Shown piece after piece: positions 1 through 64,000 of a DNA stretch of 64,000 bases. Position 1 is the stretch's first letter. Each line of letters starts with the position of its first letter. The stretch comes from a virus, in the IMG/VR virus record IMGVR_UViG_3300044946_000175, positions 55,162 through 119,161 of that record; one strand, given 5' to 3'. A program made the position numbers and the translations under genes. The notes under the pieces are model-generated. The model was not told where the DNA came from, did not search any database, and saw only the letters and a program-made list of their open reading frames with translations.

Positions 1-1
1 C

Positions 2-55
2 ATTCGCCTGAATGGACTGATGCTGCCCGAAGCGACTCCTGCTCTGGCTGTGTAA
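2..55 (+). CDS. C-terminal end of a gene entering from upstream
   Basis: An open frame runs from the left edge to a TAA at 53-55 and would encode the last 17 residues of a protein ending in PEATPALAV. A terminator-like hairpin follows directly, which fits a gene end. It is too short to assign a family. Confidence 0.4.
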   Translation: MRLNGLMLPEATPALAV

Positions 56-68
56 CCGGCAGTTCCGA

Positions 69-100
69 GAAAAGGCAGGATTATATCTTGCCTTTTCTTT
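69..100 (+). terminator. AAAAGGCA/TGCCTTTT hairpin
   Basis: GAAAAGGCA at 69-77 pairs with TGCCTTTTC at 89-97 and is followed by a short T run. The same hairpin recurs between operons across the window, usually with a -10 box 16 bp after TTGCCT. Here I see no convincing -10 at that distance, so I call only the terminator half. Confidence 0.5.
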
Positions 101-134
101 ATGTCAAAACACCCCAAACATAAAAAGGCAAAAC

Positions 135-752
135 ATGAACGCTACTTCAAAAATCCTTTGGCTCCGCGAGCGCATCCGCGATCAACAAAAGTGGATTGAA
201 ATGAATGGTGGTGATCTTGCCGGTTATCGGGCACGATACGGAGATGTGAACTATGCTCCGTTGAACGCCGATGGTAGTATTCGTACATTCACTATTCCGA
301 CTGAGAGACAGACGCCAGAGCTTATCGAAGGACTAAAGCGGATAGACTCCGTGCGATTTGTCGTTCCCATGTACGCTGACGGCGGTTCCAAAATCTGGGA
401 AGCCGATGTGATGGCTTACGACAAGCTGGTGGATGAATTACTCGAACTGGAGAAACAGCATCCAGAAGCAGCACGGACGGCTGGCATTGCTGATCCTCGT
501 CCGGTTGTTATTAAGTGCATGAAGAATTACGATCCCGAACGCGATCTGAAGTATTTCGGATCGCTAGTGCATAGTTGGGATAATAGCCCCCGACCTTCAA
601 ATGGAGAAATAGCTGCAAGTTCTATAGCTCATAATCTGCTCCAAAATCTCGGCAAACTGGACGAGTCGGCGCAACGAGGTGTGGTTGCTTTTGTCGAACT
701 GCTCATGCGGGGCGAAGTCAAACGAGCTAGTGAGATTTTGAGGGGCAAATAA
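135..752 (+). CDS. hypothetical protein, 205 aa
   Basis: Function not recognised. The protein is soluble and mixed alpha/beta, with a helical, charged C-terminus ending in RGK. The ATG follows AAAAGGCAAAAC, the initiation sequence seen before many genes here. It is followed by a terminator-promoter element, so it probably ends a transcription unit. Confidence 0.75.
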   Translation: MNATSKILWLRERIRDQQKWIEMNGGDLAGYRARYGDVNYAPLNADGSIRTFTIPTERQTPELIEGLKRIDSVRFVVPMYADGGSKIWEADVMAYDKLVDELLELEKQHPEAARTAGIADPRPVVIKCMKNYDPERDLKYFGSLVHSWDNSPRPSNGEIAASSIAHNLLQNLGKLDESAQRGVVAFVELLMRGEVKRASEILRGK

Positions 753-796
753 AAGGCAAAATTCTGACTTGCCTTTTCTGGAATCGGTTGTAAGAT
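751..796 (+). promoter_or_regulatory. class 1 terminator-promoter element
   Basis: AAAAGGCAA (751-759) can pair with TTGCCTTTT (769-777) as a terminator hairpin for the preceding gene. TTGCCT at 769-774 also serves as a -35 box, exactly 16 bp before TAAGAT at 791-796. The gene at 825 starts 28 bp further on, behind a good AGGAG. Confidence 0.65.
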
Positions 797-824
797 TCTG
801 GTAACTCAAACTCAGGAGCTTGCT

Positions 825-1361
825 ATGCCGAATTCTGTTACCGTTATGCATTACGGAGTCGAGGGAACTGGTCGTACTGTGACTGAGGCAAAGAAAGATG
901 CCGGTAAGAAGATCGAGAAGGCGTTGGAGGGCAGCTATACGCCGCAGATTCTTGCGTGGCGTGGTTATGTCGCTTTGGTCTATCGCGATATGCAGGGATG
1001 GCAGAGTCGTCTCATCATGGACCCGGAGCGAGGCGTCATCGACGGTCCTGTCCACGGATCGCATTACGGAGACGAAATCAAGGAAGCGGTGGATGCAGCC
1101 AACAGTAATCTTGCTCAACTTGGTTGGAAGCCTGAAGATTGCCTGGAATGTCCGTCCATCCTTACCACACGCGAGCAGCAGAGCGATTTTCGGCACTGGT
1201 GCAAGTTTCAGTTGCGATATAAGGCAGCGAAGAGTGCTGGCTTGAACGACAACGAAGCTCATTCCTTCGCCGGATATAACCCGTCAACGCCGGAACTTCA
1301 GACGAGAGTTCCACAAGAGGCTCTGGCTGCATTCGGCGTGGCTGAGTCGAAGGCGATTTAA
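825..1361 (+). CDS. hypothetical protein, 178 aa
   Basis: Function not recognised. The N-terminal half is compatible with an alpha/beta domain (MHYGVEGTGRTVTEAKKDAG is a strand, loop and helix pattern). The C-terminal third is helical and contains NDNEAHSFAGYNP. The start has a strong AGGAG at 812-816, and it is the first gene after the class 1 promoter at 769-796. Confidence 0.75.
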   Translation: MPNSVTVMHYGVEGTGRTVTEAKKDAGKKIEKALEGSYTPQILAWRGYVALVYRDMQGWQSRLIMDPERGVIDGPVHGSHYGDEIKEAVDAANSNLAQLGWKPEDCLECPSILTTREQQSDFRHWCKFQLRYKAAKSAGLNDNEAHSFAGYNPSTPELQTRVPQEALAAFGVAESKAI

Positions 1362-1416
1362 TGGCTGTTCAGTTTGTATCGAAATTCAAACCGACCAGTT
1401 CAGAGGAGGAAGACAA

Positions 1417-1629
1417 ATGAATAAAAAAGACATATTCATCCGCGCCTTGGCTGAATTCTTGGTGAAGGACCAAGCTAAAAAGAGTGTGGAACTGGCAATG
1501 GGGAATGAACACGCCAAGCAGTGGGCGGATCTCAGGAGCGCCTCTCCGCTGTTCGACTATCCAACAGTTGAAGAGGCTGAAAAGAGCCTGAAGGAATTTT
1601 TCTCTAACAAAACAGGAAAAGGCAAATGA
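1417..1629 (+). CDS. small helical protein, 70 aa
   Basis: Function not recognised. The protein is charged and almost entirely helical, ending KTGKGK. Its start follows GAGGAGGAAG, one of the strongest Shine-Dalgarno sequences in the window. Its last codons (AAAGGCAAATGA) form the initiation region of the next gene, and the two overlap by ATGA. Confidence 0.7.
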   Translation: MNKKDIFIRALAEFLVKDQAKKSVELAMGNEHAKQWADLRSASPLFDYPTVEEAEKSLKEFFSNKTGKGK

Positions 1630-1760
1630 CAACCGAGACAGCAAAGTTTATACTCGACGTATTTCCGGTCTGTTTTTTGATCGTAACCATACCCGGCTTC
1701 ATCCTGGTGTTTTTGCTGCTAGTGAAGTCGATAATTTCTGTGGGAGATAGAGATAAATGA
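1626..1760 (+). CDS. small single-pass membrane protein, 44 aa
   Basis: This 44-codon frame starts at the ATG overlapping the previous stop and ends overlapping the next ATG. One long hydrophobic segment covers roughly residues 10-37 (VFPVCFLIVTIPGFILVFLL), followed by a charged tail, VGDRDK. Tight coupling on both sides and the membrane profile support a real gene. Its position beside an early accessory cluster would suit a membrane-acting or holin-like role, but nothing shows this. Confidence 0.6.
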   Translation: MTTETAKFILDVFPVCFLIVTIPGFILVFLLLVKSIISVGDRDK

Positions 1761-2251
1761 ATAAAAGATTTCCTCCACGATTGAATTACGGCAGTACGAT
1801 GGAGTTCTCCGTCGCGCACGGATTTCTCGAAAACGGTCCATCGAAGTCAAAGCCAAAACTGCCGCGATTGTTGCAGTTTGTCCTTCCTCCCTTCCAGCGT
1901 GGCGAGGTGTGGACCACTACGCAAAAATCGCGATTCATCGAGTCGTTGTGGTTGGGTCTGCCGATTTCTGTCTATGCTTACAATGAGTCGCCTACCTTCG
2001 GCGAAATCGACTACTGGCTCATCGATGGGCAACAGAGATGGACGGCAATTCGAGACTTTGTAGAGAATAAATTCGAAGTGTTCGGCGGGTTGAAGTATAG
2101 CGACATGAACGAGTGCGAATTGAGGCAGTTCAAGAACAAACGATTTCCTGCCATCTTGATCAATAGTGACGACGTGAAGGAGTTGCAGGATATATATGAG
2201 CGGCTGGCTTATGGCGGAACTGCTCACGAAAAATCAGGAGAAAGCAAATGA
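1757..2251 (+). CDS. DUF262 / ParB-fold protein
   Basis: This 164-residue protein carries the DUF262 hallmarks: LPPFQRGEVW near residue 45 and WLIDGQQRWTAI near residue 87. DUF262 has the ParB/Srx NTPase fold and forms the N-terminal half of GmrSD-type enzymes that restrict modified DNA. The usual DUF1524 HNH nuclease half is absent, so this is a stand-alone nucleotide-binding domain. By inference it could bind or counter a host modification-dependent system. The start overlaps the preceding gene by four bases. Confidence 0.75.
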   Translation: MNKRFPPRLNYGSTMEFSVAHGFLENGPSKSKPKLPRLLQFVLPPFQRGEVWTTTQKSRFIESLWLGLPISVYAYNESPTFGEIDYWLIDGQQRWTAIRDFVENKFEVFGGLKYSDMNECELRQFKNKRFPAILINSDDVKELQDIYERLAYGGTAHEKSGESK

Positions 2252-2460
2252 AACTTGACGACGACAAGACTGAGGCAACTTTGTGGATGATCTTTTCGTG
2301 CGTTGCCTTGTTCGGTCTCTTATCGCACGAGGGAGTCCGACAGGCTAAGGGTCCGGATGATAACGCAGAGCGTGACGCGGCCGCAAGCGCTGATAGAATG
2401 CTCAGGAGATTCAAAAAAAGATTCGACCAAGATTCTGAGTCGTTCGGAAAGGCAAAATAA
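2248..2460 (+). CDS. small membrane-associated protein, 70 aa
   Basis: Function not recognised. A hydrophobic stretch at residues 11-27 (LWMIFSCVALFGLLS) is followed by a charged, helical C-terminal half ending FGKAK. It overlaps its neighbours by 4 and 1 bases. The last codons create the GAAAGGCAAAATAATG initiation site of the next gene. Confidence 0.65.
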   Translation: MKLDDDKTEATLWMIFSCVALFGLLSHEGVRQAKGPDDNAERDAAASADRMLRRFKKRFDQDSESFGKAK

Positions 2461-2672
2461 TGATTCGTCCAAAATGGACTACCGCTAAACCGACCCAACC
2501 CGGCTGGTACTGGTATCGTCAGGGAGCAGGTGGTGAGATAATTGTTTCTCTTCATCAATACAACGATTCATTCATTATACGATTTTCTGGTAACGGCCAG
2601 AGCTTTGATTTTGATGAAGTGGTTGCAGAATATCCGGGCGCTGAGTGGGCCGGGCCGTTAGAAAAGCCTTAA
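2460..2672 (+). CDS. small Trp/Tyr-rich phage protein, 70 aa
   Basis: The pattern PTQPGWYWYR at the start and AEWAGPLEKP at the end, around a short beta-rich core, is typical of a widespread small phage protein family that encodes about one domain. Its function is unknown. It starts directly after AAAGGCAAAATA. Confidence 0.65.
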   Translation: MIRPKWTTAKPTQPGWYWYRQGAGGEIIVSLHQYNDSFIIRFSGNGQSFDFDEVVAEYPGAEWAGPLEKP

Positions 2673-2796
2673 AAATTCCGTCAAGAATCCGTAGCACGAT
2701 AACCCCATCTTCTGCGAGTGTATTTCCAGAGGCTTCTGCGCTCCATTACTTTCGATAGAATAAAACCGATCAATAACCTGAACCTGGAAAGTTCAT

Positions 2797-3306
2797 ATGA
2801 ATGCTAGACCGAACGCGAAAGAATTGAGAGAAAAGGCTGCTGAACTCAAAGAGGCAAAGAATGCCATCAAGACGGTGCCTCTTACCGTCGAGAACGTGGA
2901 TCGTCTGGATGCGACCACTTCAAATGCAAAAGCATCTGCCAAACCGAAGCCGGAAAAGAAGCAAAAACCACCAAAAGACCCAAAAGACATAAAACCACCC
3001 CAACCGCCAGACCCTAACTCCAAGAGAAGTCAGAAAAAGCTCAAAGGACGGCTCCCGCACGGTTCCAGGTTCGACAATTTCGTTTATGATGGCGAGAAAG
3101 TGGAGTGGACGGGGATACTCACAGTTCCTGGATTCGAGGTATTTAGGGACCGGGCCAATGGCGTGATGACTCTGTTTTCCAGACTTGATAAAGCCTATCG
3201 AAGAGCGGCGAAGGAACGAGAGTCTGCCTCACCCGTTCCACCATCGCCAGAGCCGAACTGCGAGCAGCACACTGGCAATGATGACCAAAATCGCGATGGC
3301 GAGTAG
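2797..3306 (+). CDS. Lys/Pro-rich hypothetical protein, 169 aa
   Basis: Residues 1-80 are a basic, low-complexity stretch (many K, P and A, for example PEKKQKPPKDPKDIKPPQPP), probably disordered. A short folded domain follows (SRFDNFVYDGEKVEWTG to LDKAYRRAAKERE). The basic tail could bind nucleic acid, which is inference. A candidate small gene on the other strand overlaps its 3' end. Confidence 0.7.
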   Translation: MNARPNAKELREKAAELKEAKNAIKTVPLTVENVDRLDATTSNAKASAKPKPEKKQKPPKDPKDIKPPQPPDPNSKRSQKKLKGRLPHGSRFDNFVYDGEKVEWTGILTVPGFEVFRDRANGVMTLFSRLDKAYRRAAKERESASPVPPSPEPNCEQHTGNDDQNRDGE

Positions 3307-3349
3307 TATCGGTAGTTCCAGAGTTGCATATCCAGCTTTGCGTTTCATG
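3229..3349 (-). CDS. candidate short membrane peptide, 39 aa
   Basis: Starting at the ATG at 3349, this frame encodes MKRKAGYATLELPILL and then a continuous hydrophobic helix ending in RLWRWWNG. The basic start, single helix and Trp-rich end look like a real small membrane protein. However, it overlaps the plus-strand gene end by 78 bases and its ribosome site (GAGG, 14 nt upstream) is poor. Confidence 0.3.
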
Positions 3350-3467
3350 GATTTTTCTTGACCTCGAAACTTGATGGGCATAGACTTTTGGGGTGGATTA
3401 AACGGAAAGAGCGAGTTTTCCCGCAAAGAAAAGACTCGCTCGACCGTCACGTCAGTGTGAGCACATT

Positions 3468-3806
3468 CTATGTGACACACCGACCATAAGCAATTCCACA
3501 ATTCAAAAATTCTTTGCGTATAGCCTCCAGGTTTGAGGCGACGGAAATGCCATACATCTGCGGACTGGCGAGCAATAGCGGTATGGGAACCGGCTTGGCG
3601 TTGTAGTAGCGGGAGTTCCCCACTACCAGCCAAAGTCGGCTGGCTGCATTTTCTCGATTGAAAAGAGGGAATGCTATCGGTTTGTTGAGGTGACGGGTGG
3701 GTGAATTTATTTCACTGGCTTTGTCCAACTGTGCAAGCAGTTCCATGCGTTCGGGGGTAGGTGGCTGGCGCTCCTTAATAGAGCATGGAGTCGTGGGGGT
3801 CAGCAT
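3468..3806 (-). CDS. candidate minus-strand gene, 112 aa
   Basis: From the ATG at 3806 an open frame encodes a balanced, protein-like sequence (MELLAQLDKASEINSPTRHL, then a hydrophobic middle). It fills part of an otherwise empty 700-bp gap. I recognise no family and see no Shine-Dalgarno, so it may be chance. If real, it and the membrane peptide at 3229-3349 would form a small divergent pair. Confidence 0.3.
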   Translation of the reverse strand: MLTPTTPCSIKERQPPTPERMELLAQLDKASEINSPTRHLNKPIAFPLFNRENAASRLWLVVGNSRYYNAKPVPIPLLLASPQMYGISVASNLEAIRKEFLNCGIAYGRCVT

Positions 3807-3814
3807 GGGCTGGC

Positions 3815-3845
3815 GTCCGGAGCGACTGTAAACAAGACTCCGGAC
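3815..3845. repeat. 8-bp inverted repeat GTCCGGAG/CTCCGGAC
   Basis: GTCCGGAG at 3815-3822 is perfectly inverted at 3838-3845 around a 15-nt loop. It lies in the gap 3307-4015, which holds no confident gene. No T run follows on either strand, so it is not an obvious terminator. Confidence 0.45.
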
Positions 3846-3882
3846 CAAACGAAAGCGAGGATGAGGGGTGACGCATTCGTGA

Positions 3883-3937
3883 AGTAGCTCCGTATCGTTT
3901 CAAGATCATTTAAATCTTGGAATGGTACGGGGCTACT
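3883..3937 (+). ncRNA. 24-bp hairpin held together by G-U pairs
   Basis: The arm from 3883 (AGTAGCTCCGTATCG...) pairs along its whole length with the arm ending at 3937 (...GGTACGGGGCTACT), around the loop CATTTA. Every position pairs, but four of the pairs are G-U. Such pairs work in RNA and not in DNA, so this is better explained as an RNA stem than as a DNA palindrome. It lies 80 nt upstream of the HNH gene at 4016. Confidence 0.55.
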
Positions 3938-4015
3938 CCGCTCAGAATCCAGGATCAACATTCCATTTCAGAGTTGGTTGTGTTTAGCTTTGTGTGTTGG
4001 AAGTGAGGTGTTTTG

Positions 4016-4573
4016 ATGGATGCAGTACAATATGCGAAATACCTAAGATCGGATCATTGGATTGAGTTCAGCAGTCATGTCCGGAAGAGTCGATGCTTTT
4101 GTTGTGGTGTTGAGAAGACTGGTTTGCACGTCCATCACATAACATACGAACGTGTTGGGAAAGAACTGGAACAGGATGTTGTGACAGTATGTAATGGATG
4201 TCACATCAAAATCCACAAGAGAGTCAAGAGAGGAACCAAACTTGAAGATGCACATTTTGTCGTCAAGAAGTCGATGACGAGTCGAGAGGGACACCTGGTC
4301 GGGAAGTGGTGTTCGTGGCCGCGCCTTTTGAATCCGTCACTACAACAAACCATCGGCAAGTTGAAAGCCTTTCTAGTTCTCAAGGGTCTTTTGGAAGATG
4401 GGAGGGCATCAAAGCTCGCATACCGCTTGAAGTTCGCTCGGGTAGTAAATGGTAAAGAGAGATGGCACAAAATGCGGTTCATTGATATGGCGAGAGCGGA
4501 TCGTAAGATATGGAGGTGTAGGCAACAAGGAAAGGCAATTTATCCATCGCTCCGCAAACGCGCTCTTATTTGA
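4016..4573 (+). CDS. HNH endonuclease
   Basis: This 185-residue protein has the zinc-bound HNH core: CFCC near residue 28, the catalytic LHVHHITYERVG near residue 37, and VCNGCHIKIHKR near residue 58. HNH enzymes of this layout nick or cut phage DNA as homing or packaging-associated nucleases. The C-terminal 100 residues are basic and helical and could bind DNA. I chose the ATG at 4016 because GAGGTG lies at a proper distance. Being alone near a gene-poor gap suits a mobile homing gene. Confidence 0.8.
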   Translation: MDAVQYAKYLRSDHWIEFSSHVRKSRCFCCGVEKTGLHVHHITYERVGKELEQDVVTVCNGCHIKIHKRVKRGTKLEDAHFVVKKSMTSREGHLVGKWCSWPRLLNPSLQQTIGKLKAFLVLKGLLEDGRASKLAYRLKFARVVNGKERWHKMRFIDMARADRKIWRCRQQGKAIYPSLRKRALI

Positions 4574-4583
4574 AAAGGCAAAA

Positions 4584-5060
4584 ATGAAAATTCAACTCTT
4601 CTTCGATGGCGGATGTACTCCCCGTAATCCAGGAGGAACCGGTACGTGGGCCTACGTCATCAAAGGTCTGACTGAAGCCGACGTGGAAGGGTACGGTGCA
4701 TTACAGGCTTCTCCCAAGATGACCAACAACGTCGCGGAGTACGTGGCGCTTGGGAAGGGTCTGCGATTTCTGGCCGACTACCAGAGTACCGACGCGGCAA
4801 AGGTCTTGACGAGCCTGGAGATAAGAGGCGACTCCAAGCTGGTTGTAAACCAACTGACCGAAGAGTGGAAGTGCAACAAGGAACATCTTCAGAAGCTTCG
4901 TGCGCGCTGTTGGGAGTTGTTGGAGCAGATCAAGTGTTCGTGGACTACGGAGTGGATTCCTCGTGAAGAGAACTCACGAGCCGATGCTCTGGGTCACAAG
5001 GCTTATACCGAAGCGACCGGACAGCCTTATCCCGATACGATCAACGGCAGGCGGATATAA
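4584..5060 (+). CDS. rnhA: ribonuclease HI
   Basis: This 158-residue enzyme hydrolyses the RNA strand of RNA-DNA hybrids, for example Okazaki primers or R-loops. All four catalytic acids are visible: D8 in FFDGGCTPRNPGG, E52 in NNVAEY, D83 in IRGDSKLVVNQ and D134 in NSRADALG. The length is that of a single-domain RNase HI. The start follows AAAAGGCAAAA. The next gene begins immediately after its stop. Confidence 0.93.
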   Translation: MKIQLFFDGGCTPRNPGGTGTWAYVIKGLTEADVEGYGALQASPKMTNNVAEYVALGKGLRFLADYQSTDAAKVLTSLEIRGDSKLVVNQLTEEWKCNKEHLQKLRARCWELLEQIKCSWTTEWIPREENSRADALGHKAYTEATGQPYPDTINGRRI

Positions 5061-5285
5061 ATGGACGATCCTTATTATGAGGTTCGGAGCGAGATTGAAG
5101 CCCATGAGAAGTTGCTGAAGTCCCATCCTGATTGTCAAAGGATGTGGGATGTCTGGGTCGCCCACCCCGACAAAACCAAGAGTGCATTGAATCCTCGTGA
5201 GATGGCTGAAGTCTGGGGCGTTTCGGAGTTGAGGCGGCATCCTCTATTTGTGCGGTATATCGCGGGTAAGATGGGAGCGGTTTAG
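5061..5285 (+). CDS. hypothetical protein, 74 aa
   Basis: Function not recognised. It is a charged helical protein; EMAEVWGVSELRRHPLFVRYI resembles a helix-turn-helix-like segment but is not diagnostic. It starts one base after the rnhA stop, so it is translated with it. A class 1 promoter follows. Confidence 0.65.
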   Translation: MDDPYYEVRSEIEAHEKLLKSHPDCQRMWDVWVAHPDKTKSALNPREMAEVWGVSELRRHPLFVRYIAGKMGAV

Positions 5286-5315
5286 CGGCAAGTCGATAAG
5301 AACCTAACTAATAAC

Positions 5316-5343
5316 TTGCCTTTTCATCTTCCTGTGTTAAAAT
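5316..5343 (+). promoter_or_regulatory. class 1 promoter, likely leaderless
   Basis: TTGCCT (5316-5321), 16 bp, TAAAAT (5338-5343). The ATG of the next gene is at 5351, only 7 bp after the -10, where transcription would normally begin. The mRNA is therefore predicted to start at or next to the start codon. Confidence 0.65.
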
Positions 5344-5350
5344 CCCGACA

Positions 5351-6034
5351 ATGGAACTTTCCGAGCAAGTCTGGTGGGAAGTAGAAGCCGACAACGGTAA
5401 GTGGGCAGGTCTGGTCGATCCGACCTGGATCACTTCCACAGTGATTGCTCTGTGTCAGCAGATCGAAAAGAGTAAAGACGCCTCGCTCCTGCCGATCCTG
5501 GCCGATGCGCTCCATATGGATGCTGGTTGTGAGGATGCACTGTTGTTGAAGTTCTTGCGCGAGAACGTGGTCATTAGAATCGCGAGTATAAATGGGCCAA
5601 TGGGATCTTATAAATGTCGTAGAGATAAAGGCATGTCCCGCGAAGTCATCGCCAGTCAAATAGGCAAATTGAGTCGTTTTTTTGATGGTGGTGATCATGT
5701 GTTTATTGACGATTGGAAAGCTTACCAGGACGCCAAGCGAAAGCACTATCTCGCGCAGGAGCAGTGCAAAAACTATCTCACGAATCCAGACATCAAGGCC
5801 GCTCTCCTGGCGCTCCCTCATCCCCATCCGGCTTTTAGGCAAAGTAAGAAATGGTGGGATTATTGCTGCTGGTTTACTGAAAAGCGGCTCTATCCGACTC
5901 TGCTTCGCAAATTGAAGGAATTGATGAAGGAGAACAAGAGTTTTGCCGTAGTGGTTGAGGAATCGAAGCACGAGAGAGTCGCCACTGCTCCGCTTGTGTC
6001 TGGGCAGAGAGTGTTAGACTGGGATGATGTTTAG
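5351..6034 (+). CDS. protein with planctomycete-type ILADAL-DAGC motif
   Basis: In this 227-residue protein, LLPILADALHMDAGCEDALL (about residues 47-66) matches a short motif typical of a Planctomycetes-specific domain, ILADAL...AGC followed by a leucine-rich helix. The same motif appears in the gene at 7564. The remainder is charged and Trp/Tyr-rich without a recognisable fold. Its role is unknown; the motif is useful as a host clue. Expression is predicted from the promoter at 5316. Confidence 0.7.
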   Translation: MELSEQVWWEVEADNGKWAGLVDPTWITSTVIALCQQIEKSKDASLLPILADALHMDAGCEDALLLKFLRENVVIRIASINGPMGSYKCRRDKGMSREVIASQIGKLSRFFDGGDHVFIDDWKAYQDAKRKHYLAQEQCKNYLTNPDIKAALLALPHPHPAFRQSKKWWDYCCWFTEKRLYPTLLRKLKELMKENKSFAVVVEESKHERVATAPLVSGQRVLDWDDV

Positions 6035-6049
6035 AGTATTGGAGAATAA

Positions 6050-6093
6050 AAGGCAGAATTTTAATTTGCCTTTTGTGGTTTGGGGAGTAAGAT
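6050..6093 (+). promoter_or_regulatory. class 1 terminator-promoter element, leaderless
   Basis: AAAAGGCA pairs with TGCCTTTT as a terminator. TTGCCT (6066-6071), 16 bp, TAAGAT (6088-6093) forms the promoter. The ATG at 6100 is 6 bp past the -10, again predicting a leaderless message. Confidence 0.65.
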
Positions 6094-6099
6094 GAATTT

Positions 6100-6324
6100 A
6101 TGAAACAATGTACCAAACTCGTCTGTAAGCAGACCTTCTCATTTAAAGTCGATGGAGAAGGCAGAGTTACTACTTTTCGAGAAGGGCAGGAATTCTGGAT
6201 AACTAATACGGAGACGCATCAAAAGAACAGCGGAAGTGTGAACGTGGCGAGAAAAGGTCAGAAGTGGGGCTACAGTTTCACTGCGGAGCAAGTTACTCAG
6301 TTTTTTGTGGAAAAGGAAGATTAA
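6100..6324 (+). CDS. small beta-rich hypothetical protein, 74 aa
   Basis: Function not recognised. The short alternating strands (TFSFKVDGEGRVTTFREGQEF ... WGYSFTAEQVTQFF) suggest a small beta-barrel. Transcription is expected to start at its own ATG from the promoter at 6066. The next gene overlaps its end. Confidence 0.65.
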   Translation: MKQCTKLVCKQTFSFKVDGEGRVTTFREGQEFWITNTETHQKNSGSVNVARKGQKWGYSFTAEQVTQFFVEKED

Positions 6325-6547
6325 TAGTTTGCCTTTTCTGGTGTTGCTTCTGGCCAGATGGCAGACCCAAAATGGAAAGCATTGGCTGGAGCTTTATCGG
6401 GACGGCGACAGCTACTACTACAGAGGAGACGACTGCGGAGGTGTCCTGGGCCGTCTGCCTGGAACTGAGGTTGCTATTGCCAAGATAGAAGCTGGAGCAG
6501 TGAGTTGTCTCAAGAGTGATTTTCCTAGCACAAAGAAGGTGAAGTAA
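6305..6547 (+). CDS. hypothetical protein, start uncertain
   Basis: The convincing part is the C-terminal two thirds (NGKHWLELYRDGDSYYYRGD onward). The start could be the GTG at 6305, inside the preceding gene, or the GTG at 6341, which directly follows a TTTGCCTTTTC element. Its stop overlaps the next ATG. Function is unknown. Confidence 0.5.
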   Translation: MWKRKINSLPFLVLLLARWQTQNGKHWLELYRDGDSYYYRGDDCGGVLGRLPGTEVAIAKIEAGAVSCLKSDFPSTKKVK

Positions 6548-6762
6548 TGGTTGGAATAGATACTGCTGGTTGTGCTGTACTTGAAGGTCTGGTCGAGAAG
6601 CATGGCTTGTCTGGAGTCGTCGCGGTACTGAGTGATATTTGCTCCGTAAAAGTAGAAGAGGCTGAAATGCCACTAAAGGAAGGGTGGATTATGCTGAGTC
6701 GTGCGTTTTATCTGCTTATCGATACGTGTCATAAGTACAAATTACCAGGAGTTGAGCGATGA
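6547..6762 (+). CDS. small helical protein, 71 aa
   Basis: Function not recognised. The sequence is helical: LVEKHGLSGVVAVLSDIC, then EEAEMPLKEGWIMLSRAFYLL. Very similar short helical proteins are common in phages and planctomycetes. It is coupled to both neighbours by stop/start overlaps. Confidence 0.65.
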   Translation: MVGIDTAGCAVLEGLVEKHGLSGVVAVLSDICSVKVEEAEMPLKEGWIMLSRAFYLLIDTCHKYKLPGVER

Positions 6763-7307
6763 CAAAGAAAGAACTAGAAGTTCTGGAACGAATCGAAGAA
6801 AAGGCGCACGTAGCCCAACAGACAATCATACGGACGCGAGACAAGAAGAAGTGGCGCTTGCAGGAATTAGCGGAGAAGAAGATCGATGCTCAAATGGAGG
6901 TGGAGTTCGGTAAGCGCATCGAGAAGGCTGTTACTACTTATAACGATGCGCAGGTCGCGGTCAAGAAAGCTCGCATTGAATTCGCCACGGCGAACGCGCC
7001 ATTTCTCATTGGCACGAAGATGGTCAAGTGGGATAAGAAGTATAACTGCTGGTTGAGTAGTTCGACCACCCCAAACCCCATCGTCGAGCTTGCTGCTGGT
7101 GTCTTCGACGTCGTTACTGATGACACCGTTTTTCCTGAAGGTATGTCTCAGTACAAGAAGCCGCGAGTCGGTTCGTATATCATTCGACTCACGCGCAAGG
7201 ACGGTACGCTCGGCATCAAGTTCGAGCAGCTCATTCTTGACGGTTACAGAAAAACAACGGACTGGCTTCCCGTAGGCAAAAAACCAAAGAAAGAGAAGGC
7301 AAAATAA
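6759..7307 (+). CDS. coiled-coil hypothetical protein, 182 aa
   Basis: Residues 1-75 form a long charged coiled coil (many E, K and R). The C-terminal 105 residues are a beta-rich domain (FLIGTKMVKWDKKYNCWL ... GSYIIRLTRKDGTLGIKF). The end is a Lys-rich tail, GKKPKKEKAK, whose codons form the next gene's AAGGCAAAATA initiation site. Function is unknown. Confidence 0.7.
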   Translation: MTKKELEVLERIEEKAHVAQQTIIRTRDKKKWRLQELAEKKIDAQMEVEFGKRIEKAVTTYNDAQVAVKKARIEFATANAPFLIGTKMVKWDKKYNCWLSSSTTPNPIVELAAGVFDVVTDDTVFPEGMSQYKKPRVGSYIIRLTRKDGTLGIKFEQLILDGYRKTTDWLPVGKKPKKEKAK

Positions 7308-7564
7308 TGGTTTTTGAAATTGGTAAAAACTATCTGTTCGAATCGATCACCAGTAACCTTTATGTAGGTCGCTTAGTCGAGGTTGGTTTCAGCGGTGAAG
7401 TGTTACTGGAAGACGCGGCTTGGATCAGCGAAACGGGTAGGCTCAATGAGTTTGTTCGTACCGGAAGCGCTGAAGGAATGGAGGTGGAATTAATAGGCAC
7501 AAAAGGACTTCGATACGCTTCGTGGAATCCTTGGCCGCATAAACTTTTCGAGGAGACGATTTAG
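7307..7564 (+). CDS. conserved small phage protein, 85 aa
   Basis: The pattern GKNYLF...Y.GRLVEV...VLLEDAAWI.ETGR.NEF is that of a common short phage protein of unknown function with an SH3-like barrel appearance. It ends FEETI, with stop and next GTG overlapping. Confidence 0.7.
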   Translation: MVFEIGKNYLFESITSNLYVGRLVEVGFSGEVLLEDAAWISETGRLNEFVRTGSAEGMEVELIGTKGLRYASWNPWPHKLFEETI

Positions 7565-7860
7565 TGTTTCCTTCTGATTTTTTGCCAGAACATCTTACCA
7601 GCACTGTGCTGGCTTTGTGTGATGTCGTATCGACGGACAGAGTGGTCTTTCCTATTTTGGCAGATGCTTTGCAGGATGCAGGATGTGAGAATGAACGTAT
7701 GTTGGAATTTTTGAGGACCGACAATCATCCTGAGATTGATTCGATTTTTTCAGGAGAAGTTAGATACGGGTCATGGTCAAGGTCAAGGTCAGGGTCAGCA
7801 GGGTCAAGGTCAGAGTCAGCAGGGTCAAGGTCAAGGTCATGGTCATGGTCATGGTCATGA
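7564..7860 (+). CDS. ILADAL-DAGC protein with Ser-Arg/Ser-Trp repeat tail
   Basis: This 98-residue protein starts at GTG. Residues 20-48 carry FPILADALQDAGCENERMLE, the same planctomycete-type motif as the gene at 5351, so the two are probably partial paralogues. The last 30 residues are encoded by a tandem hexanucleotide repeat and read as alternating S with R, G, E or W, ending WSWSWSWS. The tail probably changes length by slippage. Function is unknown. Confidence 0.6.
   Translation: MFPSDFLPEHLTSTVLALCDVVSTDRVVFPILADALQDAGCENERMLEFLRTDNHPEIDSIFSGEVRYGSWSRSRSGSAGSRSESAGSRSRSWSWSWS
7769..7859 (+). repeat. GGTCAA/GGTCAT hexanucleotide tandem repeat
   Basis: About fifteen consecutive copies of a GGTCAN-type hexamer (GGTCAA, GGTCAT, GGTCAG and two GTCAGCAGG interruptions) run up to the TGA of the gene. 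Six-base units keep the reading frame when copies are gained or lost. Confidence 0.85.
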
Positions 7861-7881
7861 ATATTACTAAGAGGCAAAATA

Positions 7882-8193
7882 ATGGTTGTCTTATGCATCG
7901 ACGGTCTGAACACCGGTGAATCGACTCCGTTCGACGGTCAGTACGTGCAGGAGTACGATCCGTCGAAGCAGGGATTTGATCCGACCGGAAGGCCGATGCT
8001 GTGTCATCTGGCTACTACTTCCGATCCTAACAAGGCGCTACAGTTCAAGGATTGCGTGGAGGCACTGGAAGCATGGAAGTTGGTGGATTCCAGGAATCCC
8101 GTGCGGGCAGACGGACAGCCCAACCGACCGCTGACGGCATTTAGCGTGCTGGTGATCGATCTGGAGAAGGCGAAGGAAGGACTCGTGCTATGA
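7882..8193 (+). CDS. conserved hypothetical protein, 103 aa
   Basis: Function not recognised. Features include STPFDGQYVQEYDPSKQG near the start and DPNKALQFKDCVEALEAWKL in the middle, a pattern I associate with short phage proteins of unknown role. The ATG follows AGAGGCAAAATA and the stop overlaps the next ATG. Confidence 0.7.
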   Translation: MVVLCIDGLNTGESTPFDGQYVQEYDPSKQGFDPTGRPMLCHLATTSDPNKALQFKDCVEALEAWKLVDSRNPVRADGQPNRPLTAFSVLVIDLEKAKEGLVL

Positions 8194-8426
8194 AACTCAT
8201 GAGTTTGAAAGACACGAACTACAAAAATCTGAATTCGTGGTTGCGCGCGACAATCTTGCGCTTTGCAAAAGCCGAAGTCGAGGATTCTTGGAAGAGTTCT
8301 CGCGACCCTGAATGTTTTTCATTAATTGAAGAGGAACTGCGAGCGGCTGAACACGAACTCAAGTCCGTCTTGGCTTGTGTGGATGCCGTCATAGATCACG
8401 ACCTTCGCGCGAGGTTTTCGGCATGA
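8190..8426 (+). CDS. small helical protein, 78 aa
   Basis: Function not recognised. It is predicted entirely helical, with two amphipathic segments (SWLRATILRFAKAEVEDSWK; EEELRAAEHELKSVLACVD). It is coupled by overlaps to both neighbours. Confidence 0.6.
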   Translation: MKLMSLKDTNYKNLNSWLRATILRFAKAEVEDSWKSSRDPECFSLIEEELRAAEHELKSVLACVDAVIDHDLRARFSA

Positions 8427-8797
8427 GCAAACTCATTGGTATTATCGATTATCGGGACGGCTGGATGTGCGTCAAAACTACTGACAACGATCTGGACAAG
8501 CCGCAGAAGTGCATCAGTTGGTGGCCCATCGAGCGTGAGTATCCTGGCGAGCGGAACGTTCTGGATCTGACCGGCAATGAGGCCGAGATTGAAGACGGAC
8601 TGGTCATGTTCAGAATGACCAAAGAAAAGGCATGGAACTGGGCGAAGCGGCGACCGCTGTCGGATGGCGGGAAAACCTTTCCTATTGCTACGGAAGTGGT
8701 TCCTATTGTTTGCCCAAAAGTGCGCAAAGGTATTTCTACTCGCTATCGCCTGGGGCGGTGGGAGAAGGGTTTGCGGAGCGGCTGGACGGTGGCTTAA
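8423..8797 (+). CDS. hypothetical protein, 124 aa
   Basis: Function not recognised. I chose the ATG overlapping the previous TGA (8423). The first half is beta-rich with WWPIEREYPGERNVLDL. The end is basic (RYRLGRWEKGLRSGW). It ends the cluster that starts at 7882. Confidence 0.6.
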   Translation: MSKLIGIIDYRDGWMCVKTTDNDLDKPQKCISWWPIEREYPGERNVLDLTGNEAEIEDGLVMFRMTKEKAWNWAKRRPLSDGGKTFPIATEVVPIVCPKVRKGISTRYRLGRWEKGLRSGWTVA

Positions 8798-8868
8798 TAT
8801 TTTTGGAACAATCCCTAGCTAAGTGTTGGTTGGTTAATTTTGTGTGTATGAACCTGAAAGGATTTTCG

Positions 8869-9177
8869 ATGTTTAAAGACTATCTGAATGATGGAGTTTG
8901 CCTGACGTCTTTGGTTGTACTAGGGATCGTAATCGGCACATTTGGAGCTACCAATTGGCATTGCGGTTTGACGCCAGAGCGGATAAGAACCATTCACAAT
9001 GGTTGGAGTTCCGATCAAGTCGTAACGGTTTTCAACGACGATCAATACGAGCAAGAAATGGAATGGCGACGGCAGAATGCTGTCATTCCGCTTGCTTATG
9101 CGGTGCCTCTGACGTTTGGCGGATTCGCAATGGCGATCTCGTGTGGGATTGCCTTACTAAACAAAATGGCTCGTTAA
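8869..9177 (+). CDS. two-helix membrane protein, 102 aa
   Basis: There are two hydrophobic segments, residues 10-28 (VCLTSLVVLGIVIGTFG) and 75-97 (IPLAYAVPLTFGGFAMAISC). A polar loop with EQEMEWRRQN lies between them. The ATG at 8869 follows AAAGGA; an in-frame ATG at 8848 is the alternative. It may be a holin- or superinfection-type protein, but nothing specific supports that. Confidence 0.65.
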   Translation: MFKDYLNDGVCLTSLVVLGIVIGTFGATNWHCGLTPERIRTIHNGWSSDQVVTVFNDDQYEQEMEWRRQNAVIPLAYAVPLTFGGFAMAISCGIALLNKMAR

Positions 9178-9201
9178 TCGTTTAATCTTAGAAGGCAAAA
9201 C

Positions 9202-9921
9202 ATGAACCGAGATAAAATGAAATTCGATCCGGCTATTTCTGAGTTCTGTGAAGAGAGCAACGCCGCTGCGGTGAAGGAATGGGCTGCACGCCTGGGCTGT
9301 TCCGAAGCGGCTGCGCGGATTCTCGCGGAAGCATGGACAGAGTGGCAGCGCCCGCTGTTTGATGCGGCATGGCATGGTCGGGCGGTAATGGAGATTGACA
9401 TTGACAGTCTACGAAAGATAATCGGGCGGAAGATTGATGAGTTGTTAGGCGGGACTCAAGTACCGAACGCGTTGCCGATAACAGTTCAAATGCGGAAGGA
9501 CACGCTTCCTCATCCGCTTTTTGTTTTCAGCAGGACGCCTCAGTTGCACCTTCCCATAGTTCTTTCGATTCAGGCTGACGGACGAATTTACTGCGGAGAG
9601 GACTACATCCTTCCTCCTTATCGAATCGAAATCAGTCAAGGATTGCCATCAAAAACTACAGATAAGAAAGAACTACCACCAATCAAAGCAGAAAAAGTTT
9701 CGTCCTTGCGGTTTGGTCCACACGTCATTTATTGGTGCGATGGCGGCTCATCGTTGGCAGTGGTCGGTCAGTTACACGATGGAACGCGGTGGTACGCTGC
9801 GGCGAATTGGACGAGCAGCCATCCACAAGGCGTTGCATCGACGGACTGGAGCAAAATACACGATGCCGTGGAGTATGGTGCATGGTCAACCGTACCTTTG
9901 TCAGATGGTATATATGGTTAA
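9202..9921 (+). CDS. hypothetical protein, 239 aa
   Basis: Function not recognised. Residues 15-60 are helical (NAAAVKEWAARLGCSEAAAR). The middle is beta-rich and the C-terminus contains WCDGGSSLAVVGQLHDG and RWYAAANW. The ATG follows AGAAGGCAAAAC. A terminator-promoter element directly follows the stop. Confidence 0.7.
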   Translation: MNRDKMKFDPAISEFCEESNAAAVKEWAARLGCSEAAARILAEAWTEWQRPLFDAAWHGRAVMEIDIDSLRKIIGRKIDELLGGTQVPNALPITVQMRKDTLPHPLFVFSRTPQLHLPIVLSIQADGRIYCGEDYILPPYRIEISQGLPSKTTDKKELPPIKAEKVSSLRFGPHVIYWCDGGSSLAVVGQLHDGTRWYAAANWTSSHPQGVASTDWSKIHDAVEYGAWSTVPLSDGIYG

Positions 9922-9965
9922 AAGGCGATTTTTTAATTTGCCTTTTTCACGTCCGGGAGTATCAT
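9921..9965 (+). promoter_or_regulatory. class 1 terminator-promoter element
   Basis: AAAAGGC and GCCTTTTT form the hairpin around an AT-rich loop. TTGCCT (9938-9943), 16 bp, TATCAT (9960-9965). It drives the gene at 10004, giving a leader of about 35 nt. Confidence 0.65.
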
Positions 9966-10003
9966 TGGGTGTAAGGACGACCCACCACCAACCGGAGATA
10001 AAA

Positions 10004-10534
10004 ATGAGCGAGACGCAAACTATTCACTGCTTTGAGGCTGCTGGCCTGGGTAAAGCTCCTTTTACGTATGAAGGGATGGTCGATCAGGACATTTCTTATG
10101 GGCAGCGCAATATTGGGACAATCGGAGGTGTCCAGATTTCGACAAAGCCCGGAGGAACGTGTGATTATTGCTCAACCTACATTGTGAATATGTTCCGCAT
10201 TCGCAGCGCTGACGGTAAGACGTTCAAGGTTGGGTGTGATTGTCTTATGAAGACTGGAGATGCAGGGCTTATCCAGCGAGTCAAGAAGGACGTTTCCGAG
10301 ATGGAGCGCAAGAAGCGAGCGCAAAAGAAGATCGACAAGGAAGCGGTCGCTAAGGCACAGTGCGAAGCTCTTTTGTCAGTACCGGCTGTTTGCGGAGTTT
10401 TGGCCGAGCAGCCTCATCCGTCAGCTTACTTTGCCAACGAAGGCAAGACGAAACTAGACTGGGCAAAGTACATGCTTGAAAATCGGTACTACACGACTTT
10501 ACTGGCGACACTCAAAGGCATTGACAAGAGGTAA
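10004..10534 (+). CDS. zinc-binding hypothetical protein, 176 aa
   Basis: CDYCSTYIVNMFRIRSADGK and FKVGCDCLMK give a CxxC...CxC zinc site in the first half, followed by a Lys-rich helical hairpin (KKDVSEMERKKRAQKKIDKE). It may bind nucleic acid; function is unknown. The ATG has GGAGATAAAA upstream. It stands alone between two class 1 elements. Confidence 0.7.
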   Translation: MSETQTIHCFEAAGLGKAPFTYEGMVDQDISYGQRNIGTIGGVQISTKPGGTCDYCSTYIVNMFRIRSADGKTFKVGCDCLMKTGDAGLIQRVKKDVSEMERKKRAQKKIDKEAVAKAQCEALLSVPAVCGVLAEQPHPSAYFANEGKTKLDWAKYMLENRYYTTLLATLKGIDKR

Positions 10535-10558
10535 TCTCCTGTGGTGGGAGCGCCAAGG

Positions 10559-10602
10559 AAGGCGATTTTTTAATTTGCCTTTTCAGAAAACGACGCTAAG
10601 AT
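10559..10602 (+). promoter_or_regulatory. class 1 terminator-promoter element
   Basis: AAGGC...GCCTT hairpin, with TTGCCT (10575-10580), 16 bp, TAAGAT (10597-10602). The next start codon is at 10651. The TTTTTTAATTTGCCTTTTC stretch is nearly identical to that at 9931-9949. Confidence 0.65.
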
Positions 10603-10650
10603 GGAGTGTGTTGAAGGCAAAACAATAACTTGTCAAGAAAGGACACTCCA

Positions 10651-10803
10651 ATGATCGTTGATTTTTCTGAAATTTTCGACGAAGAGATCTCCCGCGAAGA
10701 CGTCTTGTTGATGAACCGCATGGGTGCATTCGACGTCGAGTCGGCATCGCTGGTTGAGTCACTGGTTGACGCTACTGACCTGGAGAATTCGATACCATTC
10801 TGA
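10651..10803 (+). CDS. small acidic protein, 50 aa
   Basis: This short frame encodes a very acidic peptide (MIVDFSEIFDEEISREDVLL ... VDATDLENSIPF). It follows AAAGGACACTCCA and is the first gene after the promoter at 10575. Its acidity is reminiscent of DNA-mimic or antitoxin-like phage peptides, but there is no homology evidence. Confidence 0.5.
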   Translation: MIVDFSEIFDEEISREDVLLMNRMGAFDVESASLVESLVDATDLENSIPF

Positions 10804-10812
10804 GAGACTTGG

Positions 10813-10950
10813 AGCGGTTCAGTGCGAGCTTAATTGCTCGTGCCCAGAGGCGTTATGCGGTCGGTATGAGTCCCTTGTGGCGTCCGATGCAGCAGGCCGC
10901 TGGTAGACCGGTATTAGATCCGGCGGGAGGAACCGACCTCCACACTGAAC
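10813..10950 (+). ncRNA. candidate structured leader RNA
   Basis: CGGTTCAGTG (10813-10822) is perfectly inverted by CACTGAACCG (10941-10950). Inside, CGAGC/GCTCG closes one hairpin beside the outer helix, and GGAGG/CCTCC closes another at the 3' side. A T-rich tract (GGTTTTT) follows. The layout fits a multi-branched RNA upstream of the sigma-like gene. An open frame also crosses the region, so coding is not excluded. Confidence 0.4.
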
Positions 10951-10982
10951 CGTTCCTTGGTTTTTACAAAAGGATTGATTCG

Positions 10983-11606
10983 ATGAGAACTCAAGAACGA
11001 GCCGCTGAGTTGTACGAGCAGCACAAGAGCCTAGTGGAAGGCATTGCCGTCAATTTTGCTCATAAGTACCAAAAGGACGTCGAAGAGTCTCTATCGCAGG
11101 CCAATTTGATTTTCATGCAGGTCTTTGCGCGTCACGAGGATGCTAAAGGAGACTTCAAAGTTCGTCTCCTGCACCTCCTGCCTCGTCGATTGAAGGGAAC
11201 GCTTCGCATTTCAGATTCCGTGGTCCGATTTGACACTCGCCGTGCGCGTACCTACGAACCTCCGTTCTTTTTTTTATCATGCGATCTTGAGTCCTCGTGT
11301 GAGAAGGAAGATCGTAACAACTGTAGAACGATTGGGATAGATTTTGTGCCAGATATGAACACGGAGGAAGACCCTTCCTTCGACTACCATTCACTGAGTT
11401 CTTTGATCGGTCCCGATGCCGGACTGGTTTTGAACGAAATCGAGAATATTTCTGGTGACGTGGCACTGGTAGTAGGCGATACAGTAAATAGCAAACATGC
11501 GATGTACAAATTTAGAAGGTTCGTTCGCAGTCGATTTGGCTGGAGCCATGAGCGTACCGTTAGAGCGTTTAATGAGTTGAGTGGGTTACGAGTGGAGGCT
11601 ATGTAA
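10983..11606 (+). CDS. sigma-70-like factor (region 2-like)
   Basis: In this 207-residue protein, residues 8-75 resemble sigma region 2: LYEQHKSLVEGIAVNFAHKY, a leucine-rich helix, and a segment ending PRRLKGTLRI. A C-terminal helical segment (SRFGWSHERTVRAFNEL) could be a region 4-like reader. The ATG at 10983 has AAAGGA at good spacing. Many phages use such factors to switch host polymerase to new promoters; by inference this one could read the AGGCGATAYWGTAA class. The match is by pattern only. Confidence 0.5.
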   Translation: MRTQERAAELYEQHKSLVEGIAVNFAHKYQKDVEESLSQANLIFMQVFARHEDAKGDFKVRLLHLLPRRLKGTLRISDSVVRFDTRRARTYEPPFFFLSCDLESSCEKEDRNNCRTIGIDFVPDMNTEEDPSFDYHSLSSLIGPDAGLVLNEIENISGDVALVVGDTVNSKHAMYKFRRFVRSRFGWSHERTVRAFNELSGLRVEAM

Positions 11607-11791
11607 TGGCAAAACCAAAAAAGAAACCGGCGGACAAAGAGATTGACGAGATCGAAGACCTCGTTGAGTTATTTCAGAAACTCAACGTGGCGGAAGATGC
11701 CTTTAATGGCGATCTTTTCGATGCTTGTGATAGCGAGGCCGATCTGATGAAAGAAAACATAGCCAAGGCTGGATTGTACGAACAGTTGTAA
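11606..11791 (+). CDS. small acidic helical protein, 61 aa
   Basis: Function not recognised. A Lys-rich start (MAKPKKKPADKE) is followed by an acidic helix (IDEIEDLVELFQKLNVAEDA). Its ATG overlaps the stop of the sigma-like gene, so they are co-translated; a partner or anti-sigma role is possible but unsupported. Confidence 0.6.
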   Translation: MAKPKKKPADKEIDEIEDLVELFQKLNVAEDAFNGDLFDACDSEADLMKENIAKAGLYEQL

Positions 11792-11815
11792 TTTCTTCAC
11801 TTGCACGGATTTCAA

Positions 11816-11881
11816 ATGGTGCGCATTAAGGAACTTATTGAAGAGTACGCCAAGACTGGCGGGAATCCGTGTGATCCATGA
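11816..11881 (+). CDS. possible 21-aa leader peptide of the repressor gene
   Basis: A 21-codon frame (MVRIKELIEEYAKTGGNPCDP) ends in TGA overlapping the ATG of the repressor gene. No clear ribosome site is visible. If translated, it would couple repressor synthesis to its own reading. Confidence 0.3.
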   Translation: MVRIKELIEEYAKTGGNPCDP

Positions 11882-12084
11882 AATTTTCCGACCAGCTTCG
11901 TCTGCTTCGCAAGGCACGCGCCTGGACTCAAGACGAGTTGGGGCGCGAGGCGGAACTACATCCGACGGCAATTGCTCACTATGAGGCCGGGAGAAGAAAA
12001 CCGTCGATGAAGAATCTGCTGGCGCTGGCAAGTGCGTTTGGGATATCGACGGATGAACTTCTTGGACGAAAAAAACTATCTTGA
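11878..12084 (+). CDS. XRE-family (Cro/CI-type) regulator
   Basis: This 68-residue protein is one helix-turn-helix domain. LRKARAWTQDELGREAELHP carries the recognition hairpin, followed by TAIAHYEAGRRKPSMKNLL and FGISTDELLG, all diagnostic of the XRE/Cro fold. It binds operator DNA as a dimer. As the only compact repressor here it may control the early operons. No palindromic operator was certain. Confidence 0.88.
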   Translation: MKFSDQLRLLRKARAWTQDELGREAELHPTAIAHYEAGRRKPSMKNLLALASAFGISTDELLGRKKLS

Positions 12085-12114
12085 CGGTTGTGTCAGGTTT
12101 GATAAATTGGTTTC

Positions 12115-12657
12115 ATGGAAGAAATCTGGAAACCAGTTGTTGGATATGAGGGACACTACGAAGTTTCGTCTCATGGAAGGGTTCGTTCTTTGGATAGGCG
12201 GTGTACGTACAAGCCTAGTAAGAAAAATGGCAAGGTTCGTACTGATTTTCTGATTGGGCGTATGTGTAAACAGATAGATCAGGGTTATTATTTTACTGTT
12301 TGGTTGCATAAAGAAGGGTCGAGGCGTTTTTACGTACATCGTCTTGTGCTTGAAGCTTTCGTCGGTTCTTGTCCGACCGGGATGGAATGTCGGCATTTAG
12401 ATGGTAATTCCAGAAACAACTACGCTGTCAATTTAGCATGGGGAACGCACGATGAAAACGAAGCCGACAAAACCAAACACGGAACTCGATTTGGAGGCGA
12501 CACACACCCCATGAGGAAGATTTCTTCTGATTTAGTAAAAGAAATCAGAAGAAGGCTTTCTATAGGAGAGCGTCAGAAGGATATTGCTGAAGATTTAGAG
12601 TTGGGTTGGCGTCATGTTGGTGCAATAGCCAGACGTGAAATTTGGAAAAACGTTTAA
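12115..12657 (+). CDS. NUMOD4-HNH homing endonuclease
   Basis: This 180-residue protein begins with a NUMOD4 motif (EEIWKPVVGYEGHYEVSSHG), followed by an HNH core (VHRLVLEAFVG, CRHLDGNSRNN, LAWGTHDENEADK). It ends with a helix-turn-helix that would read the target (LSIGERQKDIAEDLELG). Such enzymes cut intron- or gene-free alleles to spread their own gene. It sits just before the SNF2 helicase gene, whose ATG overlaps its stop, so it has integrated into a coupled operon. Confidence 0.88.
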   Translation: MEEIWKPVVGYEGHYEVSSHGRVRSLDRRCTYKPSKKNGKVRTDFLIGRMCKQIDQGYYFTVWLHKEGSRRFYVHRLVLEAFVGSCPTGMECRHLDGNSRNNYAVNLAWGTHDENEADKTKHGTRFGGDTHPMRKISSDLVKEIRRRLSIGERQKDIAEDLELGWRHVGAIARREIWKNV

Positions 12658-14135
12658 TGAACACACCACTTGGAACACCGTTGCGTCCTTATCAGGATGC
12701 GGGTGTTCGTATGATTAGAGACTGGGACGGTCGTGTACTTCTATGCGACGATCCTGGACTTGGGAAGACGGTCCAGATACTTCAGTACGTTTGGAGGTTT
12801 CTGCCTAAAGATCCGCCTGGGGCGGTGGTTGTTGTGGGACCGGCCCATTCTAAGCGCATATGGGAGAGAATCTCTCGCGAGCACTTTGGTTTTCGGATTG
12901 AACTGCTGGAAGGTCAAAGAGTCGATCCCGATAAATTACCGCTGTGGGACAACGATTCTATACTGGCGATCAACTATGAGATTCTTACTCCTCCGGCAAA
13001 GGACGGAGTGAGCAGCAGTTGGAAACCGAATATGCCGGTGCCGAAAGATTCTTGGTTGGCATGGCTTTTAAAACTACCGATTCGATTACTTATTAGTGAT
13101 GAGGGTCATGCGCTTTCTAATCCACTATCTGCACGTACGAGAGCTGTGAGGCGGATTGCACGCAACACGAAGCGAGTAATCATAGCGACCGGGACGCCAG
13201 TATCGAATCGAGTCCCGTCGTTGTGGGCGCTTTTGAATATTTTGGACCCGGAAGAGTATCCATCTTATTTTGACTACGTGAATCACTACTGTTTTGCGGA
13301 AGAGAGTTTTGGAGAGACGATCTACAAAGGCGCGAGGAATCTGGACCACCTTAACGACCGGCTCAAAGGCAGGCTGCCTGGCGTGCGGGGATGTCTTATT
13401 CGTCGTCGCAAAGAAGACGTCTTGGCCGACCTCCCGCCCATCCGTCACGAGATAATTCCAATTGAGGTGGACCTGCGCGAGTACCGTACGGCGGAGATCA
13501 ATTTTCTGTTGTGGTTGGAGAACGAATACAACAATGAGAAGCCTGGAGAGAGACAGACCAAAGCGCGGAGTCGGTTGGGTTTCTTGAAGCGACTGGCGGC
13601 AAGACTCAAGTTGCGAAATGCACTGGCCTGGATCGATGATTTTCTACAGTCTGGAAACAAACTGCTGTTGGGGGTAGTTCACTATTTCGTCTCCGGGGCG
13701 CTCATGGAGAAGTTCGGAGACCGGGCGGTTTTAGTGGACGGAAGATTGACCGACGTCGCGAAGCACGCGGGATTCAATCGATTCAATACCGATCCGACCT
13801 GTGAATTGTGTGTGGGGAATGTTCTGAGTGCGGGATCGGCATGGAGTTGTACCTCGACTAGCGATTCGGCTCTTTTGGAATTACCTTGGCGCTTCTGCGA
13901 ATTAGATCAATTTCAGTCCCGGACGCATGGCATCGGACGGGGAGTTGCAAATAGAGGATCGCACTTGCGAATTTTTGTCGCTGAGGGGACCATCGAGGAG
14001 GACATAGTAGGGATGATTCAAGAAAAACACGATCAGGCAGCGGAGATTTTAGATGGTGGTGCAAGCGAAGAATTCAATCTGGACGATTTGATTTTCAGGA
14101 TGAAGAGCCGACATGGAAGAAAGGATTCTATATGA
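12657..14135 (+). CDS. SNF2-family helicase (SMARCAL1/HARP-like)
   Basis: This 492-residue ATP-dependent DNA translocase has Walker A DPGLGKT at residues 32-38, the Walker B-type motif LLISDEGHALSNP, motif III ATGTPVSN, and a C-terminal RecA lobe ending in DQFQSRTHGIGRG (the QxxRxxRxGQ arginine-finger region). The short C-lobe and LIRRRKEDVLADLPP link it to annealing-helicase-like members. In a phage it probably remodels forks or R-loops. The ATG at 12657 overlaps the stop of the homing nuclease. Confidence 0.88.
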   Translation: MNTPLGTPLRPYQDAGVRMIRDWDGRVLLCDDPGLGKTVQILQYVWRFLPKDPPGAVVVVGPAHSKRIWERISREHFGFRIELLEGQRVDPDKLPLWDNDSILAINYEILTPPAKDGVSSSWKPNMPVPKDSWLAWLLKLPIRLLISDEGHALSNPLSARTRAVRRIARNTKRVIIATGTPVSNRVPSLWALLNILDPEEYPSYFDYVNHYCFAEESFGETIYKGARNLDHLNDRLKGRLPGVRGCLIRRRKEDVLADLPPIRHEIIPIEVDLREYRTAEINFLLWLENEYNNEKPGERQTKARSRLGFLKRLAARLKLRNALAWIDDFLQSGNKLLLGVVHYFVSGALMEKFGDRAVLVDGRLTDVAKHAGFNRFNTDPTCELCVGNVLSAGSAWSCTSTSDSALLELPWRFCELDQFQSRTHGIGRGVANRGSHLRIFVAEGTIEEDIVGMIQEKHDQAAEILDGGASEEFNLDDLIFRMKSRHGRKDSI

Positions 14136-14446
14136 TTTGCCTTCACTGCAAGAAGACCGAAGCGACTAAACCGCGAGGACTCTGCTGGTTCTGTTACGCC
14201 GACAAAAATGTTCGGCGGCTTTACGCATCGAAAGTTCGACGGGGAGTTGGTGCTGAGCATAAGATCCTCTGTGATTGTTGTGGACGATCTCCGAGAAACA
14301 ACAAAACCATGAAGATGGAAGGCTGGATGGTGCGTTCGATGCGGCAATATGGTTTTCCATCCCTGAATGAGACTTTCTGTCCCTCTTGCTTTAAAGAATT
14401 CGAATGGGGCGATTCTCTTACCAAAATCGTGGGAGTTCAAGCGTGA
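14132..14446 (+). CDS. zinc-ribbon protein, 104 aa
   Basis: Three Cys pairs are visible: CLHC/CWFC at the start, CDCC in the middle and CPSC near the end. That suggests two small zinc ribbons around a basic core. It is probably a nucleic-acid or protein-binding adaptor; function unknown. It overlaps its neighbours by four bases on each side. Confidence 0.65.
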   Translation: MICLHCKKTEATKPRGLCWFCYADKNVRRLYASKVRRGVGAEHKILCDCCGRSPRNNKTMKMEGWMVRSMRQYGFPSLNETFCPSCFKEFEWGDSLTKIVGVQA

Positions 14447-14691
14447 AAGACGAAATACCATCTGTTCTTTGCAGCGTAACACGCTCATATTCGTACAAAC
14501 TTAATTGCGGCGGATATGAAACTCGTGATTTCTTCTGCTCGCAGACGTGCGAATGCCGCCTGGATGACGCCGAAGAGACGTCTCGCAAGGTGTATCAATT
14601 CTGCAAGAAGCAGGTGCTGGAGTCGGTCGAGGAATATTGCCGAGAGCACGACATGATGGATCATTTTCAGAAGAAAGAAGGCAGACGTTAA
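14443..14691 (+). CDS. Cys-rich small protein, 82 aa
   Basis: A GTG start overlaps the previous TGA. Six cysteines cluster in the first 50 residues (VLCSVTRSYSYKLNCGGYE, FFCSQTCECR), followed by a charged helix. It is likely zinc-binding. It lies between the SNF2 helicase and primase genes in a coupled run. Confidence 0.6.
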   Translation: MKDEIPSVLCSVTRSYSYKLNCGGYETRDFFCSQTCECRLDDAEETSRKVYQFCKKQVLESVEEYCREHDMMDHFQKKEGRR

Positions 14692-14693
14692 AC

Positions 14694-15578
14694 GTGCCAG
14701 CAATTCGCGATGTTTTGAAAGAACTTGGCATTCGTTTCTACGAACACGGAGACTCTCCGTATGTATCTGAGGGATGGCTAGGAGCTAAATGTCCATACTG
14801 TGGACGAGGAGGCAAACCAGGACTTGGTATTCACTTGCAAAAGTTCTCCGTGTCTTGTTGGAAGTGCGGATCGGCAGGTAAGTGGCTCCCACGTGTGTTA
14901 GCAGACATGAGCGGTCAGTCGATTCCAGTCATCCTGAACTTACTAGCCGGTCTGGATACTTTCATTCCAGGCGAGAAGCTCAAAACGACCGGTAAGTATG
15001 CTCCCCCGGCTGACGTAGGACCGCTACTTTCGGCGCATGAGCGGTATCTCAAAGACGAAAGAGGACTCGATCCTGATGAGATGGTGCGTGTTTGGGGATT
15101 GGGTGGAATTGGAATCAGTGCTGAGTATCAGTGGAGATTATTTACGACGGTAACTTTACACAATCGACCGGTGAGTTGGTCAACCCGTGCAATTGGTAAA
15201 GTAGCGTCTGGGAAGTATCTCCATGCCAAACCGCATATGGAGAGTGTACCGATCAACGACACAATTTTCGGCATGGATTATGTGAAACATGCGGTTATTA
15301 TCGTGGAAGGGTGGATGGATGTGATGGCTATCGGTCCTGGCGCGGGTGCCATTTATGGACTGAAAACCAGTACGGCACAATTACTGTCGTTTAGCAAAGT
15401 GCCGGTTAGATACATTGCTTTAGATGCCCAATCGTTTGCAAAAAGGCGAGCGGAAGAATTAGCCGCTAACCTGAGTTTATTTCCCGGTCGCACGGAATTG
15501 GTTACGCTGGAAACCGGAAAAGATCCGGCGGAGTGTTCTGAATCTGAGCGGAAGGAACTACGAAAACTACTGGAGTGA
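14694..15578 (+). CDS. TOPRIM primase-like protein
   Basis: This 294-residue protein has an N-terminal zinc ribbon (CPYCGRGGKPGLGI, CWKCGSAGKW, residues 31-60) and a C-terminal TOPRIM domain with VIIVEGWMDVMAI (catalytic E) and IALDAQSF. The second acid of the usual DxD is replaced by Gln, so metal binding is altered. This is the DnaG/gp4-type arrangement for making RNA primers. The helicase partner is probably the gene at 17126. The start is a GTG shortly after the previous gene. Confidence 0.82.
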   Translation: MPAIRDVLKELGIRFYEHGDSPYVSEGWLGAKCPYCGRGGKPGLGIHLQKFSVSCWKCGSAGKWLPRVLADMSGQSIPVILNLLAGLDTFIPGEKLKTTGKYAPPADVGPLLSAHERYLKDERGLDPDEMVRVWGLGGIGISAEYQWRLFTTVTLHNRPVSWSTRAIGKVASGKYLHAKPHMESVPINDTIFGMDYVKHAVIIVEGWMDVMAIGPGAGAIYGLKTSTAQLLSFSKVPVRYIALDAQSFAKRRAEELAANLSLFPGRTELVTLETGKDPAECSESERKELRKLLE

Positions 15579-15582
15579 GAAG

Positions 15583-15945
15583 ATGTGTTACATCGACTTG
15601 GAGCCATGCACGATCTGGAATGAAACCCACCACAAGGCGCGCAAGGAGCACACTTGTTCGTGCTGCGGACGCACCATCCGAGTCGGTGAATGCTACATGA
15701 CTCACTTTTCGATCTTCGAGGGCGAGACGACTTCAGAGAAATGCTGTAATGACTGTGAGGAAGATCGACAAGTCTTTGCTGATGCTCATGAAGGAACGCT
15801 TTGTTCTCCAGGATGGTTAGAGAATTTGTTGAGGGATTGTATCTCTGACGGTGATGATGACACCGATCCGTGGAAGTTGATGCTAGGTCGCATCAAAAGC
15901 CGCACAAAACCCGACCCCCAGACTAGAGAGGTTGGAGTGCAATGA
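15583..15945 (+). CDS. zinc-binding phage protein, 120 aa
   Basis: CSCCGRTIRVGECYMTHFSI and EKCCNDCEEDR give a treble-clef-like zinc site, followed by an acidic helical tail (ISDGDDDTDPWKLML). Short proteins of this type are common in phages without known function. It starts five bases after the primase stop. Confidence 0.65.
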   Translation: MCYIDLEPCTIWNETHHKARKEHTCSCCGRTIRVGECYMTHFSIFEGETTSEKCCNDCEEDRQVFADAHEGTLCSPGWLENLLRDCISDGDDDTDPWKLMLGRIKSRTKPDPQTREVGVQ

Positions 15946-16136
15946 CTGACGACGAAATCGATGGTTTAATCTATGAAGCTTTTCGTCAGTCTGGAGCATT
16001 AATTCCTCAGACTATTGCAGAAGTGGAACAGGCGGAAAAGGAGATGGAGGGAATTGAAATCGAACTTCCTGAATCCCTTCGCGATCCAGAAGCCGTTTGG
16101 AATAGAATACAGACTAAAAGACAAAATAATGAATGA
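15942..16136 (+). CDS. small acidic protein, 64 aa
   Basis: This acidic, helical protein has TIAEVEQAEKEMEGIEIELP followed by ESLRDPEAV. The pattern resembles small antitoxin-like proteins found near metallopeptidase or toxin genes in planctomycetes, but no partner toxin lies next to it. Overlaps of 4 and 8 bases tie it to its neighbours. Confidence 0.55.
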   Translation: MTDDEIDGLIYEAFRQSGALIPQTIAEVEQAEKEMEGIEIELPESLRDPEAVWNRIQTKRQNNE

Positions 16137-16911
16137 TTTCTTCTCACCTACTGCCAGTCCAAATGACCGCCAAAAGAAAAAAGGCCATTTTGTCTTCCAT
16201 CCTGGTGAGAAGCAGCCTGACAAGATGCGACGGGCCTTGGAGGAGATCGACACGACGCGGGCCAAGAAATTGCGCGACTTCGCGAGAAAACAGGGATGGT
16301 TTGTACAGTCTGGAGATCAGCACTGGGAAGAGCCGCTCGCTTCGCTCCGGATTGGTCTTGAGGATTCGGATCGAATCGATGTGATTCTGGACTGGTACAT
16401 TGGCTGGTGGAAGGCAGGTAAGTATCCGGAGGTCAAGACCGGACAGCAATTGAAGAACGTTTGGAACTGGTTGTCGGATCTGTTCAACGAGCACAACGCG
16501 GCGAGCATTGAGATTTCCGCGACTGCCAGGCGCATTTGTACGACGCTCAACCGCTCCGCGCACGACGAACGATTGGTCGTGGCCGTGCAGCAATCTCTGA
16601 ACAACTATACCGCATTCCGTGACAAATTATTTTCTGTGATGAAGAAAAGAGGCGATATAGCAGATAGGGAAATGCGCACGGACTCGGTGGCAATCCGGCT
16701 CAAAATGCTCTTGTCCGGAAATTCCCTGCCCGACGCGCGGATGTTCGTGATGGAGTGGTTTCGGGCGATTCTGAACCGGTGTCCGGACTTCGACGGGAAC
16801 TGGAAGCGCCTTGTCGTGTCCGAAATAAATGATCGATTCATGGGTCGTGTGAGGTTTTTGCTTGGTGAGCACGCCAAGCAGGTTTTAATGGAAGTAGAAG
16901 GCAAAACATGA
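16129..16911 (+). CDS. helical hypothetical protein, 260 aa
   Basis: Function not recognised. The protein is predicted mostly helical (VWNWLSDLFNEHNAASIEIS, then SATARRICTTLNRSAHDER). I chose the ATG at 16129 after AAAAGACAAAATA. It lies between primase and helicase genes, where helicase loaders are often found; that role would be an inference from position only. Confidence 0.65.
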   Translation: MNDFFSPTASPNDRQKKKGHFVFHPGEKQPDKMRRALEEIDTTRAKKLRDFARKQGWFVQSGDQHWEEPLASLRIGLEDSDRIDVILDWYIGWWKAGKYPEVKTGQQLKNVWNWLSDLFNEHNAASIEISATARRICTTLNRSAHDERLVVAVQQSLNNYTAFRDKLFSVMKKRGDIADREMRTDSVAIRLKMLLSGNSLPDARMFVMEWFRAILNRCPDFDGNWKRLVVSEINDRFMGRVRFLLGEHAKQVLMEVEGKT

Positions 16912-17126
16912 AATATTATTATTGGGGAAGACCGATGGAGTCGAAGAAGTTTCACATCTTTCCGGAACCGAACTTTTCTACGTCCCTTTGCGGCAAGTGG
17001 ATGTTGACTCCGGACAAGGAGCAGCCCAAAACAGAAGTCATCTGCGAAGCAACGAAGGAAGATTGCAAAGAATGTGTCAAGCGATTTAACAAGATGATTG
17101 AAAAGGCAAGTAAGGAATCTGCCTGA
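16908..17126 (+). CDS. small Cys-containing protein, 72 aa
   Basis: Cysteines in STSLCGKW and EVICEATKEDCKECVKRF suggest a small metal site. Function is unknown. The ATG follows GAAGGCAAAAC encoded by the end of the previous gene. The stop overlaps the helicase ATG. Confidence 0.65.
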   Translation: MKYYYWGRPMESKKFHIFPEPNFSTSLCGKWMLTPDKEQPKTEVICEATKEDCKECVKRFNKMIEKASKESA

Positions 17127-18520
17127 TGAAAGTGCAGCAAGTCGATAGCTCGCCCGACCGTATGATTCTGGTCGCTATGATTACATCGACGGCTGTTCTG
17201 GCAGGTGTTGCAAGCAAGTGGGACGGCAAACTGTTCGCATCGACATGGGCCAACAAGATCGCCGGTTGGGCGGTCGAGCATTTTAAAAAGCACCAGCAAG
17301 CGCCAGACAGTTCCATCACGGTCTATTTCGAAGAGTGGGCAGCTAGTAATGGGAGCGACAAGGACAATATAGAGTCGATCAGTTCGCTTCTTGCCTACCT
17401 CTCTCGTGAGGGTTTTAAGGCTCAGCACAACCATACTCCTGACTTCGTGCTCGACATTGCCGCCAAGCACTTCACTCGCAACCGGATCGCCGCGACCAAC
17501 CGAGCCGCAGAAGCCGATCTGGAGATGAATGAGGTTGACCGCGCGGCCAAACGAATATCAGAGTTTAGAAAAATCGAGATGGGAAATGGTGTATACGACA
17601 CTTTTGGGTCTGAATCACTCATTCAGGAGTTGTTCGCGGTCAGGGCCGAGCCGCTCATTAAGTGGAAATCGAAGGCAATTAATAACTTCTTCGACACATC
17701 ACTGGAGCGGGATGGGTTCCTTGCTTTTTGGGGAAAGAACAAAGTCGGAAAGTCATATTTCCTTTTGAATATAGCATGGCAGGCGTACATCCAAGGATTG
17801 AAGGTGGCCTACTTTGTTGTGGGGGATATGAGCAGACTTCAGGTATGGCCTCGTTTGATTGAGCGCGCCGCGAGACGATCCATGCGAGTCGATCCTCATG
17901 GGTGGGACTTGCCTATCGAGATTGAAAACGTCGGACGGGAACTGCCGATTGTCAAGTACGATAAGCGGCACGCCGAAGCGGATATGACGCCGGATGATTG
18001 TTTGGAATTGTTCGGTCGAGTCAGGGAGCGGTTCGGGACTGGCTTGCGAGTGAGAACATGGCCTTCACTATCGGTTTCCATTCACGGTCTAGAAGCGGAA
18101 CTCTCGGCATGGGAATATGATAACTTTCAAATTGATGTTGCGGTAATCGACCATGCCGATAATCTTGCTCCAGTATCGAACGAAAAAGGAGCCGACAAGA
18201 GAGATCAGATTTATACCACCTGGAAGTTGATGCGTGCCATGTCCCAACGTCGGCATGCTTTGGTAGTCACCGCAAGTCAGGCCGATACTAAGTCATTTCA
18301 TGCCAGGATACTTACACGAGATAATTTTTCAGATGATCGGCGCAAACTTGATGACGTGACGGGCACTATTGGCATCAACCAAACGGACGAGGAGAAGATA
18401 GCTAATCTCTATCGGCTGAATTGGATAAATGGACGTACACTCCGTTTTGCGGAAACGGAGTGTTTGTGGTTGGCTTCGTGCCTACCGATTGCGGACCCAA
18501 TGGCGATTGGGACGTTCTGA
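17126..18520 (+). CDS. RecA-fold replicative helicase (DnaB-like)
   Basis: This 464-residue protein has a helical N-terminal domain of about 170 residues and a RecA-fold motor: Walker A GKNKVGKS at 203-210, Walker B IDVAVIDHADNL near 342, and VVTASQ as a sensor-like motif. The layout is that of DnaB/gp4-type hexameric helicases, which unwind DNA at the fork. The primase is about 1.5 kb upstream. An 11-bp perfect hairpin lies in the last part of the gene. Confidence 0.75.
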   Translation: MKVQQVDSSPDRMILVAMITSTAVLAGVASKWDGKLFASTWANKIAGWAVEHFKKHQQAPDSSITVYFEEWAASNGSDKDNIESISSLLAYLSREGFKAQHNHTPDFVLDIAAKHFTRNRIAATNRAAEADLEMNEVDRAAKRISEFRKIEMGNGVYDTFGSESLIQELFAVRAEPLIKWKSKAINNFFDTSLERDGFLAFWGKNKVGKSYFLLNIAWQAYIQGLKVAYFVVGDMSRLQVWPRLIERAARRSMRVDPHGWDLPIEIENVGRELPIVKYDKRHAEADMTPDDCLELFGRVRERFGTGLRVRTWPSLSVSIHGLEAELSAWEYDNFQIDVAVIDHADNLAPVSNEKGADKRDQIYTTWKLMRAMSQRRHALVVTASQADTKSFHARILTRDNFSDDRRKLDDVTGTIGINQTDEEKIANLYRLNWINGRTLRFAETECLWLASCLPIADPMAIGTF

Positions 18521-18618
18521 ACCGGCAAACCGAGTTCGCGGCGCGCCTCCACTTCTGACAGAAATGGATTTTCTGCCAAAAGACGAAGTAACAGGTATTC
18601 TTTCTTCTTTTTGTCCAT
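18409..18618 (-). CDS. candidate antisense gene, 69 aa
   Basis: From the ATG at 18618 the protein starts MDKKKKEYLLLRLLAENPFL, a natural-looking helical beginning, and its start is preceded by AAAAGGCAAAGACATC, the phage initiation sequence. But 112 bases overlap the helicase gene and the second half looks like antisense noise. It may be a short real gene or a relic. Confidence 0.35.
   Translation of the reverse strand: MDKKKKEYLLLRLLAENPFLSEVEARRELGLPVQNVPIAIGSAIGRHEANHKHSVSAKRSVRPFIQFSR
18437..18463. repeat. 11-bp perfect hairpin inside the helicase gene
   Basis: ACACTCCGTTT (18437-18447) and AAACGGAGTGT (18453-18463) are perfectly inverted around TGCGG. It is in frame within the last 30 codons of the helicase. 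It could attenuate transcription or be an inserted palindrome like those at 56540 and 57928. Confidence 0.7.
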
Positions 18619-18625
18619 GATGTCT

Positions 18626-18655
18626 TTGCCTTTTCGGGCAATACGTCGATATGAT
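18626..18655 (+). promoter_or_regulatory. class 1-like promoter with 18-bp spacing
   Basis: TTGCCT (18626-18631) and TATGAT (18650-18655) are 18 bp apart, unlike the strict 16 bp elsewhere, so this is a weaker call. It precedes the gene at 18706. Confidence 0.45.
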
Positions 18656-18705
18656 GTAGTATAGGGTTGGTACGTGTACGTTTACAATGTCAAATGGTAA
18701 GCAAA

Positions 18706-19533
18706 ATGTTTCCTGTCGATAAGAAAGCTCTCGTCGAACTCCTCACCTCACTTGGGGTGGACACCGCCAAGGACTGGGATGTTCAAGTCCTTCAAGAAAA
18801 GGTGAATACCAATGGGATTACTTACTACTTGCCTTCGACTGGTCTTCCGGAGTTGGATGCCGATGCGAAATTTTTGCTAGGCGAGTGTATGGAGCGGCAG
18901 AGTCGAGGAGAAAAACTGGAGGTGATCGCCGATCCTCTCGCGTACATCTCTCAACCAGTCTCAACTTCTGTTTCGTCGGAGCCAGAGAAGACAGCGGAAG
19001 CTGAAGATGTGACGGGTTCACTATCGACGGAAACGAACACAGAAGCGATTTCCGGGCAGGCCGATGTTCTTCCTGGTCCAGAACCTTTTCCGCCTCCCGC
19101 CAAGCAAAAAAAGCAGCGCACTTCGCGAGAGCCTGCGAAAGAACGTAAGTCGAAACCACACAAGACACAGAAGAAAGCAAAGAAGTGGAAGCCAAAAATA
19201 CTCTCCGTGACTGATCGCGGTGCGGGAGTGACTCGTACGATTATCGAGGAACTCCAGAAGGCAGGCAAGGAAGGTAAGCCGATCACCAAGAGCAAGCTGT
19301 TGAAGATAATGGTGAAGGCATTTCCGAATCGGCCAGACGGCGAAAAAAAGATGAAGACAACTATCGACAACTTGTTGGGGTCGAAGCTGAAGTCGCAGTA
19401 CGGAATCGATGTCCAAAAGACGAAAACACTGACAAAAGTGAATAACCGTTGCGCGAATTGCGGCCACAAAGTCGTTATGAAACGAGGAGAGCGTCAATAT
19501 TGGATTGACACCAAAGGACGCCAAGTTGGGTGA
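18706..19533 (+). CDS. disordered-linker protein with C-terminal zinc/basic end
   Basis: This 275-residue protein has an N-terminal folded part of about 85 residues (ALVELLTSLGVDTAKDWDVQ). A Pro/Lys/Glu-rich linker follows, then a basic C-terminal domain (TIIEELQKAGKEGKPITKSK, then CANCGHKVVMKRGERQYW). It may tether replication factors to nucleic acid; function is unknown. ATGs at 18694 and 18706 are both possible. A structured RNA begins 7 bp after the stop. Confidence 0.65.
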   Translation: MFPVDKKALVELLTSLGVDTAKDWDVQVLQEKVNTNGITYYLPSTGLPELDADAKFLLGECMERQSRGEKLEVIADPLAYISQPVSTSVSSEPEKTAEAEDVTGSLSTETNTEAISGQADVLPGPEPFPPPAKQKKQRTSREPAKERKSKPHKTQKKAKKWKPKILSVTDRGAGVTRTIIEELQKAGKEGKPITKSKLLKIMVKAFPNRPDGEKKMKTTIDNLLGSKLKSQYGIDVQKTKTLTKVNNRCANCGHKVVMKRGERQYWIDTKGRQVG

Positions 19534-19539
19534 GTATTT

Positions 19540-19645
19540 CGGGACCGGTGGATGGCTAGGCTCTCGTCGTGTGAAGCCGAGAGCAGCCTGAAACGGTCGA
19601 AGACTGTCACACGGCACCACCGGTCCCGGAACTTTTTATTTTTTC
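19540..19645 (+). ncRNA. pseudoknotted structured RNA with terminator tail
   Basis: A 12-bp outer helix (CGGGACCGGTGG 19540-19551 with CCACCGGTCCCG 19617-19628) encloses two elements: a 7-bp hairpin (GCTCTCG 19560-19566, CGAGAGC 19578-19584) and a hairpin with a GAA loop (19593-19607). The loop of the first hairpin holds CGTGTGA (19568-19574), which pairs perfectly with TCACACG (19607-19613), forming a pseudoknot. A T-rich run (ACTTTTTATTTTTTCG) follows as in an intrinsic terminator. I do not recognise the RNA class. Confidence 0.7.
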
Positions 19646-19660
19646 GTTCGCGTCTTCATG

Positions 19661-19682
19661 TCAAATCAGGCGATACAGTAAG
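19661..19682 (+). promoter_or_regulatory. class 2 motif upstream of sliding clamp
   Basis: TCAAATCAGGCGATACAGTA matches the element seen before several replication genes (consensus TSAAAWCAGGCGATAYWGTAAWTA). The clamp ATG is 36 bp downstream. Read as an extended -10 (GCGATACAGT), no -35 is apparent. Confidence 0.5.
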
Positions 19683-19717
19683 ACAGAGCCACCCCCAAAC
19701 CATCGGTCATTCTCGTC

Positions 19718-20848
19718 ATGAAAATAGTCAGAGAAACTCTCCTAAATTGCCTCAATCAAGTATCTGCTGGCTTATCCAGTCGAGACCTCGCGGAGCAAAC
19801 TTCTTCCTTCATCTTCCAGCCTCCATTCGTTATCACATTCAACGATGAAATATCAGTCCGGATGAAACTAGAGGAGCTTGATGGGGTCGAGGGAGCCGTG
19901 AGAGCCAAGCCTCTCCTGGCCGCACTCACCAACATGAGTCACGAAGAAATCGACGTGACCACCGATGAGAAAAACCTCATCATCAAGGCTCCTCGTACGA
20001 AGGTGCAGATTCGCAGGGAACCGCAGGCCGATCCCTCCCCTATCGACGCCATCAAACCGCCAGCAAAGAAAGCATACGGTGACCTGCCCGAGCATTTCGG
20101 TACTGCTGTAGAGCAAGTGTGCAGTGTGACGAGCAGCAGCAATGATCAGGAATTCTTCACGGTCGCGGTACACCTCACCAAGGGATGGATCGAGGGATCA
20201 GACCGCAAGCAGTTCTGTCGCTATACGATGGATCTGCCTCTATCTGGATCGTTCCTGGTCCGCTCCAAGAGCCTGAAGCATCTGGCCGGACTGGACGTGA
20301 CGCGCGTGGCGGAGAATGGGGACTGGCTGCACTTCCGCAATCAGACGTTGATCTTCTCCGTGCGACGGCATATCAGCAGCGGTTATCCAGACTTGACCAG
20401 GAATCTCTCATTTCGCGGCGCGAAGACTGTGCTCCCCAAGGGCGGCATTCCGGCGGCGAAACTGGCAGCGGCATTTAGCAGCGAAAACAAAGACAACGAC
20501 CGCGTCCAGGTGCAGTTGAGCGACGGAAAGATGGTTGTGGTGGGACTGAGCGCCCACGGGCAGGCAGAGACGACACTGGAATGTGGTTACACAGGAGGGC
20601 AGGTGTCGTTCTGGATCGCTCCGAAAGCACTCGTGCGACTCATAGAGGACTTCAACGATTGCGAGATTGCGCCAGAAGGTAGACTTTCGGTATTTGGTGA
20701 GGGGTGGGTGTACAGCGCGGCGCTCAGCAAGGACAAGGAAGAGAAAAAGGACGAGAAGGCAAAAGATAAGAAACAAGCTGCACTTCCGATGACTGAAGAG
20801 TTTGAGAACTCGGAAGAGGAATTGGAAGAAACAGAACCTCCATATTGA
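19718..20848 (+). CDS. DNA polymerase sliding clamp, DnaN-like
   Basis: This 376-residue protein has the length and three-fold beta-rich organisation of bacterial beta clamps, with repeated strands such as EEIDVTTDEKNLIIKAP and GKMVVVGLSAHGQAETTLEC. The C-terminus is a long acidic/Lys-rich tail (KDKEEKKDEKAKDKK, then EEFENSEEELEETEPPY), not part of the usual fold. The clamp holds the polymerase on DNA; the clamp loader is at 27507. A second clamp-like protein is at 58418. Confidence 0.7.
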   Translation: MKIVRETLLNCLNQVSAGLSSRDLAEQTSSFIFQPPFVITFNDEISVRMKLEELDGVEGAVRAKPLLAALTNMSHEEIDVTTDEKNLIIKAPRTKVQIRREPQADPSPIDAIKPPAKKAYGDLPEHFGTAVEQVCSVTSSSNDQEFFTVAVHLTKGWIEGSDRKQFCRYTMDLPLSGSFLVRSKSLKHLAGLDVTRVAENGDWLHFRNQTLIFSVRRHISSGYPDLTRNLSFRGAKTVLPKGGIPAAKLAAAFSSENKDNDRVQVQLSDGKMVVVGLSAHGQAETTLECGYTGGQVSFWIAPKALVRLIEDFNDCEIAPEGRLSVFGEGWVYSAALSKDKEEKKDEKAKDKKQAALPMTEEFENSEEELEETEPPY

Positions 20849-20859
20849 AAGGCAAGCTA

Positions 20860-21330
20860 ATGTTTGGTACATCTGCTAACGCGATTGATCGGTTTGATGA
20901 GATTTTGGGTAATGCTGAAGCCGAAATGCAAACTGGTTGTTTGTCTTTAGACACGTTTTTGCTTTTACAGCGGTTGTGGTCCGCACGAACATTTGGACCA
21001 CAATCGCATCGTGGGCCAATGGGACCATTGAAGCATCTGAAAAAGGAAGTTGAGGAGGCTTTGAATTCCGTTGCGACTACCGTTAATGCTGCAAGTCCAC
21101 AAGATGCAGCAGACTGTCGAGAAATTCAGATTGAAGAACTGGCTGACTGTTTTTTCCTGGTCGTCGATGCAGTCTGGCGTTCTGGAGTCAGTCCGGTGGA
21201 GTTTCGGCAAGCACTGACGACCAAGCTCATCAAGAATCGAAACAGAGCGTGGCCCGACTGGAGAGAGAAGGACGCTAACGATGCAATTGAGCATGTGAGG
21301 AATGAGAATGACGTCGGTGATGGAATATGA
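20860..21330 (+). CDS. MazG-like / DUF550 nucleotide pyrophosphohydrolase
   Basis: In this 156-residue protein, WSARTFGPQSHRGPMGPLKH, KKEVEEAL and EELADCFFLVVDA contain the conserved Glu/Asp metal ligands of the all-alpha NTP pyrophosphatase fold, and NRAWPDWRE near the end is typical of the phage DUF550 branch. It would hydrolyse (d)NTPs to monophosphates. Phage MazG-like enzymes are thought to adjust nucleotide pools or alarmones. The start follows AAAGGCAAGCTA, and the stop overlaps the next gene. Confidence 0.85.
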   Translation: MFGTSANAIDRFDEILGNAEAEMQTGCLSLDTFLLLQRLWSARTFGPQSHRGPMGPLKHLKKEVEEALNSVATTVNAASPQDAADCREIQIEELADCFFLVVDAVWRSGVSPVEFRQALTTKLIKNRNRAWPDWREKDANDAIEHVRNENDVGDGI

Positions 21331-22556
21331 GCGACGGCGAGTTCTTCTCCCGGTCGGAAGCCATGAAGTTCCGGCCTTCTGTTTCACTCATTCCGGCATG
21401 TGAAAGGTGTCAGCTTTTTCGGCGCGGGTGTGTGACACCTAAGATGCCGACTTCAGGACGTGGTGAAAAGAAAATCCTCATCGTGGGAGATCACCCCGGC
21501 GAATCCGAAGATCGAGAGGGCAAGCAGTTTGTTGGTCGTTCTGGACAATACCTGCGTGGCATCCTCTACGACTGTGGTCTGGACCCCAATCGCGATTGCG
21601 TGTTCACCAATGCTACTATATGCTATTCTTCTGACATTCGTGAGCATAAGACTGCCCTTCAGGACTGTCTGCCGAATCTGCTGAAGACGATTCGCGTGCA
21701 TCAGCCGGAAATAATTCTACTCTTGGGTTTGGAAGCCGTATCGAGTCTTGTCTCTCACCTGTGGGGAGAGAGTGTAGGAGATTCGATAGCCAAGTGGGTC
21801 GGGTGGAGGATTCCGGTACGTTCAAATAATACTTGGGTGTGTTGTTCGTGGAACCCTGCTTACATCATTCGGGATCGAGATAGCGGTAAGCAGAACAGGG
21901 CTTTAGAATTACACTTCAAGCGGCACATAAGAGAGGCGCTGGCTTTGTCTGGACGTCCTTGGCCGAATGGTGCGCCTGACTATGCCAAACAGATCGAGAT
22001 AATTCTGGACCCGGTGGAGGCTGCACAGCGACTCGCAGGGTACGCGATGGCACCAGCCATCGCGTTTGATTTTGAAACGACAACACTAAAACCTCAAGGA
22101 CAGCACGCGGAGATAGTTTGTTGCGGCATCAGTGACGGCAAAGAAACAATTGCCTTTCCGTGGTGTGCGGCAACAAGAGACGCCATGAAGTCGATACTCG
22201 AAGATTCTAATATTGGTAAGATCGGCGCAAATTCAGGATTCGAGCATGTTTGGGCGGCAGAACAGGCTGATATTCAAATACAAGGATGGTTGTGGGACTG
22301 TTGTTTAGACTCACATCTGCTTGACGCACGGGCAGGAATTACGAATGTTGCTTTTCAGGCGTGGTGTCGTCTTGGAGTCGAATCTTATTGGCATCACATT
22401 GCGCCATTTCTTGAATCAAAAGAAAGTGGCGGGAATTCTCCTAACAGAATTCGGGAAGTGAATCCTTACGATCTTGCTTTATATTGTGGCCAAGACGCAC
22501 TTATTGAATGGGGTATAGCCATGAGTCAAATGAAAGAAATGGGGGTCGAGATATGA
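21327..22556 (+). CDS. uracil-DNA glycosylase fused to 3'-5' exonuclease
   Basis: This 409-residue protein contains two enzymes. Residues 1-205 are a family 4/5-type UDG: Cys pairs C25/C28/C35 for an FeS cluster, GDHPGESEDREGKQFVG (51-67), FTNATICY and SWNPAYI. Residues 235-409 are a DEDDy exonuclease: FDFE (D248, E250), GANSGFEHVW, and Y386CGQD390. The exonuclease is the proofreading part missing from the polymerase at 23296. Fusing uracil recognition to proofreading is unusual. Confidence 0.82.
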   Translation: MSDGEFFSRSEAMKFRPSVSLIPACERCQLFRRGCVTPKMPTSGRGEKKILIVGDHPGESEDREGKQFVGRSGQYLRGILYDCGLDPNRDCVFTNATICYSSDIREHKTALQDCLPNLLKTIRVHQPEIILLLGLEAVSSLVSHLWGESVGDSIAKWVGWRIPVRSNNTWVCCSWNPAYIIRDRDSGKQNRALELHFKRHIREALALSGRPWPNGAPDYAKQIEIILDPVEAAQRLAGYAMAPAIAFDFETTTLKPQGQHAEIVCCGISDGKETIAFPWCAATRDAMKSILEDSNIGKIGANSGFEHVWAAEQADIQIQGWLWDCCLDSHLLDARAGITNVAFQAWCRLGVESYWHHIAPFLESKESGGNSPNRIREVNPYDLALYCGQDALIEWGIAMSQMKEMGVEI

Positions 22557-23293
22557 ACAGCAGCGAACGATGTGGAACTTGTCCGGACCCAGACGCCAGC
22601 GAGATTCAGGCCATAGAAATCAGTTTTGCGATTCCGGTCTTTATGACTCAGGACCAGCAAGGACGATTGATTCGTCTCGTCGATGACATTATCGATCAGC
22701 CGTGGAATGAACCGCTGGAAGGCGTCCACTGGATGGCAGAGGTCGGCGCAAAACCGAACTGGTCGCAGATCGATGCTGCACTGCTCGAAAAGCCAGTCGA
22801 TCCGAATGCCCCCGCGACTGGCGAGCCGACTTTCGATGACAGTGTATTTAGTATTGGAAGTTGCGCTCGTGGATTTGTGAGTGAAAAGGAAAGAGATCAA
22901 GTGCTTGAGCGAAGGACCAAACCAAAGCGGGAATTGGTCCAGGCTGAGGCTCTGGCAAAGTTGTTTTATGAAGCATATGGTCGCAATGCTCCAACGCCGA
23001 CTTTTGAGGATAGTATGGGTCTCGTGCATAGTGCGACTGTTATTCCGTGGGAGGGAATTTCTGAAGATCACAAGGATTTGATGATTGCGGCTTGTAAGGA
23101 GATTCAGGTGGAGTTGGATCGAATTGCTTCGGAGAAGTGGAGGCGCAGACGGAAAAAGGAAGACGAAAGAGTTGCCGCTTTACGGGCGATTTTTAAGTGG
23201 TGCGATGCGGACGATGAGACACCACAAGGCCAATGTATATTTGAGATTGAGCGTCTGGCGAAGGCTGCATTAGGCATACCGGAAGTAGGTTGA
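22553..23293 (+). CDS. conserved phage protein between exonuclease and polymerase
   Basis: In this 246-residue protein of unknown function, the pattern ISFAIPVFMTQDQQGRLIRL, GVHWMAEVGAKP and TGEPTFDDSVFSIGSCARG is one I associate with a conserved phage family. The C-terminal half has ELDRIASEKWRRRRKKEDE, a basic helix. It is coupled on both sides to the two halves of the DNA polymerase, so a role in the polymerase complex is possible. Confidence 0.65.
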   Translation: MNSSERCGTCPDPDASEIQAIEISFAIPVFMTQDQQGRLIRLVDDIIDQPWNEPLEGVHWMAEVGAKPNWSQIDAALLEKPVDPNAPATGEPTFDDSVFSIGSCARGFVSEKERDQVLERRTKPKRELVQAEALAKLFYEAYGRNAPTPTFEDSMGLVHSATVIPWEGISEDHKDLMIAACKEIQVELDRIASEKWRRRRKKEDERVAALRAIFKWCDADDETPQGQCIFEIERLAKAALGIPEVG

Positions 23294-23295
23294 GT

Positions 23296-24774
23296 ATGTA
23301 CCTAACTACTCTTGATGCTCGTCGTTTGTTTGCTGAGGGAAACCTTGTGCTATCGGCCATGTCGCGATGCGGCATGCGCGTGGATCACGGCTATCTGCAA
23401 ACCGTAACCAAACTGGCCGACGACAAGATACGAGAGCATGAGGCTGAAGTGCGCGTATGCCCGGCATACAAGGACTGGCAGCGACTCTATGGCGAAAAGA
23501 CCAACCTTGCCGCTCCAGCACAATTAGCCCGACTCATCTTTAAAGAATACGGTCACACCTACAAGCCGGTCATCTTTACCGACTCGGAAGAGCGAGAGTC
23601 GGCAAGCGAAAAGGCATTGGAGCACGTCGATCATCCACTCGTGAAGGCGTATTTTCGCGCCAGCAAATTTCGAAGACTACGCGGGACTTACTTGGGTGGA
23701 ATTCAGCGGGAGATGGTAGAGCATTCTCCTGGGATCTGGCTCATCCATCCATCATTCAACCTGAACACAGTCAAAACATTCAGAAGCTCATGCAATCGCC
23801 CGAACGTTCAAAATCAGTACAAACGTGACCCAGAATTCATGGAACTGATGCGTCGAGTGTTCATTCCGAGACCTGGACGACAGAATATTGAAATTGATTA
23901 TTGGTCAAACGAAGTTGCTATGGCCGCTCGGTACACATTAGATCCAAACGCCGTGGCGGAGTGCAACGATCCGACCAAAGATCCCCATCGCGATACTGCC
24001 TGCAAACTGTTCTTTTTGAAACCACACGAAGTGACCAAGACTGTGCGGAACATTGCTAAGTCTCCGTTCGTGTTTGCTCAGTTTTACGGTGACTACTATG
24101 TAAACTGCGCCGTCAATATCTGGCACGAATTACAGGATGTAAAGAACGTCATGGTGAAGGATTCAACCGAAACCATTCTGGACCGACTGGCAAAGAACGG
24201 TATCACGAGGCGGGGGTTGTGCAGCCCCAAAGAAAGGCCAACTCCGGGAACATTTGAAGCACACGTCAAGAGTGTAGAAGATTGGTACTGGAATGATAAA
24301 TATCGAGTTCATGCGGCTTGGAAAGATTCGTGGTGGAACAGATACCAAGAAACTGGTGGTTTCATCACCAAGGTCGGCTTCGCGGTCAACGATGTGCGGG
24401 TGAGAAATGAAGTCATCAACTGTCCTATTCAATGCGATGCTTTCCAACTCCTGCTCTGGTCTTTAATCCGGAAAGCCAAGCTGATTCGTAAGTATAAGAT
24501 GGATGTACTATTGATAGACGAAGTGCATGATTCTGATAACGCTGAAGTTTATCCGAATGATAGAGAGAACTACATTGAGATGGCCAGAAAGGTCATGACT
24601 GAGGACATCGTAAAGGCATGGCCCTGGCTTGAAGTTGTAAAACCAAGAGTTGAAATAGAAGCATGTCCAATAGATAGTGCATGGGCGGACAAGATGGAAC
24701 TGATCCGAAGTGGTGATGTGTGGCAGCCGAAAGACATCACAAAATGGAAGGAGAATTTCGGACTGTGGGTATGA
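23296..24774 (+). CDS. polA: family A DNA polymerase (polymerase domain only)
   Basis: This 492-residue protein corresponds to the polymerase half of Pol I. Motif A is IEIDYWSNEVAMAARYT with D201; motif B is RNIAKSPFVFAQFYG (R251, K255, Y264); motif C is IDEVHDSDN with H411-D412. Motif C reads HDS instead of HDE, a variant seen in some phage enzymes. There is no exonuclease domain; it lies in the separate protein at 21327. An ATG at 23296 is used; TTG at 23290 is also possible. Confidence 0.9.
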   Translation: MYLTTLDARRLFAEGNLVLSAMSRCGMRVDHGYLQTVTKLADDKIREHEAEVRVCPAYKDWQRLYGEKTNLAAPAQLARLIFKEYGHTYKPVIFTDSEERESASEKALEHVDHPLVKAYFRASKFRRLRGTYLGGIQREMVEHSPGIWLIHPSFNLNTVKTFRSSCNRPNVQNQYKRDPEFMELMRRVFIPRPGRQNIEIDYWSNEVAMAARYTLDPNAVAECNDPTKDPHRDTACKLFFLKPHEVTKTVRNIAKSPFVFAQFYGDYYVNCAVNIWHELQDVKNVMVKDSTETILDRLAKNGITRRGLCSPKERPTPGTFEAHVKSVEDWYWNDKYRVHAAWKDSWWNRYQETGGFITKVGFAVNDVRVRNEVINCPIQCDAFQLLLWSLIRKAKLIRKYKMDVLLIDEVHDSDNAEVYPNDRENYIEMARKVMTEDIVKAWPWLEVVKPRVEIEACPIDSAWADKMELIRSGDVWQPKDITKWKENFGLWV

Positions 24775-24796
24775 AAACAGGCGATATAGTAATTAC
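24771..24796 (+). promoter_or_regulatory. class 2 motif, leaderless for SNF2 helicase
   Basis: TGAAAACAGGCGATATAGTAATTA overlaps the end of the polymerase gene. TATAGT (24785-24790) ends six bases before the ATG at 24797, so a transcript would start at the codon. It shares 23 of 24 bases with the element at 27152. Confidence 0.6.
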
Positions 24797-26266
24797 ATGG
24801 CAAAATTGTTCTTAGATTTGAATTCGATAGATGGGTATAAGACATTCCTCAAGGTGAAGTCTCTGCCTCTTTATCGTTTCGTGGGTCGAGAAGCGTGGTT
24901 TCCTGACGAGTATGCCGGTGAGTTGGGATTGAGTGCCGAAAAGGCAAAAGAAAAGAAATATTCCCCTTCCAGTTCATTATTTGACTATCAGGAAGGAATT
25001 AGCCGAATCGCGATCCGTAAGCGGAAGTTCAGCGTGTTTGCTGATTGTGGATTAGGCAAAACTTTGATTGCCTTTGAATTAGTTAAACATGCTCTTTCGT
25101 GCATGGGACAGGATCGGGCAGCGCTTATTATTTCGCCTTCGATGGTCATTGACCAGACCATTTCGGAATTGATGCGGTTTTATGGCAAGGAACTGCCTAT
25201 TGAGAGGGTTCGAGCGGCTGGTCTGAAGTCGTGGATGCATTTCGGAAAATGTCGTCTGGGAATTACGAACTGGGAGGCTCTTTCTGACGAGATTACTGGT
25301 CCAGGAAGAGTTGATTGTGTAGTAGCAGACGAATCGAGTTATCTGAAATCCCAATACGGTAAGTGGGGGACCCGGTTGATTCATTTAGGTCGTGGACTGA
25401 CGTGGAAACTGTGTTTGACTGGTACACCTGCACCGAACGACCGGATCGAATATGCGAATCATGCGGTTTTTATGGATCGTTTTCCCAATGTGAATAGCTT
25501 TCTGAGTAAATACTTCATCAATCGTGGCGAGACTCAGAACCGATGGGAACTCAAACCGCACGCTCTTCACTCGTTCTATCGCTCATTGTCCCACTGGTGC
25601 ATCTTCCTGACAAATCCTTCTGTTTACGGATGGAAGGACAACACCAAACCGCTGCCGTCCATTGATGTGAAGTATTTAAACGTACCATTGACAGACGCGC
25701 AGTGGGAGAAGGCGATAGAAGTGACGAGTAACATTATGGGTATTCCAGGCGGGATTGGAGAACGAAGCAAGGTCGCGCAAATCGCAAAATCCAGCGCCGG
25801 ATATAAGCCGAAGTTCATTGCCGATCTAGCCAGAGCGTCGGACGCGGGAACCATAATCTGGTGTAAGTACAATGAGGAGCAGGACGAACTCTATCGCTTG
25901 CTGCCGGAAGCGGCCAATATCAGTGGAGACACACCTGAAAACCGTCGAATCGAACTAATTCGCGAGTTCAAGCAAGGTACGAAAAAAATTATCCTCACAA
26001 AAGACAAGATACTCGGGTATGGCCTGAACCTTCAGATGTGTCATCGGATGATCTTCTCGACGCTCATGGACTCAGCAGAGGGTTACTATCAGTGCATCAA
26101 GAGAGCCAATCGATATGGGTCGGTACATCCCCTCGAAGTGTTGATACCGGCGACCGACATCGAACTGACTATGGTCAACAATGTATTTCGTAAGTTGGAG
26201 AGGATGGAGCAGGACAACAGAGAGCAAGAGAAAATCTTCAGGCAGGAATCGATAGGGTTAATGTAG
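24797..26266 (+). CDS. phage SNF2-type DEXH helicase
   Basis: This 489-residue protein has Walker A FADCGLGKTL (81-90), DEAD-box-like VVADESSYLK, motif III LTGTPAPN, and a C-terminal lobe with CIKRANRYGSVHPLEV. The second SNF2 motor in the window, it belongs to a phage branch often placed beside a DNA methyltransferase, as here. It could remodel DNA during modification or replication. The first 60 residues (FLDLNSIDGYKTFLKVKSLP) form an N-terminal extension. Confidence 0.87.
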   Translation: MAKLFLDLNSIDGYKTFLKVKSLPLYRFVGREAWFPDEYAGELGLSAEKAKEKKYSPSSSLFDYQEGISRIAIRKRKFSVFADCGLGKTLIAFELVKHALSCMGQDRAALIISPSMVIDQTISELMRFYGKELPIERVRAAGLKSWMHFGKCRLGITNWEALSDEITGPGRVDCVVADESSYLKSQYGKWGTRLIHLGRGLTWKLCLTGTPAPNDRIEYANHAVFMDRFPNVNSFLSKYFINRGETQNRWELKPHALHSFYRSLSHWCIFLTNPSVYGWKDNTKPLPSIDVKYLNVPLTDAQWEKAIEVTSNIMGIPGGIGERSKVAQIAKSSAGYKPKFIADLARASDAGTIIWCKYNEEQDELYRLLPEAANISGDTPENRRIELIREFKQGTKKIILTKDKILGYGLNLQMCHRMIFSTLMDSAEGYYQCIKRANRYGSVHPLEVLIPATDIELTMVNNVFRKLERMEQDNREQEKIFRQESIGLM

Positions 26267-26278
26267 AAAGGAATTTTG

Positions 26279-27145
26279 ATGTTGCTTAAAGATGGAGAGA
26301 ATTGGAGAGTCGTTCACGGAGACTCGATTATTCATATGGCAGAGATGCCTATAGAATCAGTCGATTTTTCGATATTTTCTCCACCGTTCCCCGCGCTATA
26401 CTCGTATACCGATTTGACTAACGACATAGGAAATTCAGAAGACAAAACAGAAACTCGTCTCCATCTGTCTTTTTTCTATCGTCAGCTTGCGAGGATCGTC
26501 AAGCCAGGTCGGGTGATTATGGTTCACATCATGCAGATTGCTCGTATGAAGCGAACCGGCGAAGTCGGTTTATTTGACTTTCGTGGTTTGAATATCCGAT
26601 TGGGAGAGCGGGCTGGTTTGGTTTATGAGTACGACTGGATGGTCCGTCGCAATCCACAGAGTCAGGCTATCAGGACTCGCTCGCGAGAATTGCAATTTGC
26701 TGGTTTGGAATCTGATCGCGCTAAGTCTCGTGGTACGCTATGTGACTACCTCATCAAGTTTCGAGTTCCTGGGGAGAATACCGTTCCGGTGGATTCAGAG
26801 AATGACGTTTCGCGCAATGATTGGATTCAGTGGGCTGAGGGCAGTTGGGCAAACATCAAAGAAACAGATACACTCAACGTTCAAGGAAGTAAAGGAAAGA
26901 ATGACACCCGTCATGTGTGCCCGCTTCAGCTTCAGATAATTAATAGGCTGGTGCGACTCTACACCAATCCAAAAGAGATCGTCTTCTCACCATTTGCAGG
27001 GATCGGCTCTGAACTTGTGATGGCTTTGAGATTGGGACGCCGGGCTTATGGAATTGAACTGAAGGACGAATACTACCGAAAGTGCGTCGAGAACTGCGAA
27101 ATGTCAGGTAAAGAATCGCAAATAGAAGAGAATTTATTTTGGTGA
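26279..27145 (+). CDS. DNA N4-cytosine/N6-adenine methyltransferase
   Basis: This 288-residue protein places catalytic motif IV first (DFSIFSPPFPALYSY) and the SAM-binding motif I near the C-terminus (VFSPFAGIGSELVMALRLGR), a beta-class order. SPPF is compatible with exocyclic amino methylation of cytosine or adenine. No restriction enzyme is adjacent, so it probably protects phage DNA. It starts 12 bases after the helicase stop. Confidence 0.88.
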   Translation: MLLKDGENWRVVHGDSIIHMAEMPIESVDFSIFSPPFPALYSYTDLTNDIGNSEDKTETRLHLSFFYRQLARIVKPGRVIMVHIMQIARMKRTGEVGLFDFRGLNIRLGERAGLVYEYDWMVRRNPQSQAIRTRSRELQFAGLESDRAKSRGTLCDYLIKFRVPGENTVPVDSENDVSRNDWIQWAEGSWANIKETDTLNVQGSKGKNDTRHVCPLQLQIINRLVRLYTNPKEIVFSPFAGIGSELVMALRLGRRAYGIELKDEYYRKCVENCEMSGKESQIEENLFW

Positions 27146-27150
27146 GTCTG

Positions 27151-27176
27151 TGTGAAAACAGGCGATACAGTAATTA
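27151..27176 (+). promoter_or_regulatory. class 2 motif before the clamp-loader operon
   Basis: GTGAAAACAGGCGATACAGT is followed by AATTAAG; it matches the element at 24771 almost exactly. ATG at 27184 follows within 8 bp. Confidence 0.6.
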
Positions 27177-27183
27177 AGAGAAC

Positions 27184-27492
27184 ATGGCAGGAGGGGCATC
27201 TAAAGGGGTTCGTTTAGAATCGCACGGTGTCTCTTCTGTCTTGTGTTTTGAGAAAAAGCAAATGACTGACGCGGAACGTGATAGGTACATGGCAAAGATT
27301 GCTAACAGTGCTGAGAGACTGGCGGCATTGTTACGACATCAAGAGCCTGGACTTCTTTCGTGGGCTTCTGATGTCAGGCGGCATGCTGAGATTGTGGCAA
27401 ATTGGTGGAACGGAGAGAAGGCAAATCCGGAACCCGTCGATAGGTGTGGGGACTGTGGCGCGGTGATGCCCTGTGTTTGTAGACCGACGTGA
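27184..27492 (+). CDS. small protein with C-terminal zinc site, 102 aa
   Basis: A helical core (DRYMAKIANSAERLAALLRH) ends in CGDCGAVMPCVC, a compact CxxC...CxC metal site. The ATG at 27184 follows the class 2 motif; the ATG at 27262 would give a 76-residue version that starts at the conserved-looking part. Function is unknown. It precedes the clamp loader. Confidence 0.6.
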   Translation: MAGGASKGVRLESHGVSSVLCFEKKQMTDAERDRYMAKIANSAERLAALLRHQEPGLLSWASDVRRHAEIVANWWNGEKANPEPVDRCGDCGAVMPCVCRPT

Positions 27493-27506
27493 AAGGAAAA
27501 GACAAA

Positions 27507-28460
27507 ATGGCTGATTGTCTTTACACAAAACATCGTCCGAAGACTATTAATGATCTTGCAGGACAAGAGGATATAGTTAAAATCATTCGCGGCTACGGAC
27601 AGAAAATCCCGAATGCGATCATTGCCATTGGCGGAAGCGGAACGGGGAAAACTTCGACCCTTCGCATTTTGTCGCGGATGGTTGGCGTGGACCCTGAGAC
27701 GAACGCAACGGACTATCAAGAGATCAATTGTGGGGACGTAAAATCTCCGCTCGACACGATCCAGGAAATTCGGCAAGGAATGACGCTGACGGGGCTGCAA
27801 GGTCACAATAGAGTCTATTTATTAGACGAACTTCAGGCTTTTAGCCGCTCGCGATTCAGTATGGAAGCTATGCTGAAGACAATCGAGGATGGTCCCAATC
27901 ATACCTTCTTCTTTTTAGGGACTACTGATCCGCAGAAGATTCTCAAAACCATTCTGAATCGTTGCCACAAACTTACCTTCAAAGCCATTCCGGACGGAGC
28001 CTTGACCGATCTGATCAAGCGAGTAGCCAAGGCCGAAAACCTGGATCTGGAAGAACGACTCATAGACAAGATAGTAGACGCTTCGGCGGGATCGGCGCGG
28101 ACGGCACTGGTAGAGCTTGAGAAGATCGCCGGATTGGAACCAAAGGACCGCATGGCAGCGGTGGGCCGGGCTGGTGCCGAAAAGGGCGGTTACGATCTGG
28201 CGAAGGAACTTTTGCCTTTTCAGGGACAGGCTAATTGGGCTGCAATCGCATCTCTCCTGGAAGATGTGAAAGACGAGGACAGCGAGTCCATTCGGCTGAT
28301 TGTGTTAGGACTGGCACGTTCGGCGCTTTTGAAGGGAGGAAACAATCCTCGTGGTATACTAGCCTCCAGAGTGATTGATCGTTTCGAGTTGAACATGTAC
28401 GGGAACGACGGTCGGGCGATTTTGGCGAATGCCTGTTACAAAGTAGTTTTTGGGAAGTAA
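27507..28460 (+). CDS. clamp loader ATPase (DnaX-like)
   Basis: This 317-residue AAA+ protein has Walker A IGGSGTGKTS (41-50), Walker B VYLLDELQAF, sensor 1 FFFLGTTDP and the arginine-finger motif, here NRCH where bacterial loaders have SRC. GSARTALVELEKIAGL is the sensor 2 helix. It opens the sliding clamp and loads it on primed DNA. Only one loader gene is visible, so it may act as a homo-oligomer or borrow host subunits. The start is after AAAAGACAAA. Confidence 0.92.
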   Translation: MADCLYTKHRPKTINDLAGQEDIVKIIRGYGQKIPNAIIAIGGSGTGKTSTLRILSRMVGVDPETNATDYQEINCGDVKSPLDTIQEIRQGMTLTGLQGHNRVYLLDELQAFSRSRFSMEAMLKTIEDGPNHTFFFLGTTDPQKILKTILNRCHKLTFKAIPDGALTDLIKRVAKAENLDLEERLIDKIVDASAGSARTALVELEKIAGLEPKDRMAAVGRAGAEKGGYDLAKELLPFQGQANWAAIASLLEDVKDEDSESIRLIVLGLARSALLKGGNNPRGILASRVIDRFELNMYGNDGRAILANACYKVVFGK

Positions 28461-28470
28461 AAGGTGTAGC

Positions 28471-28794
28471 GTGACTAAACCAATTGAGGAACACGAAGGC
28501 AAGAAGTACCTTCGTCTTATCTGGCCGTGCGGGAAGGATGTTGTTTGCGATCCAAAAACTAATCAACTGGGGATATATGTCGATGTATACGCTGTCATTG
28601 AGGCATTTGGTGTGACATGTCCGGCGCGTCAGCACGCACTCAAAAAATTGCTGTGCTGTGGCAATAGAAATAAAGGAACAGAATTGGCCGATTTGGTTGG
28701 AGTTGAGGCAGCGGTTGCGAGAGCGATTCAGTTACAGAATCAGCGAGATCGAGATAAAGAACAGGCAATCAAAGTTGCAGAAAAGAAGAAGTAA
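28471..28794 (+). CDS. conserved phage protein, 107 aa
   Basis: The motif FGVTCPARQHALKKLLCCGN followed by RNKGTELADLVG and a basic helical tail is typical of a short phage family of unknown function. A GTG start follows AAAAGG. It is in one run with the clamp loader. Confidence 0.65.
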   Translation: MTKPIEEHEGKKYLRLIWPCGKDVVCDPKTNQLGIYVDVYAVIEAFGVTCPARQHALKKLLCCGNRNKGTELADLVGVEAAVARAIQLQNQRDRDKEQAIKVAEKKK

Positions 28795-28797
28795 CTC

Positions 28798-29034
28798 ATG
28801 CGTCAATTCATCATCGGTGATCGTGTCGCTCTCTCTGTGCAGTTCCTCAAGTCAATCGGTGAGACACCGACTGGCGAGATGTGTCGCTGGCGCGGCGTGG
28901 TGCAGGAAGAGAATATACTTGGCAAATTACGCATCCTGAAAGTGTTATGGGATCACGATCCTGAATACGCATTGGTTAATGAGGCAAACTTGGCGCTGGT
29001 GGGACCGAATTCGAGGTTTGCTAATTGCGAGTAA
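28798..29034 (+). CDS. KOW/SH3-like small protein, 78 aa
   Basis: The pattern FIIGDRVALSVQFLKSIGE ... LRILKVLWDHDPEYALVNEANLALV matches small SH3-like domains with a W.DH..E core, common in phages as unknown small proteins. It ends just before an AAAAGGCAAAAC start. Confidence 0.65.
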   Translation: MRQFIIGDRVALSVQFLKSIGETPTGEMCRWRGVVQEENILGKLRILKVLWDHDPEYALVNEANLALVGPNSRFANCE

Positions 29035-29044
29035 AAGGCAAAAC

Positions 29045-29425
29045 ATGAACGTTCTTGACATTTCAAAAGTGTCGATTCAAAACCGGCCAGTGGTGATCGG
29101 TGTGCCTCGTTCGTTTTATGTGGAATATTATGGTAAGGTGATATCGACCGGTCGTTTATTCATCGTAGTGCGGCCACGAGAGAACTGGGAATATACCGAC
29201 TTTGCCGTACTGCTCGATGTCAGTACCGACGGAAACGGCGACCATTTTACGTCTTTGGGCGTGACGCAGACGACCAGGTATCGAGACGGAGGAACTACCG
29301 ACATCGAGACGAAGCAAGGCAACTGGCATTTTCCGAGTCCATTCAATCGAAACGATAAGGCGACTTTCGATGGTGAGGAATTGGAGGTATACGATCCAGA
29401 ACGGACGAGGGAGTTGCTGATATGA
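29045..29425 (+). CDS. beta-rich hypothetical protein, 126 aa
   Basis: Function not recognised. Alternating strands (SFYVEYYGKVISTGRLFIVV, YTDFAVLLDVSTDG) suggest a beta sandwich. It starts after AAAAGGCAAAAC, with ATGA overlap to the next gene. Confidence 0.6.
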   Translation: MNVLDISKVSIQNRPVVIGVPRSFYVEYYGKVISTGRLFIVVRPRENWEYTDFAVLLDVSTDGNGDHFTSLGVTQTTRYRDGGTTDIETKQGNWHFPSPFNRNDKATFDGEELEVYDPERTRELLI

Positions 29426-29607
29426 GTCGCGGCGAAAAACTGACTGAGGCGATCAAGTGTGTACTGGCCAGTCGCATCACATCTCCGTCAGTGAAGAAGG
29501 CGGCGGAACTGCTTGAGGAATTATTCCCGCTGAACTATTCAGAGGCTCTTCTCAGCCTTAAAGGACAAAAGCGGAACAAGTTAGACACATCTCCGAAAAG
29601 CGAATAG
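29422..29607 (+). CDS. small helical protein, 61 aa
   Basis: Function not recognised. It is a helical, basic protein (KLTEAIKCVLASRITSPSVK). It is the last gene of the clamp-loader run; a terminator follows 28 bp later. Confidence 0.6.
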   Translation: MSRGEKLTEAIKCVLASRITSPSVKKAAELLEELFPLNYSEALLSLKGQKRNKLDTSPKSE

Positions 29608-29634
29608 AATCTACACCACGTCAAAAGAAAAGAA

Positions 29635-29665
29635 CCAGGAGATTGGCTCCTGGCTCTTTCTCTTG
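29635..29665 (+). terminator. intrinsic terminator after clamp-loader operon
   Basis: CCAGGAG (29635-29641) and CTCCTGG (29647-29653) form a hairpin followed by a T-rich run (CTCTTTCTCTTGTTT). Confidence 0.7.
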
Positions 29666-29679
29666 TTTCGGCCCTTAGT

Positions 29680-29728
29680 CTCCTACTTGACAGGAGAGCA
29701 TCGGCCTAGTCCTCCTACATCACAGGAG
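29680..29728 (+). promoter_or_regulatory. two tandem hairpins; the second hides the initiator SD
   Basis: CTCCTACTTGACAGGAG (29680-29696) and CTCCTACATCACAGGAG (29712-29728) are near-identical 17-nt hairpins with 5-bp arms. The AGGAG of the second is the Shine-Dalgarno for the GTG at 29734, so it can be masked by CTCCT. This could limit initiator synthesis. Confidence 0.5.
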
Positions 29729-29733
29729 TCCAT

Positions 29734-30990
29734 GTGAGCAATTCTAATCCGCTTTGCCTTTTCGATCAACCCAATCCAGAAAAAGAATTTACTCAAGAAG
29801 AACTCCACGAGATACGAGGCAGCGGTATCGACTGGGAACCGAAAATACAATTTTCTTTTTCGTCTTTGAGGCAGAACGAAGAATTGCAAAATATGATCCA
29901 AACAATCCGAGACGGTGGGAACTGGTTTATGGTGCCTCGATGCTTCACCAAGATCATGTCCATCGAAGCGTCTTTTGTCCTTGGATCTCTTATCAATCTC
30001 GGAGCAAATAAATCGACCAAAGAAGGGTGGATTGTCTGCACTCGCGAATTCTTGAAAGATGAACTTAACATCACAAAGCATACCCAAAATCGTATATTCA
30101 AGGAGCTACAAAGACTCGGACTCATCAGTATTCGAATGGACAAAGCACACCACTTTCGTCTAATTCACATCGACGTTTTGAAGATATTCGAGCGACTGGA
30201 GGAGTTAGGCTTGGCCGTAATAGAGGACGAGGCTCGTCCGCAAACCAGGATGAGCTTGGCCGCAAACGCGGACGAGGCGGCTACGAATTCGACCATCGAA
30301 GCAGATAACCTCGTCCGCAAACCAGGACGAGCTAACGACCACCACGACCGCAAACCCGGACGAGGCTCGTCCGCAAACCAGGACGAGCTAACGACCACCA
30401 CGACCGCAAACCCGGACGAGGCTCGTCCGCAAACGCGGCCACTATTAAGTATAAGGGAAGAAGTAAAAAATGAAGAAAAAGGAAAAGGAGGAGGAAAAGT
30501 CGCTCCTTCTCCTTCATCTTTTTCTCATCTTTCTGACAAACCTAAACAGCCCGCATCCAACGATCCGTCCAGCGAAGAAGCAGAGAAGAGGAAGGAGGCT
30601 TCGCCCTCCTCTCTCTCGTCTCTTTCAGAGCTTGCCTCTCGTATGTCTGAGATACGTCAGCGCTTTGGTATACCCGAACCACTCGATATGGATTGGAACT
30701 CGATTGTAGCCAAACTGGACAGGGCAGCGGCCAAACGACCTGACTTGTTTGCGCTACCCGAGGAAGTAGAAACCTCGACTCCTCCTCTTACGGCCAAACA
30801 AATGTGGGATATGTTACCAAACACAAAATACCTGGAGACTGGCGAGTTACCGGAAGAAGAGCAAATGCCCGAACCCGAATATGGTCCACCGCGTTATCAG
30901 AAGAAAGAGAGACCGTACGTTGATGTGGATGGGATCGTGGGGAAGGTATTCAAGAAGAACGGAGAACTCCGTCACCCCAAGAGGGAATAA
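29734..30990 (+). CDS. replication initiator protein (winged helix) carrying the origin
   Basis: This 418-residue protein has a winged-helix DNA-binding domain at residues 70-147 (ASFVLGSLINLGANKSTKEG, then FKELQRLGLISIRMDKAHHF), typical of phage O/RepA-type initiators. The middle part (168-237) is unusual in sequence because it is encoded by iteron repeats. The C-terminal part is Ser/Pro/Glu-rich and then helical, perhaps to contact the helicase. The position of the iterons inside the gene mirrors lambda O. The start is a GTG after AGGAG. Confidence 0.75.
   Translation: MSNSNPLCLFDQPNPEKEFTQEELHEIRGSGIDWEPKIQFSFSSLRQNEELQNMIQTIRDGGNWFMVPRCFTKIMSIEASFVLGSLINLGANKSTKEGWIVCTREFLKDELNITKHTQNRIFKELQRLGLISIRMDKAHHFRLIHIDVLKIFERLEELGLAVIEDEARPQTRMSLAANADEAATNSTIEADNLVRKPGRANDHHDRKPGRGSSANQDELTTTTTANPDEARPQTRPLLSIREEVKNEEKGKGGGKVAPSPSSFSHLSDKPKQPASNDPSSEEAEKRKEASPSSLSSLSELASRMSEIRQRFGIPEPLDMDWNSIVAKLDRAAAKRPDLFALPEEVETSTPPLTAKQMWDMLPNTKYLETGELPEEEQMPEPEYGPPRYQKKERPYVDVDGIVGKVFKKNGELRHPKRE
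30237..30443 (+). repeat. seven origin-like iterons inside the initiator gene
   Basis: An 18-bp unit, NCCGCAAACNMGGACGAG, occurs at 30237, 30259, 30314, 30347, 30370, 30403 and (partial) 30426. Spacings are 22, 55, 33, 23, 33 and 23 bp. CTCGTCC...GGACGAG around the core forms inverted arms in three copies. Two 56-bp blocks (30325-30380 and 30381-30436) are direct repeats that read in different codon frames. An AT-rich purine stretch follows at 30443-30500, as expected for an unwinding region. Confidence 0.75.
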
Positions 30991-31030
30991 GGTCGATTTC
31001 CAAAAAATTCCGCAACCGACACGCCGCATC

Positions 31031-31060
31031 TCGTCGAATCAGGCGATATTGTAAATAAGG
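31031..31060 (+). promoter_or_regulatory. class 2 motif upstream of recombination genes
   Basis: TCGAATCAGGCGATATTGTA followed by AATAAGGGG matches the class 2 consensus. The next ATG is at 31070. Confidence 0.5.
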
Positions 31061-31069
31061 GGATTGGTT

Positions 31070-31558
31070 ATGTCGGAACGTCATCCACTCGACATTGGCG
31101 AGAATTTGTGGGAGGAATGGAAGCGGCAGCAATCTTTGACGCGAGCAGCAGGACGAGCGAAGGCCGATGCCAAGCATGCTTTGTCTCAGGCCAAGGCGCA
31201 GTTGAAGGTGTTGGGCGCGAGGCTCAAACTGAGGATTCGTACCGACCCAAAAGAATTCGGCCTCGATAAGATCACCGAAGATGCAGTGAAGAGCGCGATG
31301 GAAGTGAGTGGCGAATATCGCGAGATGGAGGCCAAGATTCGTCGCTTGGAGTGGGAAGAGGATATCTGTTCGGTGGAAGTATCGGCGAACGTGGATCGTC
31401 GTAAGGCGCTGGAGAACATGGTGCAATTGCTCTCGATTGAGTACCATAGCGAACGCGAACCAAGACCGCTCTCGCCTGCTGCCGCCGAAGAGTTGAGGAA
31501 TCGACAGAAGCGAGTTGTGCGGTCGGTGATCGATGAGCATGAAATCGAACGAGATTGA
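31070..31558 (+). CDS. coiled-coil phage recombination-associated protein
   Basis: This 162-residue, mostly coiled-coil protein has a central conserved-looking block (LKLRIRTDPKEFGLDKITED, then EYREMEAKIRRLEWEED and RRKALENMVQLLS). Proteins with this pattern are frequent in phages next to ssDNA-binding protein and RecA genes, as here. A UvsY-like mediator role would fit the context, but this is inference. It is expressed from the class 2 motif at 31031. Confidence 0.65.
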   Translation: MSERHPLDIGENLWEEWKRQQSLTRAAGRAKADAKHALSQAKAQLKVLGARLKLRIRTDPKEFGLDKITEDAVKSAMEVSGEYREMEAKIRRLEWEEDICSVEVSANVDRRKALENMVQLLSIEYHSEREPRPLSPAAAEELRNRQKRVVRSVIDEHEIERD

Positions 31559-31748
31559 TTGAAATCCCTTGCAAGGGGTAGTGGGAACTGGCGCGGATGC
31601 TCAGGCAGAAGCGAAATACTACTACCAGCCCACGAGGACGGGAACTGGCGGTTGGATGGGGACAACAAACCCGGACATCGAAATTACTTACCAGCCCGTC
31701 TTTTACTATTTAAACTTTTGCCTTTTAATCCTTGGGGTTGAAGTGACG

Positions 31749-32063
31749 ATGAAAGCCATACCTGATGTTGTCATTTGTGGCCGAACGGAACAGATAAATG
31801 AGATCGGATCGACCGAGGTTTCTGCGCCACTAGGTCAGACAGGTTTGTACTCGACAAAAGACGGGTCGCGACATCCCGGCGCTGCGTTTTGGTTGTCTGC
31901 TGTGCTTGATCCTGGATTTGATGGATTAAAAGAACCCTGCGTGGTGCGGTTTGCTGCATTTGAAGGTGATGTTGAGCAAATCAAGAAGCAATTTGGTTTG
32001 ATAATCGACGAGCTTTATAACAATTCCGGCAATTGGGAGAATCGGAATTTGATCGAGACTTGA
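31749..32063 (+). CDS. hypothetical protein, 104 aa
   Basis: Function not recognised. Features are QTGLYSTKDGSRHPGAAFWL in the first half and an acidic C-terminus. The ATG at 31749 is chosen; GTG at 31743 is possible. The 190 bp upstream contain TTTAAACTTTTGCCTTTTAA, also seen before 32128 and 43919, but no clear gene. Confidence 0.55.
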   Translation: MKAIPDVVICGRTEQINEIGSTEVSAPLGQTGLYSTKDGSRHPGAAFWLSAVLDPGFDGLKEPCVVRFAAFEGDVEQIKKQFGLIIDELYNNSGNWENRNLIET

Positions 32064-32127
32064 TCAGCAGTTTACTACTTCACTACTTGAGCTTTTGCCT
32101 TTTAACCTTTTTATTTTTGAGGAAAAC

Positions 32128-33417
32128 ATGACTGAACGACGAAGAATGTCCCGAGAAGAATTTGACGTGGAAGATACATCTAAGCGGAGCGCCATGCACG
32201 GCACCGGGAAGCAGTCGCTGACGCTGCCTCCAGGTTTGTCCATGTGGCGTGCCTTCAAGGAGGGCTCGCGCAACATTGACATCATTCCGTTCAAGGTGAC
32301 GGAAGAGATTCTGAGGTTTTCGGAGAAACTGCGGTTCGCATCGCCTGGTAAGTGGTACGGTGAGTGCTCCTACTGGGCGCACGGCCAGATTGGCGTGAGT
32401 CCGGAACAGTACACCTGTCCCGCGCGGACGTTTGGCCTGAAGTGTCCGATCTGTGAGGACGTGAGCGAGCTATACCAGTCGCCTCACAAGGACGATCAGA
32501 AAAAGGCTGGGAAGCTGAAGGCAAAAGATCGCCAACTCTTTTTGATCTACGACCACGAGCAGAAGGAACGTAGTGTTCAACTCTGGGAAGTGGCCAATTG
32601 GAACTTCGGCAAGCACCTCGACAAGTTCGTGGAGGGCGCTCGCGCGCAGGACAAGGAGAGCTATCGGCGATACTTCCATCCGTATGATGGCTACACAATC
32701 CGCATCACCGCATCGCCGGAAGTGATCGAGGGGGGGAAGCCGAACACGATCTGGACTCCACACGCCTTTTACAAGCGGGACGAGGACCTGCCTGAGTCGA
32801 TCATCATGCATGGGTATGATCTGCACTCAATCGTTCGCTGCCTCTCCTACCATGACCTGGATGCGATTTATCGCGGTGAGGTGGACGTGCAGGAAGATGA
32901 CGACAACACGCCTCCTACCGGCAGAACTCGCGATCCCGAGCGTAACAGAACGCCAGATCGTGAACGGGAGAGAATCCAGACTCGTTCTGAGCCGGAGAAA
33001 CCTCGTGAGGAGCAGCGTCGGGAACCCGAGAAGACTCGTGAGCCCGAGAAGGCGCGTGAACCGGAACGTCAGAAGGAGCCCGAGAAACCGGCCCCAAAGA
33101 AAGAAGAGAAGGTCGAATTCGGCGAGAAGGATCTCGTGTCGTTCATGTTCATGGATCGCCGGATTGAAGGCATCATCGAGGATGTGGATCGCAAGGCGGG
33201 AACGGCGAGCGTCAAGGTCGATGGCCAGAAACGTCCGCTAATTTTTGAGTTCGAGGAGTTGACGCTTGTGGTCAAGAGCGATCCTTCATTCAAGTTGACG
33301 GACACACTCAAGGACGACCCTGCCGCTTCCGATCCGAAGGACGGCAAGTCATCCAGACAAAGCGATTGGGATACAGAAGAAGACAATCGTGTAAAGGAGC
33401 CGAAGAAACGGAAGTAG
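32128..33417 (+). CDS. ssDNA-binding protein, gp32-like
   Basis: In this 429-residue protein, residues 50-250 form the DNA-binding core with a zinc site (YTCPARTFGLKCPICEDVSE) inserted in an OB-like fold, as in T4 gp32-type proteins. A long charged linker of repeated REPEK units (about 265-325) leads to a KOW/Tudor-like small barrel (SFMFMDRRIEGIIEDVD) and an acidic/basic tail. It would coat single-stranded DNA and recruit replisome and recombination proteins. The linker's DNA is itself repetitive. The ATG follows GAGGAAAAC. Confidence 0.78.
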   Translation: MTERRRMSREEFDVEDTSKRSAMHGTGKQSLTLPPGLSMWRAFKEGSRNIDIIPFKVTEEILRFSEKLRFASPGKWYGECSYWAHGQIGVSPEQYTCPARTFGLKCPICEDVSELYQSPHKDDQKKAGKLKAKDRQLFLIYDHEQKERSVQLWEVANWNFGKHLDKFVEGARAQDKESYRRYFHPYDGYTIRITASPEVIEGGKPNTIWTPHAFYKRDEDLPESIIMHGYDLHSIVRCLSYHDLDAIYRGEVDVQEDDDNTPPTGRTRDPERNRTPDRERERIQTRSEPEKPREEQRREPEKTREPEKAREPERQKEPEKPAPKKEEKVEFGEKDLVSFMFMDRRIEGIIEDVDRKAGTASVKVDGQKRPLIFEFEELTLVVKSDPSFKLTDTLKDDPAASDPKDGKSSRQSDWDTEEDNRVKEPKKRK

Positions 33418-33454
33418 CAATGGAACCATTACGATACCTTTTAGGTTTTATTTG

Positions 33455-33961
33455 ATGGACGCTTTTGAAAAGAAAATTCTCGGCATCGTTCCTTTAGAAA
33501 AGCCGCAAGAGCGCCCAATAGCTAAGCGTTTCTGGTCTCGCGTTCGAAAAACTTCTAAGTGTTGGATATGGACCGGGACCAATCTGGGAGAGAAGAAAAA
33601 ATACGGAGTAATGCGGGTCGGCGGAAAGTCGATGCGGGCACATCGTATTTCATGGGTTATTCACTTCGGGTCCATACCGTCTGGGATGTGTGTTTGTCAC
33701 AAATGCGACAATCCGGTTTGCGTTCGACCAGATCATTTATTTCTTGGAACTGATTTGGATAACGTGAAAGACAGAGACACCAAAGGACGTACTGCAAAAG
33801 GCGAAAGAGGCGGTAATGCTAAACTCACTGAGAGGCAAGTTGCCAAAATACGTAAGCGTTTAGCCAAAGGAGAATTGCATAGGGAAATAGCTAAAGCATT
33901 TGGAGTTGGGCGTTCTTTGATTGGATACATTGCACGGAATCAGCTATGGAAGGTGGTGTAA
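33455..33961 (+). CDS. HNH homing endonuclease with C-terminal HTH
   Basis: This 168-residue protein has an N-terminal substrate-binding part (CWIWTGTNLGEKKKYGVMRV), an HNH core (AHRISWVIHFG, CHKCDNPVCVRPDHLFLGT), a flexible link, and a helix-turn-helix (ERQVAKIRKRLAKGELHREI) whose end, SLIGYIARNQLWKVV, resembles that of the homing nuclease at 12115. It is inserted between the ssDNA-binding protein and J-domain genes. Its stop overlaps the next ATG. Confidence 0.9.
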   Translation: MDAFEKKILGIVPLEKPQERPIAKRFWSRVRKTSKCWIWTGTNLGEKKKYGVMRVGGKSMRAHRISWVIHFGSIPSGMCVCHKCDNPVCVRPDHLFLGTDLDNVKDRDTKGRTAKGERGGNAKLTERQVAKIRKRLAKGELHREIAKAFGVGRSLIGYIARNQLWKVV

Positions 33962-34551
33962 TGAACATGGAAGTATCTAAATTTCCTTTGCAATGGCCTG
34001 AGAACAATTCGCGGACTCTTTCACGGGAGAGCCCGCGATTCAAAACTAATTCATTTGCCGCCGAGCGCGATCATTTACTTGCCGAACTCGGCAGATTAAA
34101 GGCCAAACAGGTAATCATCTCGTCGAACATACTTCTTCGACAGGATGGTCTGCCTTACTCTGGACAAAGACAACCGACCGATCCCGGCGTGGTGGTCTAC
34201 TTTCAAAGACAAGGAAGAGATTTGTGTCTGGCGTGCGACCGATGGAGCAAAGTCGAAGATAATGTGCGGGCTATTGCGGACGCAATTGAGTGTATTCGTA
34301 TGATCGAGCGTCGCGGCACCGGGCAGATGGTGGATGCTGCCTTCTCCGGATTTGCGCAACTTCCACCCAAGAAGGAGGATATTCCGTGGACCGAGGTTTT
34401 TGATCTATCTCGTGATTGTTCGACGCATATTGTTCAAGAGACATGGAAGCGAATGGTGTTACTGAACCATCCTGATCGAGGCGGCAGTGTTGAGAAGATG
34501 GCAGAGATTAATGCTGCATTCGACCGGTTCAAGAAAGAACGAGGATTGTAG
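33961..34551 (+). CDS. phage J-domain protein
   Basis: This 196-residue protein has an N-terminal conserved part with LRQDGLPYSGQRQPTDPGVV and CDRWSKVEDNVRAIADAIE, and a C-terminal J domain with the HPD triad (LLNHPDRGGSVEKMAEINAA). This pairing is a widespread phage/plasmid family of unknown function; the J domain would engage a host Hsp70. It is coupled to the homing nuclease and 2 bp from recA. Confidence 0.8.
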   Translation: MNMEVSKFPLQWPENNSRTLSRESPRFKTNSFAAERDHLLAELGRLKAKQVIISSNILLRQDGLPYSGQRQPTDPGVVVYFQRQGRDLCLACDRWSKVEDNVRAIADAIECIRMIERRGTGQMVDAAFSGFAQLPPKKEDIPWTEVFDLSRDCSTHIVQETWKRMVLLNHPDRGGSVEKMAEINAAFDRFKKERGL

Positions 34552-34552
34552 T

Positions 34553-35671
34553 GTGGCGAAGAAGGACATAGACAAACTGGCTGAACAACTGAGCCAGTCC
34601 ACTCCGCGCCAGCCGATCATACCCGATAGTGAGATGCTATCTGCGGGATGTACGCTTCTTAATCTTGCCTTTTCAGGACGACCTAACGTTGGAATTCCAT
34701 GTGGGAACTATGTATTTATCTTTGGGGGATCGGGGAGTACAAAAACTTGGTCGGGTTTTACGTGGTTCGCCGAAGCCTCGCGCAACAAACATTTCAATGA
34801 TCACAGGTTTGTTTTTGATAATGCCGAGAACGGAGCGCTTTGGGACACGGAGCGGTTTTTCGGGGCGAGTGTGTACGAGCGACTGGAGCAGCCGTACAAG
34901 AACGTACGAGGGAGCGGGTCGGTAGAGGAGTTTTATTACCATCTGGCGATTAACTGCGAGAAGGGTCCTTGTATTTATCTACTCGATTCAATGGATGCTT
35001 TGAATCCGGATGTAGCGAATGAGATTTGGGAGGCCAAGCTGGAGAAGTACCAGACCGGCAAAGGCAAAGTCGCGGGGTCGATGGGAATGGATAAAGGCAA
35101 AGTGAACTCACAGAACATCAATCGAATGGTGATGGATCTATATAAGAGCAGAAGCATCCTTATTATCATTGGTCAGTATCGCAGTAAGCCGGGTGGGTAT
35201 CCAGGACAGAAAGCGGTGAGTGGAGGACTTGCACTTCGGTTTTATGCCCACATACGAGCTAGTTTGGAGGCAAAGGAAAGCATCACAAAGACATACTTGA
35301 AGAAAGAAAGAAATGTTGGTTCTCGTATTCAGGTGGATGTGGAAAAGAATCGCGTGTGCGGATGGGAAGATCGGATCTCGTTGGAGTTCCTGAAGAACTA
35401 CGGAGTCGATGACATCGGAACATCTGTTCAATGGTTGCTGGATGAGTTTTATTGGACCACTCCGGAGAGGAGAAAGAAGGCAGCATATGACGATGATGAA
35501 GTAGCGAAGTTGTTTGCTGCTCCGGAATTTGAATTTGAAGGCAAAAAAGAAAAGCTCATCGAGTTGATTCAAGACAAGTCACTGGAGTGGGAGCTTCAGC
35601 AATTGGTTGCGAAGGTCTGGCGAGGAATCATCGATGGCGCAACGCCGAATCGGAAACTTAAGTACAGGTGA
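34553..35671 (+). CDS. RecA/UvsX-like recombinase
   Basis: This 372-residue protein has Walker A GGSGSTKT at 58-65, with Thr in place of the usual Gly before Lys-Thr, Walker B CIYLLDSMDAL, and a RecA-like body (SILIIIGQYRSKPGGYPGQK). The C-terminus is acidic then helical. It would pair homologous strands and repair broken forks, helped by the ssDNA-binding protein at 32128 and the coiled-coil protein at 31070. GTG start. Confidence 0.82.
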   Translation: MAKKDIDKLAEQLSQSTPRQPIIPDSEMLSAGCTLLNLAFSGRPNVGIPCGNYVFIFGGSGSTKTWSGFTWFAEASRNKHFNDHRFVFDNAENGALWDTERFFGASVYERLEQPYKNVRGSGSVEEFYYHLAINCEKGPCIYLLDSMDALNPDVANEIWEAKLEKYQTGKGKVAGSMGMDKGKVNSQNINRMVMDLYKSRSILIIIGQYRSKPGGYPGQKAVSGGLALRFYAHIRASLEAKESITKTYLKKERNVGSRIQVDVEKNRVCGWEDRISLEFLKNYGVDDIGTSVQWLLDEFYWTTPERRKKAAYDDDEVAKLFAAPEFEFEGKKEKLIELIQDKSLEWELQQLVAKVWRGIIDGATPNRKLKYR

Positions 35672-35674
35672 AAT

Positions 35675-36022
35675 ATGACGGGTTTTGAGTGGTTTTTGGT
35701 GACTGTTTTGGTGGGGATGTTTATCTTGACCATTCTCAGTAACGGAGCGGCGTATCGTAACGGGGTGACTGACGGTTACGGGTATTCCAAGGAGCCTTCT
35801 TGTCCTGGATACAGGGCGGCTGGTGAGTACCTTGTCAAGTACATGAGTCATCGCTGGCCGGAACTGAAAGCATGCACGTACGTGTTTCCGGTTCCTGGTG
35901 GAGTAGAGGTGGCTGTGTGTGATTGCGATACAGTGCCAGGCGAAAAGAGAGTTCTTGTGCCTGCCGGTCAGATGGTCTATGTTTGTGGTAGGTGCCGTGG
36001 AGCGAAAATTTACAAAAAGTAG
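35675..36022 (+). CDS. membrane-anchored Cys-rich protein, 115 aa
   Basis: An N-terminal helix at residues 5-23 (EWFLVTVLVGMFILTILSNG) is followed by a soluble domain with C-terminal CDCDT and VCGRCRGAK metal ligands. It is likely membrane-tethered with the zinc end in the cytoplasm. Function is unknown. Confidence 0.65.
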   Translation: MTGFEWFLVTVLVGMFILTILSNGAAYRNGVTDGYGYSKEPSCPGYRAAGEYLVKYMSHRWPELKACTYVFPVPGGVEVAVCDCDTVPGEKRVLVPAGQMVYVCGRCRGAKIYKK

Positions 36023-36042
36023 CATTTTCAAGGAGTAATACT

Positions 36043-36237
36043 ATGCTTGTGTTGACCAGGAAATTGCATGAACAAATTGTCATCAACGGCAATATCACTG
36101 TAACTGTAATCGAAATAGATCGTAATAAGATTCGTCTGGGGATTTCATGTCCTAAAGAAATTCCGATTTTTCGTCGCGAGCTACTGGACCAAGAGGGCAA
36201 ACCATTAACTCCTCCAAAGGATTCTAGTGATAGCTAA
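36043..36237 (+). CDS. csrA: CsrA-family RNA-binding regulator
   Basis: In this 64-residue protein, MLVLTRKLHEQIVINGNITV, the middle strand IEIDRNKIRLGISCPKEIPI and FRRELLDQE are the complete CsrA pattern, including the N-terminal L4/R6 and C-terminal R44-region RNA contacts. CsrA dimers bind GGA-containing leaders and block or protect mRNAs. A phage copy could redirect host translation or control its own leaders. It starts after AAGGAG and overlaps the next gene by 11 bases. Confidence 0.93.
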   Translation: MLVLTRKLHEQIVINGNITVTVIEIDRNKIRLGISCPKEIPIFRRELLDQEGKPLTPPKDSSDS

Positions 36238-37072
36238 GGACTGGATCGTCTGTGATGTGCATCTACTCGTTTGGAGAGAGTTCTATGCCTCTGCCAAATC
36301 CGATCCTATGGCGTCCATTGTCGGAATGCTCTCGCGCCTGAGTGGCTTTGTAGAGAGGTTCGGCACGCGGCACATTGTTTTCTGTCTTGACACTCCGCCG
36401 TATACTCGCCTGAAGTTATTTCCGGATTACAAAAAGAAGAAACCAAAAGAGCAGGAACTTCAAGAGGCTCTGGATGTAACGACCAAACGCATCTATCAAC
36501 TTCGCGAGATTCTGCCGGAACTGGCCTTTAAGAACGTCTTGCACGAAGAGGGACTGGAAGCCGATGATATGATGGCTCGCGTCGCGACTGGACTCGCTGG
36601 CGAGGACCGCGTCATTCTTATTTCAGAGGATCAAGACCTCTATCAACTCTTGTCGTGGAGGTGCGCGGTCTACCATCCCCGGAAGCAGGAATTTGTAACC
36701 GCCAAATCTTTCAAGAAAGAATACGATATCCCGCCGAACTGGTGGACGGCGGTGAAATCGATTGTGGGGGATGAATCGGACAACCTGCCGGGCGTGCCGG
36801 ATGTCGGTATCAAAACGGCGATCAGTTTCATGCACAGTACGCTCAGCACGAAGTCCAAGCGCCGAGCGGATATCCAGAAATGGATTACGTCAGAGGAATA
36901 CAAGACAAATTTGAAATTGGTCACGCTGCCTTTTTCTGGCGAGCCGATTCATCTTTTTGAGGATAATGCATTCAGCAACGACCTCGTGGGGCGATACTGT
37001 AAGGTAGCGGGAATTGCTCCGCCGATGACGATGGAAGACCACAAGCGTGAAGTGAGAGGAGGCGGGTTGTGA
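36227..37072 (+). CDS. 5'-3' exonuclease / flap endonuclease (T4 rnh/T5 D15-like)
   Basis: This 281-residue protein has PIN/FEN motifs: CDVHLLVWREFYA, FCLDTPPYTRLKLFPDYKKK, GLEADDMMA, ISEDQDLYQLLS and the H3TH helix GDESDNLPGVPDVGIKTA. It carries the carboxylates that hold two metals. It would remove RNA primers and flaps, a job Pol I normally does with its own 5' nuclease domain, which is missing from the polymerase here. GTG start inside the csrA gene end. Confidence 0.92.
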   Translation: MIAKDWIVCDVHLLVWREFYASAKSDPMASIVGMLSRLSGFVERFGTRHIVFCLDTPPYTRLKLFPDYKKKKPKEQELQEALDVTTKRIYQLREILPELAFKNVLHEEGLEADDMMARVATGLAGEDRVILISEDQDLYQLLSWRCAVYHPRKQEFVTAKSFKKEYDIPPNWWTAVKSIVGDESDNLPGVPDVGIKTAISFMHSTLSTKSKRRADIQKWITSEEYKTNLKLVTLPFSGEPIHLFEDNAFSNDLVGRYCKVAGIAPPMTMEDHKREVRGGGL

Positions 37073-37329
37073 CGCTCGACGAAATCAAAAAAGAAGCGTA
37101 CGATTTATACATGACATCCAAGTCTGTCTGGACGGAGGATGAGTGCACGCGGCATTTGCCGGGACATATGACGCTTGGTATGGCCATCAAACAGCACACA
37201 GGAAAAGATTATCTGGAAGCTGAATTGCAGGTAGACTACGGCGACCACTTCGTTAAATTTTGCGAGGGTGGTTGGATTGAAGTGATTGCTTTTGATTGCG
37301 ACTCTCTCCACAAATTGGAAACGATATGA
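37069..37329 (+). CDS. hypothetical protein, 86 aa
   Basis: Function not recognised. A short alpha/beta protein (TLDEIKKEAYDLYMTSKSVW, DYLEAELQVDYGDHFVKFC). Overlaps of four bases link it to both neighbours. Confidence 0.6.
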   Translation: MTLDEIKKEAYDLYMTSKSVWTEDECTRHLPGHMTLGMAIKQHTGKDYLEAELQVDYGDHFVKFCEGGWIEVIAFDCDSLHKLETI

Positions 37330-37598
37330 CCGACGAAGAAACCAAAGAACGAGAACAGCAGGTCAAACGCGAACTCCGCGAGAAACTTGCCGGTCTGTTT
37401 CGGTCATGGGCGGTGATGGCGGAAAAGAGTGATCAGTGGGATCATGTACAAGATACTCATGGCGCAAAGATACACAGTGCGGCATTGACTGAAGATGTGG
37501 GGATCATGCTGAGAGTCGATACTCGATGGCTTTGTTTTCAGGTTACCATCAAAAGACCAGTAGGAGCAGAACCATGTCCACCGAACCCGACTGGTTAA
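37326..37598 (+). CDS. hypothetical protein, 90 aa
   Basis: Function not recognised. The first half is a charged helix (TKEREQQVKRELREKLAGLF) and the second half short strands. Its 3' end overlaps the next gene by 25 bases. Confidence 0.6.
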   Translation: MTDEETKEREQQVKRELREKLAGLFRSWAVMAEKSDQWDHVQDTHGAKIHSAALTEDVGIMLRVDTRWLCFQVTIKRPVGAEPCPPNPTG

Positions 37599-38107
37599 TA
37601 CGAGGGAGGGCTGATGGGAGCATCGTCGAGAAACCGACCCTGGGCGAATCTCTGGCCAAGCTGACCTCTGTTTCTTCTCCCGATGCATCAGAGAAGAAAA
37701 GCAAAAAAGCCGTCCTGTTGCCTCACCAGAGACTCGGGACGGGTAAATGGCAGGTTGGAGTGGAGGTAGTAAATGAGAGTAATCTGCGGGATTGGAAGGG
37801 CCGCAATCGACGTGCTGGAGCGGTATGGAAAGCAGTGAGGGAGGCAGTGACTTTGCTGGAGCTTGTTGCGTTTGAACTGCGATTGAGGCACAGAGAACAT
37901 GTCTACGCACGATTTACACGCATCGGGCCTCGTATTGTTGATCGTCATATTAATCTTCCGGCTTGCTTCAAGGGTGTAGAGGATTGTGTGTGTTATCTTC
38001 TCGGTATAGATGACAGTAATCCACTCTGGCATCTGTACTTTGATCAACAAAAAGGCAAAGAAGTAGGCATTCTTATCGAATTGAGCTTCGAGAAATTCAA
38101 TGGCTAA
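37574..38107 (+). CDS. RusA-like Holliday-junction resolvase candidate
   Basis: In this 177-residue protein, the C-terminal half reads FTRIGPRIVDRHINLPACFK, then GVEDCVCYLLGIDDSNPLW and LYFDQQKGKEVGILIEL. This is the order of RusA-like proteins (RiGPR..D..NL..a.K...D....lgidD....). The usual DDDN acids are partly replaced (DRHIN), so activity is uncertain. Such enzymes cut recombination junctions before packaging. Confidence 0.5.
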   Translation: MSTEPDWLIRGRADGSIVEKPTLGESLAKLTSVSSPDASEKKSKKAVLLPHQRLGTGKWQVGVEVVNESNLRDWKGRNRRAGAVWKAVREAVTLLELVAFELRLRHREHVYARFTRIGPRIVDRHINLPACFKGVEDCVCYLLGIDDSNPLWHLYFDQQKGKEVGILIELSFEKFNG

Positions 38108-38564
38108 AACCAAACGCAGGATCGGTGAACCAAAGAAGTCGATTCCCGAACATATAGAGAAACTGAAGAACCCCGGCACTGTCGATTCGGACTGGCCTGT
38201 GGGATGCGATCCTCGTCTGTTGCATGAGGAAGGTAGATTGCGTACTCCAGAGGGTATTCTGAGAGTTCCCGACAAGCTGCCGGGTCGTAACACGGAGTTC
38301 GTGGCGGAATACTGGCTCTTGTGGGCATATCGAGTGGAGTATGGATTCGACTGCATCACAGGAAAGGATCTGGAAGTGCAATTCGATTCCGTGACTGGAT
38401 ATCCTCTCACCAACGATCTGGAGGACGTGACGGTGGTGGAGGCGGAAGTGTGCTCGCAGTGCGGGTATCGAGCGCAGATACATCCAAAAGACGCACGCCG
38501 GATGGAATTGGAGTTGCGGGTATTATGCAATGGGAAGCGAGTCAAAGACGAGAAGGCAAACTAA
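38100..38564 (+). CDS. hypothetical protein, 154 aa
   Basis: Function not recognised. Features are the basic start MAKTKRRIGEPKKS, the middle FVAEYWLLWAYRVEYGFDC and a CSQCGY metal half-site. It overlaps the previous gene by eight bases. Confidence 0.6.
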   Translation: MAKTKRRIGEPKKSIPEHIEKLKNPGTVDSDWPVGCDPRLLHEEGRLRTPEGILRVPDKLPGRNTEFVAEYWLLWAYRVEYGFDCITGKDLEVQFDSVTGYPLTNDLEDVTVVEAEVCSQCGYRAQIHPKDARRMELELRVLCNGKRVKDEKAN

Positions 38565-38578
38565 TCACTGAGGTTTTT

Positions 38579-38926
38579 ATGAAAATTTGGGCAAAGACTA
38601 AAGAATTTCAGGAAGGTAAGTACCTCGTGGTTCGCCGCGACGGTACAATTCCACACTGGCCGCATTTTGTAATAGGCGGAGATGATCCTAATGCGTCTGC
38701 TGCCCTTCGTGCATATGCAGATGAAGCAGAGAAGAACAAACTCGATCCTGAGTACGTGGCGAGTATTCGGGAACTGGCCGACGATTTTGAAGCCAGGGTG
38801 AAGGCAATCGCTAGTGGGGAAATGCAAGGCAAAGCCGATCCCGACGCTCCACCTCATCGCAAAGATAATCCAGCAATAATCGAGATGATGAGAGGTAACG
38901 GCGATCTGTCGGACTATAACAAATGA
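38579..38926 (+). CDS. conserved phage protein, 115 aa
   Basis: The block YLVVRRDGTIPHWPHFVIGG with DPNASAALRAYADEAEK and YVASIRELADDFEA is a recurrent phage pattern of unknown function. The end is acidic (GKADPDAPPHRKDN). ATG at 38579; stop overlaps the next ATG. Confidence 0.7.
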   Translation: MKIWAKTKEFQEGKYLVVRRDGTIPHWPHFVIGGDDPNASAALRAYADEAEKNKLDPEYVASIRELADDFEARVKAIASGEMQGKADPDAPPHRKDNPAIIEMMRGNGDLSDYNK

Positions 38927-39174
38927 AGCTGAAAGACAAAATTATGATTGGTAAAGTCAGAGTCGAGATTGATGAGAGCTACAGCAACGGCTACAAGGAA
39001 GGCGCAGCCGATTGCTTGAAATGCATTTATGCTCTACTGGTGGCGGGTGACAAGGGAATGTTTCCCGCATTGGGTTTATTGACGGCCAGAGAGAAGGTAG
39101 CCTTGAACACAGCAATGCAGAAGATCAGAGACCACGTTCATTCCCCAACGGCGGATTCCAATGAGTCGGAATGA
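38923..39174 (+). CDS. small helical protein, 83 aa
   Basis: Function not recognised. A helical protein with one Cys (AADCLKCIYALLVAG). It overlaps both neighbours; the next gene starts 14 bases before its stop. Confidence 0.6.
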   Translation: MKLKDKIMIGKVRVEIDESYSNGYKEGAADCLKCIYALLVAGDKGMFPALGLLTAREKVALNTAMQKIRDHVHSPTADSNESE

Positions 39175-39955
39175 TCCCCACGAACAGAAAATGCTGAACA
39201 TCCTGCGCAAGACCGATTGTTGGTCGGGCATACCTCTCTTGCGTACTGCTTTCAACAAAGGCAAATGGCGGATCTTCTACTGGTCCGCGCGGAGCATTCA
39301 TCGCCTTTTGGATCGACTTGAGAAGCGAGGACTTGCAGCATCGAAGTACGACTTTGTTCCAGTCGCTGGCGTGAAAGTGGCGAAGTTATTCTTTCGCATC
39401 AATGGCAGCGAGAATGAAAAGTGCAGTAATCAACTCAAGGACATCCGTCGCTCCGCCAAGACTCCACCGATAGGGGAGATCGTTCTCCATTGTGGCCACG
39501 TCGTGGGTGAATTTACTTTTTGGAACGTACCGGACGGAATGGATTTCATGTCTCCGGACGGCGAGATGGGCAGCGCCAAATGGATTATGGCGTGCAGGGA
39601 GTGTGACGAAGCGAGCAAGGACGATCCAAACCAATTGCGAGTCAAAGGTGACATAGAATGGAGTGAGAAATACGACGATATGACTAGCGACATCCTCTTG
39701 CAGCAGAAATGCCAGGCGCTCATTGCAGAGGTTCTGGAAAAAGTGCCAGAGGAGTATGAGTCACAACAAATCTACGTCGATCTGGACACCGACAATCCCA
39801 ACATGAAGACTGCTCAAGTGCTGGTGGTCATGGAGGATGGCAAGGGGTTTCTTTTGAAGAAGATCGATACACTGGAATTCGAAGAGACTCCAATTTTGGT
39901 GGAATTTAAAATGGAAGAAGGCAAGATCGTGATTGAGAAAATATCTACTACTTGA
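39161..39955 (+). CDS. winged-helix plus zinc-domain protein, 264 aa
   Basis: The first 80 residues look like a winged helix (NILRKTDCWSGIPLLRTAFN ... SIHRLLDRLEKRGLAASKYD). The middle has IVLHCGHVVGEFTFW and IMACRECDEA, a zinc module also found in the protein at 46151. The C-terminus is beta-rich. It is immediately upstream of the Cas12-like gene and could be a regulator, but no target is visible. Confidence 0.6.
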   Translation: MSRNDPHEQKMLNILRKTDCWSGIPLLRTAFNKGKWRIFYWSARSIHRLLDRLEKRGLAASKYDFVPVAGVKVAKLFFRINGSENEKCSNQLKDIRRSAKTPPIGEIVLHCGHVVGEFTFWNVPDGMDFMSPDGEMGSAKWIMACRECDEASKDDPNQLRVKGDIEWSEKYDDMTSDILLQQKCQALIAEVLEKVPEEYESQQIYVDLDTDNPNMKTAQVLVVMEDGKGFLLKKIDTLEFEETPILVEFKMEEGKIVIEKISTT

Positions 39956-39990
39956 ATAAATCTTTTATTTTTCCGGCGGGAGCCTGGAAG

Positions 39991-40010
39991 ACAAGGCGAT
40001 ATTATTGGAT
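39991..40010 (+). promoter_or_regulatory. weak class 2 motif before the Cas12-like gene
   Basis: ACAAGGCGATATTATTGGAT resembles the class 2 consensus in its left half (AGGCGATATT) and then departs. The GTG at 40024 is 14 bp further, after AAGGAG. Confidence 0.35.
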
Positions 40011-40023
40011 AAGGAGATCCATC

Positions 40024-41124
40024 GTGGCAAACGATACCATAGTCCGTGCTGTTACCATCGCCGCGAGCCGACCGCTTACTGGCGATTGGGCTGACTTCAA
40101 TAAAGCAATGGCAGCATGCTGGAGGTCGTCCACCAACGCGGCCAACTGGTGCATTACGGAGTTGTTCCGTCGCGACATTCCCAACGAGGCCAAGACTCCC
40201 GACGCGGTGAAGATGGGAAAGCAGAGCGACGGGCGATTTTACGCCTACGGCGAAGCCAAGAACCTGCCCTGGTTCTCCGAGTGGAGCGGTCAGAAGCAGT
40301 CGCTTAATATCGTTCTTCAGTATGCGCACAGGGAGTATCTGCGGCGTCGATTCGACGTGATGGTGCGGCACACTCAGTCCCTCTTGACCGTGCGGTATCC
40401 CTATCCGTTTCCGCTGGACGCCGATGTATGGAAATTGAGCTACAAGGCTGGCGACTTTCCCGTGGTTTCGTTCGCGCTGCCGGGACTGGGTAAAGTGGAT
40501 TTGCGCTTGAAGCGTCACGGGGATTTTCGGCGGCAACTGGCCATGCTGAAGCAGATACATGCGGGCACGGCAGCAAAGGGCGAAGCGGCGGTCTACAAGA
40601 ACTCAAAAGGCGATTTGTTAGTTAAGATTGTGGGGAAGTTCCCGCGCGTGGAGCGGTCGAAGGACAATCGAGTTCATGCCTGTGCGATGCACACCGATCC
40701 TGCTGCTTTATTGGTTGCCGAGATCGATGGGAGGCAACCGTGGATTCTGAACTGTGACCACTTTCGTCGTTGGCAGGCACAGCATCGAGACTTTCTACAA
40801 AGGACGCATGAGGATTTGAAGCGAGAGAAGCGAATGGATCGCCGCCAGCGAGAACAACTCAACAAGGTACGGGAGGAGAGATGCCGCAAGCACAACGACA
40901 AGCTGAAGACGGCGATTCATTCTGTTTCGAAGCAGGTCGTTCGCTTCATGGAGAGGAATCAGGTCGCGACTTTGGCATACGATGACGCGAATAAAGAGTT
41001 CATCCCGGATGGTTTCCCGTGGCATATGCTGAAAGAACAACTACGCTACAAGCTGACCGGGATGGGAGTGGAGTTCATCACTACTAACGATATCGAAAGG
41101 AACAAGACAAAGGAAATAGAGTAG
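40024..41124 (+). CDS. compact Cas12/TnpB-like effector, truncated
   Basis: This 366-residue protein starts at GTG 40024, which has AAGGAG. The N-terminal part (TNAANWCITELFRRD at 37-51; VLQYAHREYLRRR) matches the helical lobe of small type V effectors. A RuvC-I-like strand is at 223-236 (HTDPAALLVAEIDG, D225), and a long basic helical segment lies at 246-312. A RuvC-II-like segment follows at 314-353 (VATLAYDDANKEF; FPWHMLKEQLRYKLTGMGVE), with D320 where Glu is usual. The protein stops there: no CxxC zinc ribbon and no RuvC-III D. DNA cleavage is doubtful; guided binding is plausible. CRISPR arrays follow. cas1/cas2 are absent. Confidence 0.75.
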   Translation: MANDTIVRAVTIAASRPLTGDWADFNKAMAACWRSSTNAANWCITELFRRDIPNEAKTPDAVKMGKQSDGRFYAYGEAKNLPWFSEWSGQKQSLNIVLQYAHREYLRRRFDVMVRHTQSLLTVRYPYPFPLDADVWKLSYKAGDFPVVSFALPGLGKVDLRLKRHGDFRRQLAMLKQIHAGTAAKGEAAVYKNSKGDLLVKIVGKFPRVERSKDNRVHACAMHTDPAALLVAEIDGRQPWILNCDHFRRWQAQHRDFLQRTHEDLKREKRMDRRQREQLNKVREERCRKHNDKLKTAIHSVSKQVVRFMERNQVATLAYDDANKEFIPDGFPWHMLKEQLRYKLTGMGVEFITTNDIERNKTKEIE

Positions 41125-41131
41125 ACCATGT

Positions 41132-41235
41132 GCTTTTGCCAAGCGCGGCTGCAATGGGCACTATTACCAGTGCGTAATAGGTCGCTCGCAGAACGCCGGA
41201 AACACTGGTCCAGAAGAAGGCGAACAGCCACGGCT
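41132..41235 (+). ncRNA. guide-associated RNA element, copy A
   Basis: This 104-nt element begins 8 bp after the effector stop and runs directly into the first repeat of array 1. It contains the hairpin CTATTAC (41161-41167) / GTAATAG (41174-41180) with GCGGC/GTCGC outside it. A second element, CGCC...GGCG, encloses CCGG/CTGG. It is nearly identical to copy B at 42204, except that the central hairpin differs by compensating changes. Position and structure fit a tracrRNA- or omega-RNA-like scaffold; a CRISPR leader is the alternative. Confidence 0.6.
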
Positions 41236-41786
41236 CTGGAGAGACCTTTGGAATCTGAAGGAGCCCGCAAGGGAATCTGAAGTGAAGGTGCAAGCAAGCC
41301 AAAAAACTTACCAATGGGATCTGAAGGTGTAAGCAAGATCTTGTCGTGCATCTTGTATCCGACGGTCGTTTTCCGGAGAGACTTTCGGGATCTGAAGGAT
41401 CGAGCAAGACTAGATTGGGCTTGCAGAGTTCAGATCAGAGGAGCCTTCGGAATCTGAAGGAACTTGCAAGGCTAAAATTTCAGCATTGCAAAATGTGAGA
41501 AAAATCACTCGGAGAGACCTCTGGGATCTAAAGGAACTTGCAAGACCAAACCATCGGCCCGACACCAGGGCAATCTTCCACCGGAGAGACCTCTGGGATC
41601 TAAAGGAACTTGCAAGCTGATACTCCAGAACTTTTAAAACTCTGCGAAGTTCTGGCCGGAGAGACCTTTGGAGTCTGAAGGAACTTGCAAGGTGAGCCGC
41701 CGAGATCCGGAGACATTGGAAGTGCTTGCCGGAAAGACCTTTGGGATCTGAAGGAGCCCGCAAGGGGATCTGAAGGTTCAAGCAAG
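41236..41786 (+). CRISPR. CRISPR array 1, degenerate repeats
   Basis: Full repeats of 36 bp lie at 41236, 41373, 41435, 41509, 41581, 41656 and 41729. Partial ones of 22-28 bp are at 41271, 41316 and 41765. Spacers between full units are 26-39 bp and all different. Each repeat keeps a CCTTY...RAAGG hairpin; in 41435 the stem is CCTTC/GAAGG, a compensated change from CCTTT/AAAGG. Repeat ends vary (CTTGCAAG, CCCGCAAG, GTGCAAGCAAG). The wear suggests an older array. Confidence 0.75.
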
Positions 41787-41854
41787 AGTGGCCCCGCTAG
41801 GAATATGCAAGTAAGGTGGTTTTTATCCATGACACCAAAAGGAGAGTTTCAATT

Positions 41855-42094
41855 ATGTCTTCTCGCGAAAGCAAAGTATCAGGCACTCAAGAGGCTGGCC
41901 GCGCATCGGTCCAGACACCGATTGAAGTCGCATCCGGCGGTCTCAATACGTTCCAAGATCATTCGCGCATGTCGAGTGCGTTGATGGTTGAATTGCTCAA
42001 TGGCAATTTGCGGAGCAAGAAAGCCAATACAGCCTGTCGAATCGGAAACTATGGGCTGCGCGCTCTGGAGGGTGCTGCCGAAGAGCGGAACTGA
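41855..42094 (+). CDS. small gene between the two arrays, 79 aa
   Basis: The ATG at 41855 follows AAAGGAGAG with good spacing, so it is probably translated. The N-terminal half is Ser/Glu/Gly-rich; the C-terminal half, ALMVELLNGNLRSKKANTAC then GNYGLRALEGAAEE, is a short helical hairpin resembling a phage/planctomycete domain (L...L..G......AN.......L.ALE) of unknown function. It lies between array 1 and the second RNA element. Guide processing, regulation or an unrelated passenger are all possible. Confidence 0.6.
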   Translation: MSSRESKVSGTQEAGRASVQTPIEVASGGLNTFQDHSRMSSALMVELLNGNLRSKKANTACRIGNYGLRALEGAAEERN

Positions 42095-42203
42095 AACAGG
42101 GGTCTGGCAGTTATTCAGGCCACTTTTTGCGAGTGGTGAAGTGGTGAACAGATCACTGGTAACCGCTCGCGCAATCCTAACAGGAGATACACAGTGACTT
42201 TGC

Positions 42204-42307
42204 GCTTTTGCCGAGCGCGGCTGCAATGAGCACACTCATCAACGCATGAGTGGCCGCTCGCAGAACGCCGGAAACACTGGTCCAGAAGAAGGCGAATAGC
42301 CACGGCT
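42204..42307 (+). ncRNA. guide-associated RNA element, copy B
   Basis: This is the same 104-nt element as at 41132, at the same distance from its array. Its central hairpin is CACTCAT (42233-42239) / ATGAGTG (42246-42252), different in sequence from copy A but again fully paired. GCGGC/GCCGC pairs outside it. The rest is almost base-for-base the same. Confidence 0.6.
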
Positions 42308-43040
42308 CTGGAGAGACCTTTGGAATCTTGAAGGTGCAAGCAAGGTGTGACATTGAAGATGGTTCCGTTTTTGACTTTGACATCCGGAAAGATCTTTGGG
42401 ATCTAAAGGAACTTGCAAGGCCTCGTCTCGGGGATTGGGTTTACGCTGGTTGGTTCACCGGAAAGACCTTTGGGATCTAAAGGAACTTGCAAGCGATCGT
42501 GCTCGACTCACCTGTCGGACCAAGCTTGCCGGAAAGACCTTTGGGATCTAAAGGAACTTGCAAGCTGCACGGGAATCTGTGACAGCCGCCGGAAGTTTCC
42601 CGGAAAGACCTTTGGGATCTAAAGGAACTTGCAAGGAGTCGTCTCACGTTGAAGGATCGGCACGAGATAAACCGGAAAGACCTTTGGGATCTAAAGGAAC
42701 TTGCAAGACCGAGTAACACCATCAGCGGGAACGGGCCGTCGGGCTCCGGAAAGACCTTTGGGATCTAAAGGAACTTGCAAGTACCAAACGGTTCGATTGA
42801 GGCTTCCACAGTGGACCGGAAAGACCTTTAGGATCTGAAGGAACTTGCAAGCCATCCATGAAGTCTTTGATGCCTTCATCGTCTTTCCGGAAAGACCTTT
42901 GGGATCTAAAGGAACTTGCAAGGTGACAGAGTATCCCGGAGTGAGTGCTCGGAAAGACCTTTTGGATCTAAAGGAACTAGCAAGCTGTAAGGCCCCTCAA
43001 TGAGGACCGAAAATACTTTTGGAGTCTGAGGAATTTGCAA
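42308..43040 (+). CRISPR. CRISPR array 2, 12 repeats
   Basis: Repeats start at 42308 (37 bp, variant), 42384, 42458, 42529, 42600, 42672, 42746, 42816, 42887, 42949 and 43007 (degenerate, 34 bp). That is 11 repeats by my count and 10 spacers of 39, 38, 35, 35, 36, 38, 34, 35, 26 and 22 bp. Six are identical, beginning CCGGAAAGACC, with hairpin CCTTT/AAAGG around GGGATCT and ending in the palindrome CTTGCAAG. Wear at the 3' end marks the trailer, so it is read in the same direction as the effector. Spacers show no internal repeats. Confidence 0.9.
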
Positions 43041-43088
43041 TAATATAAAGGAAGGAGAAGACAAAATCATTTTTGAGGAAAATGAATA

Positions 43089-43874
43089 ATGGCACGTCCG
43101 AAGAAGGGGTTCTCGAAAGCAGGCAAGCGTCTGGGTAGGCCGGTGGGGACAAAGAACAAACATAAGAAGCGGAATATTCCTGTTCCGCCTCCTCCCGATG
43201 CGCCCATCGATCCGAACACGCCTCCAGAAGATCGTCCTCTCTCGCCCACCGAGCGGATGTTCGTGGGTCGCTATCTGGTGAACAACAACGCAACTCGTTC
43301 GTACCAGGAGGTATACCAGTGCAGTTACGGCAACGCGAACAAGGAAGGTCCGTTGATGCTCCGCCGCCCCAATGTGGCCAAGGAGATCCGCTGCGCCACG
43401 GAAGCGGTGATGCAAAAGTTTCGGTTAAACAACGAGGATGTGATCCAGGAACTTATTCGGGTTGCCTTTTCCGATCTGGTCTGCGTGGAGAGTGCGTTTG
43501 GTGATTTCCTGCGCCTGTCGCAAATTCCCACGCAGGAGCGCCGGGCCATTCAGTCGTGTAAATTTCGCACGCGATCTATTTCGAGGAAGAAGGGACCGCC
43601 GATAGTGGAGACCACTATCGAGTATAAGATGCACAAAAAGGTGGACGCTTTGGGTCTGCTTGCGTCTTATCTGGGAATCCGCAAGACCGGTATTCCCGAT
43701 TTTGAAGCGTTCTTGGCTCTGCTGCCGACAGAAGTCGCGCAGCAACTCAAGGACATGATCTCCAAGACAATGAAAGAAAAGACCGAAGCTTCGAAGAATG
43801 GGCATGTTGATGAGTTGCCTTCTACTTCTCCGGTCAAGACGGAGGTGGCCGTTCCCCCTGTCGAAACCCCGTAA
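43089..43874 (+). CDS. terS: terminase small subunit
   Basis: In this 261-residue protein, LSPTERMFVGRYLVNNNATR, YQEVYQCSYGNANKEGPLML and RRPNVAKEIRCATEAVMQKF match the Terminase_2 helix-turn-helix and following helices that recognise the packaging site. A basic Pro-rich start and an acidic C-terminus flank it. The large subunit is 18 kb downstream at 61937, an unusual separation. The CRISPR array ends 49 bp upstream. Confidence 0.85.
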   Translation: MARPKKGFSKAGKRLGRPVGTKNKHKKRNIPVPPPPDAPIDPNTPPEDRPLSPTERMFVGRYLVNNNATRSYQEVYQCSYGNANKEGPLMLRRPNVAKEIRCATEAVMQKFRLNNEDVIQELIRVAFSDLVCVESAFGDFLRLSQIPTQERRAIQSCKFRTRSISRKKGPPIVETTIEYKMHKKVDALGLLASYLGIRKTGIPDFEAFLALLPTEVAQQLKDMISKTMKEKTEASKNGHVDELPSTSPVKTEVAVPPVETP

Positions 43875-43918
43875 ATGAAAATTTAAATTTTGCCTTTTAA
43901 ACATCGGAGGAAAACAAA

Positions 43919-44131
43919 ATGCATGACGATCATGACGAGTTCGATGAAGGCGATGCGCGGATGCAGCGGGAGTTCAACGATAAGATGATGGTGATCGGTG
44001 AGCGGAACAACAAAGCCTGCCATGCGCTCCGATACGTGGAGTGTTTTGGCGGAGAGAAGATGGACGATAAGGAACGGAGAGTCCACGAGGCGGCACTGGA
44101 CGTCCTGCTCGATTACTTCAAGAGGGATTGA
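43919..44131 (+). CDS. small acidic protein, 70 aa
   Basis: A His/Asp-rich start (MHDDHDEFDEGDARMQREFN) is followed by two helices. Function is unknown. The start follows CGGAGGAAAACAAA, and upstream is TTTAAATTTTGCCTTTTAA, a form of the TTGCCTTTT element. Confidence 0.6.
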   Translation: MHDDHDEFDEGDARMQREFNDKMMVIGERNNKACHALRYVECFGGEKMDDKERRVHEAALDVLLDYFKRD

Positions 44132-44133
44132 GT

Positions 44134-44544
44134 GTGGCCGAGAAGAACTTCGATCCGCAGGGCGGCGTGCCGTGGGAACCCAAGTATCCGGAATTCGCCG
44201 TACCGCACACGCCGGAGTCGGCTGGTGTCAAGGACGAACTCGATGAGTCTGGTAAGGAATGGACACCGGCCCCGTCCACGTCTCACCTGGAGGGATTCCG
44301 GTACTTTCCTGGTAATACTCGCTTTGCTCAACTGTTCTTGAACGGGCGATCTGAGATCCAGGTACGGTTCCGTCCCAAAGGCAAGACGCCGATGACTGAA
44401 TATCACTACTGGCCTTCTGATGTTCATGAGGCCGACCTGTGGTGGTTCAAGCTCTCATCGGCTGATTCTCCTGGGGAGGTCATTCAGGAGATGATCAAGG
44501 CGCAGATTCCGTATCGGAAAGCGGCAATCGGGAGCATGGGTTGA
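44134..44544 (+). CDS. KTSC-like domain protein, 136 aa
   Basis: The C-terminal half (LEGFRYFPGNTRFAQLFLNG, then VRFRPKGKTPMTEYHYWPSD) has the order of the small KTSC-type domain seen in phage and bacterial proteins. Function is unknown. GTG start one codon after the preceding stop; its stop overlaps the next TTG. Confidence 0.6.
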   Translation: MAEKNFDPQGGVPWEPKYPEFAVPHTPESAGVKDELDESGKEWTPAPSTSHLEGFRYFPGNTRFAQLFLNGRSEIQVRFRPKGKTPMTEYHYWPSDVHEADLWWFKLSSADSPGEVIQEMIKAQIPYRKAAIGSMG

Positions 44545-44930
44545 TTTTTCAATTAAATCCAACGATTCCACTGGACACGATTCGAGGAAAAGGATTTGCC
44601 CATTTTATACTCGATCTTAGCCAGGAGCACCGAACGCTCTTTGGTGTATTCTTGAACGCGTGCGGGTCTTTCTGGTGGATCGATCAGCGAGACGTGAAAC
44701 TGGAAAAGAACTGGAGTCTGGGAATCAGAATAGAGGAGTGTGAATTGTGTCAAAGTACGAACCAAAGGAATTCGGATGCACCTGTCTGCCATCCGCCGAA
44801 GAACACCCAGAACTCATTTGTATCGGTTGTCAAGCCAACCGAGCCATCGCCGAAGCCATGCAGGAAGCAGCCAAAGAAGCCGCTCAAGAAGTCCGCAAGA
44901 CCGACATCGCGGGCTTCAACGAAGTCATGA
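44541..44930 (+). CDS. conserved small phage domain with read-on tail
   Basis: Residues 1-70 (FQLNPTIPLDTIRGKGFAHF; FGVFLNACGSFWWID) match a common small phage protein. The remaining 59 residues lie entirely over the next gene (from 44747) in another frame and look like out-of-frame sequence (Pro/Lys/Ser-rich). Either the original stop was lost, or a real overlapping tail evolved. Start is a TTG. Confidence 0.5.
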   Translation: MIFQLNPTIPLDTIRGKGFAHFILDLSQEHRTLFGVFLNACGSFWWIDQRDVKLEKNWSLGIRIEECELCQSTNQRNSDAPVCHPPKNTQNSFVSVVKPTEPSPKPCRKQPKKPLKKSARPTSRASTKS

Positions 44931-45106
44931 GAACCAAATTAGTGATTACGAATGAAGACGATACAGTAAGTGGTAAGACGCTCTGGATCGAAACCCACGA
45001 AGGACATTTCGTCATGGTGGGGATGATCAAGGCTTTAGAGTGGGAGCGGCGCAAGCAGCGATTGGAGAGGGCGAAGTCCTTGGGACAGATTACTTGCTCG
45101 ATATAG
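44747..45106 (+). CDS. Cys-containing helical protein, 119 aa
   Basis: CTCLPSAEEHPELICIGCQ suggests a zinc-binding start, followed by a long charged helix (AMQEAAKEAAQEVRKTDIAG) and a short C-terminal domain. GTG start. The gene overlaps its predecessor by 184 bases. Function is unknown. Confidence 0.65.
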   Translation: MSKYEPKEFGCTCLPSAEEHPELICIGCQANRAIAEAMQEAAKEAAQEVRKTDIAGFNEVMRTKLVITNEDDTVSGKTLWIETHEGHFVMVGMIKALEWERRKQRLERAKSLGQITCSI

Positions 45107-45116
45107 GGGAGTTGGT

Positions 45117-45296
45117 GTGGAAATCGAGACGATTTACAAAACGACCGATGTGTTCGGTAGTGTGCGAGTCAGGAGAGCCTCGCACGGCGCCGTTTCTGTT
45201 GAAAGAGTGGGTAAGTCTGTTGTGAACATTGTTCAGCTTTCCAATGAACAAGCTCTGGAGATTGCGAGACTTATTATCGAGAAGGCAAAAGTGTGA
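45117..45296 (+). CDS. small beta-alpha protein, 59 aa
   Basis: GTG start 10 bp after the previous stop. The sequence (EIETIYKTTDVFGSVRVRRA, then VNIVQLSNEQALEIARLIIE) is a clear strand-strand-strand-helix unit. Its end, EKAKV, encodes the AAGGCAAAAG initiation region of the next gene. Function is unknown. Confidence 0.6.
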   Translation: MEIETIYKTTDVFGSVRVRRASHGAVSVERVGKSVVNIVQLSNEQALEIARLIIEKAKV

Positions 45297-45493
45297 CACA
45301 AAAACAGGTAGATGAGTTCCTTGCGGCATTGAAGATTGTGCGCAAAAAGGAGCCTGGATTCTGCTGTTTGGTCGATATGCTGATCGCCGACCATTCGCAG
45401 TTGCAGACAGAACACGTAGAACTGATCGAAATTAAGAACAATCTGGTGCGGGAGAACTGGGAGTTGGTCGATAAACTGAAGACAAAACAATGA
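45293..45493 (+). CDS. small helical protein, 66 aa
   Basis: A helical, partly coiled-coil protein (QLQTEHVELIEIKNNLVREN). Function is unknown. GTG start overlapping the previous TGA; stop overlapping the next ATG. Confidence 0.6.
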   Translation: MTQKQVDEFLAALKIVRKKEPGFCCLVDMLIADHSQLQTEHVELIEIKNNLVRENWELVDKLKTKQ

Positions 45494-46140
45494 CTCATGT
45501 TGCAATACCGACTGATCTGACCAAAATCGTCTGCCCGTTTACCGAGAGGGAGATACTTGGCGATTTCTTGCGTCCTTGCGATGCCGATGCTTATTACATG
45601 GGACATGGTGTTGGGGAATGGTACTACTATCTCGGTTTCACTTATCGACCCAAGACGATCCTCGAATTGGGCACACGATGGGGCTATTCGCTTAAGGCGT
45701 TGTATGAGGGCAGTCGAGCAGGAGAGGGGGCAAGCAATTCGCCGTCCGATTACCGTCTTTATTCATTCGACAGCGAAGTAGATTGTCCTGGTTCGTGTCA
45801 GTACGTGCGCGACAAGTTCGCGCAGATGAATCTCGCGATCAGCGTTCAGTGCTTCAAGATCAATCTGCGTGACATCCCCGACGATTTAGGCATCGGGGAA
45901 CTAGTCGATCTGGCGCATGTCGATGCCGATCACAGCATCGAAGGCACGTACCAGGATTGCCATCTGGCATACAGATACGTCAGATCCGGCGGGGTAATGG
46001 TGATCGACGATATGAAAGAGTCAGCAACCGGAGGGCCGACGACTCGAACCGGAGCAGATCGTTTCCTTGCCGAGATAGGTTGTCGCGGTTGCGCATACTT
46101 CGATACTTATCGCGGTCATTACGTTCTCATTAAGGACTGA
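45490..46140 (+). CDS. class I SAM-dependent methyltransferase (Methyltransf_24-like)
   Basis: This 216-residue protein has the SAM-binding strand-loop ILELGTRWGYSLKALYEG (G-rich) and LVDLAHVDADHSIEGTYQDC with VRSGGVMVIDDMK, the typical acidic loops of the Rossmann fold. This branch methylates small molecules or proteins (or acts on cell-surface sugars), not DNA. The start follows AAGACAAAACA. Confidence 0.8.
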   Translation: MTHVAIPTDLTKIVCPFTEREILGDFLRPCDADAYYMGHGVGEWYYYLGFTYRPKTILELGTRWGYSLKALYEGSRAGEGASNSPSDYRLYSFDSEVDCPGSCQYVRDKFAQMNLAISVQCFKINLRDIPDDLGIGELVDLAHVDADHSIEGTYQDCHLAYRYVRSGGVMVIDDMKESATGGPTTRTGADRFLAEIGCRGCAYFDTYRGHYVLIKD

Positions 46141-46150
46141 AGGCAAAACA

Positions 46151-46558
46151 ATGAATAAACAGCCCAAACATAACGATATAATCGTTCATTGCGGTCACTT
46201 TGGACCAGAAAGTAAAAACTCTTATTTTTACGATCAGGGTCCGGGCGCGGAGTTTGGTCGCCCCGACGGTACGAGGGGGACGGCTCAGTGGTTTGTAGTC
46301 TGTAAGGACTGTTACGATAAGACTCAGGGTGACATAAGGAAGGTTCCGGTTGCTGGCGATACGAGATTGGTATTGGATAACGGCTTACTTAAACCAGAAG
46401 TAATGAAGACGAGCACTTCTGACGAGAAGCGATGTCCTATTTGCGGAAAAGAAATGGTTTGGGCAGAAGTACCACAAGAAAACGAGTCGGGAGTTTTGAT
46501 GGCTAATACATGGGTATGTACTAGCTGTGCGAGTTCAGCCATATCGGAGCAACAATGA
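46151..46558 (+). CDS. two-part zinc-binding protein, 135 aa
   Basis: The first half (IIVHCGHFG ... FVVCKDCYDK) is the same zinc module as in the protein at 39161. The second half is a zinc ribbon (CPICGKEMVW, CTSCASS). Function is unknown. ATG after GAAGGCAAAACA. Confidence 0.65.
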   Translation: MNKQPKHNDIIVHCGHFGPESKNSYFYDQGPGAEFGRPDGTRGTAQWFVVCKDCYDKTQGDIRKVPVAGDTRLVLDNGLLKPEVMKTSTSDEKRCPICGKEMVWAEVPQENESGVLMANTWVCTSCASSAISEQQ

Positions 46559-46878
46559 TTACTCGTTTTGACTGCAAGTGCATTCGAGTCGATTGTTTGA
46601 AGTGTGAAGGCAATCGATTGATTGAGAGGGCTGTCGCTGAAGAAAGACGAAGTCTCCAGGCCGAATTCAACAGTCGAATTCTCTTTGGTGTCATGACTGT
46701 TCTCAATCCCGAAGCTGCTGTTCCATCAATGGAAATTCGAATGGAGCGAATGGAAGGTGGGTGGGAGACAATCGGTCAGATCAACGTAGATGAGTGGATC
46801 AAGCGAAGAGACAGGTATTTGCGTAGTATTGGGAGAATTGAAGCTGAACCTGTGTCGGAGTTGGCTGGTCTGTCGTAA
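46555..46878 (+). CDS. hypothetical protein, 107 aa
   Basis: CKCIRVDCLKCEGN at the start is a possible metal site, then a charged helix and a short strand-rich end. Function is unknown. ATGA overlap with its predecessor. Confidence 0.6.
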   Translation: MITRFDCKCIRVDCLKCEGNRLIERAVAEERRSLQAEFNSRILFGVMTVLNPEAAVPSMEIRMERMEGGWETIGQINVDEWIKRRDRYLRSIGRIEAEPVSELAGLS

Positions 46879-46889
46879 GGAGGGATGCG

Positions 46890-47153
46890 ATGAGCGAGCG
46901 GGCGTATAAAGTTGTGGTGGATGGTGAAGATTATAGTTTTCATTATAGTCTTCCAGTTGAGTATTTGCCTGTGGCTGTTGAGGCAATCAAGGCTGCTGAT
47001 AAGGTTCGTGAACTGATTGAAGCATTGCCTTTGGCGCATCGGGGAGAGGTCATTCTCGTTGCCGCAGAGGCTATTCGCAGGGGGTATTGTTCCCTTTGCG
47101 GCAAACCTCCTGAATGGGGTGGAGAGAAATGTCAGTGCGGGAACGATGAATAA
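46890..47153 (+). CDS. small protein with C-terminal zinc finger, 87 aa
   Basis: A beta-hairpin start (AYKVVVDGEDYSFHYSLPVE) and a helix precede CSLCGKPPEWGGEKCQCG, a CxxC...CxC metal site. Function is unknown. AAGGAGGGATGCG lies upstream. Confidence 0.65.
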   Translation: MSERAYKVVVDGEDYSFHYSLPVEYLPVAVEAIKAADKVRELIEALPLAHRGEVILVAAEAIRRGYCSLCGKPPEWGGEKCQCGNDE

Positions 47154-47165
47154 CGGAGAGATAAA

Positions 47166-48992
47166 ATGAAAGAATACATCTGCGGTTGCTGTCAGCACGA
47201 ATTTACCCTCATGGCGTGGGAGTCTCGCGCCTGCCCCGAGTGCCGGACAGCGTTCAAAGACGAGGCTGATGAGAACATCAAGAACATGACCAATACGGAG
47301 TCGGTGGAGAAGGCTTTGATTGACCTGCGCGAGAACGGAATCTGCGAAGAGTCCGTTGATCGCGAGTTGGAGTTAAAACCTCCTCCGTCTCAATTTGTCA
47401 GACAGGACAATTCTGGCGCATGGCGCGAGGTTCCGGTTGGTGTGCCAATAACCACAACAGACATTCCAGGCCGTTCCGGCATTTCCAAGTTCGTCGCGCA
47501 GAACGGAAAGATAACGAAAGTTCCCGTACTCGACCGTCGTTCTGGCTGCGCACCAGAGGATGTGCCAGTGGTTGGTTATGCTGACAATTTCCGAGAGAAA
47601 GACGGTAAAGTAGCCTGTGATACTCACGTCGATCCGGCCAAGTTAGGTGAAGACAAAACAGTACTTGATTTCCGCCTTCTCGCCGGAAGTGGTGCGGAAG
47701 GATTTTGGAAACAGCCATCGAGAGAAATCAAATCTTTCGTTCATACTGATCTTAATGCTGCTCTGATCGATACTGAAAAGGCAGTACGCGAAGGCGAGAT
47801 TATTGAATGGAAGGCTTACCGCAATATGCTCATCACGCATCTGGGTCTGGAGGCCCGTCAGGCCGATGAGTACATAGATCACATTCGATGCTGCATCAAT
47901 GCCGGTAAGGACATGGTTGGTAAAGTGATTTGTTTGTCCATGTCGATTTCGGATATCCTTTTTCGGCTAGCCGATGTGGGCATTGTGTTGCCTGACGATC
48001 ACAAGCTGAAGAAGCAACTAAGGCTGAATGCAGCAATAGCAGACATCAGAGACCAGTCACAAAAGCCGTACTTATTTGATTTGCAGGAAGCGGAGAAGTG
48101 GGAGAAAGAAGGCAAACTAAAGAATCCTATTCCGATGGCGAATGGTACGTTGTTGATTCCAGATGAGAAGACATTGGAGGATAAGGCAGGATCGGCAGAC
48201 GATTCGTTGGTTGCGGAGCCCGTCAATCTCGATGCTGCAATGGAAAAGGCAGGCAAAGAACTGAGAGAACATCAGCGTAGGTTGGAGGAAGAAGAAGGAT
48301 ATGCAGACAAAATTCGTAAACAAGCAGCAGGAACTTCGCGACCCTTTCGTGTCAATCGCTACACGAAAATGACCCTCTCTTCTGAAGAACAGGCAAAACT
48401 CAACTCATCCAAATCGTCAGAGATGCCGCTAGGCGATCCGCGTGTGTTGGAAGAGTTAGCGGCGCAGAAACTGCGAGACATGAGAGTTTCGATGGAGTTG
48501 GATGCGAGTGAAGAGGTGCGCAAAGCAGCAGGACTTTCACGACCGGAAAGTCCGGACGATCCGATTATTAAAAACGATTATTATCCAACGCCGGAAGGAA
48601 ATGCATTTGTTCCTCAAACGCAAAAGGCAATAGATGGGGATTACTTCGGCTCTCCGGCCTTGTCCGATCCGAGCTTGAAGCGTGGTCCATCTGAAGGAAT
48701 GGAGGCAATAATGAAAAAGACGCTCGACGAGATGATCCATGAATATCTCGACCATCACCGCGTCCGCGAGACTAACGATCCTGCGCTCAGGCGATTCTTT
48801 ACTGGATCGATCAGTCGCGACACACTGATTCGTAGTTTTTTGGAAGAGTGGCGACTTGGGGGATTTCCGTCTTTCGAGGCATGTTTGTTGGAGATTATCC
48901 TTAAGCAGTACAAGGAACTGCACCGGTTACAGTCTGAGGTTTTCAAGTATCACGAAAGTCTCTCGCCGAATCCGCTAAAGAACAAAACATGA
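47166..48992 (+). CDS. large hypothetical protein, 608 aa
   Basis: The N-terminus is a zinc ribbon (CGCCQHEFTLMAWESRACPE C). The middle has a helical domain (DTEKAVREGEIIEWKAYRNM) and long charged, probably disordered stretches (GKELREHQRRLEEEEGYADK). The end is helical (LDEMIHEYLDHHRVRETNDP; EACLLEIILKQYKELHRLQ). No enzyme motif is recognised. Size and mixed layout suggest a scaffold or virion-associated protein, an inference. Confidence 0.7.
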   Translation: MKEYICGCCQHEFTLMAWESRACPECRTAFKDEADENIKNMTNTESVEKALIDLRENGICEESVDRELELKPPPSQFVRQDNSGAWREVPVGVPITTTDIPGRSGISKFVAQNGKITKVPVLDRRSGCAPEDVPVVGYADNFREKDGKVACDTHVDPAKLGEDKTVLDFRLLAGSGAEGFWKQPSREIKSFVHTDLNAALIDTEKAVREGEIIEWKAYRNMLITHLGLEARQADEYIDHIRCCINAGKDMVGKVICLSMSISDILFRLADVGIVLPDDHKLKKQLRLNAAIADIRDQSQKPYLFDLQEAEKWEKEGKLKNPIPMANGTLLIPDEKTLEDKAGSADDSLVAEPVNLDAAMEKAGKELREHQRRLEEEEGYADKIRKQAAGTSRPFRVNRYTKMTLSSEEQAKLNSSKSSEMPLGDPRVLEELAAQKLRDMRVSMELDASEEVRKAAGLSRPESPDDPIIKNDYYPTPEGNAFVPQTQKAIDGDYFGSPALSDPSLKRGPSEGMEAIMKKTLDEMIHEYLDHHRVRETNDPALRRFFTGSISRDTLIRSFLEEWRLGGFPSFEACLLEIILKQYKELHRLQSEVFKYHESLSPNPLKNKT

Positions 48993-49309
48993 TCCACGAT
49001 TTCGGGAACGGCTTTGTGTGCTGGCGCGTCGGAGACAAAATCGTGTCTTGCGGACCGCAGACTTGTTTTGTGATCGACAAGAAAGCCATGACGTGCGAGG
49101 TTGTGGTTTCTGACGAACGGATCTGTTGCCTAGTGTTCGAGGCTGAGCGGTGTCTGGAGCCTGCCATGCACATGACCAAAGGCGGTGGGTTGCATTCCAT
49201 CTTGTGCGTAAGACACGCGATGAAGTACGGATACTTTCCACTGACCCCCGCGCAACTCGACAGAGAATTGAAGTCGGCGGGGATTCTCTGTACAAATATA
49301 TTGGAGTGA
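48989..49309 (+). CDS. Cys-rich hypothetical protein, 106 aa
   Basis: Seven cysteines are spread along a beta-rich sequence (GFVCWRVGDKIVSCGPQTC ... ICCLVFEAERC). A His pair near LHSILCVRHAMKYGYFP may add a metal site. Function is unknown. ATGA overlap with the gene before. Confidence 0.6.
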   Translation: MIHDFGNGFVCWRVGDKIVSCGPQTCFVIDKKAMTCEVVVSDERICCLVFEAERCLEPAMHMTKGGGLHSILCVRHAMKYGYFPLTPAQLDRELKSAGILCTNILE

Positions 49310-49312
49310 GAA

Positions 49313-50005
49313 ATGTACGAGCGATTTACAGGCCGCGCCCGCAAGGTGATGCAACTGGCCAATCAGGATGCGCAGCGGTTCAACCACGAGTACATCGGCA
49401 CCGAACATATTTTGCTTGGACTATTGAAAGAAGGTAATGGAGTTGGTCCGTGTGCGCTCAAGCGGTTAGGTATTGATCTGAATACGGTTCGGAGGGAAAC
49501 AGAAAAGCACATTCATTCACACTTACTCAATAGCGAATCTGCGATGGGCCGACTTCCCCTCACGCCGCGAGCCAAGAAAGCCCTTGATTATGCGATTGAG
49601 GAGGCTCGTGCTTTATTTTTCAGTTATGTTGGGACAGAGCATATCCTTCTCGGTCTGATTCGTGAGGCGGAAGGCATTGGAGGAACTGTTCTTTTGGGCA
49701 TGGGCGTGACTTTGGACAAGATGCGAGAAGAGACGAAAAGAATGACGGGAAGGATAAACAGGTTAGGTGAAATCGGGGAGCCGAAAGACGTACAGCCCAT
49801 GCCGGACGCAATGAAGGCCGGAATCAGCGGAATTCGTGCGGCAATGAAAGGATTCGGCGAGATTGCGAATTGCCGACTGACCAACACCAATTACAGTTTA
49901 TCCGAAGATGGACAGATACTCCAATTCTCTGTCAGTGGTACAATCCAGGTTCCACAATCCGAAGACAAGCCCGTCGTGGTTGAAGATCGGAAAGACAAAA
50001 CATGA
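49313..50005 (+). CDS. stand-alone ClpC N-terminal domain protein
   Basis: This 230-residue protein has two Clp_N repeats: MYERFTGRARKVMQLANQDA with FNHEYIGTEHILLGLLKEG (1-70), and LTPRAKKALDYAIEEARALF with YVGTEHILLGLIREAEGIGG (about 80-140). This is the ClpC substrate/adaptor-binding domain, close to the form I know from Planctomycetes ClpC. Both AAA+ motors are absent; instead there is a beta-rich C-terminus. It could occupy ClpC adaptors or act as a new adaptor, sparing phage proteins from proteolysis. Confidence 0.88.
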   Translation: MYERFTGRARKVMQLANQDAQRFNHEYIGTEHILLGLLKEGNGVGPCALKRLGIDLNTVRRETEKHIHSHLLNSESAMGRLPLTPRAKKALDYAIEEARALFFSYVGTEHILLGLIREAEGIGGTVLLGMGVTLDKMREETKRMTGRINRLGEIGEPKDVQPMPDAMKAGISGIRAAMKGFGEIANCRLTNTNYSLSEDGQILQFSVSGTIQVPQSEDKPVVVEDRKDKT

Positions 50006-50262
50006 TTAGTCTTTCTGAAGCTTATGCTCTTCTGCGTAGCGGCACTCCGTTTGGAGACGTGTATCAGATTGTTGCCTCTTACGACCAGGAGGGATTGAAG
50101 TCGATCTTCGCGCGAGACGAGAGACTTCCCAACCTGGTCAAGCGGAATATCCCAGTATCGTCGAATGGGGAAACATGCGATAAGTGCGGATCGTTCCGTC
50201 TCATCCAGGCGGGTAGTTGTAAAACATGTATTGATTGCGGAAGTTCAAATGGATGTTCGTGA
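50002..50262 (+). CDS. zinc ribbon protein like an RNR class II tail, 86 aa
   Basis: The first 45 residues are a small helical part (LSEAYALLRSGTPFGDVYQI). The C-terminal CDKCGSFRLIQAGSCKTCID and CGSSNGCS match the Cys-rich tail of B12-dependent ribonucleotide reductases, which have CxxCG...GxCxxCxxCG...GCS. No reductase is in the window, so this is a detached or look-alike ribbon. Confidence 0.65.
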   Translation: MISLSEAYALLRSGTPFGDVYQIVASYDQEGLKSIFARDERLPNLVKRNIPVSSNGETCDKCGSFRLIQAGSCKTCIDCGSSNGCS

Positions 50263-50434
50263 AATGATCGACGACGACGACCCTGAACCGGATTGGCACA
50301 TGCCGCTCAATAAGCCGGTCAAGGCTGTGCAGCCGATGGTGACGAGCGAGTTAGCTCTGCTCCTGTCTCTTTTGGCGTTGATTGCGGGCGCTCTAATTGG
50401 ATGGTTTATTGGGGATACTTGGGGTTTGGATTAA
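50249..50434 (+). CDS. small C-terminal-anchored membrane protein, 61 aa
   Basis: The acidic start (MDVREMIDDDDPEPDW) is followed by one hydrophobic helix (SELALLLSLLALIAGALIGW) ending the protein. The start overlaps the zinc ribbon gene by 14 bases. Confidence 0.6.
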   Translation: MDVREMIDDDDPEPDWHMPLNKPVKAVQPMVTSELALLLSLLALIAGALIGWFIGDTWGLD

Positions 50435-50436
50435 CG

Positions 50437-50847
50437 ATGCCAGAACAACCACCTTACATGAAGTATCCGCCCATCGACGTGCGGCCTGTGATCGGTAAGC
50501 CGACCATCGTGGCATACTACGAGTGCGATCAATGCAAACGTCGTGGTGAGGTGAGAGTACGAGCCCGCACCGAACAGGAGGCATCCGCCGAAGGCGAAGA
50601 AAGAGATCGTCTTTTATGTGGTTGGGTCAATGGCATGGCTCAGTATTGCGGGGACGACCATGCTCTCAAGCATCCTCAGTGCAGTATCGGGAAGAGATCC
50701 GTGAGTGTGATTTTTCAAACGCACGAGAAGCAGGAGTGGATCGGGCAGTACATTCCCGAATTGGACCAGCAACCGCCAGTCGATCTGGAGACGACGAAGC
50801 TGTTCGACAGGAAGGCTTCGGACATGATCGACGGAAAGGCAAATTAG
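50437..50847 (+). CDS. zinc-binding hypothetical protein, 136 aa
   Basis: YYECDQCKRRGEVRVRARTE and CGWVNGMAQYCGDDHALKHP give a probable zinc fold followed by an acidic helical end. Function is unknown. The end DGKAN encodes an AAAGGCAAA site. Confidence 0.6.
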   Translation: MPEQPPYMKYPPIDVRPVIGKPTIVAYYECDQCKRRGEVRVRARTEQEASAEGEERDRLLCGWVNGMAQYCGDDHALKHPQCSIGKRSVSVIFQTHEKQEWIGQYIPELDQQPPVDLETTKLFDRKASDMIDGKAN

Positions 50848-50852
50848 ATATC

Positions 50853-51353
50853 ATGAAACTGGATAAGGCGACTTTCGACGTCTCCAATCACGCGATGGAG
50901 CGTTGGCGGGAACGAGTTCGCGATACGGATTGCAACGACCTGATCGAGAGCGCGCGCAAGTCTCGACTCATTCCAAAAGGCGAGCCGGTTCCATTCATTG
51001 CGGATCGAGTGTCGGGGACTACTTACAGCATCCATGATGGCGTACTCTTTATCATGCGCGCGACTTCGATACTTCACGCCGAAGTCATCACCGTCATGAC
51101 GGCGGAAGTGAGAGGCAAATCATTAATTCTTTCGAGTCCTTACGATGAATTTATCTTCGGCAAGAGCCATAGGTGCGATTCGAAGTGGTGTATTTATCAG
51201 GATGGAGATTCCGTTTCGCTTTGCAAGAAACATTCGAAAGGGCATATAGGCCGTCGGCTTCTGGCGAGTGATGGTACGAATAAAAAGACATGTCAAATGT
51301 GTTTAGACCGAATGAGAAAGATCATTCGGGAGAAAGAGAAGGTTACGGCCTGA
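50853..51353 (+). CDS. hypothetical protein, 166 aa
   Basis: FDVSNHAMERWRERVRDTDC near the start is a HxxxRxxxR pattern often seen at the beginning of phage small proteins with RNA- or DNA-contact roles. The C-terminus has CDSKWCIYQDGDSVSLCKKH and CQMCLDRM, a zinc site. Function is unknown. Confidence 0.65.
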   Translation: MKLDKATFDVSNHAMERWRERVRDTDCNDLIESARKSRLIPKGEPVPFIADRVSGTTYSIHDGVLFIMRATSILHAEVITVMTAEVRGKSLILSSPYDEFIFGKSHRCDSKWCIYQDGDSVSLCKKHSKGHIGRRLLASDGTNKKTCQMCLDRMRKIIREKEKVTA

Positions 51354-51391
51354 CGGGCTTTCAGTAGAATGAGCAGGAACTGGAGGTTTTC

Positions 51392-53260
51392 ATGCGTCAA
51401 CCTACACTCTACCACCTTGTCAACTTGAGTAATAAGCTCGCACATCAGCTTCACTATCTCAAAGACCACATCCACTTGCATGGGAATGCTCCCGTTGGTG
51501 GCAGTGAGGAGGCTCACCTCTGGACACCGGAGGAGGAGCAGGAAGCCAACTGGATGGCCGAGCGCGCCATGCGCAGGAGGCCGACCGCGCAACATCCCAA
51601 CGACGAGTATTTGCATATTCAGGGCAATCGACCAGCGGAGCAGTATGCTTCTAGAGGTGATATTCCTGGACCAGGAAACACATTTGACTATCCGACTGAG
51701 ATCTATCCAGCAGATATCGGACATCCGAATGTCGGACAGGCATTAGGGCACGGTTTGCAGGCGCGCGACATGAATCGACGAAATTCTGCAATTGGTGGAC
51801 GAATCAAAGCACATACACAAGCCGCCAAACGATTTCGTAATGCGGGAGATGCATTCGGTCTTGCGCCGCAGACTTTATCGCCAGCATCCAGACGAAAAGA
51901 ACGACGTCGGGCTGGTCAAATGCCTCATTTTGGTGATTACTATGCAGGGACGGATATTCCAATCGGATACGCTGAATCTCCCAAAGACGTGTCGGACTTC
52001 GCGGATCGCGCTCGCAGACCTCAATCCCGTCGCCGGGCCGCGCGAGTATTAGAACACGCAGCCGAAGAGAACACACGTCACGGTTATGGCAATCATCCTG
52101 CCGTGATGCGAATGCGTGATGATGCCGCACGGCAGGAGAGGGAGGCCGAGCGTGAGTCGCACCCCGCACCACGATATTCGCGGTATTCGGATTCAACATC
52201 CAATCCTTTTCATTCGATTTCTTACGGGAGACAGGCGACTTGCGGACAGTGCAATGAACGTTGGTATATCGCCACTGATTCCATCGACCTCGTCTGTCCG
52301 CGTTGTGGAGCTAATTCGACGAAGTATGCCGTGACCGACCAGCCGGGCATTTATGGCCCCGCCACGGCAGCACCGGCTCCGGGCGGTCATGGGCCGCGTC
52401 GTTTGCCTTCCGGACACGATCCGCGAGCGGAAGAAGCGCTGCCGATGGACCGTATGCCTCCTCGTCGTCCGCTGAGACCATCCACGAGACCGGACCCTCG
52501 ATATCCCTATCCCGACACCGGACCAAAAGCACGGCGAAATCCGAACTATGCACGCTACGCCGACAATCCACTCCAACAAACCTACATCCAGGATCGGCGA
52601 TTGCACGAGAATCGTCTCCGGCAGGTTTTTCCAGAGTGGGATGAACTCCATCCTCACGACCAGCAGATGATCTGGAACAAGACCTATCGCACGGGTCCGG
52701 CGCGTCATGGAGTTGGAGTGGGACATCCGACCAACGAAGAGGACTTGGCAGGTTGGCGAGACGAAATGAATCAAAGACAAATTAGTGCTCACCACGATCC
52801 ATTCGATCTGAGCAAGAACCACGCCACGAGCGAGTTTGACGACTACCTGGCCGATACACACGAGCAGAGCAGCCCCGAAGAGTGGGCTTCTCATGTGGAT
52901 CGAATGGAACAAGAATCTGGCGCGAATCGTCGTCCATATAATCCACCCGAGCAGTTACCGGAAGGATTCGAAGAGCCGACCCAGGCATGGCATGAGCATA
53001 TACGTAGAGCTAATCAACCCACTCAGGCGGCTCGTTACTCGCGAACGGACTATCACGGTCGTTTGTGCCGTTTGCGCGAGCGGTTGGCCGCACTGCGTCA
53101 GCCGACGATGTACGACGATGAGATGGACGGTGGCATGGATGAGGAGGGCATGAGCTACGCCGATAATGTCTCTGGGATCGGACAGGATGAGAGGTCGGGC
53201 TACAATACAGGTGAAGCCGAGCCGACGCAGCGTATGTTTCACGGTCACGGAAGCTTTTGA
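51392..53260 (+). CDS. large Arg/Pro/Asp-rich protein, 622 aa
   Basis: The composition is strongly biased (R, P, H, D, G). A central zinc ribbon (CGQCNERWYIATDSIDLVCP RC) separates two disordered halves, and motifs such as ARYSR recur. Similar LRQPT segments occur at both ends (MRQPTLYHL and LRQPTMYDD). Likely disordered and possibly virion- or condensate-associated; no enzyme domain seen. Confidence 0.65.
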   Translation: MRQPTLYHLVNLSNKLAHQLHYLKDHIHLHGNAPVGGSEEAHLWTPEEEQEANWMAERAMRRRPTAQHPNDEYLHIQGNRPAEQYASRGDIPGPGNTFDYPTEIYPADIGHPNVGQALGHGLQARDMNRRNSAIGGRIKAHTQAAKRFRNAGDAFGLAPQTLSPASRRKERRRAGQMPHFGDYYAGTDIPIGYAESPKDVSDFADRARRPQSRRRAARVLEHAAEENTRHGYGNHPAVMRMRDDAARQEREAERESHPAPRYSRYSDSTSNPFHSISYGRQATCGQCNERWYIATDSIDLVCPRCGANSTKYAVTDQPGIYGPATAAPAPGGHGPRRLPSGHDPRAEEALPMDRMPPRRPLRPSTRPDPRYPYPDTGPKARRNPNYARYADNPLQQTYIQDRRLHENRLRQVFPEWDELHPHDQQMIWNKTYRTGPARHGVGVGHPTNEEDLAGWRDEMNQRQISAHHDPFDLSKNHATSEFDDYLADTHEQSSPEEWASHVDRMEQESGANRRPYNPPEQLPEGFEEPTQAWHEHIRRANQPTQAARYSRTDYHGRLCRLRERLAALRQPTMYDDEMDGGMDEEGMSYADNVSGIGQDERSGYNTGEAEPTQRMFHGHGSF

Positions 53261-53270
53261 AAGGCAAAAG

Positions 53271-53555
53271 ATGAATAGCTGTCAGCACATGGAATTTGAA
53301 TGTTCGGCCAACATCAATCGACTTGAGAACGACACAGGCGATCCGATGCAGTTTCAGGCTGATATCAGAATCAAATGCGTGAATTGTGGAGAACCGTTCA
53401 AGTTCATCGGTTTGCCTTACGGCGTCGATTTGAATGGCGCGGCTGTGTCAGCGGATGGTCTTGAGGGACGCTTTGCTATCGCGCCAAAGGATCGTGTCTT
53501 GGCAATGACCGATTCCTGGAATGTGGGAGGATTTACAATCAGAAAGGCAAAGTAG
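53271..53555 (+). CDS. conserved zinc-binding phage protein, 94 aa
   Basis: The start CQHMEFECSANINRLENDTG, CVNCGEPFKFIGLPYGVDLN and a beta-rich end match a small phage family with a CxxCGxPFxFxGLPxG core of unknown function. ATG after AAAGGCAAAAG. Last plus-strand gene before the minus operon. Confidence 0.75.
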   Translation: MNSCQHMEFECSANINRLENDTGDPMQFQADIRIKCVNCGEPFKFIGLPYGVDLNGAAVSADGLEGRFAIAPKDRVLAMTDSWNVGGFTIRKAK

Positions 53556-53559
53556 ATAT

Positions 53560-53781
53560 TTAGATTACACCTTCCCAAAGGATCTGGTTCAAATACCGAA
53601 TCCCGACTAGTTTCTGCTCTGGGATCATACCGGAGTAGTTGAGCAGTACATCTTTCATGGTTCCCTGTGGAACTGTACCGTCGTTGGAGACCATGTTGTG
53701 CATCTCCAGGACGAGTAAAACAAAAGACTGTATGAATTCAGCGCGGCGGGAGTTAGGAACCTTCGCGATTTTGTCGGCCAT
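53560..53781 (-). CDS. helical hypothetical protein, 73 aa
   Basis: Function not recognised. A mostly helical protein (RRAEFIQSFVLLVLEMHNMV). GAGGACAAAGCT precedes its ATG on the minus strand. It is the last gene of the nine-gene minus operon, ending four bases from the convergent plus gene. Confidence 0.65.
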   Translation of the reverse strand: MADKIAKVPNSRRAEFIQSFVLLVLEMHNMVSNDGTVPQGTMKDVLLNYSGMIPEQKLVGIRYLNQILWEGVI

Positions 53782-53841
53782 AGCTTTGTCCTCGCGGGTT
53801 TTATTATGGACCGACTTCGTCGGTGAGAGGTTCGGTGTGGT

Positions 53842-54066
53842 TTAGTACGGTATTTCATTCAATTCTTGCAGGCGTGTCTTGATCCACGCCCATCTTTTGT
53901 AGTCTGCGTTCACCGGTTCTTTCTTTATATGCTCTTCCAGGCGGTTCATTTCCGCTGTCAGAGTTTCCTTCTCTCGCACTAGTGAATGTGCGATTAACCA
54001 AGCGTATGCTTGAGGGAACAGTTTTTCGAACTCGTTCCAGTCATTGTGTAGATAAGAAGTGTTCAT
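53842..54066 (-). CDS. small helical protein, 74 aa
   Basis: Function not recognised. It is charged and helical (LTAEMNRLEEHIKKEPVNAD). On the minus strand the ATG at 54066 is preceded by AAAGGCAAAAC, the initiation sequence also used on the plus strand. It overlaps the upstream gene by four bases. Confidence 0.65.
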   Translation of the reverse strand: MNTSYLHNDWNEFEKLFPQAYAWLIAHSLVREKETLTAEMNRLEEHIKKEPVNADYKRWAWIKTRLQELNEIPY

Positions 54067-54302
54067 GTTTTGCCTTTGTATTTCAAGGATCGATACCGAA
54101 CACCCCAACGAGTTTTGTAAGGACGGTCGGGATTTGCGACCTCCTGACCACAGCCGATGCAAATCGAGTATTGTTTGGCACCAAACAGACGGACTTGGAC
54201 AGCGGTTTGGTCTTCGTCATCCACTGGCTGTTTGCAGATGGAACATTCCATGATGAGAGTCATACGCGGATGATGCATCAGGGAGATAGTGAGGCGATTC
54301 AT
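54063..54302 (-). CDS. small zinc-binding protein, 79 aa
   Basis: CSICKQPVDDEDQTAVQVRL and CIGCGQEV form a CxxC...CxxC knuckle on a beta-rich fold. Start follows AAAGACAAAAC. Function is unknown; coupled to both minus-strand neighbours. Confidence 0.65.
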   Translation of the reverse strand: MNRLTISLMHHPRMTLIMECSICKQPVDDEDQTAVQVRLFGAKQYSICIGCGQEVANPDRPYKTRWGVRYRSLKYKGKT

Positions 54303-54538
54303 GTTTTGTCTTTCAGTTTTTGAATTCTGGATTGTATATTCGCAAGCTGGTGGATCATCAGGCCGGTTATTTGACTGATTTCTGGGTCGTTCTTTCTCCA
54401 CCTTTCGATTTCAGATTCGATCTCCGTTGAGGCTGCGTCAAGTGCGGCGTTCCAGGCAGCACGTGCGTAACAAATCGTGCTAGTTCCTCCTGCGTAATGA
54501 GACACGTCTGCCTTGAGCCAGTTATCGAAGGCATTCAT
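54299..54538 (-). CDS. small helical protein, 79 aa
   Basis: The pattern FDNWLKADVSHYAGGTSTIC, YARAAWNAALDAA, is that of common phage proteins with an F..W........AW.AA signature. Function is unknown. It ends KLKDKT, which encodes AAAGACAAAAC for the next gene. Overlaps both neighbours. Confidence 0.65.
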   Translation of the reverse strand: MNAFDNWLKADVSHYAGGTSTICYARAAWNAALDAASTEIESEIERWRKNDPEISQITGLMIHQLANIQSRIQKLKDKT

Positions 54539-54903
54539 TTTTCCCCTCCTGGCGGAATTTCCTTCACATCCACATAAATCCGATCTGGAGGCGGAAAAAT
54601 ATATTTTTCGAGTGCAGGACAACACCAGCCTCTAAGTCCCGTTTCCGGCCACTTGTACCAATTTCCGCCACAGTCCTCTTCCTGTCGTTCCAGGACCACC
54701 TTCGCGCCGGGGAATGGATCTTTGCTGAACAGGAGGATGAATCCATCCTCGCGGTAGTTGGAAATCTTGAGATCGGTGCAGAGTCGTTCGATCATGTCCG
54801 GCATTCCGGCCACGAATGCTTCTTTGTTTAGGCCGACAGACTCGTCGTCGAAGACCCAAGATCCCCACCAGAGATAAGGTCGGATTGTGTTGATCTGGTT
54901 CAT
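54535..54903 (-). CDS. DUF6717-like protein, 122 aa
   Basis: YLWWGSWVFDDESVGLNKEA, FVAGMPDMIERL and EDCGGNWYKWPETGLRGWCC with CPALEKYI follow the order of the DUF6717 family, a conserved bacterial/phage protein of unknown function. The ATG follows AAAAGGTAAAAC. Confidence 0.7.
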   Translation of the reverse strand: MNQINTIRPYLWWGSWVFDDESVGLNKEAFVAGMPDMIERLCTDLKISNYREDGFILLFSKDPFPGAKVVLERQEEDCGGNWYKWPETGLRGWCCPALEKYIFPPPDRIYVDVKEIPPGGEK

Positions 54904-54913
54904 GTTTTACCTT

Positions 54914-55144
54914 TTAGTGTAAGCAACAGACCACCGAAGCAATTTCAGAACTTCGCCAGATTGGTTCGCTGTTTTGTGGTAAGTGACATCCTCTCGCAAG
55001 GATGCGACCTGCGCAACGAGCGCAGACAATTAATGTATCGCCTTCTGTGGTCGGAACGCTCCAACCGACGAGGTTAGACGCAAGCTGGCCGGGCGATTGC
55101 GGTGCATGCTCCAGGGATGTTTTTAGGTATTCGATGGTGGTCAT
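54914..55144 (-). CDS. small Cys-containing protein, 76 aa
   Basis: CARCAGRILARGCHLP with a helical start (MTTIEYLKTSLEHAPQSPGQ) suggests a metal knuckle. The start has GGAG at good spacing. Function is unknown. Confidence 0.6.
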   Translation of the reverse strand: MTTIEYLKTSLEHAPQSPGQLASNLVGWSVPTTEGDTLIVCARCAGRILARGCHLPQNSEPIWRSSEIASVVCCLH

Positions 55145-55222
55145 AATTACTCCAATTCGGGGTTAAGGTTTCGGCCATTCGTGGCCCACTCCCGTGAGAG
55201 TAGGGCGCGAGAGGTCGGGGGA

Positions 55223-55411
55223 TTAGGCTTTGCGGACCTCGTGTCGGAATCGAGGGAGCGGTCCACCACGATTTGAGCCGAACATGTTGGCGTTGGCGCA
55301 CGCGGTCTGAGCGGATTCGTAGGCCACATGATCCAGGCCGCCGAAAGTGTGCAGCACAGTCTCAGTGTCATTCGTGCAGTCGATTCGTATTACGGTGTAT
55401 GTCGTGTTCAT
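55223..55411 (-). CDS. small hypothetical protein, 62 aa
   Basis: Function not recognised. Beta then helix (TTYTVIRIDCTNDTETVLHT; YESAQTACANANM). GGAGACGACAG precedes the ATG. Confidence 0.6.
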   Translation of the reverse strand: MNTTYTVIRIDCTNDTETVLHTFGGLDHVAYESAQTACANANMFGSNRGGPLPRFRHEVRKA

Positions 55412-55495
55412 CTGTCGTCTCCAGTTTGGGGGTCGGGGTATCAGTCGCGTCCTGTCTACCTATATATACAGCACGAATTTTAAAAGGCAAATAAA

Positions 55496-55759
55496 TTATT
55501 TGTCTTCCACTTTTTCCAGAAACACGAAATCACTCGTGGGATAAATCCGCTCGTCGCCGATTCTGCAAACCTCCCAGTGACTCATGTTTTTGGTTGCGTG
55601 AACGATTTCTTTGGCGCGTCCGAGATAGGATGCCCAATAGTAGCCCTCTTTCGGTTTGAGCGTCTGCGGTTCCGTAGCAATTGCCTTCAGAGCTTCCATC
55701 CCTCGCGGAGAGGCGGCTCCGGGGTCTCTATGTCGGTCCATTCGTGTTTTGTGGCCCAT
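55496..55759 (-). CDS. small basic protein, 87 aa
   Basis: The first 30 residues are Arg/His-rich; the second half is beta-rich (GYYWASYLGRAKEIVHATKN). It has a good GGAG upstream. Function is unknown. Confidence 0.6.
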   Translation of the reverse strand: MGHKTRMDRHRDPGAASPRGMEALKAIATEPQTLKPKEGYYWASYLGRAKEIVHATKNMSHWEVCRIGDERIYPTSDFVFLEKVEDK

Positions 55760-55782
55760 TTCAATTCTCCAGGTAAGAGGTA

Positions 55783-55962
55783 TTAATCATGAACGATATA
55801 GGCGTTGATGCAGAAGACATTAAACAACCATGACCACATCATATCTTCGTGGTCGTCGTCTCGTATTGGATAACGAGCAAAATTCGATGCTGGAAATGCT
55901 CCAATTGCATCGCTTGCGGCTTTTCCATTCGATGTTTCGGCATTCCATTCAAGGTATTTCAT
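55783..55962 (-). CDS. small protein, first gene of the minus operon, 59 aa
   Basis: The ATG at 55962 follows AGGAGACGAAG. The sequence has an acidic middle (YPIRDDDHEDMMWSWLFNVF). Function is unknown. It is the gene nearest the minus-strand class 1 promoter at 55999-56027. Confidence 0.6.
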   Translation of the reverse strand: MKYLEWNAETSNGKAASDAIGAFPASNFARYPIRDDDHEDMMWSWLFNVFCINAYIVHD

Positions 55963-55998
55963 CTTCGTCTCCTGTGTGGTGTTTCGTCTTACACATCG

Positions 55999-56027
55999 AT
56001 CATACACTACACCAGGAAAGAAGGCAA
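55999..56027 (-). promoter_or_regulatory. class 1 promoter for the minus operon
   Basis: On the minus strand TTGCCT (56027-56022), 17 bp, TATGAT (56004-55999). It lies beside AAAAAGGCAAG/CTTGCCTTTT on the other side, so the same element serves both directions here. The operon start is 37 bp downstream. Confidence 0.6.
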
Positions 56028-56100
56028 ACCAAAATCTTGCCTTTTTAACTATCTTGCAATTAAACCATGATAAGATGATCAATTAGGCAATTTTAATATT

Positions 56101-56128
56101 TGCCTTTTCGATTTTGGATGGTACAAAG
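56101..56128 (+). promoter_or_regulatory. class 1 promoter
   Basis: TTGCCT (56101-56106), 16 bp, TACAAA (56123-56128). GGCAA upstream (56079) pairs with TTGCC. The gap 55963-56167 holds this and the divergent minus-strand promoter. Confidence 0.55.
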
Positions 56129-56167
56129 AATGTGTCGAGACAAAAAACCTAAACCAAAGGAATCTTT

Positions 56168-56569
56168 ATGAAGGCTATTTCCAGTTACAAAATCGTGGAC
56201 AACAAGATTGTAGTCAGCACTCCCTACTGCGGTGTCGTGGTCGAACAGTGCCGCAAATGGAGCGGCAAATTCGACAAAGCGAGCGGCGGGTGGGTTCTGC
56301 CACTCAGTCGCCTGAAGTCAATTCAGGAGCAGATCGGCGAGGATCAGGATGATTTGGTTGAGGTTGAAGTGAGTGAGGGGATTGAGCCAAAGGTCCGTTT
56401 GTCTTTTGATGAGAAGCAGGAGACCGGCTGTGAGACTCTTGAAGAAGCTATCATCAAGTTTCCGGGAAAGTTCGACGAGGCAATTGCCGGACTTCCGGGT
56501 TACGACGTCACGGATAATTGTTATCATTTGGGTTGGCACGTCATCGCGACCGCGACGCGGTCGCGATGA
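56168..56569 (+). pseudogene. 5' part of a gene split by a 31-bp hairpin
   Basis: This 133-residue frame begins AISSYKIVDNKIVVSTPYCG and includes RKWSGKFDKASGGWVLPLSR, resembling the start of the protein at 56993 (GGHWDGDRKAWWVG). It ends GWHVIATATRSR at a TGA inside a perfect hairpin. Deleting 31 bp (56541-56571) joins it in frame to the downstream sequence (GWH-AADVYADLIDGE), giving one 231-residue protein ending at 56894. So this is a broken gene, or one read through by an unusual mechanism. Confidence 0.7.
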
Positions 56570-56570
56570 C
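56540..56570. repeat. 14-bp perfect palindrome, likely insertion
   Basis: GTCATCGCGACCGC (56540-56553) and GCGGTCGCGATGAC (56557-56570) are perfectly inverted around GAC. It carries the stop codon (TGA 56567-56569) of the interrupted gene. Its GC content is well above its surroundings. Confidence 0.9.
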
Positions 56571-56894
56571 GCTGCCGACGTTTATGCGGATCTGATTGAT
56601 GGAGAAATACCAGATTCGGGCGGCAGTGCGAAGAATCCGACCGTCAGTGGGGAACAGTGTGTGTTTCGCCTGTGGATTCCGCGCGACCTGGCTCTGGATC
56701 GTGGTTTTGTCGTGGTTGGCGATCCGAAGGCGACGATTGTTAAAGAGTCCAATTCTCCGCCTCCTCAAACTGTATTTGAGGTGAGTCCGGCTGTGGCTGC
56801 CACTATCCACGAGATCGCCAATCAGGAGGGCGTTCCTCCTGAAGCAATCATTACAATGGCTATTGAATCGTTTAGAATTCGCCACCAATCGTGA
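56570..56894 (+). pseudogene. 3' part of the split gene
   Basis: An open frame encodes AADVYADLIDGEIPDSGGSA, a beta-rich part (CVFRLWIPRDLALDRGFVVV) and a helical end (ATIHEIANQEGVPPEAIITM). It has no start codon of its own in a useful place. It is in the frame reached by removing 31 bp or by a +1 shift at CGA-TGA-C. Confidence 0.65.
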
Positions 56895-56920
56895 TTTTTG
56901 ATGAAAAGGCAAATAGCTAT

Positions 56921-56948
56921 TTGCCTTTTCGTTTTCGTGGAGTATATA
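56921..56948 (+). promoter_or_regulatory. class 1 terminator-promoter element
   Basis: AAAAGGCAAAT pairs with ATTTGCCTTTTC. TTGCCT (56921-56926), 16 bp, TATATA (56943-56948). The next gene starts at 56993. Confidence 0.65.
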
Positions 56949-56992
56949 AATGATGTCGAGACAAAAACCCAAACCAAAAGAGAGGATCAAAC

Positions 56993-57595
56993 ATGCCTGT
57001 CGCACTACAAGTTGAAACGTCCCGTATCTACCTGGTTGGTGATACCTATCCAATCAAGGATCGCATCAAGGCGATGGGCGGGCACTGGGACGGAGACCGC
57101 AAAGCGTGGTGGGTAGGGAAGGCGAAGGCTGCTGAAGCTCAAGCTCTGGTTAGTGCCAGCGCGGTTCCGGTCGATCCCAATGCGCCGAAACCCAAGGAAA
57201 ATCCGGATAATATCCGTCTGACTGGGAAGGGTCGCTACAGAGGTCGTGAGTACTTTGCCGGGTCGATCACTCGCGATGGAACGAAGGTTCGATTGCTGAC
57301 ACTACCAGATGCCAATGGCGACTTTTTGGACTTCTGGGCACTGCGTTCCGAAGTGGAGCAGACCAAAATCTATAAACCACGCGAGCGGTGGAATGGTCGT
57401 CGTGGTTCGAATGGAACGATTACTGTTTATACTACTTTGGGATCGATTTCTGACTTTGTAAAAGATCAGAAACAGGCCAAGGCGGAGGGCGCAGAGCAGT
57501 GTTACGTGTGCGGCAAACGCTCGCACAATCTCGTACACGACCTGGAGACGGGTGGAATGGCCTGTCGAGGCTGCGCCGATATGCCTGCTGATTAA
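56993..57595 (+). CDS. zinc-finger protein related to the split gene, 200 aa
   Basis: The start (VETSRIYLVGDTYPIKDRIK, GGHWDGDRKAWWVGK) resembles the start of the split gene at 56168. A middle beta-rich domain follows, and CYVCGKRSHNLVHDLETGGM ACRGC ends it. That would pair a HARP-like DNA-contact motif with a zinc finger; function is unknown. Confidence 0.65.
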   Translation: MPVALQVETSRIYLVGDTYPIKDRIKAMGGHWDGDRKAWWVGKAKAAEAQALVSASAVPVDPNAPKPKENPDNIRLTGKGRYRGREYFAGSITRDGTKVRLLTLPDANGDFLDFWALRSEVEQTKIYKPRERWNGRRGSNGTITVYTTLGSISDFVKDQKQAKAEGAEQCYVCGKRSHNLVHDLETGGMACRGCADMPAD

Positions 57596-57596
57596 T

Positions 57597-57624
57597 TTGC
57601 CTTTTGTCGCCCATGTGTTATCTT
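57597..57624 (+). promoter_or_regulatory. class 1 promoter before the Csx16-like gene
   Basis: TTGCCT (57597-57602), 16 bp, TATCTT (57619-57624). The stop of the previous gene (TAA) is part of the element's left edge. ATG at 57656 follows CAGGAGATT. Confidence 0.6.
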
Positions 57625-57655
57625 TACTTTCACTCAACTCTTACAGGAGATTATT

Positions 57656-58336
57656 ATGTCCCGTTATTTAATCGTTTCCCGCCACCCGGCGGCAGTAGAG
57701 TTCATCAAAACGAATGCACCGGAATTCAAAGACGCTCCCGTATTGGCGTCTGCGGTTCGTGCTGATGTCATCGGTGCTGTGGTCGCTGGCAATTTGCCAT
57801 TGCACTTAGCGGCTCTGGCCGTGCAGGTAGTGGCTGTGGAATTCACCGGCGATCCGCCCCGTGGGGCAGAGTATGGGCAGACGGAAATGATTGCCGCTGG
57901 CGCTAGACTTACACGGTATACCGTGTGTTCGGTCGCTACGGTAGCGACCGAATTGGAGTGGAATGATGGAATTGGTCATCGGGGGCGACAGAGCAAGTTG
58001 CTGATCGGGGCAGGCGATGCAATCCACGAATTTTCCGGGTCACACATATCCGGCGTAGTCGCCGTACTCAAGGCCGATTACAAAAAAAATGGCAAGTGGT
58101 CCAATACTGATTATCGTCTCAAATTGTCACAGACAGCTTGGAGCTATGTGGCCAAGCAATCGTGGGAAGAAGGCGAGTGGTTTCATGGTTGCTCATCTGT
58201 CGCAGCAGTCGTAGCTGAAATTCGCAAAGCTGGCTGTATTGCAGCAGATGCGACAGTTCGGAATTTCCTCGTTGAGAAATTTCCAAAGACGATGGAAAGG
58301 ATCGTTGCGACAGAATCTGCTCTGGCGTCTGTCTAA
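57656..58336 (+). CDS. Csx16-domain protein, 226 aa
   Basis: Residues 1-88 match the CRISPR-associated VVA1548/Csx16 pattern: YLIVSRHPAAVEFIK, VIGAVVAGNLPLHLAALAVQ, RGAEYGQTEMIAAGARLTRY, then TV. Csx16 accompanies type III CRISPR loci and has been described as a ring nuclease acting on cyclic oligoadenylate signals. No type III gene is nearby, so a phage copy could degrade the host alarm molecule. Residues 105-226 form a second, unknown domain (KLSQTAWSYVAKQSWEEGE). Two palindromes lie in the linker. Confidence 0.7.
   Translation: MSRYLIVSRHPAAVEFIKTNAPEFKDAPVLASAVRADVIGAVVAGNLPLHLAALAVQVVAVEFTGDPPRGAEYGQTEMIAAGARLTRYTVCSVATVATELEWNDGIGHRGRQSKLLIGAGDAIHEFSGSHISGVVAVLKADYKKNGKWSNTDYRLKLSQTAWSYVAKQSWEEGEWFHGCSSVAAVVAEIRKAGCIAADATVRNFLVEKFPKTMERIVATESALASV
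57911..57952. repeat. two adjacent palindromes in the Csx16-like linker
   Basis: ACACGGTATACCGTGT (57911-57926) is a 16-bp perfect palindrome. TTCGGTCGCTAC (57928-57939) and GTAGCGACCGAA (57941-57952) are 12-bp perfect arms around one base. Both are in frame. Confidence 0.85.
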
Positions 58337-58343
58337 TCACTTC

Positions 58344-58384
58344 CACTTACTTACTTACTTACTAATGTTAGAGGTAAGTAAGTG
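58344..58384 (+). promoter_or_regulatory. ACTT-repeat hairpin between genes
   Basis: CACTTACTTAC (58344-58354) pairs perfectly with GTAAGTAAGTG (58374-58384), the left side being part of an (ACTT) run. It sits between the Csx16-like stop and the clamp-like gene. No T tail follows, so it may be regulatory. Confidence 0.5.
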
Positions 58385-58417
58385 CTTTAACTTACATTTC
58401 CTTACAGGAGACTTTTA

Positions 58418-59149
58418 ATGCGTCTTTTACCTCTCTGTTTGGCGTCTGTGTCTAAGTGTGCCGATCGGCGAGATGCTGGCGGGCGATTTGCTTTGGGGAG
58501 TGTTTATCTCAAATTCCTGCCAGACAATCGCTTTCAGGTGGAGGCGACCGATGCGCACATCATGATCCGTGTGACCGGGCCGTGCGGTTCCCAAGATGGT
58601 TATCCCGTCCATCCCGGCCTGGAAGCCATACCGAACGGTTCGGATTCCTCACTCGTTCCGTACGAGACTTGGGATAAGGCATTCGCAATGGCGAAGCGGA
58701 CTACGAGAAAGTGTGGTGTGTTTGATGATCTGAAGCAGCTTGCCGTGCAAATCGGTACGAAGGTAGAAAGGGAAGTGGAGAAAGAGGTAGTGAGTGTACT
58801 GAAGAAAACAAAAACGTTAGAAAAAGTCAAACAAATCGAGCAAGTGATTGCCTTCGGCGCGACCGATCTGAAAGAGTTTCCGATGGAACAGATCGATACG
58901 ATCCAAGGGCGGTGGGTGCCGACGGAGAACATCCTGAATGCGGCGAAGTGGAATGAAAATAACGGAAGCATGTCTGCTTTTTGTCCAGTTCAACTCTCCA
59001 CGCTCATGGATACGATTGCAGACGTTTTGGGAGAAGAAGAGCGTAGGGTCGAGATGGTTGTGAAAGGCAACGGCAAACCGGTGTGGTTCACTGCTAAGAA
59101 TGATCGGGGTTTTGACATCCAAGCGCTCATTCAACCGTTAGTCGATTAA
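58418..59149 (+). CDS. second sliding-clamp-like protein, 243 aa
   Basis: KFLPDNRFQVEATDAHIMIR near residue 35 and VWFTAKNDRGFDIQALIQP at the end look like DnaN-type strands. It is shorter than the clamp at 19718 (two rather than three domains by length) and has a charged helical insert (TKVEREVEKEVVSVLKKTKT). It may be a second clamp or a clamp-fold regulator. AGGAGAC precedes the ATG. Confidence 0.5.
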   Translation: MRLLPLCLASVSKCADRRDAGGRFALGSVYLKFLPDNRFQVEATDAHIMIRVTGPCGSQDGYPVHPGLEAIPNGSDSSLVPYETWDKAFAMAKRTTRKCGVFDDLKQLAVQIGTKVEREVEKEVVSVLKKTKTLEKVKQIEQVIAFGATDLKEFPMEQIDTIQGRWVPTENILNAAKWNENNGSMSAFCPVQLSTLMDTIADVLGEEERRVEMVVKGNGKPVWFTAKNDRGFDIQALIQPLVD

Positions 59150-59165
59150 AAGGCAAAATAATTAC

Positions 59166-59193
59166 TTGCCTTTTTGTCTTCCGGGTGTATACT
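59166..59193 (+). promoter_or_regulatory. class 1 terminator-promoter element
   Basis: AAAAGGCAA pairs with TTGCCTTTT. TTGCCT (59166-59171), 16 bp, TATACT (59188-59193), one of the best -10 boxes in the window. Drives the gene at 59236. Confidence 0.7.
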
Positions 59194-59235
59194 CATGGTG
59201 TGGGAATGATTACCCACCAAAACCTGGAGACAAAA

Positions 59236-59802
59236 ATGGCCACTATCACGCGAGAGCAATTGGTTGAACAATTGATGCAGCTTAAAGGCTCTGCTGCCGC
59301 AACCTTCACGGCGACGACTGAAGCCGATGTGTATGCGAAGGACCAAAGGACCAAACAACCGATCCCCTTTGCCAGACCGATCCAAAAAACGAGTACAGTC
59401 AATGGCATGGTCAATTTTCATTACGATGTTGGCGTGCTTCGCAGGCTGGAGAAGGAAGGCAAGTCTCCTGACGAGTTCCGTGCAGGGACGAGTTGGCATC
59501 AGCCGATTCTGGACGATGGCAAGCTGACTCCTCTGTGTGCTCACAAGAGCGACAGCAAGCGGCTGTATGTGCGGTTTATGAGGATTTCGACGGTCGAGGA
59601 GCCGAGCTACAAGGATGCCGAAGGGAAAGAGGTGAACAAGGAAGACTTAAAGCCGTACATGAAGCCGGTGAATAGCTACGCGAATCAGGGGTTGGAAGAT
59701 CCACTCGTGTTTTTGACATACTCATTGGATTCCATCCAGGAAATTCGCATGGGCGGGGATACATACACCATCATGGACGCGCTGGAGGTTGTTGCGGCGT
59801 GA
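59236..59802 (+). CDS. hypothetical protein, 188 aa
   Basis: Function not recognised. It begins with a helix (ITREQLVEQLMQLKGSAAAT) and is then strand-rich (GMVNFHYDVGVLRRLEKEGK; LYVRFMRISTVEEPSY). The strong class 1 promoter and GGAGACAAAA site suggest high expression. Confidence 0.7.
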   Translation: MATITREQLVEQLMQLKGSAAATFTATTEADVYAKDQRTKQPIPFARPIQKTSTVNGMVNFHYDVGVLRRLEKEGKSPDEFRAGTSWHQPILDDGKLTPLCAHKSDSKRLYVRFMRISTVEEPSYKDAEGKEVNKEDLKPYMKPVNSYANQGLEDPLVFLTYSLDSIQEIRMGGDTYTIMDALEVVAA

Positions 59803-59928
59803 ATTTCAAGGAGGATCGTCATGTTCTGGTCGATCTGTGTGAGAGTGACTCTTATTGCGCTTCCGGAGGGCGTTCTCCGGACGCGTCTTGTCCTATTCTT
59901 GTGCAGCTACTGAGAGGCAAATGACCAT

Positions 59929-59950
59929 GACCGGCGATACAATAAGTAAG
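59929..59950 (+). promoter_or_regulatory. class 2 motif before the acetyltransferase
   Basis: ACCGGCGATACAATAAGTAA matches the right two thirds of the class 2 consensus; ATG 59957 follows AAGGA. Confidence 0.45.
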
Positions 59951-59956
59951 GACCTT

Positions 59957-60511
59957 ATGGAGACACCCGTGAAAATCTCGTCATTCCTCTCCAGGAACGT
60001 TCAGATTCGTCCCGTGACGGTCGAGGACTACAAGAGTCTGGCTGCCGTCGAATACGAAGCAACTGGCGGCAAGCAGTGGGGTAGGTTCGGCTTTCAGAGA
60101 TATCTGAAGTGTGGCAACGTCGTTGGGTTTGTGGCTCATTCGGGCGGTAGTTGTGTTGGCTTTTTGCTGGCCAGTCAGCAGGAAACGTTCGTGGAAGTGG
60201 ACTACGTGGCCATACGGCCCGAGTTTCAGCGGCAGGGGATCGGTACGAGGTTGATGATCAAGGCGATGAATGCACTCTCTGCTCCACTCGCGCAGGTGAG
60301 GCACAAAGATGGCGATCCAAAGAATAACGACCTCTCGAATCTTCGATTGGTCGCGAAGAAAGTCCAATGCCGACTGACCGCGACGGTGCATGAGAAGAAC
60401 GTGGCCGCGCAGTTGTTCCTGCGGTCGGTAGGCTTCACGGTGGTGAATTACTTCAGTGAGGTTCGGGAAGACGGATGTGACGCGTATGGATTTGTTTTGA
60501 ATTTACCTTGA
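59957..60511 (+). CDS. GNAT acetyltransferase with HNH-like insert
   Basis: This 184-residue protein has the GNAT acetyl-CoA site EFQRQGIGTRLMIKAM (89-104) and the end motif HEKNVAAQLFLRSVGF (145-160). Between them residues 114-133 read VRHKDGDPKNNDLSNLRLVA, which is the HNH signature segment (H.DGD..NN...NL). I know of no GNAT with this loop, so it is a chimeric insertion or convergent. The ATG at 59957 is behind AAGGA; 59928 is an alternative. Substrate unknown. Confidence 0.72.
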   Translation: METPVKISSFLSRNVQIRPVTVEDYKSLAAVEYEATGGKQWGRFGFQRYLKCGNVVGFVAHSGGSCVGFLLASQQETFVEVDYVAIRPEFQRQGIGTRLMIKAMNALSAPLAQVRHKDGDPKNNDLSNLRLVAKKVQCRLTATVHEKNVAAQLFLRSVGFTVVNYFSEVREDGCDAYGFVLNLP

Positions 60512-60516
60512 GCAAA

Positions 60517-60598
60517 CCTGCCGGGCCTCTTCTACGCTCCGGGAACGCAGGGGTAGAAGTCTGTAAGCCCGAAGTCGGCCCGGCAGGGTATTTTTACC
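60517..60598 (+). ncRNA. structured RNA with U tail
   Basis: An 11-bp outer helix (CCTGCCGGGCC 60517-60527 with GGCCCGGCAGG 60577-60587) encloses a 7-bp hairpin (CTTCTAC 60529-60535, GTAGAAG 60553-60559). CGGG in its loop can pair with CCCG at 60568-60571. GTATTTTTACC follows as a terminator tail. The plan resembles the RNA at 19540-19645. Confidence 0.6.
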
Positions 60599-60610
60599 GG
60601 GGGATATGAA

Positions 60611-60832
60611 ATGAACAAACCAAAATGCCCCGCGTGCGGCCATCGATTGCGCGTCAAACCTGGACCACGAACGATCCGATTGGCTTTGTGGCAGTGCATG
60701 GTTTGTCTGAAGACAAAACCGCCTGTGGAATGTGAGTTTACAAATGCTATGGTACAGATCGCCGAAGACGAAAGATTAGGTAGTAGTGATTCTGAGATTG
60801 AGTTGGCATATCTCAACAGGAACGAGTGGTGA
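60611..60832 (+). CDS. zinc-finger protein, 73 aa
   Basis: CPACGHRLRVKPGPRTIRLA and WQCMVCLKTKPPVECE form a CxxC...CxxC ribbon, followed by an acidic helical end. It is perhaps a nucleic-acid adaptor. TGA overlaps the next GTG. Confidence 0.65.
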   Translation: MNKPKCPACGHRLRVKPGPRTIRLALWQCMVCLKTKPPVECEFTNAMVQIAEDERLGSSDSEIELAYLNRNEW

Positions 60833-61041
60833 AAAATGAGCAAATTGAAATTCAAACAAGCAGGCAACAAGTTTGCGACTATCATATCACTCAAGAAGGT
60901 AAAACGTGCGGTCGGTTGCTGCTGATCGATAGTGAATGGTATTTCGAGACAGTAAATATGATGTGTCACGACGAGGCTGATCTGAAACAGATTATTGATT
61001 TTATGAGCACGCTCGAAGTACCTCAGCCGATAAAAGCATGA
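60829..61041 (+). CDS. hypothetical protein, 70 aa
   Basis: Function not recognised. A short beta-rich protein (CDYHITQEGKTCGRLLLIDS) with a helical end. GTG start overlaps the previous stop; its stop overlaps the methyltransferase ATG. Confidence 0.6.
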   Translation: MKNEQIEIQTSRQQVCDYHITQEGKTCGRLLLIDSEWYFETVNMMCHDEADLKQIIDFMSTLEVPQPIKA

Positions 61042-61850
61042 AGAAGGTCTCTGCCCTCATTCCTTATTTTGGTTCCGGTCGCACCATCGCCGAAAACGTC
61101 GGCAATGTACTTCATGGCTGTACCCACGTCGTAATCGCCTGTGCTGGGTCGATGTGTGAACTCAAGTACATTACCGCTCCATCCATCATCGTCAACGATC
61201 TTCATCGACACGTCATCAATCTGGCCAATGTGGTCAAGGATCGTGAGCAGCGTAAGTTGTTGATTGAAGACCTCGATTGGACGGCGGTGCATCCCGATCA
61301 ACTCAAGCAGTCTCAGCGATGGTGTAAACTTCAGGAAGAGAATCCTAACACACTCTCCGCGTTCGATTGGGCTTACTGGTATTTTTGTGCGTCATGGCTT
61401 TGTAGGAACGGGGATGCTGGTACAAAGAAAGAATTCGACTCGTCCTTCTCGATCCGGTGGAAGGATGGTGGAGGGGATTCGGCGACACGTTTTCGGAACG
61501 CGACGAAAGCACTGGAGGACTTCGGAGAGATATTTCGTCGTTGTACGTTCAGCACGGAGGACTGTTTTGTTCTTTTTGACCGTTGTCATGACTTACCGAA
61601 GCATGGACTGTACATAGATGCACCGTGGCCCAAAGATGGAGATAATTATAAGTTTGCCTTTACGGAAGCACATCAGAGGAAGCTGGCTGCGAGACTTTCG
61701 CAGTTTGAGCATTCTCGCGTTGTGGTTCGGTATGGGGATTGTGAATTGATCCGCGAGTTGTATCCTGAGTCAGAATGGAAGTGGAATTTGTTGCAAGGAA
61801 AGACGCAGGTGAATAAATCCAAGGCTGAGGTTTTGCTGGTGAGAAATTGA
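61038..61850 (+). CDS. dam: Dam-like (D12 class) DNA adenine methyltransferase
   Basis: This 270-residue protein has SAM motif I SALIPYFGSGRTIAE and the catalytic motif GLYIDAPWPKDGDNY, where the usual DPPY is DAPW. Separate YRP-type ends are absent. The order (motif I then IV) is the alpha class. It would methylate adenines to avoid restriction. The altered catalytic motif occurs in a phage branch and needs checking. Confidence 0.8.
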   Translation: MKKVSALIPYFGSGRTIAENVGNVLHGCTHVVIACAGSMCELKYITAPSIIVNDLHRHVINLANVVKDREQRKLLIEDLDWTAVHPDQLKQSQRWCKLQEENPNTLSAFDWAYWYFCASWLCRNGDAGTKKEFDSSFSIRWKDGGGDSATRFRNATKALEDFGEIFRRCTFSTEDCFVLFDRCHDLPKHGLYIDAPWPKDGDNYKFAFTEAHQRKLAARLSQFEHSRVVVRYGDCELIRELYPESEWKWNLLQGKTQVNKSKAEVLLVRN

Positions 61851-61936
61851 TGGAACCTTAATCTGCCTTTCCGATTGCGTCATATCGACTAGAATGATCA
61901 ACCGTTCCGATTTTTGTCACTGTTTAATGTGTCGAG

Positions 61937-63637
61937 ATGGCCGATCCATTTTCTGCTTACTTTCTCGACTATTACACGCCGCAAGAAATTTCCAAGACGA
62001 TCACTTCTTCTCAGTCCGGTGAAGACCTCAAAGCGAAATACGCCAAGTACCGATATGACTGTCTGGGTTATGTGGTTGACATACTGAAGATCACCCCGAC
62101 CGATCAGCAGGCCACACTTTACAAAAAACTTCCTGGTCGTGTAAAGGTGAACAGTGGTCATAATATTGGAAAAACGAACTTTTGTGCTTCTGTTCTTTCT
62201 TGGTGGTATGATACTCGCGATCCATCTTGGGTGATTACCACGGCGCCCACGGCTAGAGACATCGAGCAACTACTTTGGACTGAGGTGCGTCTTCAACGAG
62301 CGAGAGCCGGATTATTAACGCCATACATCGGACCAAAAGCAGCGGCAATTTTCGACCATGAAGAGCACCAGGCGATGGGATTTACGGCGCGGAGCGGAAA
62401 CAATTTCGTCGGTCGTCACCGACCTCATATGTGCTTTTTGATAGACGAGGCCGATCTGATCGAGTCGATTTACTGGACCACGATCAACACGATGTATCAA
62501 CCAGGTCCCGAGATGGATCACTGCTGGATTGCAATCGGAAATCCCATCACGACGGATTCCCAAAGTTGTCTGGAGGACACTGCTGTCGATTTGAGTGGTA
62601 ATCCTAAATGGCAAGTTTATAATTTGTCTTCCATCGACCATCCTAACATTGCTGCCGCTCTTAAGGGTGAACGTCCGCCGATTCCTGATGCCGTGTCTCT
62701 GGCGCAATTAAATGACTGGGTGAGTGACTGGTGCGATCCTGTCAATGTTGGCGATGACATCATGCCGATGGACTTCGAGTGGTATCCTCCTTGGGCCATA
62801 ATTGATGGTCCCAGGCAATGGTTCCGACCTGGACCGCAGTTTTTGGCTCGTGCTCTTGGTATCCGTTCAACTGAAGGTGTTAATACAATCTTTGGGGCAT
62901 CTGATTGGGAACGCGCCATCAAGCCGAAGTTCAGTCCGCAGTTTTGTTGGGAGAGTCATTGCGGAATCATAATCGGCTGCGACCCGGCAGAATTCGGGGA
63001 TGATCAAACGAGTATTCACGTAAGGACGGGTCCGCTCAGTCTCCATCACGAGGAGCACAACGGTTGGGCGCAGGATCAGACCGCCAAGCGGCTCTGGGAA
63101 TTATCTATCGAGTGGTGTGGTTGGTACAACAGACAGGCTACGATGGATCGCCTCCCGCTCATTCCGGACAAGGTGAAGGTAATTATTGAACTGGACGGTA
63201 TGGGCAGTGGAGTCATGTCTCACTGTGTTGCGCCTCGCGACTGGTCTGGGTTCAAGGCGAGTGAGGCATCTGAAATTTTGGACGTGTCAGGAAAGAAAAT
63301 CTATTACAACAAGCGCGCTGAGATGTGGTTTGAGAACAGAAAGAAGATGCGAAAGGGGATGATCGACTTGTCGCGTATGTCGAAGAGTGTGCAGAACAAA
63401 CTGCGGCTTCAGCTTCTCGCGCCGTCATACAAGGTCGATAGATTTAGCGGAACTCTGCTGGTCGAGCCGAAGGATGACATCAAAGCAAGACTCAAACGTT
63501 CGCCTGACAGTGCGGACGCTATGCTCTGTTCGCACATGGACACCAGTGTTACATACCTACCAACGATAGTCGGGGCCGATCCTGAGCGGGAAAGTGTTGC
63601 AGATTGGCGATATCTCTCGATACCTAAACCGGCCTGA
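61937..63637 (+). CDS. terL: terminase large subunit
   Basis: This 566-residue packaging motor has Walker A SGHNIGKT (73-80), Walker B CFLIDEADLI with D170/E171, and a C-terminal RNase H-fold nuclease with GCDPAEFGDDQT, IELDGMGSG and PDSADAM. It cuts the concatemer and pumps DNA into the prohead. The small subunit is far upstream at 43089, so they are probably expressed separately. A new partial gene follows. Confidence 0.9.
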   Translation: MADPFSAYFLDYYTPQEISKTITSSQSGEDLKAKYAKYRYDCLGYVVDILKITPTDQQATLYKKLPGRVKVNSGHNIGKTNFCASVLSWWYDTRDPSWVITTAPTARDIEQLLWTEVRLQRARAGLLTPYIGPKAAAIFDHEEHQAMGFTARSGNNFVGRHRPHMCFLIDEADLIESIYWTTINTMYQPGPEMDHCWIAIGNPITTDSQSCLEDTAVDLSGNPKWQVYNLSSIDHPNIAAALKGERPPIPDAVSLAQLNDWVSDWCDPVNVGDDIMPMDFEWYPPWAIIDGPRQWFRPGPQFLARALGIRSTEGVNTIFGASDWERAIKPKFSPQFCWESHCGIIIGCDPAEFGDDQTSIHVRTGPLSLHHEEHNGWAQDQTAKRLWELSIEWCGWYNRQATMDRLPLIPDKVKVIIELDGMGSGVMSHCVAPRDWSGFKASEASEILDVSGKKIYYNKRAEMWFENRKKMRKGMIDLSRMSKSVQNKLRLQLLAPSYKVDRFSGTLLVEPKDDIKARLKRSPDSADAMLCSHMDTSVTYLPTIVGADPERESVADWRYLSIPKPA

Positions 63638-63717
63638 AAAGACAAAAGGCAAATTTCTACTTGCACTTGTTTAGATCATCAGTTAAACTTGCCGACAAAT
63701 CGATTTTCTGACCTGGA

Positions 63718-64000
63718 ATGAAAATCATGGCGGCGATGCACTGGACCGCGCCCTGTCTTGAGCCAGAAGCATTCATCGCCAACCATTCATTTGTCGTTTC
63801 GCTTCACCCAGATACAAATCCTGAAGTCATTCATGCTGAACATAAGCAGCTTGTCGCGAATGCCGTGGAGATGGTGAGGGTTTTGAATCGACCTCTCTCC
63901 GTCGAATTGATCAGCAGTGTCGTTGATTTGCCATACTGGAATGTGAAGAGATGTCTGGAGGAGTTGGGGATTTTGAAGACTGAAGTTAAGACAAATGGAG
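63718..64000 (+). CDS. partial gene, right edge
   Basis: From the ATG at 63718 an open frame continues beyond the window (94 codons, no stop). The last part looks like a winged helix (LNRPLSVELISSVVDLPYWN, VKRCLEELGIL). Portal and capsid genes would be expected near terL, but this does not look like either. Ribosome site is weak; ATG 63727 is an alternative. Confidence 0.5.
   Translation, partial: MKIMAAMHWTAPCLEPEAFIANHSFVVSLHPDTNPEVIHAEHKQLVANAVEMVRVLNRPLSVELISSVVDLPYWNVKRCLEELGILKTEVKTNG

What the first reader, a model, noticed from the sequence alone, without database searches (positions are those of the whole stretch)
57656..58336. Phage-borne Csx16-like protein, possible ring nuclease against type III CRISPR
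The N-terminal 88 residues carry the Csx16/VVA1548 pattern and the protein is not near any type III locus. Csx16 has been linked to cleavage of cyclic oligoadenylates. A phage would benefit from erasing that signal, as known viral ring nucleases do. It is fused to an unknown C-terminal domain, so it may be a new architecture.
Basis: partly seen in the sequence, partly recalled or inferred. Interest (0 to 1): 0.85.

Follow-up and report, generated by a model that had tools for sequence, protein, structure and literature searches.

The report
Phage Csx16-type ring nuclease with extra domain
This phage carries a gene whose front half belongs to Csx16, a family of bacterial enzymes that destroy a CRISPR alarm molecule, so the phage probably uses it to silence type III CRISPR immunity; it belongs to a little-noticed branch found almost only in uncultured viruses, and its back half resembles nothing known.

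Summary
ORF 57656-58336 (+, 226 aa) has a Csx16/Cas_VVA1548 domain at residues 6-90 (Pfam 29.5 bits, cut-off 25; two PADLOC Csx16 models agree). The 119-kb viral record has no Cas10 or RAMP gene. Csx16 is no longer only "linked" to ring cleavage: one member was shown in 2025 to be a cA4-specific ring nuclease, and the same paper counted Csx16 in two phage genomes, so viral Csx16 as such is not new. What is new here: the window protein lies in a separate branch (IVSRHPAA / GN[LIV]PL.LA / PPRGxEY; about 18 viral contigs, one 7.7-kb MAG contig, no cultured phage or plasmid record). It sits in phages that share almost no neighbouring genes, is under purifying selection (dN/dS about 0.1) and keeps the motifs of cellular Csx16. 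The 130-aa C-terminal domain is in frame, its codon usage fits, and no tool found a relative; other viral Csx16s carry unrelated tails. Best reading: a viral cA4 ring nuclease acting against type III CRISPR, with an accessory domain of unknown role. Catalysis and anti-CRISPR action are inferred, not shown.

The parts
57645..57649 (+). ribosome-binding site AGGAG, 6 nt before the ATG
   Evidence: read directly from the sequence
57656..58336 (+). 226-aa protein: Csx16 domain plus C-terminal domain
   Evidence: open frame; codon usage fits in frame 0 only
57671..57925 (+). Csx16 / Cas_VVA1548 domain, residues 6-90
   Evidence: Pfam 29.5 bits over cut-off 25; PADLOC Csx16; AF2 model from 17 sequences, mean pLDDT 93.6, alpha/beta fold
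57677..57685 (+). motif 1, S8-R9-H10, after the first strand
   Evidence: R9 and H10 invariant in 17 sequences; H10 invariant also in plasmid and archaeal-virus Csx16
57788..57805 (+). motif 2, G45-N-L-P48-L-H50, after a core strand
   Evidence: G45 and P48 invariant in both alignments
57860..57871 (+). motif 3, R69-G70-A-E72, after the next strand
   Evidence: G70 and E72 invariant; R69, G70, E72 nearly invariant
57944..58333 (+). C-terminal domain, residues 97-226, no known relative
   Evidence: no match in Pfam, PHROGs, phage or plasmid records, viral contigs or elsewhere in the record

Best explanation
The gene encodes a viral ring nuclease of the Csx16 family. During infection of a host with a cA4-signalling type III CRISPR system, the protein would (probably as a dimer, as modelled for another Csx16) bind cyclic tetra-adenylate on the face formed by the SRH, GNLPLH and RGAE motifs and cut it to linear products, so that cA4-activated effectors such as Csx1 are not switched on. 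The C-terminal domain is an accessory part, perhaps for oligomerisation, localisation or substrate access, so far seen in this phage alone. Shown: family membership, motif conservation, viral distribution, purifying selection. Inferred: cA4 cleavage, anti-CRISPR role, dimer, role of the C-terminal domain.
For: Csx16 profile over cut-off and PADLOC Csx16. Motifs shared with plasmid-borne csx16 genes, one of which lies between CARF and csm6 genes. A representative Csx16 degrades cA4 specifically (PMC12409355). No type III locus in the record, so no in-cis housekeeping role. Patchy spread: 24 other viral contigs with Csx16-like genes but one genome contig among 84,980 genomes for this branch; the loci that carry the gene share almost no other proteins with this record. 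dN/dS 0.07-0.14 in the informative pairs of six viral relatives. Recurrent capture by unlike phages fits a counter-defence gene.
Against: Score only modestly over the cut-off and no NCBIfam match. I found no published catalytic residue for Csx16, so motif retention is indirect. The viral branch has RGxEY and GN[LIV]P where cellular Csx16 has RGxEL and G[TSV]LP, which could mean another substrate. Host unknown. No PDB or viral structure match at E<=0.001.
Confidence: 0.62

Rival explanations
1. It binds a cyclic nucleotide but does not cut it efficiently (a sponge), or cuts another immune messenger such as a CBASS or Thoeris signal.
For: Sequence changes specific to the viral branch near the conserved motifs; Csx15, another candidate ring nuclease, is a good cA4 binder and a slow nuclease (PMC13148439).
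Against: All positions invariant in the Csx16 alignment are kept. PMC13148439 argues that sponging suits type III poorly because the signal is abundant.
Confidence: 0.18
2. It has a role unrelated to immunity: a nucleotide-binding Rossmann-like domain recruited for phage replication or regulation, the C-terminal domain being the working part.
For: It lies among unknown genes a few kb before the terminase gene; many viral Csx16 carry extra domains, some zinc-ribbon-like.
Against: The tails differ between phages while the Csx16 domain stays constant, the domain is under purifying selection, and neighbours are not shared, which does not fit a core replication part.
Confidence: 0.15
3. Decayed or accidental Csx16-like gene with no function.
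For: Weak profile score; one relative (L033) has two copies that have lost the RGxE motif.
Against: Intact frame, in-frame codon usage, invariant motifs, 69% identity to another phage's copy.
Confidence: 0.05

Closest known systems
Csx16 (Cas_VVA1548, PF09652), CRISPR-associated ring nuclease
   Same: same domain over its whole length and the same conserved motifs; predicted alpha/beta Rossmann-like fold
   Different: 21-35% identity to plasmid and archaeal-virus members; virus-borne; branch-specific RGxEY and GN[LIV]P; fused to an extra 130-aa domain
Csx16 of Methanobacterium viruses Drs3 and PhiF3
   Same: Csx16 in a tailed virus, no cas genes in the flanks read; probably the two viral Csx16 counted in PMC12409355 (my inference)
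   Different: single-domain, archaeal viruses, a different part of the tree
AcrIII-1 (viral Crn2)
   Same: works-like comparison: viral enzyme that removes cA4 as an anti-CRISPR
   Different: a different protein family; no sequence relation found by the family libraries used here
Crn4b of phages and plasmids
   Same: works-like: viral ring nuclease family, some members with extensions of unknown function (PMC12830947)
   Different: unrelated fold; extension is N-terminal

Membership tests
Csx16 (PF09652) | profile match over the curated cut-off | tested here: met
   29.5 bits vs 25, profile 2-90 of 91
Csx16 (PF09652) | conserved motifs [ST]RH, GxLP, RGxE | tested here: met
   H10, G45, L47, P48, G70, E72 invariant across 9 diverse members
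Csx16 (PF09652) | five-stranded Rossmann-like core | tested here: inconclusive
   alpha/beta model at pLDDT 93.6 with a fitting order of elements, but no solved Csx16 to compare and no fold match at E<=0.001
Csx16 (PF09652) | cA4-specific ring nuclease activity | not testable with these tools
   shown for one Csx16 in PMC12409355, not for this protein
Csx16 (PF09652) | association with a type III CRISPR locus (usual context, not shared by viral members) | tested here: not met
   no Cas10 or RAMP in the record; a matter of context, not of the protein, so membership of the protein family stands
type III anti-CRISPR (AcrIII) | relief of type III immunity in vivo | not testable with these tools
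   no experiment and no known host

The most novel reading that the evidence does not exclude
A virus-specific branch of Csx16, absent from cultured phages and nearly absent from cellular genomes, is a widespread type III anti-CRISPR ring nuclease that repeatedly gains different accessory domains; in this phage the orphan C-terminal domain gives it a second activity or a new target, such as docking on the Csm/Cmr complex or an effector.
Probability: 0.15. Interest if true: 0.8.

Novelty: new variant of a known kind. Interest (0 to 1): 0.5.

Why it matters
Viral Csx16 was counted in only two of 28,114 phage genomes. The branch found here, in about 18 viral contigs from mostly unlike phages, suggests that viruses use Csx16 against cA4 signalling more often than cultured collections show, and gives a ready panel of proteins, with and without fused domains, for testing ring cleavage and anti-CRISPR action.

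Tried and rejected
Relatives of the C-terminal domain were sought in Pfam, PHROGs, phage and plasmid records, four viral-contig scans and the own record; none found. Weak hits such as T4 beta-glucosyltransferase at E 0.19 and phrog_37105 at 0.036 are treated as chance. A PADLOC 'Csx1' hit at E 4.6e-35 in the record first looked like a second type III gene; it is a TnpB. DARPin hits in the PDB come from a shared PLHLAA string. The single-sequence fold of the whole protein failed (pLDDT 41.8). Rfam and tRNA scans were empty. A phylum-wide Csx16 search around the one MAG genome found only that contig.

Full report
The object. ORF 57656-58336 on the + strand encodes 226 residues, with AGGAG six bases before its ATG. 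The window is bases 55162-119161 of a 119,161-base virus record. The record has 50% GC and no end repeats were found. It carries a terminase large subunit, DNA polymerase, clamp loader, helicases, a UvsX-like recombinase and several HNH endonucleases, so a tailed phage is the natural reading.

The domain. Residues 6-90 match the whole Cas_VVA1548 (Csx16) profile at 29.5 bits, above the curated 25, and two PADLOC Csx16 models. NCBIfam and PHROGs were silent. Aligned with Csx16 from plasmids and from two archaeal viruses, the window protein keeps every invariant position: H10, G45, L47, P48, G70, E72. An AlphaFold2 model of residues 1-96, with 16 relatives in the alignment, has mean pLDDT 93.6. 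In it the SRH, GNLPLH and RGAE motifs all follow strands, which in a Rossmann-like sheet would put them on one face; this is my inference from the order of elements. Fold searches found no significant match. I know of no solved Csx16 structure to match.

What Csx16 does. PMC12409355 reports that a purified Csx16 degrades cA4 but not cA3 or cA6, and models a conserved face as the cA4 site. It counts Csx16 in two of 28,114 phage genomes. Viral Csx16 is therefore known in outline.

The viral branch. Pattern scans of viral contigs gave 24 contigs with Csx16-like genes besides this record. About 18 viral members, this one included, share IVSRHPAA, GN[LIV]PL.LA and mostly PRGxEY. On a 27-row tree the 13 such rows included form one group with moderate support (87/89; the tool does not star it). 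Searches with the window protein or with L017 found no cultured phage and, on plasmids, one weak archaeal match outside the branch. The scan of 84,980 genomes gave one match, on a 7.7-kb contig of an Armatimonadota MAG, whose origin I did not settle; none of the other 148 genomes searched in that phylum has PF09652. These are pattern-limited scans, so the counts are lower bounds.

Signs of function. Of the 16 loci compared that carry Csx16 relatives, almost none shares another protein with this record; the exceptions are two terminase matches and one small protein. Six close relatives give dN/dS 0.07-0.14 in all informative pairs. One gene kept intact in phages that share little else is what a portable counter-defence gene should look like. 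No Cas10 or RAMP gene is in this record, so it is not a displaced CRISPR accessory of this element.

The C-terminal domain. Residues 97-226 are in frame and their codon usage fits, so the fusion is not a chance extension of the frame. No relative was found by any method, and none of the viral relatives carries it. Other members have zinc-ribbon-like tails or heads (L015, L017, L022), long unrelated tails (L021, L028, L033, L035) or insertions of roughly 20-35 residues after the first helix (L019, L022, L032). A variable accessory part on a constant Csx16 core is the pattern; I cannot say what this one does.

Verdict. Family membership is firm, the ring-nuclease mechanism is likely, and the anti-CRISPR role is plausible but rests on inference.

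Noticed in passing
L033 7385-7762 and 7986-8507: Two diverged tandem Csx16-like genes in one viral contig, both without an intact RGxE motif; possibly cA4 sponges or decayed copies.
   Followed up: partly
L015 5989-6390, L022 5815-6243, L017 665-1264: Viral Csx16 joined to zinc-ribbon-like CxxC modules, at the C-terminus in L015 and L022 and just before the domain in L017.
   Followed up: partly
L012 489-1250 (Allomeiothermus silvanus plasmid pMESIL02): A 261-aa plasmid protein with two Csx16 domains in tandem, beside a conjugation gene; perhaps a plasmid ring nuclease built as an internal dimer.
   Followed up: partly
window 59855-60511: GNAT acetyltransferase ORF with an HNH_3 match at residues 147-169, inside the stretch that an acetyltransferase profile spans.
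   Followed up: no
window 744, 5287, 56023, 56908, 59152: Recurring AAGGCAA...TTGCCTT palindromes, mostly in gaps between genes; 6 pattern hits in the record against 0.8 expected in mononucleotide shuffles. Terminators or regulatory sites.
   Followed up: partly
record 26208-27299, - strand (L003 6208-7299): TnpB-type gene in the phage. PADLOC model PDLC01039, named Csx1, matches this place at E 6.9e-36 and also hits half of the control genomes, so that model name misleads.
   Followed up: yes
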